Shown: positions 1-35,463 of the stretch, in pieces
Position numbering within the stretch: position 1 is the first letter of the stretch
How the letters are laid out: each line of letters begins with the position of its first letter
From: Candidatus Solibacter sp.
Lineage (GTDB): Bacteria; Acidobacteriota; Terriglobia; Bryobacterales; Bryobacteraceae
Assembly: GCA_025463045.1 (NCBI GenBank)
Contig: JAOAPT010000148.1
Coordinates: 1 to 35,463, forward strand
Length of the DNA stretch: 35,463 bases
Direction of reading: 5' to 3'
Program-made: the position numbers and the translations under genes
The notes under the pieces: model-generated
Databases searched by the model: none
Told to the model about the DNA's origin: nothing
The model's input: the letters and a program-made list of their open reading frames with translations, nothing else

Positions 1-444
1 CTGGCGTCGCGTCGCGTTTCGATCAAGGAGCAGAAGAAAGGCCGCTTCGATCTTAAGCCCACCAGCCTAAGAGAAGAGACCGACGTCCAGGAACAGGCGA
101 TTCCCATCGTGATGGTGCGGCAGCCTGGCAACATACTGCGCATAACCACGCGCGAGCCTTTGGCGCAGGGCGAGTACGCCTTGGTGCTGCGGACCAAATC
201 GGACCACGGCGCGGCGACGCAGAACATCGCACTCAAGGCGGCCAGCACACCGGCACCCGCAGCGGAGGCGCCTCCCCTGGATCCGATGGCCGCGATGATG
301 GGCATGGGCGGCGCACCTCCGCAGCAGCAGCGCAGAGGACTGTTCGGCGGGATGGGAAAGGGCGCGCCCCCGGCGAAAGCGGATCAGGCGCCGGCCGCCG
401 GCGGAGCGGGATTCCTCGCGTGGGACTTTCGAGTGATCGAGTAG
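1..444 (+). CDS. C-terminal part of a hypothetical protein (5' end outside window), Met/Gly/Pro-rich tail
   Basis: Frame is open from base 1 (LASRRVSIKEQKKGRFDLKPTSLREETDVQEQAIPIVMVRQPGN...) to the stop at 444, so the 109 ATG is probably internal. Confidence 0.6.
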   Translation: MASRRVSIKEQKKGRFDLKPTSLREETDVQEQAIPIVMVRQPGNILRITTREPLAQGEYALVLRTKSDHGAATQNIALKAASTPAPAAEAPPLDPMAAMMGMGGAPPQQQRRGLFGGMGKGAPPAKADQAPAAGGAGFLAWDFRVIE

Positions 445-489
445 AATCCGCGTCGCGCCGCGGATGTGGCGCGTGAGGTCGGAGGCTGC

Positions 490-2835
490 ATGCTGGCAAA
501 GACGGTTCTGTCGATCTGTTTATTGACCTTCGGACTCACCGCCGCGGATCTTGAAAAGATCCAGAAGAAAGAGCTGGAAGCGCAGGTCAAGGCGATGACT
601 GCCGAGGCTGCGAAGCTCGAAAAATCGGGGCAGCTGGCCGAGGCGCGCACTAAGTATGCGGAGAGTCAGGCGCTGCTCGAAGTCAAGGAAGTCACGGACG
701 CGATCAAGCATCTCGACGAAGAAACTCACAGGCGAGTGAAGGATGCGTTGGCCTCGTCGCGAAAGCTCTACGACTCTCGCATGTTCCAGGAGGCCGCGTC
801 GGTGCTGGACGAGAGCATGAAGCTGCAGGCATTCCAGCGGGTGCTCTCCTACAACCTCGCGCTCTGCTACTACCAGCTTGGCGACCGGAAGAAAGCGTTG
901 GAGTTCCTGGGCAGGGCCAAGGCGGGCACGGCGGACCCGAAGCAGACGCAGAAACTTCTGCAACTCCTGACCTTCTTCACGACGGGAGAGAACGGACTTC
1001 CCGCAAATAGCGGCGAAAAGGAGCGGATCGGCAAAATCAATCAGCTCGCGGAAGGCATCGGGCTGGATGCATCGCTGGAAGACGACTTCGGATTTGAGGA
1101 GGCGCTCGCCGAATCGAATGCGCCCACGAATGCGCCCACGAATGCGCCCACTGATGCGCCCACTGATGCGCCCACGGATGCGTCCACTGATGCGCCCACG
1201 CATGCACCCACTGATAGCACCCGCTCCACACCAGTGGCGGCGCCCGCGTCGCTGAAGACGATCCGGCCGGCCGGTATGCGCAGCGATGCGGCTCACCGAT
1301 CGAGCCTGTGCAATGCCCTTGGCGAGTTGAAGGGCTCCCTGGCGAATAGTCCATCCGCGACGTTCAATTTGGCGAATTGCGCGGAGACCAACGGGCGGAC
1401 TGCGGAGGCTGTCCGCCTCTTGGAGAATTATCTGGTACTGGCGCCCACGGCGCTCGACGCGGCCGAATCGCGGGACCGAATCGCGGATCTGAAACTGCTC
1501 CTGGCCTTACCCGGCCAGAACGGCGTGGAAGTCCGGCGACTGGATGCCTCGGCGTACGGCGCGCTGGCGGAGCGCAAATATGACGTCGCGCTCGCCGCCT
1601 TCAAGAAAGCGGTAGACCTGGCCCCGGACTTTGCTCTCATCCGGTGGAAACTCGCTCTGTTGTATGAAGCCCTCGGCAATGTGGATCTGGCCCGGGAGAA
1701 CTTCACGCGCTATCAAGAGTTGACTCCCGATCAGGCTGCGCGCGACGAGGCAGGGTTACACCTCAGCAGCCTGGAAGCGAGACGCGGAAAGTATGACGAG
1801 GAAGTGGAAGAGGCTGAGGACATCGTTGCCGATTTGATGAATCGTGCAATGAAGCTGACGTTCAACGGTAGCCAGAAACGCAGCGCCATGCGTACAAAAC
1901 GTGCCCAGGTCAAGAAGAAAAGCGACCAGGCGAAAGCACGTACGCGAGTCGGCGGGTTTGCCATTCCCTACGCATATGCGCAGCAGCAACTGGCGCGCGC
2001 CAGCGATCATCTTCAAATCGCCCTGGCGCTCTTCCCGCTCGGTGCCGAGGCGAACGAACTGATGGGGTTGATCTTTCTGCAGGCGAACGACGGTCACTCG
2101 GCGACCAGGAGCTTTGACATTGTCGCCAGCCAGGGTTTGCCGGTGGCCTTCTATGCGGAAATGCGCAGCCGCAAGCAGGATGTGGCGGTGAAATGCGAAC
2201 TGAGCCGGGACCGCCTGCGGTTGATCTTTCTTTCGTCATACGACAAGAAAGGGAATACGGCGCCCCCCAAAAAACCGGCCGGTGAAGATGGACTTGGCGA
2301 CATGGTGATCGAGACTTCCGTCGCTCGTGGGCAGGAGTTCGATTCGCTGGACGTGGCCTTAAGCGACATCAAGAAAGTGGAAACCGATAAGGGCGTGATC
2401 AAGCTCAAATTCGGCCAGCAGGAAGTCTGGCTATCGCCGATCTATCTGCCCTCTTTCACGCCGATCGAGGGTCCCCAGGCCCGCCGCTTTGCGAACAACT
2501 ACACTCGCCTGTTTGTCCGCTATCCGGGGCTGGAGAACTCCAAGCTCGGAACCGAAGGCATGAGCGGAGGCGAGAAATTTAAGATGGGCTACAACATCGC
2601 GATGGCCGGCATGGATATAGCGACGGGGGGCTTCACAGTGATCGGAGCGATTTCGAGCGTGCAGGACGCGATCTCCATCGCTCGCACCATTCGATCCGCT
2701 ATGGCGTCGCTCAGCATCAGTTTTGCGTCGTGGGAGAAGACCGTGGACGACCGGCAGCAATTGCTGGCCGGCAAGGCCTTCAAGTCGATTCCCACGCAGG
2801 CAGCGAATCTCGCGTTCGTGCTGGAGACGAAGTAG
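490..2835 (+). CDS. Secreted TPR-repeat protein with a (N/D)APT low-complexity linker
   Basis: ORF track opens at GTG 466; the in-frame ATG at 490 gives a signal-peptide-like start MLAKTVLSICLLTFGLTAADLEK. TPR-like helices (ALAERKYDVALAAFKKAVDLAPDFALIRWKLALLYEALGNVDLARENF). Confidence 0.8.
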   Translation: MLAKTVLSICLLTFGLTAADLEKIQKKELEAQVKAMTAEAAKLEKSGQLAEARTKYAESQALLEVKEVTDAIKHLDEETHRRVKDALASSRKLYDSRMFQEAASVLDESMKLQAFQRVLSYNLALCYYQLGDRKKALEFLGRAKAGTADPKQTQKLLQLLTFFTTGENGLPANSGEKERIGKINQLAEGIGLDASLEDDFGFEEALAESNAPTNAPTNAPTDAPTDAPTDASTDAPTHAPTDSTRSTPVAAPASLKTIRPAGMRSDAAHRSSLCNALGELKGSLANSPSATFNLANCAETNGRTAEAVRLLENYLVLAPTALDAAESRDRIADLKLLLALPGQNGVEVRRLDASAYGALAERKYDVALAAFKKAVDLAPDFALIRWKLALLYEALGNVDLARENFTRYQELTPDQAARDEAGLHLSSLEARRGKYDEEVEEAEDIVADLMNRAMKLTFNGSQKRSAMRTKRAQVKKKSDQAKARTRVGGFAIPYAYAQQQLARASDHLQIALALFPLGAEANELMGLIFLQANDGHSATRSFDIVASQGLPVAFYAEMRSRKQDVAVKCELSRDRLRLIFLSSYDKKGNTAPPKKPAGEDGLGDMVIETSVARGQEFDSLDVALSDIKKVETDKGVIKLKFGQQEVWLSPIYLPSFTPIEGPQARRFANNYTRLFVRYPGLENSKLGTEGMSGGEKFKMGYNIAMAGMDIATGGFTVIGAISSVQDAISIARTIRSAMASLSISFASWEKTVDDRQQLLAGKAFKSIPTQAANLAFVLETK
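1117..1212 (+). repeat. 12-bp coding minisatellite, 8 units, encoding (N/D/H)A(P/S)T
   Basis: Tandem units aatgcgcccacg / gatgcgcccact etc., read directly; protein NAPTNAPTNAPTDAPTDAPTDASTDAPTHAPT. Confidence 0.95.
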
Positions 2836-2996
2836 CCAGAGCACCTCGAGCAAGAGTAAAGCGACTTCGGCCAAGCCTGAATCCGGCGAGCGCCTCACCG
2901 ATCACGGGGCAATCCGGATGAGCAACTTCAATAAACCCGCCAAGCGGACAGCGCAGGAAATACGCCCCAAGACTCGCGCCGCAGGGTAACCGGCAA

Positions 2997-3512
2997 TCAC
3001 TTGGGATGGCGGGCGGACTCGATGAGCTTTAGTGCGCGGTCAGCGCCCGCCCTGCTCAGAGGGCGGAATTTCTTGCCGGAGAGCTCACTGTAAGAAATGA
3101 AAAAATGCTCGATCTCCTCAAGCAGATTCGGGTTCAGTTGCTCCAGCGACTGAACGGAACGGTAGTGTCGGGAGACGGACGCGACGCCGATCAGTCGGTC
3201 GTTGCGCTTGGTTTCGCCGTCCTCTGTCTGCTCTGCCTCGATCACGGCGAGTAAGCGCGTGGCGACGAGACTGCCTTGCGCTGCGGGTTCGTCGATGAGG
3301 ACCAGGATGTCGAGGGGATCTCCGTCTTCGCCAAGAGTTCCGGGAATGAAGCCGAAGTCGAACGGGAAGACCATGCCCTCGGGGAGCAGCGACTTGGGGA
3401 GATAGAGATCCTTCTGCTCCTCGTAGTGGTACTTGGCGCGATGGCCTTTCGGCGTCTCGATGACGACATTGACGTCGCCTGAGTGTGGGTCGAACGGCGG
3501 CAGCGATTTCAT
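2997..3512 (-). CDS. ppa: Inorganic pyrophosphatase
   Basis: Family-I pyrophosphatase motifs: KYHYEEQKDLYLPKSLLPEGMVFPFDFGFIPGTLGEDGDPLDILVL. Confidence 0.9.
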   Translation of the reverse strand: MKSLPPFDPHSGDVNVVIETPKGHRAKYHYEEQKDLYLPKSLLPEGMVFPFDFGFIPGTLGEDGDPLDILVLIDEPAAQGSLVATRLLAVIEAEQTEDGETKRNDRLIGVASVSRHYRSVQSLEQLNPNLLEEIEHFFISYSELSGKKFRPLSRAGADRALKLIESARHPK

Positions 3513-3590
3513 GACGGCTCCGACACACTGAAGGCACGCCCGAGTCCAAAGTGCGGCGGGGGACCAGCGAAAGAGTTTCGCGCCGCCGAC

Positions 3591-5087
3591 CTACACGACT
3601 TCTCGGCGAGTGCCGGCCTTGGGATCGACAGCTCCATCCCCCGCGGCGGCCTCGCAATTGTCGCAGCGGCCGCAGGGACCCTGGAACGCGTCGCCCAAAT
3701 AGCGAAGGAGCATCTCGCGGCGGCACCCCGTAGTTTCTGCGTATTCGCGCATTTTTTGCAGACGTTCCCGCTTGCCCTCGCGCACCGCGTCCTGTTCCTG
3801 GGCCGCGACCTGCACGGCCTCGGCGGGATCCGCGTCAGCGGCACGCACCTCACCTGTGGGAAGCGTCTCCAGGGCGCCCGCATCCTGCAGGCGTTGCAGC
3901 GCACTCGTCAGCTTGCGAGGCGAGAGGCCCACATCTTTCGCAAGATCGTTCGGGTCGACCGGAACTTCTTCGCCGGCGACACGTTCGATCACCTGCTCGA
4001 GCACTTCGGTCGGGATGCGTCCCTCGCCGGTCTTAAAACTCTGCGCGCCGATATCCTGGCGGCGGAAGAAAAGCACAGCGTCGGCATTCTTACCATCGCG
4101 ACCGGCGCGGCCGATCTCCTGGTAATACGAGTCGAGCGAGTCGGAAGCGTCGTAGTGGTAGACAAAGCGGATGTCGGGCTTGTCCACGCCCATGCCGAAC
4201 GCGTTGGTCGCGACCATGACCTCCGCGTTGCCGGTCATGAAGCGTTCTTGAACTTCGTGGCGTTCCTTCGGTTTCATGCCCCCGTGGTAGAAGAGCGCAT
4301 CGACCTGTTCTTCGGCGAGCGCCTGCATGATTTCTTCAGCGGCCTTGCGCGTTGAAGTATAGACGATACCCGGTTTGTCGGACCAGACAACCCGATGGAC
4401 GAGGGCATCGCGCTTTTCGGTTTCGGTCTTGAAGTGATCGACGCGCAAGTGGATGTTGGGCCGGTCGAAACCGCGGACGAAGATCTTCGGACTACGCATG
4501 CCTAACCGCCCGACGATCTCGTCGCGGACTTTCGGCGTGGCGGTTGCCGTAAGCGCAAGCACGCGCGGGTGGCCGAGCGCTTCGACGATGTTGCCGAGAC
4601 GCAGATAGTCCGGGCGGAAATCGTGCCCCCACGACGAGATGCAGTGCGCCTCGTCGACGACAAAGAGCGAGACGTGCGCCTGCGTCAGGAGTTCGACGGT
4701 ATCGGGCTTACGCAGTTGTTCCGGCGCGAGGAAGAAGTACTCGATCGCTCCCTTCTCGACCCGTTGCCGACTGTCGCGTATTTCTGCCACAGGCAGCGTC
4801 GAATTCAGGGCCGCCGCCGGGGACGCGTTCTGGCGATCGATTGAATCCACCTGGTCTTTCTGCAGCGCGATCAAGGGTGACACGATGACGGTGGCGCCGT
4901 CAATGAGCTGGCCCGCGATCTGGTAGATCGCGGACTTGCCCGAGCCGGTGGGTTGGACCACGAGAACATCGCGTCCGTCGAGCACCGCGGTGATGGCCTC
5001 CTCCTGTCCCGGGCGGAGGGAGGTGAAGCCGAAGTTTTCGAACGCCGTTTTGGCGATGTTGGAAACAGAATATTTCTTGTTTAGCAT
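3591..5087 (-). CDS. recQ: RecQ family ATP-dependent DNA helicase
   Basis: Walker A VVQPTGSGKSAIYQ, DEAH (VVDEAHCISSWGHDFRPDY), ATNAFGMGVDKPDIRFV, QEIGRAGRDG, zinc-binding CRREMLLRYLGDAFQGPCGRCDNC. Confidence 0.95.
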   Translation of the reverse strand: MLNKKYSVSNIAKTAFENFGFTSLRPGQEEAITAVLDGRDVLVVQPTGSGKSAIYQIAGQLIDGATVIVSPLIALQKDQVDSIDRQNASPAAALNSTLPVAEIRDSRQRVEKGAIEYFFLAPEQLRKPDTVELLTQAHVSLFVVDEAHCISSWGHDFRPDYLRLGNIVEALGHPRVLALTATATPKVRDEIVGRLGMRSPKIFVRGFDRPNIHLRVDHFKTETEKRDALVHRVVWSDKPGIVYTSTRKAAEEIMQALAEEQVDALFYHGGMKPKERHEVQERFMTGNAEVMVATNAFGMGVDKPDIRFVYHYDASDSLDSYYQEIGRAGRDGKNADAVLFFRRQDIGAQSFKTGEGRIPTEVLEQVIERVAGEEVPVDPNDLAKDVGLSPRKLTSALQRLQDAGALETLPTGEVRAADADPAEAVQVAAQEQDAVREGKRERLQKMREYAETTGCRREMLLRYLGDAFQGPCGRCDNCEAAAGDGAVDPKAGTRREVV

Positions 5088-5088
5088 T

Positions 5089-6120
5089 TTATGCGTGGCG
5101 TGGTTTTCGTGTTGCGGGCTGCAGAAACTGTTCGGCAGCCAAGCGTCCCAAGATGGTCAACGCACGCATCCACGGCCTTTCGAGGATGGGGCTTTCGGAG
5201 CCGAGCTCAGTCCGTGACTTGCCGTGAGGGAGAAGGCGGCTGATTTGGCCCAGGAGGTCGGCGGTCTTCCCGGGAAAGAGCCCGTGCAGCGTGGAGATCA
5301 GGTTCGCGGGCGCGCTCAGGATTTTCTCGGAGCTTCCTTTGCGCGTCGCGTCGACGATGGCCGCGGCGGCATCCGTCGCGCTGATCGAAATTCCGGGAAG
5401 GCTGGCGCCGAGGCTGAACCATGCCGCCTCGCCCTCTTCGGCGCCCTTGATCACCGCGTTGAGGTGCGAGCCGGTTCGCATGAGACCGGGCGCGATCGTC
5501 ACGACCTTCACGCCGGTGCCCTGCAATTCGGCGCGCATGCCCTCGGAGAACGCGACGGCCGCGAACTTGGCGCAACTGTATGGGATCAGGTGCGGCACGC
5601 TCACCTTCCCGCCGACAGACGTGATGTTCACGATGCGCGTCCGCCGATTTCGAAGGTGCGGGAGGGCGGCTAGCGTGGTGTAGACCGGACCCCAGAACAT
5701 AGTGTTCATTGCGACCTCGAAATCCTCGACCGTCATCGCGTCGATCGGGCCCACGTGGATTACGCCCGCGTTGTTGACCAGCACGTCCAGGCGGCCGTAG
5801 TGCCCAACGGCGGCCTCGACGAGATGCTCGACCTGTCCGCGGTCGGTCACGTCGCACGGAATCGTGATCACTTCGGCCCCGCGCTCGGAAAGGTCCTGTT
5901 TGGCGACGGCGAGTTCCTCTTTGCTTCGAGCGCAGAGAGCGAGGCGGGCGCCCTCCTGCGCGAAAGCCCGGGCGAGGGCAATGCCAAGGCCGCGCGAGCC
6001 GCCGGTAATCAGCACGACTTTTCCGCGCAGTTCTATCGATTGACCGCGGCGTAAGAGAACAGCCGCCGATACGCCTGCTGCGACCGTGCCGGAGCCAATC
6101 AGCCAGAGATTGCGCTTCAT
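5089..6120 (-). CDS. SDR family oxidoreductase with N-terminal membrane anchor
   Basis: MKRNLWLIGSGTVAAGVSAAVLLRRGQSIELRGKVVLITGGSRGLGIALA; YSCAKFA active site. Start chosen at the ATG overlapping the upstream stop (ATGA), not the longer ORF start at 6543. Confidence 0.85.
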   Translation of the reverse strand: MKRNLWLIGSGTVAAGVSAAVLLRRGQSIELRGKVVLITGGSRGLGIALARAFAQEGARLALCARSKEELAVAKQDLSERGAEVITIPCDVTDRGQVEHLVEAAVGHYGRLDVLVNNAGVIHVGPIDAMTVEDFEVAMNTMFWGPVYTTLAALPHLRNRRTRIVNITSVGGKVSVPHLIPYSCAKFAAVAFSEGMRAELQGTGVKVVTIAPGLMRTGSHLNAVIKGAEEGEAAWFSLGASLPGISISATDAAAAIVDATRKGSSEKILSAPANLISTLHGLFPGKTADLLGQISRLLPHGKSRTELGSESPILERPWMRALTILGRLAAEQFLQPATRKPRHA

Positions 6121-6998
6121 GGCAGCTTGCGCCCTCCGGTCAGGTCCATCACGGAGCCGGTGACGTAGCTCGAGTCGTTCGATGCAAGGAAGACGTAAGC
6201 CGGCGCCAGTTCCGCGGGCTGAGCGGGGCGCGTCATTGGATCTTTCTCGCCGAAGTGTTTTACCTTTTCGTCGGGCATCGTCGAGGGGATGAGCGGCGTC
6301 CACACTGGGCCCGGCGCTACGGCGTTCACGCGAATGCTCTGTTCGATCGCGAGCTCCGCCAGCGCCTTGGTGAAGGTGATGATTGCGCCCTTTGTGGTTG
6401 CGTATGCCAGCAATTGGCCGTTCGGTTGGTACGCTTGCACGGACGCAGTATTGATGATGGTGCTGCCGGGCTTCATGTGAGGAACGGCTGCTTTGGATAG
6501 GTAAAACATTGCGTAAACATTCGTGCGGAAGGTGACGTCCCACTCTTCGGAAGAGAACTCTTCCAGCTTCTGGTGCGTCATTTGATAAGCGGCGTTATTG
6601 ACCAGTATGTCGAGACGGCCGAATTTGCGGACCGTGCTTTCTACGATTTCCCTGCAGTAGCCTTCGTCACGTATATCGCCGGCGAATTGAAGGCAGGTGC
6701 GTCCGGCATCCTGGACCCATCGCGCTGTTTCGCGAGCGTCGCCCTCCTCCTCGGGTAAATACGCGATCGCAACGTCCGCGCCTTCGCGGGCGTACGCGAT
6801 GGCAACGGCTTTTCCAATTCCGCTGTCTCCGCCGGTGATCAAGGCTGCCATGCCGCGCAAACGGTCGAACCCGCGGTACGACTGTTCACCGTGGTCCGGC
6901 TTGGTTCGCATTTCGGACTCGTGCCCCGGGGGGCTTTGCCGCGGTTCCGCGAAGGGAGGTTTCACTCCGCGTTCTTTAGGATCGGTTTTGGTAGGCAT
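6117..6998 (-). CDS. SDR family oxidoreductase (general-stress-protein-39-like)
   Basis: GMAALITGGDSGIGKAVAIAYAREGADVAIAYLPEE; YATTKGA active site; SSYVTGSVMDLTGG C-terminus. Confidence 0.9.
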   Translation of the reverse strand: MPTKTDPKERGVKPPFAEPRQSPPGHESEMRTKPDHGEQSYRGFDRLRGMAALITGGDSGIGKAVAIAYAREGADVAIAYLPEEEGDARETARWVQDAGRTCLQFAGDIRDEGYCREIVESTVRKFGRLDILVNNAAYQMTHQKLEEFSSEEWDVTFRTNVYAMFYLSKAAVPHMKPGSTIINTASVQAYQPNGQLLAYATTKGAIITFTKALAELAIEQSIRVNAVAPGPVWTPLIPSTMPDEKVKHFGEKDPMTRPAQPAELAPAYVFLASNDSSYVTGSVMDLTGGRKLP

Positions 6999-7047
6999 AG
7001 AGGCTGAGTCTTTGCAGTCGGCGGACCGTTGAAAGAATTCACACGAT

Positions 7048-7071
7048 CCGACATAGCGCGCGACATGTCGG
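7048..7071. promoter_or_regulatory. 7-bp perfect inverted repeat CCGACAT-N10-ATGTCGG upstream of the minus-strand SDR operon
   Basis: Arms 7048-7054 and 7065-7071, ~50 bp upstream of the SDR start at 6998. Confidence 0.4.
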
Positions 7072-7283
7072 TTGAGAGTTGTTTGCGCCCGACTTTACAG
7101 CTGAGGGACGGCAACTCTTGATCGATTAGTAAGTGACTGAGAGTCTCTAATTAGAAAGTTAGTCACCTGAGGAGAATTAATCCGCAATGAATTAAATAAA
7201 ATCTAGGTGGGTATGTGCTTTGCTGTTGTCCGGCGCCTTTATTCTCTGCGTCTAAACACGCGGCGGAGCGTTCTCAGCTAAAA

Positions 7284-8340
7284 TAACCAGTGCCTCCGGT
7301 AATGTAATTCCGAATGCAACGGTAACTGTAGTCAATGTACAAACCAACATGACCCAGAAGGCACTTTCTGGGCTTGATGGTGCCTTCGTGTTCGTCGATT
7401 TACCCCCTGGCACCTATAGCATGCAGGTGGAGATCGCAGGATACAAACGCGCGCGCCGCCAAACAGAGGCGCGATTACCAACGTCACACTGGAAGCTGGG
7501 CCGTCGGACCAGGTCGTTGAGATCAAAGGGACGTCGCCTGTCATCGACCCCGACGGGGCCGGGATGGCGGTCGGGTTCGGTACGCGTACTGTGCGGGAAC
7601 TGCCGGTAATCGATCGGAACCACCAGGAAATCGCGGCCTGCAAACGAGCATTAAGCCGCCCCTGTCCGTCCTCGATTTGGTGCGTGATCCCTATCGGAAC
7701 CGCTACTTCAGCACCAACGGGCAGATGCCTATGACAATGAATACCGCATGGAGGGGTAACCAACCTGGAACCCTGCCGTGGGACCGCAGGCCGGGTGCAG
7801 CCGACGGAGAACGTGCAGGAATTGATGGTCGAAACGAGCAACTTGCGCGCAGACCGTGGATTTGTGGGCGGCTCCCTGGTCACCGACGTAACGCGCGCCG
7901 GCACGAATGACTGGCACGGCGGAGCGTACGAATTCTATAGCGGCAATGTGCTGCGGACGCGCAGCTTCTTCAACACCACCAACAATCCCGATCCGCGCTT
8001 TGTGCACAACCAGATGGGCGCGAACTTCGGCGGGCCGATTATGAAAGACAAGACGTTCATCTTCGGATCTTGGGAGGGTACGTTCGATAACGGCGCCATG
8101 ACTCAGTTGAGGAGCGTTCCCACCGCGCAGGTGATCGCAGGCAACTTTAGCGGCGTTCCAGGATTGACGATCTACAATGCCAAAATGCGGAACAAATGGA
8201 GTGGGGCGCACGGTTTACGCCGGCGGCCTGATTCCGGCCAATCAGATCAATCCGACCGCGGCCGCATTCGCCAGCTTTTTCCCCGCACCCAACCAGCCGG
8301 GCCTCGTCAACAATTTGGGGAGCAACGTCCCCTTCCGGTT
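7284..8340 (+). pseudogene. Decayed TonB-dependent receptor (CarboxypepD_reg-like/Oar-like), N-terminal fragments in several frames
   Basis: Fragments in order across frames: ASGNVIPNATVTVVNVQTNMTQKALSGLDGAFVFVDLPPGTYSMQVEIAGYKRA; AGPSDQVVEIKGTSPVIDPDGAGMAVGFGTRTVRELPVIDRN; VQPTENVQELMVETSNLRADRGFVGGSLVTDVTRAGTNDWHGGAYEFYSGNVLRTRSFFN; GGLIPANQINPTAAAFASFFPAPNQPGLVNN. Confidence 0.85.
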
Positions 8341-8475
8341 CTTCATGATTTCGATCAGGCCCGCGCCGGGGACGGCGTCGACATCCATGAACACGCCAAT
8401 CGTCGCGGCACTCCGACCGGATGCAGTGACACCCACTATTGCCGCCCAAACAAGCATGGCGAGAAGGCGCACCAT
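8335..8475 (-). pseudogene. 5' remnant of a secreted hypothetical protein (signal peptide plus first ~25 residues)
   Basis: MVRLLAMLVWAAIVGVTASGRSAATIGVFMDVDAVPGAGLIEIMKNRKGT: classic signal peptide, then the sequence runs antisense into the TonB-receptor remnant. Confidence 0.5.
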
Positions 8476-8576
8476 GGAAATCCTGTTGAACTGATCACAC
8501 ATCCTAGTACAGCGAAATGCCGCCTGAGATGAACGGAACAGCGGTACGGCAGAGATCGGGCTACGCTCGGGGTGCT

Positions 8577-9515
8577 ATGAAACTGAGGCATTGGTTTGGA
8601 TTGACCGTCGCCGTAGCTGTAGCCATACTGTGGAACCGGCGAACTCGTCCGGCGGCGCGAAGCTATCGCCTCGAGCTTCCGCCCACGGGACGCGCGGCCG
8701 AGTCTGACGAAGGGTCGATTCACTTCGTCGGCACGGCGACGACGTTGATTCGCTTCGGCGGGATGACGATCCTGACGGACCCGAACTTCCTCCATCGCGG
8801 CGAACAGGTGCACATCGGGTACGGCCTGCATTCGACGCGTTTGACCGATCCGTCGGTGAGCTTCGACGAACTGCCGCCGGTCGACCTGGTGCTCCTCTCG
8901 CACCTGCATGAGGATCACTTCGACAAACTCGTACAGAAACGGCTGCGGAGAGACATGCCGATCTTTACGACGGAATCCGCGGCACGAACTCTCGGCAGCC
9001 GGGGATTCACCAGAACGTACCCGATGCGCACGTGGGATTCAGCCGCGATCCGCAAGGGTTCAGCCTCGCTGCGCATCACCTCGCTGCCCGGCACGCATGG
9101 GCCGCTGCTTGCCTCCGCGCTGCTCCCCGCCGTCATGGGAAGCATGCTCGAATTCCGCAATCGGCGCGATGGCGAAGAGTACCGAGTATACGTCAGCGGA
9201 GACACGTTGGTTTTCAGCGACCTGTTGGAGATTCCTAAGCAGTATCCGCAGATCGATCTTGCAGTGCTGCATTTGGGCGGCACGCGGGTGATGGGGATAC
9301 TGGTGACGATGGACGCGAAGCAGGGAATCCAGGCATTGCGTATCGTGGGTGCCGACTTGAATATCCCGGTTCACTACGACGACTACGACGTCTTCAAAGA
9401 CCCGCTGAGTAATTTCGTCCGCGAGGTCGAAGCCGCCGGACTGCAGGATCGAGTGCAATACCTGCAGCGCGGGGAGACGTACTCCTTTGCGGCGCGCAAA
9501 ATCTATCACGCTTGA
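8577..9515 (+). CDS. MBL-fold metallo-hydrolase (UlaG/NAPE-PLD-like)
   Basis: LVLLSHLHEDHFDKL metal-binding motif; FVGTATTLIRFGGMTILTDPNF; VYVSGDT; PVHYDDYDVFKDPLSNF. Start set at MKLRHWFGLTVAVAVAILW. Confidence 0.85.
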   Translation: MKLRHWFGLTVAVAVAILWNRRTRPAARSYRLELPPTGRAAESDEGSIHFVGTATTLIRFGGMTILTDPNFLHRGEQVHIGYGLHSTRLTDPSVSFDELPPVDLVLLSHLHEDHFDKLVQKRLRRDMPIFTTESAARTLGSRGFTRTYPMRTWDSAAIRKGSASLRITSLPGTHGPLLASALLPAVMGSMLEFRNRRDGEEYRVYVSGDTLVFSDLLEIPKQYPQIDLAVLHLGGTRVMGILVTMDAKQGIQALRIVGADLNIPVHYDDYDVFKDPLSNFVREVEAAGLQDRVQYLQRGETYSFAARKIYHA

Positions 9516-9599
9516 TTCTGCGCGCCCGAAAAAGGTGCGGGCGTTTCAAAACAACGGAGCGATGCATGCACTCCATCCGCAACACGGCAGGAGGGTGAA

Positions 9600-10145
9600 A
9601 TGAAGAAAGACACGAAATTCGAAGACTTGTTTGAACGGGGGCTGGAGACGCTGTATGAGGCGGAGACGCAGATTTTGGCGGCTTTGCCGAAGATGATGGC
9701 GGCGGCATCCTCGGAGGAACTCGCCGGCGCATTTTCCTCGCACCTGGAAGAAACCAGGCAGCACGTAAGTCGGTTGGAAACGATTTTTGAACAGATGGGC
9801 GAGGAGCCTCGAGGCAGGGAGTCCGAAGGGCTTCGTGGACTGCTGGCGGATGGCGACACGATCATTGCGGACATGGAGAAGTCTTCCACGCTCGATGTCG
9901 GGCTGGCAACGGGTGCGCGCAAAGTGGAGCACTGGGAGATGGTGGCATACGAATCGATGTGCGCAATGGCGGAAATGCTCGGGCAGCACGATGCGTTCGA
10001 CCTCTTGCAGGAAACGCTCGAGGAAGAGAACGAAGCTGACGAAACGCTAGCGCAGATGGTCGAGTCGATTCTGATTGGCGACACCACGGAGGAAGAGGAA
10101 GAGATCGAAGAAGTGGTAGAGGAAACCGAGGTAGAGGAGCTTTGA
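9600..10145 (+). CDS. DUF892 (YciE/YciF-type) ferritin-like protein with acidic C-terminal tail
   Basis: FEDLFERGLETLYEAETQILAALPKMMAAASSEELAGAFSSHLEETRQHVSRLETIFEQMG; tail TTEEEEEIEEVVEETEVEEL. Confidence 0.85.
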   Translation: MKKDTKFEDLFERGLETLYEAETQILAALPKMMAAASSEELAGAFSSHLEETRQHVSRLETIFEQMGEEPRGRESEGLRGLLADGDTIIADMEKSSTLDVGLATGARKVEHWEMVAYESMCAMAEMLGQHDAFDLLQETLEEENEADETLAQMVESILIGDTTEEEEEIEEVVEETEVEEL

Positions 10146-10150
10146 GGTCA

Positions 10151-10184
10151 GGCCGGGGCTGTCGGTATTAGCGCAGCCCCGGCC
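10151..10184. terminator. Strong hairpin between convergent genes (putative bidirectional terminator)
   Basis: Perfect 11-bp stem GGCCGGGGCTG / CAGCCCCGGCC, 12-nt loop, between gene ends 10145(+) and 10192(-). No clear T-tract. Confidence 0.6.
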
Positions 10185-10191
10185 ACCCTTG

Positions 10192-11361
10192 TTAGGGTTT
10201 CAACACCACCTTGATACACTCGTTTTCTTTGTTGTTGAACATGTCGTAGCCATGCGGCGCGTCCTCGAGCTTCAGCCGGTGGGTGATCACGAAGCTCGGG
10301 TCAATTTCACCTCTCTCGACTCTATCCAGCAGGGGCTTCATGTAGCGGTGAACGTGAGTCTGCCCGGTTTTGATGGTGAGTGAACGATTCATCAGCGAAC
10401 CGAACGGCATCTTGTCGACGAAGCCGCCGTAGACTCCCGCGATCGAGACCACGCCTCCGTTCCGACAGGCGAGAATCGCTTCGCGCAGCGCGATGGGGCG
10501 ATCGGTTTCCAGCATCATGGCCTGCTTGGCACGATCGTATGCATACACCGGTCCGTGCCCGTACGCTTCCATTCCGACAGCATCGATGCACGCGTCGGGG
10601 CCGCGCCCGCCGGTCAACTCTTTCAGCGATTCCAGCACGTCCACCTCGTCGAAGTTGAGGGTGATCGCGCCGCTCAGCTCGCGCGCCATGCGCAGTCGTT
10701 CGGGGATTTTGTCGATCGCAATCACGCGTTCCGCGCCGAGTAGGAACGCGCTCTTGATGGCGAATTGACCGACGGGACCGCAGCCCCAGACTGCGATCGT
10801 GTCGCCGGGTTTGATGTCGCAAGCCTCCGCCGCCATGTACCCGGTGGGGTAGATGTCGGACAGAAACAGCACCTGTTCATCGGTGAAGCCGTTCTCGATT
10901 TTGAGCGGGCCCACGTCGGCAAAAGGTACACGAGCATATTCCGCCTGCCCGCCCGCGAAGCCGCCGAGCAGGTGGGAATATCCGAAGATGCCGGCCGGCG
11001 AATGGCCCCACATCTTCTCAGCCAGCCACGCGTTTGGGTTCGAATTCTCGCACAGCGAGTACATCTGCTTCTCGCAGAAAAAACATTTCCCGCACGAGAT
11101 CGGAAAGGGAACGACCACCCGGTCGCCGACCTTCAATTTGCTCACGGATTTTCCGGTTTCGACCACTTCTCCCATGAATTCGTGGCCGACGATATCCCCT
11201 TGCTGCATGGATGGCACGAACCCGTTGTAAAGGTGAAGATCCGAACCGCAGATTGCGGTGGTTGTGATTTTGACGATTGCGTCCTGGGAGTTCAAGATCT
11301 TGGGGTCAGGAACAGTTTCCACAGACATTTTCTTTTTGGATTGCCAGCAATTCGCTTTCAT
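10192..11361 (-). CDS. Zinc-dependent alcohol dehydrogenase (formaldehyde-dehydrogenase-like)
   Basis: [83 protein letters not shown]. Confidence 0.9.
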
Positions 11362-11382
11362 ATCTGCCTCCTTGTGCTCCCA

Positions 11383-12366
11383 TTAACGGGCAATGCTATC
11401 CAGCCAGGTAGCGCCACTGGTTCGTCCCGCGGGCTGGCCTTCAGTCGTTATCACTTCGCCGGTTTCCATGACTTGCTTGAAACGGCGGAGATCTTTGTAC
11501 ACCATCTGCTCGGGATGTTTACCCGCCAGTTTCGCAAGCCTTGCGAGCGCCTGACCGCGTGCCGCGAAGCTCATCTGGACGCGGACAATGGTGCCACGAT
11601 TGCCCGCTGCCTTCTGGAACTCGACTGAACCGGTGGTAGTAACTTCGCTCCCCTGCAGCGAGCGCCACGCGATCGTCTGGCCGGGCTTATCCTCGGTGAT
11701 TTCGGCATCCCACTCGAGCTTCAGATTTCCCGGAGCCAGCGCCACCCAGTGGGACCGCCCGTTCCCCATGTCACGGACGGATTCCAAATAGCTCATGAAG
11801 CGAGGCAAATTTTCGAGATGCCGCCAGAAGGTGTAGCATTCTTCGGGCGACTGGTTGACGATTACGCTGGCCTCCAGCCGGTCCAAAGCGTCGTGCTCCT
11901 CCTTTTGAGCGCTGACCTGTTGGGCGGCCCGAATGTCGAGAACCGTGACGCCCGCGACTGCGGCAGCGGACAGCAGGGTCTTACTGCGATTCCGCCCGGA
12001 GCGCGTCATCGCGGCTCCAAGTGAAGCCAGGTCGAGCATATCGCCGCCCACCCGGGACCATACCCAACCCGCTGCTCGGCGATTCGTGAGAATCCCGACT
12101 CCGCTGATGATTTCGCGAACGCCGAAGGCCCGGATCAACCCGGTATGTTTTCGTGCGCCGGTGATTTTCGCGACCTTCCGCGGAGCCAGTACTTCGGCGA
12201 GTCCAAGGCCGATGCTGAACCATCCGAGAGAATTTATCAGAAGATCGGTTGTGGCCGTGTTGGCCTGTCGATTGGTTTTGCCGTTGGCAGTAAGAGTGCT
12301 TCGTCCCACTACTGGAAGCGGTCCCATGGTCCGCGCGCCAGGGTGAGTTTCCCATTGAGTTGCCAT
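11383..12366 (-). CDS. SRPBCC (polyketide cyclase/dehydrase-like) membrane-associated protein
   Basis: VIVNQSPEECYTFWRHLENLPRFMSYLESVRDMGNGRSHWVALAPGNLKLEWDAEITEDKPGQTIAWRSLQGSEVTTTGSVEF. Confidence 0.85.
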   Translation of the reverse strand: MATQWETHPGARTMGPLPVVGRSTLTANGKTNRQANTATTDLLINSLGWFSIGLGLAEVLAPRKVAKITGARKHTGLIRAFGVREIISGVGILTNRRAAGWVWSRVGGDMLDLASLGAAMTRSGRNRSKTLLSAAAVAGVTVLDIRAAQQVSAQKEEHDALDRLEASVIVNQSPEECYTFWRHLENLPRFMSYLESVRDMGNGRSHWVALAPGNLKLEWDAEITEDKPGQTIAWRSLQGSEVTTTGSVEFQKAAGNRGTIVRVQMSFAARGQALARLAKLAGKHPEQMVYKDLRRFKQVMETGEVITTEGQPAGRTSGATWLDSIAR

Positions 12367-12474
12367 ATTCTTTTCCTTTCCAAGTGACCGGGAAGAATTT
12401 GTTCGGTGGTGCTATGGGTGCACTTGGGTTGCCAATGGAGTGACCGGCGGATGGCGAGTCGAGAGAAGGCTTAC

Positions 12475-12735
12475 TCAGGCGCTCCGGAATCTTACAGGTA
12501 AGCCGGCAAGCCTTGAAGTTCTTTCAGGTTGATCGACGCCTGTCTGTCTGGCCATGCGCAGACGCTGACGGGCGAGTTTCCAGGACTCGTCGGATTCCGA
12601 GACCTTCCTGTCCAACAACGAGTACTCCTCCGCCGAGACGTCGTGTGCAAGAGCTTCCGAACGTTGGTAAATAGCCTCGATTAGCTGTGTCAGGGCGAGT
12701 TCCGCCGCTTCTTCCAAACCATCGTCGGACGGCAT
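12475..12735 (-). CDS. Small hypothetical protein
   Basis: 86-aa ORF with plausible composition (MPSDDGLEEAAELALTQLIEAIYQRSEALAHDVSAEEYSLLDRKVSE). Confidence 0.4.
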   Translation of the reverse strand: MPSDDGLEEAAELALTQLIEAIYQRSEALAHDVSAEEYSLLDRKVSESDESWKLARQRLRMARQTGVDQPERTSRLAGLPVRFRSA

Positions 12736-12807
12736 ACGGTCCGATTATAGACAACGTCTGGAGTAACGCAATAGCTCTAGTGATAATGTCTGAAGTCTTT
12801 CGTACGG

Positions 12808-14559
12808 TTAGGTCGAAGTCTGTAAGATCTCCGGCGACACGTTCTGTAAGTGCACCATTCCGGAGTACCATCCGCCGGCATCCACGAGTTCCGAATGGGT
12901 ACCTCGCTCCGCGATACCGTGCTCGTCCAATACCACGATCTCGTGGGCAAGCTTGCGCAAGGTCGACAACCGATGCGCGATGATGATCACAGTCTGGCCA
13001 ATCAACCACGGTTCGATGTTCTGAAGAATGCGAGCCTCGGTTTCGCTGTCCAGCGCGCTGGTAAATTCATCCAGCACGAGAATCTTTCGCTCCGCCGTCA
13101 TCGCGATGAGCGCCTGGGCGAGAGCCACCCGCTGCTGCTGTCCCTTGGAAAGACTTACGCCGTTCTGCCCGATGCGCGTGCGATACTTCATCGGCATGCG
13201 GCAGATATCGTCATGTATGCACGCCGCCTTGGCGACTTGTACGACGTCTCTCATCGTCGCGTCCGGGCGAGTGAACCGCAGTATGTCGGCAATCCGCATT
13301 CCGCTCAGATACACGCCGCCGTTCTGTGAAACGTACGAAAACGTCGATCGCAGTTGCGATAACGGCCACTGCCGCACATCTTTACCGCAGATTTCGACGC
13401 CTCCCTCCTGCACATCGTAGAGTCGGGTCAACAGGCTGTGGATGGTCGTCTTCCCGCAGCCCGAGCGGCCGACGATGCCGAGGATCGTCCCGGGTGCGAT
13501 CTCGAGGTTCAACCCCCGGAGAACCGGTTCGCTGCGCTTCGGGTAAGTGAAGTGGATGTTTCGCATCCGGATCGCCGCACCGTTCTTAAGTGGAACGCGC
13601 GGCGCCGACGGATCGTGTGCGATCACCGGTTCGTCGCTCATGAGCTTCACCAGAACTCGCGTGGGCTCGATGCCGTCGTAGAGCCGCTCGAGGAGCGATG
13701 CATAGCCGCCGAATGATGCCAGCAACTGATCGGTGAGCATGTTGAGATACATAATGCTCGCCGCATCAATGACGTTGTGACGGTATTGCCAAATCCAAAC
13801 GCCCTGGCAGATTCGCCTGGCGGCCGAAATCGTGAAATTTCTCCGGATGCCGAATTTGTTCCCGATGCGCGCTTCGGCGAGCCCTTCCTCCTGAATCTGC
13901 TGTTGTACCCGGCGATACTTGTGCAGAATCTGATCCTCCTGACCGTAACGGACCACCGGTTCGACTGCCTGCACACTATCGGAAAAGAGTCCAAAATCAC
14001 GCGCGTAGTGTTTGTAGCGGCGTTTCGCAAATGGCCGTCGCTCGCGATTTTCGATGATCGTCAGCCACAGGAAAATTACCAGGGCGGGAAGCAGCAGCGG
14101 CGCCGTGATCGCGCTGATCAGGAACAGGGGCACCAGGCTGAAGGCCGTCTGGATCAGCGCCGGCACGAGCTCGCGGCTTAGTCCTTCCACGGTTTGTACC
14201 ACTTTGCCGACGCCGCTGTTGACCTCTCCGACCAGTTCGCCGGAGCTCTGCCGTTGATGCCACTCCATCGGCATCCCGAGTACTTTTTCCAGCGCCCCGT
14301 TTCGGAGGCTCGCGAAAAGCGGATAGCTGATGCGCTCCGAAAAGAAGTAGTTCAGCCGCAAGTCGAACGCGAGGTACGTGGTATCAAACGCCATGAAAGC
14401 AGCAACGAACAGCCACTCGGGCAGTGTGGCATGTGCAACGCACAGTCGGAGCACCCACACCAGCGAGTAGCCTCCGATCACGATCAGGGCCTGGCGCAGG
14501 ACGACGCCTGCCGTGTAGCGAAGATACTCGCCGCGGAAGGGTCGTAAGAACTCGCGCAC
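12808..14559 (-). CDS. ABC transporter, fused permease/ATP-binding half-exporter
   Basis: Walker A GIVGRSGCGKTTIHSLLTRLYD; signature VSLSKGQQQRVALAQAL; Walker B ILVLDEFTSALD; N-terminal transmembrane region. Confidence 0.93.
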   Translation of the reverse strand: MREFLRPFRGEYLRYTAGVVLRQALIVIGGYSLVWVLRLCVAHATLPEWLFVAAFMAFDTTYLAFDLRLNYFFSERISYPLFASLRNGALEKVLGMPMEWHQRQSSGELVGEVNSGVGKVVQTVEGLSRELVPALIQTAFSLVPLFLISAITAPLLLPALVIFLWLTIIENRERRPFAKRRYKHYARDFGLFSDSVQAVEPVVRYGQEDQILHKYRRVQQQIQEEGLAEARIGNKFGIRRNFTISAARRICQGVWIWQYRHNVIDAASIMYLNMLTDQLLASFGGYASLLERLYDGIEPTRVLVKLMSDEPVIAHDPSAPRVPLKNGAAIRMRNIHFTYPKRSEPVLRGLNLEIAPGTILGIVGRSGCGKTTIHSLLTRLYDVQEGGVEICGKDVRQWPLSQLRSTFSYVSQNGGVYLSGMRIADILRFTRPDATMRDVVQVAKAACIHDDICRMPMKYRTRIGQNGVSLSKGQQQRVALAQALIAMTAERKILVLDEFTSALDSETEARILQNIEPWLIGQTVIIIAHRLSTLRKLAHEIVVLDEHGIAERGTHSELVDAGGWYSGMVHLQNVSPEILQTST

Positions 14560-14726
14560 TGTGGGCGAACGAAATATCAGGGGATCACATCCTAAAAACG
14601 AGGGAAAGGGGCGGCAGAAAAGGGGTGGAGGAAGAGGCCCTCAGAACTGTACGTCTACTTGCAAACCCGATTGTAATCGGAGGCACAGCAGAAGGTCAAT
14701 TAACGTGAGATTAAAGGTTTGTACTT

Positions 14727-15746
14727 TCAACTAGAAGCGAGAAAAGATACATAAAGTTGGCTATATTCCCGCACCATTCGCTCCGCGGAGAATCGCTCCG
14801 ACGCAGCGGAGCGGCAGACTGCGGCATCCAGCCGGTCGACGCCGGCAATCGCGCGCGCCATCTCGTCGGCATCGCGTACGAGGAATCCTGTACGCCCTTC
14901 TTCGATCACCTCGGCAAGCGCGCCGGAAGGGAAGGCGACGACCGGAGTTCCGCAGGCAAGCGACTCCATCGCCACGAGCGAACTGGTTTCGGCCACGAGG
15001 CTCGGTATCAGAACACAGCGGGCCGATGCCATCAGGCGTACTTTCTCGGCGATCCCGACCGGGCCAAGAAAGCGGTGCGGCGGCGATAGCCTGGGCTGCA
15101 GCACTTGGTGCCAATACTGCTCGTGTTCCGGGTAAGGGAAGAGCTTGCCCGCGAGGTAGAGCGGAACACCGGCCTTCTCCGCCGCGTCGATCGCAAGGTG
15201 AAATCCCTTCTCGGGGCAGATCCGTCCGAGCGCGAGGACGTAATCCTCCGCCGGGGCATTGGGCGCCTTCAGCAGATCCAAAGGAACGCCGTTCTCGATT
15301 ACGGGGGTCATCAGCGCGGACGGCGGGCAGGCGCTCGCTTGCGATGCGGATACACAGTTCAACCACGTATGCGCACGCGGCAGGTTGAAGATCGTCTCCG
15401 GGTAGAAGGACGGCGGAAGGTGCAGCGTAACCAGCGCGGGCGGCCCCGCAGCCGGCAGGTAGTGGAAGAAATCGAGGCCGTGGAAATGCACAACGTCGAC
15501 GCGGCGGCCGCGCAGCACCTCACAGATTGTCGACTGCCATCGTCGATATGTGGAGTCGGACTCGGCATTGTCGGCCGGAATCGCGATCAGTTCGCCCATG
15601 ACCCGCGAGCCCTCGGCCGCTATCACGATCGAGTGGTGCCCGGCGGCATTGAGGCCGCGATCGAGCAGCGCGAGGATCTGTTCAGCGCCTCCGGCAGAGT
15701 CGAGGCTGACCGGCGCGAACGGATACGCGACGCTGAGGATCGTCAG
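14727..15746 (-). CDS. Glycosyltransferase family 4 protein (proposed CTG start)
   Basis: LSVAYPFAPVSLDSAGGAEQILALLDRGLNAAGHHSIVIAAEGS; GRICPEKGFHLAIDAAEKAGVPLYLAGK; ETSSLVAMESLACGTPVVAFPSGALAEVIEEGRTGFLV. Start assigned to a CTG overlapping the upstream TGA with SD AGAGGTGG; nearest in-frame canonical start is a GTG at 15797. Confidence 0.8.
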   Translation of the reverse strand: MTILSVAYPFAPVSLDSAGGAEQILALLDRGLNAAGHHSIVIAAEGSRVMGELIAIPADNAESDSTYRRWQSTICEVLRGRRVDVVHFHGLDFFHYLPAAGPPALVTLHLPPSFYPETIFNLPRAHTWLNCVSASQASACPPSALMTPVIENGVPLDLLKAPNAPAEDYVLALGRICPEKGFHLAIDAAEKAGVPLYLAGKLFPYPEHEQYWHQVLQPRLSPPHRFLGPVGIAEKVRLMASARCVLIPSLVAETSSLVAMESLACGTPVVAFPSGALAEVIEEGRTGFLVRDADEMARAIAGVDRLDAAVCRSAASERFSAERMVREYSQLYVSFLASS

Positions 15747-16537
15747 GATATCGCCACCTCTAGCTCGCGCGCCGCTTCGACAGCACGAGCCCGCCACACG
15801 GAGCCGTCGATGCCCCAATCGAACCTCTCGTAGTACAGCGTGCCGGCGTGCGGCGGCTCGGCGAAGTTGTACCGTGGTGCAGGACGGAAGCGCTCGTACG
15901 CCGTGGAAAACGCTGCGAGGGCGGCGCTCTGCGTGGCGAAGCACTGCAGCATCTGGCGCTTAAGGTTTGCCACCAACTCACTAAGCGGGACAGTGATTGC
16001 ATCCTCCGCAGCCCGCGCCAAAAACTCGTTAGTTGTGAGGCGCCCGAATTGTCCGTGATAGAGCGCGTACTCTACCACCTTGGGAACACAGCGGCTCTGG
16101 TTGGCGAGGTCGCGACAGGCGAGATGGATCGCGAACGCGAGCGAGTCGTGGTCGGGATGGCCGCCCTCGTAAGGCGGGACTAGCACGGTGTGCGGCTGCA
16201 TCTCGCGCAGCAGCGCCCCTACGCGCCGCGTCAGGCCGGCGAGTTGGTGCGCACACTCCTGGTCGGCGAATCCGAGGGCGAGGGCGCGCTCGCTATCGAT
16301 GCCCGCGAGTTGGAGCGCGGCCCCCAACTCCTGACGACGAGCATCGGCGTATGCCTCGCGGCTGGTGAACCCGTGGGCGTGCGCATCGAGCATATTGCGC
16401 GGCGCGCCGTCGGTCGCATGTACGATCCAGGCGTTCCGCAGCAAGGGAAACTGACCGCCGGCGCCGATAGTCTCGTCGTCGGGATGTGCGGCGAAGCAAA
16501 TCACGCAGTCGTCACTGGGCAGTAGCGAAGCAGTCAT
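15743..16537 (-). CDS. PIG-L family deacetylase
   Basis: CFAAHPDDETIGAGGQ and PYEGGHPDHDSLAFA motifs; ATG overlaps the upstream gene stop (ATGA at 16534-16537). Confidence 0.9.
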   Translation of the reverse strand: MTASLLPSDDCVICFAAHPDDETIGAGGQFPLLRNAWIVHATDGAPRNMLDAHAHGFTSREAYADARRQELGAALQLAGIDSERALALGFADQECAHQLAGLTRRVGALLREMQPHTVLVPPYEGGHPDHDSLAFAIHLACRDLANQSRCVPKVVEYALYHGQFGRLTTNEFLARAAEDAITVPLSELVANLKRQMLQCFATQSAALAAFSTAYERFRPAPRYNFAEPPHAGTLYYERFDWGIDGSVWRARAVEAARELEVAIS

Positions 16538-17544
16538 CTTGATAGGACCGTCGGAAGCGCTGCCGCGGCCTCGAGGACCGCGGAGTGCCACTCCCCCGGA
16601 GCGGGCTGGCGGAACAACGTCATCGTGGGATACCACGGACTGTCGCGGCGGTGCAGCATCCAGCGCCAATCGGCTTCCCAGGGCAGCAGCACCCAAACGG
16701 GAATCGCCAGGGCACCGGCAAGGTGGGCAAGCATGGTGTCCACGGTAATCAGGAGGTCGATGTTCAGCAGGTCTGCCGCTGCTTCGATAAGGTCGGGAGA
16801 CTCGCCGGAGACATCGTGGATCGGGTAGGGTGATTCGAAGTTGGCGAGTTCCGCGCGCGGCTCTCCGCGTTGAAAGCTGAAGTATTCGAACTCCGGGACG
16901 TGAAGCAGCGGGCGCAGATCGGCAAGGGAAATCGAACGTTCGGGGTTCCAGGCGCCCGAGCCCCACTGCAATCCAATCCGCACCTTCCCATTTGGTGGAT
17001 CTTCGATCCGGCTCCGCACTTTCTGCTCCGGCGTCAGGTGCAAGTAAGGAACTACATTCGGAATCGTGTCGAGAGTCGTGCGGAACGCGCGCGGCAGTTC
17101 CATCAGTTCGATCTGTTGATCCCATGGGGCGGAGCCCTCGTCGGACCAGGTGATCACGTCGTCGACGCCGGAAATCCCACCCATCACGTTGATCAGTTCA
17201 CCATGCGTTTGCACCATCACCCGCGCGGCGTCGCGGCGAACCATCGGCGCGTAGCGAGCGAACTGAATGGCATCGCCGAACCCATGCAGGCAGCGGATCA
17301 TTACGCGCTTGCCGGTGAACGGGCATCCGTCCCAGAACCGGTGCGGATCCGGTGTGCCGCGAGCGGCGATCCGGTCGCTCTCTCTCCAGGCATTCTCGAA
17401 TTGACCGGCCAGCATCCAGCACAGCCAGCGGTGAGCCCCGCACGAATCGGCATTGTGCCCGTGAAGTTCAGCACGATCCAGTAAGTGAAGCGCCTCCGGA
17501 ATGCGTCTTTTGGAGAAAGATTGCAGGGCAAGCTGAAAGCACAC
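16534..17544 (-). CDS. Glycosyltransferase family 9-like protein (ADP-heptose:LPS heptosyltransferase fold)
   Basis: VMIRCLHGFGDAIQFARYAPMV; KVRIGLQWGSGAWNPERSISLADLRPLL; DLLITVDTMLAHLAGALAIPVWVLLPWEADWRWM. Confidence 0.75.
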   Translation of the reverse strand: MCFQLALQSFSKRRIPEALHLLDRAELHGHNADSCGAHRWLCWMLAGQFENAWRESDRIAARGTPDPHRFWDGCPFTGKRVMIRCLHGFGDAIQFARYAPMVRRDAARVMVQTHGELINVMGGISGVDDVITWSDEGSAPWDQQIELMELPRAFRTTLDTIPNVVPYLHLTPEQKVRSRIEDPPNGKVRIGLQWGSGAWNPERSISLADLRPLLHVPEFEYFSFQRGEPRAELANFESPYPIHDVSGESPDLIEAAADLLNIDLLITVDTMLAHLAGALAIPVWVLLPWEADWRWMLHRRDSPWYPTMTLFRQPAPGEWHSAVLEAAAALPTVLSR

Positions 17545-17593
17545 CCGACAGTATCGCCTGGAAGTGATCTGTAACTCGTTAACTACTTAACAC

Positions 17594-17611
17594 GGCGCCC
17601 GCTTCGGCGCC
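17594..17611. promoter_or_regulatory. GGCGCC-N6-GGCGCC element in the bidirectional intergenic region
   Basis: Two copies of the self-complementary hexamer GGCGCC, 6 bp apart, in the 210-bp gap between divergent gene starts at 17544(-) and 17755(+). Confidence 0.35.
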
Positions 17612-17754
17612 TATTGGATGTGAACTTTTTGACACCCGCAGGCCCCACTTAAACAAAAGATTCTAAAGACGTTCGAAAACCAACTACCGTACTGGGTTTG
17701 TAGCTTGCCGAATAGGCGTGGACTCCTTAAGCTAGTCCCAGTGGTTAGTCAATC

Positions 17755-18873
17755 ATGGCAAAGTTAATCTTAGTAACTGGCGGAGCCGGATTTATAGGTT
17801 CGCACGTATCTAAAGAGTTACTGGCCCGTGGATATTCCGTCCGCGCCCTGGACAGCCTGGTCCCACAGGTCCATGGCCCCGAGCGCCGCCGTCCGTCATA
17901 TCTTTCCCCGGATGTGGAGTTGATGGTCGGCGATGTGTGCGATCCGGCAGTGCTTGCGCGCGCACTGGATGGGGCTCACGCCGTGATTCATCTGGTGGCT
18001 TTGGTAGGCGTGGGCCAGAGCATGTACCAGATTGCCGACTACACCAGCGTCAACAACCTTGGAACAGCTCTCCTCCTGCAGGCGCTAAGTACTCGTCCGG
18101 TGGAAACTCTCGTAGTCGCGTCGAGTATGAGCATTTACGGAGAGGGCCTCTACCAGGACCTTGATGGCAATGTCCAGATAGCACAGGACCGCACTCTCGA
18201 ACAGCTCAAGATGGGCGATTGGGAGAGCAAGGACGACCTTGGGCGGCCGTTGATCCCTGTGCCCACACCCGAGAGCAAGATGCCCGCGCTTGCGTCGGTC
18301 TACGCCCTCTCGAAATTCGATCAGGAGCGTCTGTGCCTCATCGTAGGGCGCGCTTACGGCATTCCAACGGTCGCCCTGCGCTTCTTCAACACGTACGGAC
18401 CGGACCAGGCTCTCTCTAATCCCTACACCGGGGTGCTCAGCAATTTTGCATCGCGGGTGCTCAACGGTCAGCCGCCGCTGATCTTCGAAGATGGACTGCA
18501 GATGCGCGATTTCGTCAGCGTGTACGACGTGGCGCGCGCATGCCGCCTGGCGTTGGAAACTCCAGCGGCTGCCGGTCAAGCCTTCAACATATCGAGCGGA
18601 CTGCCGATGACCGTGAAGGAGGTGGCGGAGCGGACGATTCGCGCGATCGGCAGTTCGCACATCAAGCCGGCGATCACCGGAAACTACCGTGCGGGAGACA
18701 TCCGCCATTGCTTCGCCGACATCTCGCTTGCCAGACGCGTGCTTGGTTGGCAGCCGCTGGTATCGCTCGAACAGGGGTTGGAGGATCTCGCGGCATGGCT
18801 CGAAGGCCAGACCGCCATCGACCGCGGCCTGGAGGCGAGAGCGGAACTCGCGGCACGGGGACTGATGGTATGA
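17755..18873 (+). CDS. NAD-dependent epimerase/dehydratase (dTDP-L-rhamnose 4-epimerase-like)
   Basis: LILVTGGAGFIGSHVSKELLARGYSVRALDSLVPQVHG; ASSMSIYGEGLY; YALSKFDQE active site; LRFFNTYGPDQALSNPYTGVLSNFASRVLNG. Confidence 0.9.
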   Translation: MAKLILVTGGAGFIGSHVSKELLARGYSVRALDSLVPQVHGPERRRPSYLSPDVELMVGDVCDPAVLARALDGAHAVIHLVALVGVGQSMYQIADYTSVNNLGTALLLQALSTRPVETLVVASSMSIYGEGLYQDLDGNVQIAQDRTLEQLKMGDWESKDDLGRPLIPVPTPESKMPALASVYALSKFDQERLCLIVGRAYGIPTVALRFFNTYGPDQALSNPYTGVLSNFASRVLNGQPPLIFEDGLQMRDFVSVYDVARACRLALETPAAAGQAFNISSGLPMTVKEVAERTIRAIGSSHIKPAITGNYRAGDIRHCFADISLARRVLGWQPLVSLEQGLEDLAAWLEGQTAIDRGLEARAELAARGLMV

Positions 18874-20921
18874 GACGTGGGCCAAAGGCCGCCTCCGGGA
18901 AGACGCGAACACCAACGCTCGGCATAGTCGAGTGGTTTCGCCCCGGCGAGTACGATCGTGTGGAGACTGTGCTCGCCGACCTGCACGCGCTAAAGGTTCG
19001 CGACCTGCGCACGGGTATCTGTTGGGCGGACTGGTACGCTTCCGAAGGCGATGGCTGGTACGCCTGGCTGCTGCCGCGCCTTGCACAGGACTTCAACATT
19101 CTTCCGTGCGTCCTCTACACACCCGCGCCGCTCGGAATCGTGCCCAAGTTCTCCTCGCCGCCGCGCACGCCCAAAGCGTATGCCGATTTCATCGACGTGA
19201 TGATCACGCGGTTCGGTCAATACTTCGATTGGGTCGAGTTGTGGAACCAGCCCAACAGCCCGAGCGAGTGGGACGCGCGCATCGATCCCGAATGGCAGAT
19301 CTTCAGCGAGATGATCGGCGGCGCCGCCTACTGGGCGCACAAACGCGGTAAGAAGACGGTGCTCCCCGGGACGTGGCCGGTTGATCTGGGCTGGCTCGAA
19401 CTCATGCAGGAGCGCGGCGTCCTGAAGTATATCGACGCCGTGAGCCTCCACGGCTTCCCGGGCAGTACCGAGTTTCCCTGGCGCGGATGGGAGCGCGAGG
19501 TGAGCGATGCGCGCGCGAAACTGGAGCGCCTCGGCGAGACGAACCAGTTGTGGGTTACGCAAACCGGCTTCTCCACCTGGCGCGGCGAAGAATGGGCGCA
19601 GGTGCGAGCGCTCGTCGATGCGTTGGACGCGCCCGTCGAGCGGATCTACTGGCAATCCGCGCACGATCGCATTCCCGCGACCGGCGGCGGAGATTCCTAC
19701 CATTCCGACGAACGCGAGTACCACTATGGACTAAAACGCGCCGACGGGAGTCCGAAACTGCTGTTCCGATTGTGGTCGGAGGGCGGGCTGGAAGCGGTGC
19801 GCGAAGACGCGCGGAGCACGTCGCGGGGCAAGACCAACGGCTCGCGGCGTGGTCACGTGCTGATCACCGGCGGCGCTGGTTTCATCGGCACGAATCTGGC
19901 GGATCGCCTCTTGTCCTCCGGTCGTTCCGTGCTGGTCTACGACGATCTTTCGCGAGCCGGCAGCGAGCGAAATGTCGCCTGGCTGCGCGAGAAACACGGC
20001 GATGCTCTGCAGGTGGAGATCTCCGATATTCGAAATCGCGAAACTTTGCGCACCGCCGTCCGCTCCGCCGACCAGGTGTTTCATTTCGCCGCACAGGTAG
20101 CGGTGACCACCAGCCTGGCGGATCCCCTGCACGATTTTGAAGTGAACGTCGGTGGCACGTTGAATGTGCTCGAAGAGATCCGCCGGCGTGACAATCCTCC
20201 GCCCCTTCTGTTCACGTCGACGAACAAGGTCTACGGAGGTCTCGCCGACCTCGCGCTGGAAAAGAACTGCACGCGCTATCAGCCGTTGGACGCCGCCCTC
20301 CGCACCGGCATCAGCGAAGATCGGCCGCTGGATTTTCATAGCCCGTACGGCTGCTCGAAAGGGGCTGCCGATCAGTACGTGCTGGATTACGCGCGAACCT
20401 TCGGCATGCCCGCCGTCGTCTTCCGCATGAGTTGCATCTACGGTCCGCATCAGATGGGAAATGAAGATCAGGGCTGGGTCGCGCACTTTCTGATTCGCGC
20501 AATCGAAGGCAAGCCGATCACCTTCTACGGCGACGGCATGCAGGTCCGCGACATCCTCTTCGCCGACGATCTGGTGGACGCGTTCCTGCTGGCGCAATCC
20601 AACATTCACACGCTTTCGGAGCAAGCCTTCAACATCGGTGGCGGGCTCGGCAATACGATCAGCCTCGTCGAACTGCTCGACTTGATGGCGCGGCTGCAGG
20701 GAGACAAACCCATCGCGCGGCTGAAGGAGTGGCGGCCCGGCGACCAGCGCTATTACGTGTCCGACACGCGCAAATTCAAGGCGGCGACCGGTTGGGCGCC
20801 TAAGGTAAACGCGCAGGAGGGTGTCGAGCGATTGTTCCAGTGGCTGCTGATGGCGCGCGGACTGCCGGCGCCGCACGACCTCGTGTCGAAGGGAGGGTTC
20901 CATGCGCTTCTCGCTCATTAA
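18870..20921 (+). CDS. Fusion: N-terminal glycosidase-like (beta-xylosidase/GH39-like TIM barrel) domain + C-terminal CDP-paratose-2-epimerase-like SDR
   Basis: N-domain TLGIVEWFRPGEYDRVETVLADLHALKVRDLRTGICWADWY...YFDWVELWNQPNSPSEWDARIDPEW...LWVTQTGFSTW; C-domain HVLITGGAGFIGTNLADRLL...SPYGCSKGAADQYVLDYARTFGMPAVVFRMSCIYGPHQMGNEDQGWVAHF. ATG overlaps the upstream stop (ATGA). Confidence 0.88.
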   Translation: MRRGPKAASGKTRTPTLGIVEWFRPGEYDRVETVLADLHALKVRDLRTGICWADWYASEGDGWYAWLLPRLAQDFNILPCVLYTPAPLGIVPKFSSPPRTPKAYADFIDVMITRFGQYFDWVELWNQPNSPSEWDARIDPEWQIFSEMIGGAAYWAHKRGKKTVLPGTWPVDLGWLELMQERGVLKYIDAVSLHGFPGSTEFPWRGWEREVSDARAKLERLGETNQLWVTQTGFSTWRGEEWAQVRALVDALDAPVERIYWQSAHDRIPATGGGDSYHSDEREYHYGLKRADGSPKLLFRLWSEGGLEAVREDARSTSRGKTNGSRRGHVLITGGAGFIGTNLADRLLSSGRSVLVYDDLSRAGSERNVAWLREKHGDALQVEISDIRNRETLRTAVRSADQVFHFAAQVAVTTSLADPLHDFEVNVGGTLNVLEEIRRRDNPPPLLFTSTNKVYGGLADLALEKNCTRYQPLDAALRTGISEDRPLDFHSPYGCSKGAADQYVLDYARTFGMPAVVFRMSCIYGPHQMGNEDQGWVAHFLIRAIEGKPITFYGDGMQVRDILFADDLVDAFLLAQSNIHTLSEQAFNIGGGLGNTISLVELLDLMARLQGDKPIARLKEWRPGDQRYYVSDTRKFKAATGWAPKVNAQEGVERLFQWLLMARGLPAPHDLVSKGGFHALLAH

Positions 20922-22221
20922 TCCGCCGTGGAGCTTCGAAGGCAGTATCTATTTCGGATGCCGCGAACCTCACCTGCCGCTCGAATACGGCTACTCGAAG
21001 GTCCTGCTGGAGCGCGCGGGTCACGACGTGCAGATCGTAGACGCGCAGTTGGACGCGCTCACGCTTGCGGAGGTACGCGATAGGGTGGCGGATTTCCGGC
21101 CCGATTTCACCGTCGTCACGACGGCTCCGAGTTATCTCTTCTGGCGATGCGCACCCCCCGAGTTGCGCATTCCGCAGGAGACCGTCCGCGTGGTGCGCGA
21201 TGTCGGTGGCACCATGGTAGCGGTGGGTCCGCATGCGTCGACGACTCCCAAAGCCACGCTTCGCAAGCTCGACGTCGACGTCGCGATACTCGGTGAATGC
21301 GAAGAAATCCTTCCCCAGCTGACCGGCGATTGGGACGCTGTGCACTCGCTCTGTTACCGCAGCGGCGGCGAAATCCGCGTGAACGGTGGACCCCACTCGG
21401 TCGACATGACGACCCTGCCGGCATTGCACTGGAACGCGCAGACCGTGGCCCGCCACGCTCACCATCACCATCGTTTCGACGCGCCTCCGCAAGGCCCCGG
21501 CGCGGAGATGGAAACATCGCGCGGGTGTCCCTATCACTGCACATTCTGCGCGAAGGACAACTTTCGCAATTCATTCCGCCGTCGTCCCGTAGACATCATC
21601 GGCGAAGAGTTGGACAACCTGATCGCGGCCGGCGCGCGCTACGTCTACTTCATCGACGAGATCTTCCTGCCGTATCGCAACGTGCTGGAGACAATCGCGC
21701 AACGTGGGATTCCGTTCGGGATCCAGACGCGCATCGACCTGTGGAGTGAAGAAATGATCGACCTGCTGGGAACGGCGGGCTGCGTTTCGATCGAGGCGGG
21801 CGTCGAGAGCATCACGGAAGAAGGTCGCGAGTGGTTGGATAAAAAGTGCAAGATCTCCACGGCCGAAATCAGCGAACGCTTGATCCGCGCCAAGCTGCAA
21901 GTGCCTTTCGTCCAGGCCAACCTCCTCGATTCGAGCGCTGACGATCCGGCGGCCGTCGCGGCATGGCGCGCCGAATTGCACGCCAACGGTGTCTGGGCCA
22001 ATGAGCCGGTCCCCCTTTTCCCATACCCCGGTTCGCCGGACTACACGAGGCGATGGGGACCGCCCGACGATCTCGCCTGGGAGCGTGCGCACGCCGCATA
22101 CCTGGGCCAGTTCGACGCCTTCAGCGATATCCAGGAGCAGCGCCCTGTGCCACTGGTGCAACTTGAGCTGGCACAACTCGAACTGGTGCAACTCGAAATG
22201 CCGCGGAGTCCTCATGCGTGA
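20902..22221 (+). CDS. B12-binding-domain radical SAM protein
   Basis: N-terminal cobalamin-binding-like region MRFSLINPPWSFEGSIYFGCREPHLPLEYGYSKVLLERAGHDVQIVDAQLDAL; CxxxCxxC motif SRGCPYHCTFCAKDNFR; IEAGVESITEEGREWLDKKCKIST. Confidence 0.9.
   Translation: MRFSLINPPWSFEGSIYFGCREPHLPLEYGYSKVLLERAGHDVQIVDAQLDALTLAEVRDRVADFRPDFTVVTTAPSYLFWRCAPPELRIPQETVRVVRDVGGTMVAVGPHASTTPKATLRKLDVDVAILGECEEILPQLTGDWDAVHSLCYRSGGEIRVNGGPHSVDMTTLPALHWNAQTVARHAHHHHRFDAPPQGPGAEMETSRGCPYHCTFCAKDNFRNSFRRRPVDIIGEELDNLIAAGARYVYFIDEIFLPYRNVLETIAQRGIPFGIQTRIDLWSEEMIDLLGTAGCVSIEAGVESITEEGREWLDKKCKISTAEISERLIRAKLQVPFVQANLLDSSADDPAAVAAWRAELHANGVWANEPVPLFPYPGSPDYTRRWGPPDDLAWERAHAAYLGQFDAFSDIQEQRPVPLVQLELAQLELVQLEMPRSPHA
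22153..22197 (+). repeat. Three imperfect 15-bp tandem repeats encoding L(V/A)QLE at the C-terminus of the radical SAM protein
   Basis: ctggtgcaacttgag / ctggcacaactcgaa / ctggtgcaactcgaa. Confidence 0.9.
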
Positions 22222-23323
22222 ATCCAGAGTCGAGCGCGTTCTGATGACCGGCGATACCGTCGGCGGAGTCTGGACATTCACCTTGGAACTCGCGCGCGCG
22301 CTGGGTGCGCACGGCATTGAAGTGATGCTCGCCACGATGGGCGGCGACGCCAGCGACGATCAGCAAATGGAAGCGGCGTCGATTCCGAATCTCCGCTTGC
22401 GAACCAGCCGCTACAAGCTCGAGTGGATGGACGATCCGTGGCTCGACATCCAGGAGAGCGGCACGTGGCTGCTCGGCCTGCAACAGCAGTTCGCGCCGGA
22501 CCTGATTCACCTGAACACGTACGGGCACGGCGCCCTGGCGTGGCGAGCGCCCGTGGTGTTGACGGCGCACTCGTGCGTGCTCTCCTGGTGGAACGCCGTT
22601 AAACCCTACCCGATTCCCGTGCAGTGGACGCGCTATCGCCACGAAGTCGAGTACTCGCTCAAAGCGGCGGATCTGCTCACCGCGCCTTCTCACGCCATGC
22701 TGCGCACTATCGAAGAGAACTACGGCAGCGATCTGCCGGCATGCCGCGTCGTCGCGAACGGCCGGAGCGCAGCGCGCTACCGGGCAACCGCGAAGGAGCC
22801 GTTCGTGCTGACCGCCGGGCGGCTGTGGGATGAGGCGAAGAACGTCGCCGCCGTAGCGCGCGTCGCGGCGTCACTTCCCTGGCCGGTCTACCTGGCCGGC
22901 GCTGAACGCCACCCCAGCGGTCGATGCTCCGAATTCCCCGGCTGCCGCACACTGGGTTGGCTTTCGGCGGACGCCTTGGCGGATTGGTACTGCCGCGCGT
23001 CGATCTACGCGCTCCCGGCGAGGTACGAACCTTTCGGACTCTCGGCCGTCGAGGCCGCGCTCTCCGGCTGTGCCTTGGTTTTGGGCGATATTCCGAGCCT
23101 TCGCGAGCTGTGGGGCGACGCCGCCGTATTCGTCCCGCCGGGCGATGATCATCGCCTCGAATCGGCGCTACGCGGCTTGATCGAAGATCCGGCGGGCCGC
23201 GAAGATCTGGCGCGGCGAAGCTCCGCACGCGCTCGAACGTTTACGCCCGAACGCATGGCGGTCGATTACGCGCAGGTCTACGCAGGGCTGGTCGGCAGGC
23301 GGAGGATGTCGTGCGCTTCGTAG
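22214..23323 (+). CDS. Glycosyltransferase family 4 protein
   Basis: RVLMTGDTVGGVWTFTLELARALGAHGIEVMLATMGG; FVLTAGRLWDEAKNVAAVARVAA; ASIYALPARYEPFGLSAVEAALSGCALVLGDIPSLRELWGDAAVFVPPGD. ATG 22214 overlaps the previous stop by 8 bp. Confidence 0.9.
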   Translation: MRESRVERVLMTGDTVGGVWTFTLELARALGAHGIEVMLATMGGDASDDQQMEAASIPNLRLRTSRYKLEWMDDPWLDIQESGTWLLGLQQQFAPDLIHLNTYGHGALAWRAPVVLTAHSCVLSWWNAVKPYPIPVQWTRYRHEVEYSLKAADLLTAPSHAMLRTIEENYGSDLPACRVVANGRSAARYRATAKEPFVLTAGRLWDEAKNVAAVARVAASLPWPVYLAGAERHPSGRCSEFPGCRTLGWLSADALADWYCRASIYALPARYEPFGLSAVEAALSGCALVLGDIPSLRELWGDAAVFVPPGDDHRLESALRGLIEDPAGREDLARRSSARARTFTPERMAVDYAQVYAGLVGRRRMSCAS

Positions 23324-24426
23324 TCTTCACCCATTCGCTGGTTTCCGACTGGAATCACGGGAACGCGCACTTTCTACGCGGGATCGCGACCGAGTTGGTG
23401 CACCGCGGGCACGATGTCCGCATCTTCGAACCACACGATGGATGGAGCCTCAGCAATCTGATCGCCGCGCATGGCGCCGCGCCGTTGGCCGGCTTCGCGG
23501 AGGCCTATCCAAAGATTCACAGCATCTTCTACGACCAGCAGCGGCCCGATCTCAGCCGCGCGCTTCAAGGCGCCGACATCGTCATTGTTCACGAGTGGAA
23601 TCCCCATGAACTCGTAAAGCGCATCGGAGATTACCGCGCGTGCCATCCGAGCTTCAAGCTTTTCTTCCACGACACGCATCACCGTAGTGTCACCGAGCCG
23701 GGCTCGATGTCCTCCTACGATCTGCGTCACTACGACGGCGTGCTGGCGTATGGACGCGTGATCCGCGATCTCTACCGCGCACGCAAGTGGGCGCAAGACG
23801 CCTGGACGTGGCATGAGGCCGCCGACATACGCGTCTTCCGGCCGCGCGCGAATGCTCAACAAGCCGGCGATCTGGTGTGGATCGGCAACTGGGCCGATGA
23901 CGAGCGTTCCGAAGAGCTTCGCGAGTTTCTGATCGAACCGGTGAAGGCGCTCAAACTCAAGGCGCGGGTCTATGGCGTGCGCTATCCGCGTCACGCACTG
24001 GAGGCGCTTGCCGATGCGGGAATCGAATATGGCGGCTGGCTGCCCAACTATCGCGTACCCGAAGTCTTCGCGCAGTATCGCGTCACAGTGCACATTCCGC
24101 GCCGTCCGTACGCGCGAGCCTTGCCCGGAATTCCGACCATTCGGCCCTTCGAGGCGCTGGCCTGCGGAATCCCCATGGTCTCGGCGCCTTGGGACGATTC
24201 GGAGCAGCTCTTCCAACCCGGTCTCGACTTTCTGACGGCGCGCAACGGCGCGGAAATGACAGCCTCTCTCCGCCGTATCTTAAGCGACGCGACGCTGGCC
24301 AGGGAACTGGCCGCTCACGGATTAGCCACGATTCGCGCGCGCCACACGTGCGCGCACCGCGCCGACGAGCTGCTTGCGATTGCCGCCTCGGTCGGCGAAC
24401 GCTCGGTCGCGGAAGGAGTCCGCTAG
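23311..24426 (+). CDS. CgeB-like glycosyltransferase
   Basis: FVVFTHSLVSDWNHGNAHFLRGIATELVHRGHDVRIFEPHDGWS; TVHIPRRPYARALPGIPTIRPFEALACGIPMVSAPWDDSEQLFQPGLDFL. GTG start. Confidence 0.8.
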   Translation: MRFVVFTHSLVSDWNHGNAHFLRGIATELVHRGHDVRIFEPHDGWSLSNLIAAHGAAPLAGFAEAYPKIHSIFYDQQRPDLSRALQGADIVIVHEWNPHELVKRIGDYRACHPSFKLFFHDTHHRSVTEPGSMSSYDLRHYDGVLAYGRVIRDLYRARKWAQDAWTWHEAADIRVFRPRANAQQAGDLVWIGNWADDERSEELREFLIEPVKALKLKARVYGVRYPRHALEALADAGIEYGGWLPNYRVPEVFAQYRVTVHIPRRPYARALPGIPTIRPFEALACGIPMVSAPWDDSEQLFQPGLDFLTARNGAEMTASLRRILSDATLARELAAHGLATIRARHTCAHRADELLAIAASVGERSVAEGVR

Positions 24427-25512
24427 ATGCAGATCGCCTTCTTTGGCTCGAGCCTGGTTTCGGCGTATTGGAACGGCGCGGCGACTTACTACCGCGGCCT
24501 CGTGCGTGCCTTGTACGCCCGCGGCCATCGCGTCACGTTCTACGAACCAGATGCGTACGAGAGGCAGCAGCATCGCGATATCGAAGACCCGTCGTGGGCG
24601 CAAATCGTCGTCTTTCCCGCGACGGAGGATGGCGTCCGTCGTGCAGTGGAGAGCGCACGCGGCGCCGACGTCGTCATCAAGGCGAGTGGCGTCGGAGTCT
24701 TCGACGAGCTTCTGGAGGCGGAGATCGCCGGATCGAAGACCTCGGACAATCTGGTCGCGTTCTGGGATGTCGATGCGCCAGCCACGCTGGACCGCATCAA
24801 CCGCAATCCCGGTGATCCCTTCGCGCCGCTGATTCCGCTCTACGACATCATCTTCACTTACGGCGGAGGCGATCCGGTGGTCGCCGCGTATCAGGCGCTC
24901 GGTGCGCGCGATTGCGTGCCGATTTACAACGCGCTCGATCCGGAGACGCATCACCCCGAGCAGCCCGATTCGCGCTTCGCCGGCGCGCTCGGCTTCCTCG
25001 GCAATCGTCTGCCTGACCGTGAGCGGCGGGTAGAAGAATTCTTTCTCGGACCCGCGGCGAAGCTGCCCGGCCTGCAGTTTCCACTCGGAGGCGCAGGCTG
25101 GGGCGACAAACCAAAAACCGCCAACATTCGCTATCTGGATCACGTCTACACGCGGGATCACAACGCCTTCAACTGCTCGCCGATGGCCGTCCTGAATATC
25201 TCGCGCGAGAGTATGGCGCGCTACGGCTTCTCGCCGGCCACCCGCGTGTTCGAAGCCGCTGGTGCTGGTGCATGCGTCATCACGGATGAGTGGGAGGGAG
25301 TCGAGCTCTTTCTCGAGCCGGACACCGAAATCCTCGTTGCGCGCGATGGAGGCGAAGTCATCGACCACCTCCTTTCGCTCACGCACCAGAAGGCCCGCGA
25401 AATCGGCGAAGCTGCCTTGCGCCGCGTGCTCGCCGCGCACACATATGCCCATCGCGCCGCCGAGGTCGAAGCCGTGCTCGAAGGCAAAGCCGCCCGGGGA
25501 GTCGCCTCATGA
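24427..25512 (+). CDS. CgeB-like glycosyltransferase
   Basis: IAFFGSSLVSAYWNGAATYYRGLVRALYARGHRVTFYEPDAYERQ; AVLNISRESMARYGFSPATRVFEAAGAGACVITDEWEGVELFLEPDTEILVARDGGEV. Confidence 0.85.
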   Translation: MQIAFFGSSLVSAYWNGAATYYRGLVRALYARGHRVTFYEPDAYERQQHRDIEDPSWAQIVVFPATEDGVRRAVESARGADVVIKASGVGVFDELLEAEIAGSKTSDNLVAFWDVDAPATLDRINRNPGDPFAPLIPLYDIIFTYGGGDPVVAAYQALGARDCVPIYNALDPETHHPEQPDSRFAGALGFLGNRLPDRERRVEEFFLGPAAKLPGLQFPLGGAGWGDKPKTANIRYLDHVYTRDHNAFNCSPMAVLNISRESMARYGFSPATRVFEAAGAGACVITDEWEGVELFLEPDTEILVARDGGEVIDHLLSLTHQKAREIGEAALRRVLAAHTYAHRAAEVEAVLEGKAARGVAS

Positions 25513-26756
25513 AGCCGGAATACGACATCGTCATCCTCGGACTCTCGGTGACCTCTTCGTGGGGCAACGGCCACGCCACCACCTATCGCAGCCTGATTCG
25601 CGGACTCGCGGAGCGCGGACATCGCGTCCTGTTTCTGGAGCGCGACACGCCGTGGTACGCGGGCAACCGCGACGAACCGAATCCGCGCGGCGCGCACACG
25701 GAACTGTACGACAATTTCGACGACCTGCCCGCCCGCTTCGAACACGCCGTCGCCGATGCCGCGCTCGTGATCGTCGGTTCGTTCGTGCCGGAAGGAACCC
25801 GCGTCGGCGAATGGGTCCTCTCGATCGCGAAGGGGACGACTGCCTTCTACGATATCGATACGCCGGTGACGCTCGCCAAACTCGCCGAGGGCTGCCGCGA
25901 ATATGTCACGCCGGAGTTGATCCGCCGCTATCGCCTCTACCTCTCTTTCACCGGAGGGCCGGTCTTGCGCCTGATCGAAAACCGCTACGGATCGCCGATG
26001 GCCAGAGCGCTCTACTGTTCCGTCGACACCGAGCTATACCGGCCGGAACCGCGCCCCTGTCGATGGGATCTTGGCTATCTCGGTACTTACAGCGACGACC
26101 GGCAGCCCGTACTCGACAGCCTGCTGTTGGAGCCGGCACGCCAATGGAAGGCAGGGCAATTCGCAGTCGTCGGCCCGATGTATCCCAAAGAAATTCGCTG
26201 GCCCGCCAATGTCGATCGCAACTACCACCTTTCCCCGCGTGAGCATCCGCAGTTCTACGGCTCGCAGCGATTCACGCTCAACGTGACGCGAGACGCGATG
26301 AAGCAGGCGGGCTATTCGCCCAGCGTGCGCCTCTTCGAGGCGGGCGCTTGCGCCGCGCCCGTCATCAGCGATTGGTGGGAAGGCTTGGACTCGCTGTTCG
26401 AGATCGGCAAAGAAGTTCTGATCTCCTCGAACAGCGAGGACACGCTTCGTTACTTGAGAGACTGCCCTGACGCAGAGCGTAGCGCGCTCGGCGAAGCGGC
26501 GCGGCTCCGCATTCTCGCAGAGCACACGCCGTGCCAGCGGGCGGCACAACTCGACAGCTACCTGAAGGAAGTCTATGACAACTTTTCTTCTCATCAGGCA
26601 CGGCGAAACGGACGCAAACGGCAAGTCGATCATGGGGTGGAGAACGGGCTGGCATCTCAACGCCCGGGGGAGGCAACAGGTGGAGAAACTCGCGCGAAGG
26701 CTGGAGACGCTGCCGATCCGCGCGGTTTACACGAGCCCGCTGGAGCGGGCACTTGA
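25509..26756 (+). CDS. CgeB-like glycosyltransferase; ORF runs 182 bp into the next gene
   Basis: YDIVILGLSVTSSWGNGHATTYRSLIRGLAERGHRVLFLERDTPWYAGNRDE; FTLNVTRDAMKQAGYSPSVRLFEAGACAAPVISDWWEGLDSLFEIGKEVLIS. Residues after ...LDSYLKEVY are out-of-frame translation of the phosphatase gene. Confidence 0.85.
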   Translation: MKPEYDIVILGLSVTSSWGNGHATTYRSLIRGLAERGHRVLFLERDTPWYAGNRDEPNPRGAHTELYDNFDDLPARFEHAVADAALVIVGSFVPEGTRVGEWVLSIAKGTTAFYDIDTPVTLAKLAEGCREYVTPELIRRYRLYLSFTGGPVLRLIENRYGSPMARALYCSVDTELYRPEPRPCRWDLGYLGTYSDDRQPVLDSLLLEPARQWKAGQFAVVGPMYPKEIRWPANVDRNYHLSPREHPQFYGSQRFTLNVTRDAMKQAGYSPSVRLFEAGACAAPVISDWWEGLDSLFEIGKEVLISSNSEDTLRYLRDCPDAERSALGEAARLRILAEHTPCQRAAQLDSYLKEVYDNFSSHQARRNGRKRQVDHGVENGLASQRPGEATGGETRAKAGDAADPRGLHEPAGAGT

Positions 26757-27177
26757 GACCGCCGAACCGGTGGCGCAACGGCACGGGTTGGCGCCCCGGC
26801 CGCTCGACGATCTGGGCGAAATGCGCCTCGGCGCATGGGAAGGGAAGTCCTTGGCGGAACTCGATCAGCGGGAGGATTTCAAGCGCTTCAACACGTATCG
26901 CAGCGGAGTGCGCGCGCCCGGGGGCGAATTGATGCTGGAGACTCAAACGCGCATGGTCGCCCGCCTCGAAGCGCTCGCGCACGAGCACCCCGATCAAACC
27001 GTCGCCGTAGTCAGTCACGGCGATCCGCTGCGAGCCGTGGTGGCCCACTACTTGGGGATGTCGTTGGATCACCTGCTCCGCTTCGAGATCAGTCCCGCGT
27101 CCCTCAGTGTCCTGGAAGCCGGCGAATGGGGTGCGAGAATCACGTGCCTCAACGACACGGGAGAGGTTCCGCGATGA
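26575..27177 (+). CDS. Histidine phosphatase (phosphoglycerate-mutase-like) family protein
   Basis: FLLIRHGETDANGKSIMGWRTGWHLNARGRQQVEKLARRL; VYTSPLERALETAEPVA; VAVVSHGDPLRAVVAHYLGM. Confidence 0.92.
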   Translation: MTTFLLIRHGETDANGKSIMGWRTGWHLNARGRQQVEKLARRLETLPIRAVYTSPLERALETAEPVAQRHGLAPRPLDDLGEMRLGAWEGKSLAELDQREDFKRFNTYRSGVRAPGGELMLETQTRMVARLEALAHEHPDQTVAVVSHGDPLRAVVAHYLGMSLDHLLRFEISPASLSVLEAGEWGARITCLNDTGEVPR

Positions 27178-28277
27178 AGCTCGTGATCTTCGGCTTGAGC
27201 GTCAGTTCCTCCTGGGGCAATGGCCACGCGACGCTCTGGCGCGGCCTGTGTGGAGCGCTCGCCCGGCGCGGCCACGACATCGTATTTCTGGAGCGCGACC
27301 TGCCCTTCTACGCCAGCCATCGCGACCTGACGGACCTCCCAGGCGGCGGCCAGTTGATCCTCTACCGCGAGTGGCAGAACGCCCTCGACGCGGCAGCTCC
27401 CCATCTGGCCGACGCGGATGTCGCGATGGTAACCTCCTACTGCCCCGACGGTGTCGTCGCCACCGACCTCGTGCTCCTCTCCGCCGCGCAGCTCAAAGTG
27501 TTTTACGACCTCGACACGCCGGTCACCCTCTCGCGTCTCGCAGAAGGACTGCCCGTCGATTACATCGGCCCGCGCGGCCTTGCGGATTTCGACGTCGTCC
27601 TCAGCTATACCGGCGGCCGCTCGCTCGATGGATTGCGCCGGCAATTGGGTGCGCGGCGTGTCGCGCCGCTCTATGGCAGCGTCGATCCCGACATTCACAA
27701 GCCCGTGCCGGTCGACGAACGGTTTCGAGCCGACCTCGGATATCTCGGCACGTTCGCGGCGGACCGTCAAGCCGCCGTACGCGAGTTGTTCGTCGAACCC
27801 GCTCGAGGTCTACCCCATAGTCGATTCCTGCTCGCCGGCTCGATGTACGACGGCAGTTTTCCCTGGCAGCCCAACATCTTCTTCATTGATCACCTCGCCC
27901 CTGCCGATCACCCTGCGTTCTACTGCTCGACGCGTCTGACGCTGAACGTCACCCGTCGCTCCATGGCGGAAACGGGGTACTGCCCGTCCGGGCGGCTCTT
28001 CGAAGCCACCGCATGCGGGGCGCCGGTGCTCAGCGATTGTTGGGTCGGCCTGGATCAGTTCTTCGAACCGGGTTCCGAGATCTTGCTTGCCGGCAGTACC
28101 GAAGAAGCGATCGCGGCGCTCGACCGTAGTCCCAAAGAATTGCGGCGCATCGGTAGCGCAGCGCGGGAGCACACGCTCGCGAAACACACGGCGGCAATCC
28201 GCGCCGTGGAACTGGAGCGGATTCTCGACCAGACCTGGGGGTCGCGCGCGGAATCCGCCGAGATGGAGACAGTCTGA
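27174..28277 (+). CDS. CgeB-like glycosyltransferase, close paralog of 25509..26756
   Basis: KLVIFGLSVSSSWGNGHATLWRGLCGALARRGHDIVFLERDLPFYASHRDL; LTLNVTRRSMAETGYCPSGRLFEATACGAPVLSDCWVGLDQFFEPGSEILLA. ATGA overlap with the previous gene. Confidence 0.88.
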   Translation: MKLVIFGLSVSSSWGNGHATLWRGLCGALARRGHDIVFLERDLPFYASHRDLTDLPGGGQLILYREWQNALDAAAPHLADADVAMVTSYCPDGVVATDLVLLSAAQLKVFYDLDTPVTLSRLAEGLPVDYIGPRGLADFDVVLSYTGGRSLDGLRRQLGARRVAPLYGSVDPDIHKPVPVDERFRADLGYLGTFAADRQAAVRELFVEPARGLPHSRFLLAGSMYDGSFPWQPNIFFIDHLAPADHPAFYCSTRLTLNVTRRSMAETGYCPSGRLFEATACGAPVLSDCWVGLDQFFEPGSEILLAGSTEEAIAALDRSPKELRRIGSAAREHTLAKHTAAIRAVELERILDQTWGSRAESAEMETV

Positions 28278-28278
28278 T

Positions 28279-29028
28279 ATGTGGGGAATAATTCCAGCGG
28301 CAGGGAAGGGAAGCCGCATTCAACCTCTGGCCTTCTCGAAAGAACTCTTGCCCGTGAGTGCGCATCTGGAAGACGGTAAGCATCGGCCGCGCGCCGTGAG
28401 CGACTACCTGATGGAGCGTCTCGTAATCGGCGGCGCAAGGCGCCTCTGCTGTGTCATCTCACCGTCAAAATCCGACATCCTTGAATACTACGGCGGCTCT
28501 GCGTATGGCACGCCGATCTGTTATTGCGTCCAGCCGGAGCCGCTTGGATTGTGCGACGCCATCTTCCGCGCACTGCCGGTGATCGACGAACGCGAGCCGG
28601 TCCTCATCGGGTTGCCCGACACCGTCTGGTTCCCGGCCGACGGCTTGCGCCAACTTCCGGACGATCGCCTGTCGTTCCTCCTCTTCCGCGTCGAACGGCC
28701 GCAGTTCTTCGACGCCGTCATCACCGATGACGAGGGACGAGTGGCGGAAATCCAGGTGAAGCAGCCCGCGCCCGGGTCGAACTGGATCTGGGGCGCCTTC
28801 AAAATGCCGGGTGCGATCTTCCGCGAACTTCACGATCTGTGGCTTCAAAGAGGCGACGAATACATGGGTACGTTGGTGAACGCATGGTTGGCTCGCGGCG
28901 GACAGGCGTGGTCCGTCCGCGCGACGGGCTCGTATTTGGATGTCGGCGCGATGGAAGGCTACTTCGAGGCGATGCGCACCTTGTCGGAGCCCGGGATTGA
29001 AGCCGCCGCATCCGGAGGGCGTCCGTGA
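28279..29028 (+). CDS. Sugar nucleotidyltransferase (RmlA-like)
   Basis: MWGIIPAAGKGSRIQPLAFSKELLPVSAHLEDGKHRPRAVSDYLMERLVIGGARRLCCVISPSKSDILEYYGG; QPEPLGLCDAIFRALP. Confidence 0.88.
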   Translation: MWGIIPAAGKGSRIQPLAFSKELLPVSAHLEDGKHRPRAVSDYLMERLVIGGARRLCCVISPSKSDILEYYGGSAYGTPICYCVQPEPLGLCDAIFRALPVIDEREPVLIGLPDTVWFPADGLRQLPDDRLSFLLFRVERPQFFDAVITDDEGRVAEIQVKQPAPGSNWIWGAFKMPGAIFRELHDLWLQRGDEYMGTLVNAWLARGGQAWSVRATGSYLDVGAMEGYFEAMRTLSEPGIEAAASGGRP

Positions 29029-29750
29029 CCGCACAGTGGACGCAGGAAGAAATTCGCCGGCGTGTATCCGAACTCGGCGACTGGTTTCAAAACATGGATC
29101 TGGGCGGCGTGCAGACCGCGCCGCACCACTTCCTCGGTGATTATCCGTCGTGTAAGTGGCGCAGCTTCTCCCACGCGATCCCGGCCGATTTGAGCGGGAA
29201 AAGCGTGCTCGATATCGGCTGCAACGCGGGGTTCTACGCAATCGAGATGAAGCGCCGCGGCGCTGCGCGCGTCGTCGGCATCGATTCCGATCCCACCTAC
29301 CTCGATCAGGCCCGCTTCGCCGCCGACGTCGCCGGTGCGAAGATCGAGTTTCGTGAACTCGACGTCTATCAGGTCGAGAACCTCCACGAGAAGTTCGACA
29401 TGGTGTTCTTCATGGGCGTGCTGTATCATCTACGCCACCCGCTGCTCGCGCTCGACCTGCTCTGGGAGCACGTCGTCGGCGATACCCTCGTCTTCCAATC
29501 GCTCATGCGTGGCAGCCGTGACATCGTGCCCGTGGAGCCCGACTACCCCTTCTCGGAGACCGGCATTTTCCACGATGCCGCGTATCCCGCGATGTACTTC
29601 GTGGAGCATAGCTATTCGCACGATCCCACCAACTGGTGGATTCCGAATCGCGCGGGTGCTGAGGCCATGCTGCGCAGCGCCGGATTTACGATCACCGGCC
29701 ATCCCGAGGAGGAAGTGTACATCTGCAAGAGGAGGAGCGACCGTGGTTGA
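29025..29750 (+). CDS. SAM-dependent methyltransferase (CmoB/DUF1698-like; possibly the Rta_06860-type family)
   Basis: VLDIGCNAGFYAIEMKRRGAARVVGIDSDPTYLDQARFAADVAGAKIEFRELDVYQ; DMVFFMGVLYHLRHPLLALDLLWE. GTGA overlap with the previous gene. Confidence 0.88.
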   Translation: MTAQWTQEEIRRRVSELGDWFQNMDLGGVQTAPHHFLGDYPSCKWRSFSHAIPADLSGKSVLDIGCNAGFYAIEMKRRGAARVVGIDSDPTYLDQARFAADVAGAKIEFRELDVYQVENLHEKFDMVFFMGVLYHLRHPLLALDLLWEHVVGDTLVFQSLMRGSRDIVPVEPDYPFSETGIFHDAAYPAMYFVEHSYSHDPTNWWIPNRAGAEAMLRSAGFTITGHPEEEVYICKRRSDRG

Positions 29751-30627
29751 GGCCGTGATGCTCTGGAACGAGCCGAACAACCTGTCCCATTGGAACTTCG
29801 AAATCGATCCCGGATGGACGGCGTATGCGCGAATGATCAACCTCGCGGCCGACGCCGTCAGGGCAGAGCGTCCCAACCTGCCGCGTGCGCTCGGAGGCAT
29901 CTCGCCGATCGATCCGGGCTTTCTCCGCAATATGCAAACGCAATGCGTCTTGGGGCATGTGAATGTTGTCGCACTCCATGGCTTCCCCCTCGATTGGAAT
30001 CACTGGACGATTCACGAGTGGCCCGACAAGCTGGACGAAATCCGCGCTGTCACCGATCTGCCGCTGTGGATCTCAGAGGTCGGCGTATCCACGTTCGGCG
30101 CCGACGAAGTCCAGCAGTTCGGCCTCAAGCGAACCGCGGAATTGCTGATCGGACGCGCCGAGCGCATCCACTGGTATAGCCTCTACGACCTGCCACGCGC
30201 ATGGCCCGCAACCACGCGCCATCGCGAGGCCGAAGGCTCGTCCTACTATCGTCACTTCTACATGGGCCTCGTCCGCGAGGACGGAACGCCGAAACCTGCG
30301 TACGCGGATTTTACGGACTACACGCCCGATCTCGGAATCTGCCAGTGGTTCCACTTCGAAGACCCGCGACTGGATGATGCTGTGGCCAAGCTCAAGGAAC
30401 TCGGAGTGCGTCATCTGCGCACAGGTCTGAGCTGGGCCGACAGCTTTCGCCCCGAAGCCGAAAAATGGTTCGACCGCCAGATGAAAGCGCTCGAGCCCTT
30501 CGACACCACCGTGACCTACTGCTTCACTCCCGAACATCTGGGAGTCTTGCCGAACCACACCAGCCCGCCGAAAGAACCTCAGCAGTTCGCGGATTTCTGC
30601 GCCGCCATGACGCGCAGATACGCTTGA
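29743..30627 (+). CDS. Circularly permuted glycosidase-like (beta-xylosidase/GH39-like) TIM-barrel protein
   Basis: GTG start with SD AGGAGG, 8-bp overlap with the methyltransferase. Begins at VVEAVMLWNEPNNLSHWNFEIDPGW (middle of the barrel) and ends with the barrel N-terminal half DLGICQWFHFEDPRLDDAVAKLKELGVRHLRTGLSWADSF...FADFCAAMTRRYA*, compared with 18870..20921. Confidence 0.82.
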   Translation: MVEAVMLWNEPNNLSHWNFEIDPGWTAYARMINLAADAVRAERPNLPRALGGISPIDPGFLRNMQTQCVLGHVNVVALHGFPLDWNHWTIHEWPDKLDEIRAVTDLPLWISEVGVSTFGADEVQQFGLKRTAELLIGRAERIHWYSLYDLPRAWPATTRHREAEGSSYYRHFYMGLVREDGTPKPAYADFTDYTPDLGICQWFHFEDPRLDDAVAKLKELGVRHLRTGLSWADSFRPEAEKWFDRQMKALEPFDTTVTYCFTPEHLGVLPNHTSPPKEPQQFADFCAAMTRRYA

Positions 30628-30684
30628 GTCGTGAAATGGCGAAGGAAAGGCGAAAAGTGGCAGACCGTTTGCAAGTGAACCAGC

Positions 30685-31062
30685 ATGGCTATCCAAGAAT
30701 TACAAAACGAACCGATGATGGCGCACCTGATCGCGACCCTGGACTCCGGCCACAGCGTCGGCCATTATGGCCGCCTGGTCTTCGCCATGGTGGCACGCCA
30801 TTTTCTCAACCGCGAAGAGTTGACCGCCTACCTGGAAAAAGATCCCGAGATCGATCCCGAGCGCGCCGAATCGCTCGTCCAACAGGTCGAATCGCGCGAC
30901 TACAATCCGCCCAAACGCGAGCGAATCCTCGAGTGGATGCAGCGGCAGGAATTTCCAGTCTGTCCCGATCCGAATGATCCCGGACAGTGCAACGTTTACC
31001 GCAATCTCGAATTCCCAAAGGAAGTGTACGAAAAAATCGAAGCGTTCCAGCGGGGAAACTAA
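30685..31062 (+). CDS. Conserved-looking hypothetical protein, 125 aa
   Basis: Soluble, balanced composition: MAIQELQNEPMMAHLIATLDSGHSVGHYGRLVFAMVARHFLNREELTAYLEKDPEIDPERAESLVQQ. Confidence 0.65.
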   Translation: MAIQELQNEPMMAHLIATLDSGHSVGHYGRLVFAMVARHFLNREELTAYLEKDPEIDPERAESLVQQVESRDYNPPKRERILEWMQRQEFPVCPDPNDPGQCNVYRNLEFPKEVYEKIEAFQRGN

Positions 31063-31081
31063 CCGGAGTACGGTAGAGACA

Positions 31082-31248
31082 ATGGGCGTTGTTCGAGTGA
31101 AGATCCAGACGGTCGACGACATCTATAAACTGCTCCGCACGGCTGTGATCGAGGTTCTGTCCGCATCGACTGGGCCGGAAATTACGAGGGACAGTTTCGT
31201 CTGCAAGCGATCGGGTCGCCGGCTAACTGGCGCTGCATCGGAAGATTA
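31082..31248 (+). pseudogene. Remnant of a short (WYL-like) hypothetical protein, internally deleted and frameshifted
   Basis: N-terminal piece MGVVRVKIQTVDDIYKLLRTAVIEV in one frame; C-terminal-like piece NYEGQFRLQAIGSPANWRCIGRL in another, starting at 31180. Confidence 0.4.
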
Positions 31249-32229
31249 GCCTGTTTTATCTGGCCGCCGTTTCTGCCGCGCCGACTTCGCTGGCACCGCG
31301 CCCCGATCCTTCTGCACGGGCTTGCGCGCGGCCGCGAGACTGCGCTTCAATGCCTGCATGATGTCGATCACCGGTGCCTTCGCCTGCCGCTCTCGCTGAC
31401 TTGACGCTCCGGCCGCGGGCGTCGGCGAACGCTTCGCAATCAAGTCGCGCAGGTGCTCTTCGAACGTGTCCTTCAGCTTCGCCGGATCGAAGGGCGCCTC
31501 CATCGCGCGAATCAGCAGGACCGCGAGTTCCAGTTCCTTCGGCGAGACATCTACATCGCCCTTCCATTCCTGGTCGGTCCGGACTTCGTTGGCGTAGAAG
31601 AGCGTGTGGAGGATCAAGCCCTGCTTCCCAGGTCGAATCACAACCGCGTGCTCGCGCCCGTGCATCGCAAGCGTACCGAGGGCCACATCGCCCGTACTCT
31701 GCAGCGCCTTGACGAGAAGAACGAAAGGCTTCTCTCCCTCCGGCTCGGGGACAAGATAGTAGGACGTATCGAAGTAGATCGGGTCGATTTCGGCGAGCCG
31801 TACAAACTCCAATATCGGCAACTCGGTGGATGTGTCCGGACGCAGTGCGGCAATTTCCTCACGCCTCAAAACCACGAACTGGTCCTTCTCCACTTCATAG
31901 CCCTTCATGATCGAATCCGCGGAAACCGGAGTTTTCGCGTCGTCGGCAACCGTACTCTGACGCACGCGCGACACGGTCTCGGGCTGGGGTTGCGAAGAGG
32001 GTGGCGAAGAGGGCCGCGTTGATATCGGCCGCGGGAATTCGTGAACTACACCGCGCGACCCGGACTCGCGGCGTTCCGGCGGATCGGCCTCTTCCTCTAC
32101 ATCCGCCTCCGGCTCCGCTGCATAGACGTGATGAAACTTGACTCGCTCCCGCCGTGCCGCTTTGTACATCCGAACCGGGACGGCAACCATTCCGAACGCG
32201 ATTCTGCCGCGCCACACCGTTGAAGCCAC
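31246..32229 (-). CDS. ku: Ku protein (non-homologous end joining)
   Basis: MASTVWRGRIAFGMVAVPVRMYKAARRERVKFHHVY; IMKGYEVEKDQFVVLRREEIAAL; IDPIYFDTSYYLVPEPEGEKPFVLLVKAL; ELELAVLLIRAMEAPFDPAKLKDTFEEHLRDLI. Confidence 0.93.
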   Translation of the reverse strand: MASTVWRGRIAFGMVAVPVRMYKAARRERVKFHHVYAAEPEADVEEEADPPERRESGSRGVVHEFPRPISTRPSSPPSSQPQPETVSRVRQSTVADDAKTPVSADSIMKGYEVEKDQFVVLRREEIAALRPDTSTELPILEFVRLAEIDPIYFDTSYYLVPEPEGEKPFVLLVKALQSTGDVALGTLAMHGREHAVVIRPGKQGLILHTLFYANEVRTDQEWKGDVDVSPKELELAVLLIRAMEAPFDPAKLKDTFEEHLRDLIAKRSPTPAAGASSQRERQAKAPVIDIMQALKRSLAAARKPVQKDRGAVPAKSARQKRRPDKTG

Positions 32230-32236
32230 GGTGCAA

Positions 32237-33064
32237 TCACCGCAACTCGCGTGCCAATGTGAAGCACTCGCGCGCGATCCGCCGCAGCACCAGCGACTGC
32301 GCCCACCGATCGCTCTCGTGTCCGTAATAAATCCTCGGACTGAGTAATTCCGGCACGAACAAAATGTAATCGCCCGCCGCGGCGTTCCTCAAAAACGCCG
32401 CGAACGACTGGGTCCACATCGTCCGGAAATGCTCGACGAAAGGCTGCGTCTCCGTGTCGCCCTCACCGATATCCACCTGAATACAGCCGGGATTGCCGAT
32501 CCTCCCGTGCACAAATCGAACGCGCTCGATCACTGGCTGGATATATCGCAGCTTATTTTCGAAGCCGCCATACACCATCTCCAGCCCCGTGTACCAGTGC
32601 GAGAAATCCCCGTTGAAGCGCAACTCCGGAAACTTCACGACGAACTGCACCGTACGCCACAGATCCTGGAAAATCGTGGCGCGATGAGTCTCAACGTACA
32701 ACGGAATCCCGTACCGCTCCGACGCAGCGAGCACCGCATCGATCAGTCGATCGGCCTCCGCATCGTCTTCCATGCCCCACCCGATGTGCAGTGTGCCGCA
32801 CTCCACTCCTTCATCGCGAAACCGTGCCGCGAGCAAGTCCGCATCGGCCGGCGCGTTGACCCTCCCCAGACTCGCCTTCCCGAGCCCCCACCGTGCGCAC
32901 GCCGACTGCTGTTTCGCAGTCGCCGGCGCGGCGAATTGCACGCCCTCGTATCCCGCCTCCGCGATCGCCTCGAAATCGACCGGCGCACCTTCGAGCGACA
33001 TCAAATTGAGATAGCACCGCAGCGACGGCGCGCCTGAGTCGCCGTCCGAGGTGTTCCGGATCAT
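32237..33064 (-). CDS. Sugar phosphate isomerase/epimerase (xylose-isomerase-like TIM barrel)
   Basis: FEAIAEAGYEGVQFAAPAT; HIGWGMEDDAEADRLIDAVLAASERYGIPLYVETHRATIFQDLWRTVQFVVKFPELRFNGDFSHWY. Confidence 0.8.
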   Translation of the reverse strand: MIRNTSDGDSGAPSLRCYLNLMSLEGAPVDFEAIAEAGYEGVQFAAPATAKQQSACARWGLGKASLGRVNAPADADLLAARFRDEGVECGTLHIGWGMEDDAEADRLIDAVLAASERYGIPLYVETHRATIFQDLWRTVQFVVKFPELRFNGDFSHWYTGLEMVYGGFENKLRYIQPVIERVRFVHGRIGNPGCIQVDIGEGDTETQPFVEHFRTMWTQSFAAFLRNAAAGDYILFVPELLSPRIYYGHESDRWAQSLVLRRIARECFTLARELR

Positions 33065-33915
33065 GCGCCCGGCTTCTCCGCCAGGCTGCTCGCGCTGACG
33101 TCCTTCTCCGGATCCAACCAGGCGACGCCGCCGTCATCGCCAGCAGCGAAACGCTCTTCCCCCACCTTCGCGATCATCGCGTCCTCCACCTTCTGGAGCG
33201 GTGTGTAGCGCGGATGATGCGACTCCTTGTATGGATCGTTGCGCGCCGCGTTATAGCAGCAGATCAACGACCACCGGGGATTCTCCGATCGATTCTGATC
33301 GCTGCGATGCAGCAGGTTCGAGTCGAAGAAAACCGCATCGCCCGGCTGCATCTCCAGGTAAACCAGTTCGAGCCGCTTCGCCAATTCATTGACTCGCTCC
33401 ATCTGCGCGCCCGCTTGTTCTCCCGTGAGAATGTGCTCGATGCGCCCCGCCAGATGCGACCCCTTGAGCACCTGCAGGCAGCCGTTCTCCTTCGTCGCCG
33501 CGTCCACCGCGATGAACGCGCTCGTCAGCAAGGGGAACAGCACGCCGTTCTGATACCAGTAGCCGTAGTCCTGATGCCAGGCCCACGCGCCGCCGACGCG
33601 CGGCTCTTTCATGATCATCTTCGAGTGATAGTGATAGACCTCGCCGCCCAGGATCGCCTCTGCCGATTCCACGATCGACCGGCAGCGCGCGAACATCCCG
33701 TAAATCCCATCGCCCGGATGATTCCACAGCGATAGGCGAACCACCCCTCCCTCGCCATCCGCCTTCCCGAACGCGTGATCGTCCATCGCCTTGTCGGCCT
33801 TCGCGGCGCGGCGCAGCAGGTCGATCTCTTCCTTACTGAACATCCCGCGCGCCACCACGAAGCCGTCCTGCTTGTACTGCGCGACTTCCGCGGCGCTCAA
33901 CACCCCTCGTGCCAT
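33061..33915 (-). CDS. Phytanoyl-CoA dioxygenase (PhyH) family protein
   Basis: AQYKQDGFVVARGMFSKEEIDLLRR; GAWAWHQDYGYWYQNGVLFPLLTSAFIAVDAATKENGCLQVLKGSHLAGRI; GDAVFFDSNLLHRSDQNRSENPRWSLICCYN. Confidence 0.93.
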   Translation of the reverse strand: MARGVLSAAEVAQYKQDGFVVARGMFSKEEIDLLRRAAKADKAMDDHAFGKADGEGGVVRLSLWNHPGDGIYGMFARCRSIVESAEAILGGEVYHYHSKMIMKEPRVGGAWAWHQDYGYWYQNGVLFPLLTSAFIAVDAATKENGCLQVLKGSHLAGRIEHILTGEQAGAQMERVNELAKRLELVYLEMQPGDAVFFDSNLLHRSDQNRSENPRWSLICCYNAARNDPYKESHHPRYTPLQKVEDAMIAKVGEERFAAGDDGGVAWLDPEKDVSASSLAEKPGA

Positions 33916-33927
33916 GCGCGTCTCCTT

Positions 33928-34749
33928 TCACTTGCGGATTCCGAGCGACTGCATCAACTTGTCCGTCTCGCGATATGCCTCGGTAACCCACTCCGCGATT
34001 CTATCCGGTTCGGGCGAGTACTCGAGTTCGATGCTGACCGTGCCCTCGAATCCCGCGTCATTCAGCGCTTTCAAATACGGCGGAAAATCGACAACGCCGC
34101 GGCCCGGCGGCAGATCGCCATGCTTCGTGCCGTCGCAATCCGAGAAATGCACGTGCGCAATTCGCCCGGAAAGCTGCGTCACATCCTCGGGCCTGGTATG
34201 GGCCAGCGCAAGGTGCGAGACGTCCACGTTGGCCTTCACCGCGGGATGCGCCACTTCGTCCAGAAACCGAATCATCTTCGGCAGATCGTTGATCAGCGAA
34301 AGATGGAATGGCTCGAGCTCGAGCGCGATCTCCAGTCCCAGTCCCGCCGCGTGATCGCCCAATTCGCGAACGTGTTCCACCGCCCAGTTCCATTGCGCCT
34401 CGGGCGCGATCACTTCCTGCTGCCAGATATATTCGCCGAGCACCAGCAGAAGATTCCGCCCCTCCAACTCATACGCCAGATCGAGATACGCCTTCGCACG
34501 CTCCACATGAAAGCGGCGCACCGGCATATTGAAGTCCGCGATTCCGAGCGCGCAGCAAACCGTCGAGATCACCGGAATCTGCACCTCGCGGCACGTGTCG
34601 CGAATCAACTTCCGCTCACGCACATCGATCTCCATCGGGTCCGCGAAGATGTCGATCGTATCGAAGCCGATCTGCTTGGTCAGCCGAATGCCCTCGGCCG
34701 TTCCGACTGGCGAGCCCAGCCAGGCGGAACTGATGAGTCCTAGTTTCAC
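33928..34749 (-). CDS. Sugar phosphate isomerase/epimerase
   Basis: [106 protein letters not shown]. Confidence 0.88.
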
Positions 34750-35463
34750 GAGTTTTCTCCGTTGACGATATCTTGAATCCGTACCGGACGATGCTCGTCA
34801 AGCGAGCGGTAGCAGGCGTCGACCAGCGCCATTGTGCCGAGATTCTCCCGCCCATTGATCTTCGGCGTGCGATTCTCCGTGAGGGCGCTCAGCAACTCGC
34901 CCATCGTGCCCTGAAATGCGTCCGGGAACCAGACCTCCGGCCATTGCGGCGTGAACCAGACTCCCGGTTGACGCTTGGTCGCGAACTGAATCGTGCTCGG
35001 CACCGCGTTCGGATATCCAGGCCATCCGATCGTGCCCTGCGCCAGTCCGTCGGTGCCTTCCACGCGCCACTTGATGTAGTTGTCCGCGGCAGTGCCCTCG
35101 CGAGCCGGGCCAGTCCACACGTCATCCCACGCCGACGCGCGCATGCCGTTCGCGTATTCCAGGATGTAAAGCACGATGCCGTCGCGATGCGCGAACTGCG
35201 TGCGCGGATCGGTTCGCGCGCTCGCATACACGAACTCCGGATCGCCGAACAGAAAGCGGAAGCAGTCCAGGTGATGAATACTCATCGCCGCGAGCGTCAG
35301 CCCGGGGTAGTCGCGCAGCCACGTCTGCCAGTGCGGAATCGCGCGCATCTCGATTGTCGCGAGCACCGGTTCGCCCAGGTCGCCGCGATCGAGCAGCGTC
35401 TTCAACGCGCGGATCGATTGGTCGTACCGCATGTTCTGATTCACCGCGAGCGTGATCCCCGCC
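34746..35463 (-). CDS. Gfo/Idh/MocA family oxidoreductase (partial, N-terminus beyond window end)
   Basis: [79 protein letters not shown]; frame is open to the window edge, so GTG 35444 is probably internal. Confidence 0.85.

Follow-up and report, generated by a model that had tools for sequence, protein, structure and literature searches.

Circularly permuted enzymes are uncommon in nature. Among TIM barrels, transaldolase is a natural permutation relative to class I aldolase (PMC2213659), and for glycosidase barrels the documented cases that we have found so far are the GH70 glucansucrases of clan GH-H, whose elements run α3-β4…β8-α8-β1…β3 (PMC4919382). In the open literature that we searched, whose coverage is incomplete, we met no naturally permuted member of clan GH-A and no permutation associated with GH39. 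By sequence, the best solved relative of the protein described here, P0002, is PslG (PDB 4zn2 and 5bx9), a Pseudomonas glycosidase that is intracellular or membrane associated, is encoded within a polysaccharide synthesis cluster, a setting like that of P0002, and runs in the order β1 to β8. Residues E165 and E276 of PslG are its catalytic pair and are reported to be critical for hydrolytic activity (PMC6813494). The nearest family to P0002 that we found occurs in the same gene cluster and consists of unpermuted barrels fused to an SDR domain, named “NAD-dependent epimerase/dehydratase” in RefSeq. Intact fusions share the NEP and TE motifs of P0002; the family differs from it in its normal order, in the SDR fusion, and in the frequent loss of glutamates when a permuted gene is present.

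We analyzed a stretch of 35,463 nucleotides from Candidatus Solibacter sp. (contig JAOAPT010000148.1), here called the window, which carries both kinds of barrel on its plus strand. The unpermuted barrel, with its halves in the order A-B, is the N-terminal domain (18870..19784; BLASTP and alignment) of the fusion protein P0001 (18870..20921), and domain matches place the SDR/NAD-dependent epimerase-dehydratase domain at 19854..20849. The gene for P0002 (29743..30627; 294 aa) begins with a GTG codon that overlaps the end of a TIGR04290 methyltransferase gene by 8 bases, and a ribosome-binding site, AGGAGG, can be read from the sequence at 29730..29735. The B half of P0002 comes first (29743..30294; native residues 1 to 184, strands β4 to β8), followed by a new linker from the old C terminus (α8) to the old N terminus (β1) at about residues 185 to 190 (30295..30312) and by the A half (30313..30624; residues 191 to 294, strands β1 to β3 and helix α3). 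A 125-aa open reading frame directly after P0002 (30685..31062, plus strand) had no relative among the loci examined from beyond the window's own genome.

The B-A order, proposed in a preliminary description from alignment by eye, was borne out by BLASTP, which returned two rotated matches: residues 122 to 296 of P0001 with residues 5 to 184 of P0002 (35% identity, E 8e-24) and residues 5 to 116 with residues 185 to 294 (37%, E 1e-19). We also rotated P0002 to each of its 294 possible starting points and scored every version against a profile built from 28 unpermuted barrels. The score peaked at 204 bits, in a single alignment covering profile positions 4 to 286, when the chain was opened at residues 188 to 190; the best single match in native order reached 123 bits, and 500 shuffled versions of P0002 scored at most 5 bits. 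The swap point between the two halves is thus exact to within one residue. It had also been claimed that joining the C terminus to the N terminus leaves no gap or overlap; the joined stretch (TR…LWN) is of equal length by eye, but MAFFT opens one gap column. PslG gave the same picture, matching P0002 only as swapped segments (residues 3 to 189 with 132 to 324, and 198 to 293 with 22 to 128), and a profile of the permuted family matched PslG likewise (1.4e-7, again as two swapped segments).

Using an alignment of 70 sequences, AF2 predicted a (β/α)8 barrel for P0002 (pLDDT 90.7, pTM 0.90; pLDDT 34 from the single sequence), with loop 157-166 as the least certain stretch. The eight strands (residues 2-7, 48-53, 75-79, 108-113, 141-145, 197-200, 224-230, and 254-260) alternate with helices and correspond, by comparison with PslG and the unpermuted cousins, to β4, β5, β6, β7, β8, β1, β2, and β3. 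The predicted fold and the placing of the presumed catalytic residues are those of clan GH-A: E10, the presumed acid/base, follows Asn in WNEPN at the end of β4 (29770..29772), and E112, the presumed nucleophile, lies in WISEVG at the end of β7, strand 108-113 (30076..30078). In the alignment with PslG they fall on chain residues 139 and 250, which a constant offset of 26 converts to E165 and E276. The chain order of the clan, β1 to β8, is replaced by β4 to β8 and then β1 to β3, and P0002 is a new, permuted form of a known kind of enzyme. Compared in chain order with the PDB, the model gave only weak general TIM-barrel matches in Foldseek (best TM about 0.4), as expected of a permuted chain, although this is not positive proof. 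The halves might instead form a domain-swapped dimer, which would be compatible with the sequence, but this arrangement appears very unlikely since AF2 closes the barrel within one chain with high confidence and the linker is short but sufficient.

The resemblance to the known permutations is limited. GH70 is cut almost where P0002 is, with P0002 starting at β4 and ending with α3, one helix away, but GH70 enzymes belong to an unrelated clan, act in α-glucan chemistry, and are large multidomain proteins, and the likeness is one of cut point only. Transaldolase differs in a shift of two units and in its chemistry.

To survey the B-A order in other organisms, we scanned one genome per species and confirmed at least 537 relatives of P0002, of which the best 80 were retained. 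These 80 came from Acidobacteriota, Myxococcota, Pseudomonadota, Nitrospirota, Gemmatimonadota, Verrucomicrobiota, Bacteroidota, and Armatimonadota and were 67 to 83% identical to the window copy. The sequence data derive partly from metagenome-assembled genomes (MAGs), and finished chromosomes with the permuted gene include CP012673, CP016211, CP053418, and AP025591. Nearly all relatives open with M/V-I/V-EA..WNEPNN, with the start codon at that point. In 118 distinct full-length permuted sequences of about 294 aa, both E10 and E112 were invariant (118/118), 89 positions were near-invariant, and the W, N, P, and H beside the glutamates were invariant or nearly so. The permuted protein is therefore a widespread family rather than a one-off.

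Damaged copies were also seen. A 13-Mb myxobacterial genome holds a remnant of the permuted gene that consists of the A half only and is 65% identical (L222; G1306:C1:1519544-1519828), and in a genome of the same taxonomic family as that of the window the permuted ortholog is split over two frames, as the result of a frameshift or of a sequencing error (L006/L008; G014:C179:43747-44623). Such copies, and the fact that rearranged-half proteins can arise in this way, would fit a view of P0002 itself as what remains of two truncated barrel genes or as their fusion, or else as an assembly artifact, with no folded product. We regard this as extremely improbable in light of the number of distinct sequences that share this start and are of nearly equal length, some of them in finished chromosomes, their near-invariant positions, the confident full-barrel model, and the shared phylogeny of the two halves. 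Truncation, fused leftovers, and assembly error are ruled out by the conserved orthologs, and the suggestion that P0002 is a complete permuted barrel rather than a random truncation has held up. Whether the barrel is catalytic is a separate matter. Unpermuted cousins have been kept after losing their catalytic glutamates, which makes a binding role conceivable for the family, and P0002 might by extension be a noncatalytic carbohydrate-binding or scaffold protein of an assembly complex; the near-invariance of both glutamates and their neighbors, unlike the situation in the unpermuted family, makes this unlikely.

Existing models capture the family poorly. No NCBIfam model matched it, and PF11790 (Glyco_hydro_cc) matched P0002 with 25.6 bits (cut-off 21) over profile positions 66 to 194 of 237 only, which is the B half. 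Among 72 members, PF01229 was reached by 3, at best with 0.025, and GH13 and GH70 families were absent from the Pfam matches. RefSeq and GenBank label the family “beta-xylosidase” (e.g., WP_019461924.1 and QND28458.1), a name that looks automatic, and the records examined do not mention the permutation.

We then built a tree on the rotated alignment with GH39-like outgroups. The permuted sequences formed one clade (100/99) and the unpermuted barrel-SDR fusions a separate clade (95/99), and separate trees of the A half and the B half both recovered the clade of permuted sequences (100 and 99, respectively). This agreement opposes a chimera of two different barrels. Since the permuted sequences form one clade, a single permutation event is likely. 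Other GH-A enzymes have the normal strand order, and the permuted order is accordingly the derived one. Tandem duplication and trimming, the route suggested in the preliminary description, is a plausible origin; no tandem A-B-A-B intermediate was present in any locus examined, and direct support for the duplication model is thus lacking.

P0002 is encoded together with the TIGR04290 methyltransferase (29025..29750, plus strand) and the glycosyltransferases of what we refer to as the TIGR04290/TIGR04295 cluster, and belongs to that cluster. In the window, the cluster runs on the plus strand from a first SDR epimerase gene (17755..18873; domain matches) through P0001 to a TIGR04295 B12-binding radical SAM protein (20902..22221; 749.8 bits, cut-off 400), five glycosyltransferase genes (21989..28277, with open reading frames ending at 23323, 24426, 25512, 26756, and 28277; PF13439/PF13524), and a nucleotidyltransferase (28087..29028; PF00483) whose listed start is probably too early. 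A PIG-L de-N-acetylase gene (15743..17125; PF02585) and a glycosyltransferase gene beside it (14727..15944; domain match) lie on the minus strand and are divergently transcribed. In many relatives, the gene immediately downstream of the permuted one encodes PIG-L, and the PIG-L and glycosyltransferase pair (14727..17125 in the window) is found there in, for example, L015, L016, and L021. Just downstream of the cluster, the window carries a Ku DNA-repair protein gene (31246..32229, minus strand), and on rhizobial and Geminicoccaceae plasmids the cluster adjoins stress-type genes (DUF1003, manganese catalase, and ferritin-like).

For 55 relatives with 8 kb of sequence on both sides, we counted the neighboring genes. 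The methyltransferase was near the permuted gene in 42 loci and shared its strand in every one; in 39 of them, no more than 138 bases separated the two genes. The nucleotidyltransferase was near the permuted gene in 41. Clusters of Sinorhizobium and Roseomonas add genes for inositol-3-phosphate synthase, histidine phosphatase, UDP-glucuronate decarboxylase, zinc-dependent dehydrogenase, and Gfo/Idh proteins. The PIG-L pair, together with the inositol-phosphate synthase seen elsewhere, is reminiscent of how mycothiol-type glucosaminyl-inositol synthesis begins. In gene content, the cluster looks like one for the cytosolic assembly of a modified oligosaccharide or pseudo-oligosaccharide. The open literature searched, which leaves most subscription journals outside its coverage, yielded no relevant paper on TIGR04290 or TIGR04295.

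The unpermuted barrel of P0001 has lost both catalytic glutamates: Q127 replaces the acid/base in WNQPN (19248..19250), and Q231 replaces the nucleophile in VTQTG (19560..19562; both by alignment). PslG has reportedly been inactivated in the laboratory by an E-to-Q pair, and P0001 carries the same changes (NQP/TQT). Among 50 genomes that carry the permuted gene, 10 also have a fused unpermuted barrel; the window's own genome is a further case. Unpermuted barrels retained both glutamates in 8 of 11 genomes lacking the permuted gene but in only 2 of 13 genomes that have it (L122 and L128), such that a catalytic glutamate was lost in 11 of the 13 coexisting copies. The raw Fisher test for this association gave a P value of 0.011, which should not be over-read because there are too few independent evolutionary events: the tree needs only 2 state changes, and an independent-pairs test had too few pairs to reach significance. 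Other coexisting copies have H/Q, A, G, or D at the catalytic positions or are truncated, which suggests several independent losses. The three exceptions among the genomes without a permuted gene are Myxococcota (L194, L195, and L196 in G1315, G1351, and G1299) in which the barrel-SDR fusion is degraded and appears to be a retained pseudoenzyme without a visible replacement. Because of these three, degradation of the unpermuted barrel does not always accompany displacement.

The two barrels also alternate between genomes. TIGR04290 scored over its cut-off in 14 of 289 alphaproteobacterial genomes, and all 12 barrel-bearing genomes in this set were among these 14. Six carried the unpermuted barrel only, five the permuted barrel only, and one the permuted barrel plus an unpermuted fragment at a contig edge. 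The two TIGR04290-bearing genomes with neither kind of barrel are L235 (G476) and the genome with G542:C45:3180-3851. One reading of this alternation is that the two barrels perform different steps and that the clusters make different products. The low identity between the two families (only about 31%) and their co-occurrence in the window as well as in 10 of the 50 genomes, twice with an intact glutamate pair, would be in keeping with such a division, but the near-exclusive distribution among TIGR04290-bearing Alphaproteobacteria and the loss of glutamates in most coexisting copies speak against it, and we consider it doubtful, if less so than a noncatalytic P0002. Displacement of the unpermuted by the permuted barrel is likely but unproven, as few independent events lie behind the glutamate-loss association.

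Together, these results favor P0002 being a catalytically competent cytosolic GH-A-like barrel that was permuted once and has often replaced its unpermuted cousin in the same role, an explanation that we hold to be probable. The chain would have been permuted once, long ago, to β4-α4…β8-α8-β1-α1-β2-α2-β3-α3. The protein would work in the cytoplasm, because its chain starts inside the fold and leaves no room for a secretion signal. With Glu10 (β4) and Glu112 (β7) predicted to be placed as acid/base and nucleophile as in other retaining GH-A enzymes, P0002 most likely cleaves or transfers a β-type glycosidic bond in the product of the cluster defined by TIGR04290, TIGR04295, glycosyltransferases, SDRs, and a nucleotidyltransferase, often with PIG-L and inositol-phosphate synthase; this prediction of activity is drawn from sequence. 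In other genomes, the same step, on a shared substrate, may be carried out by the unpermuted barrel fused to its SDR domain, and where the permuted enzyme is present, the unpermuted domain is usually absent or short of catalytic glutamates. The more far-reaching proposal, that an enzyme of a widespread bacterial glycan-assembly pathway was replaced by its permuted version while the unpermuted domain was lost from its SDR partner or kept as a pseudoenzyme, we give about an even chance.

The permuted clade spans at least eight phyla, is strongly conserved, and sits in clusters that still hold the unpermuted relative, intact or decayed. This combination makes it possible to test directly how permutation affects the stability and activity of a TIM barrel and whether the two orders complement each other. 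If the displacement reading is true, the clusters would represent an experiment done by nature, within clan GH-A, on permutation and functional displacement, and the cut would be convergent with that of GH70. It is because the chain is permuted that curated models miss or half-match the family and that it carries a generic “beta-xylosidase” label. The P0002 family offers a way into an uncharacterized glycan-assembly cluster of soil bacteria and rhizobial plasmids.
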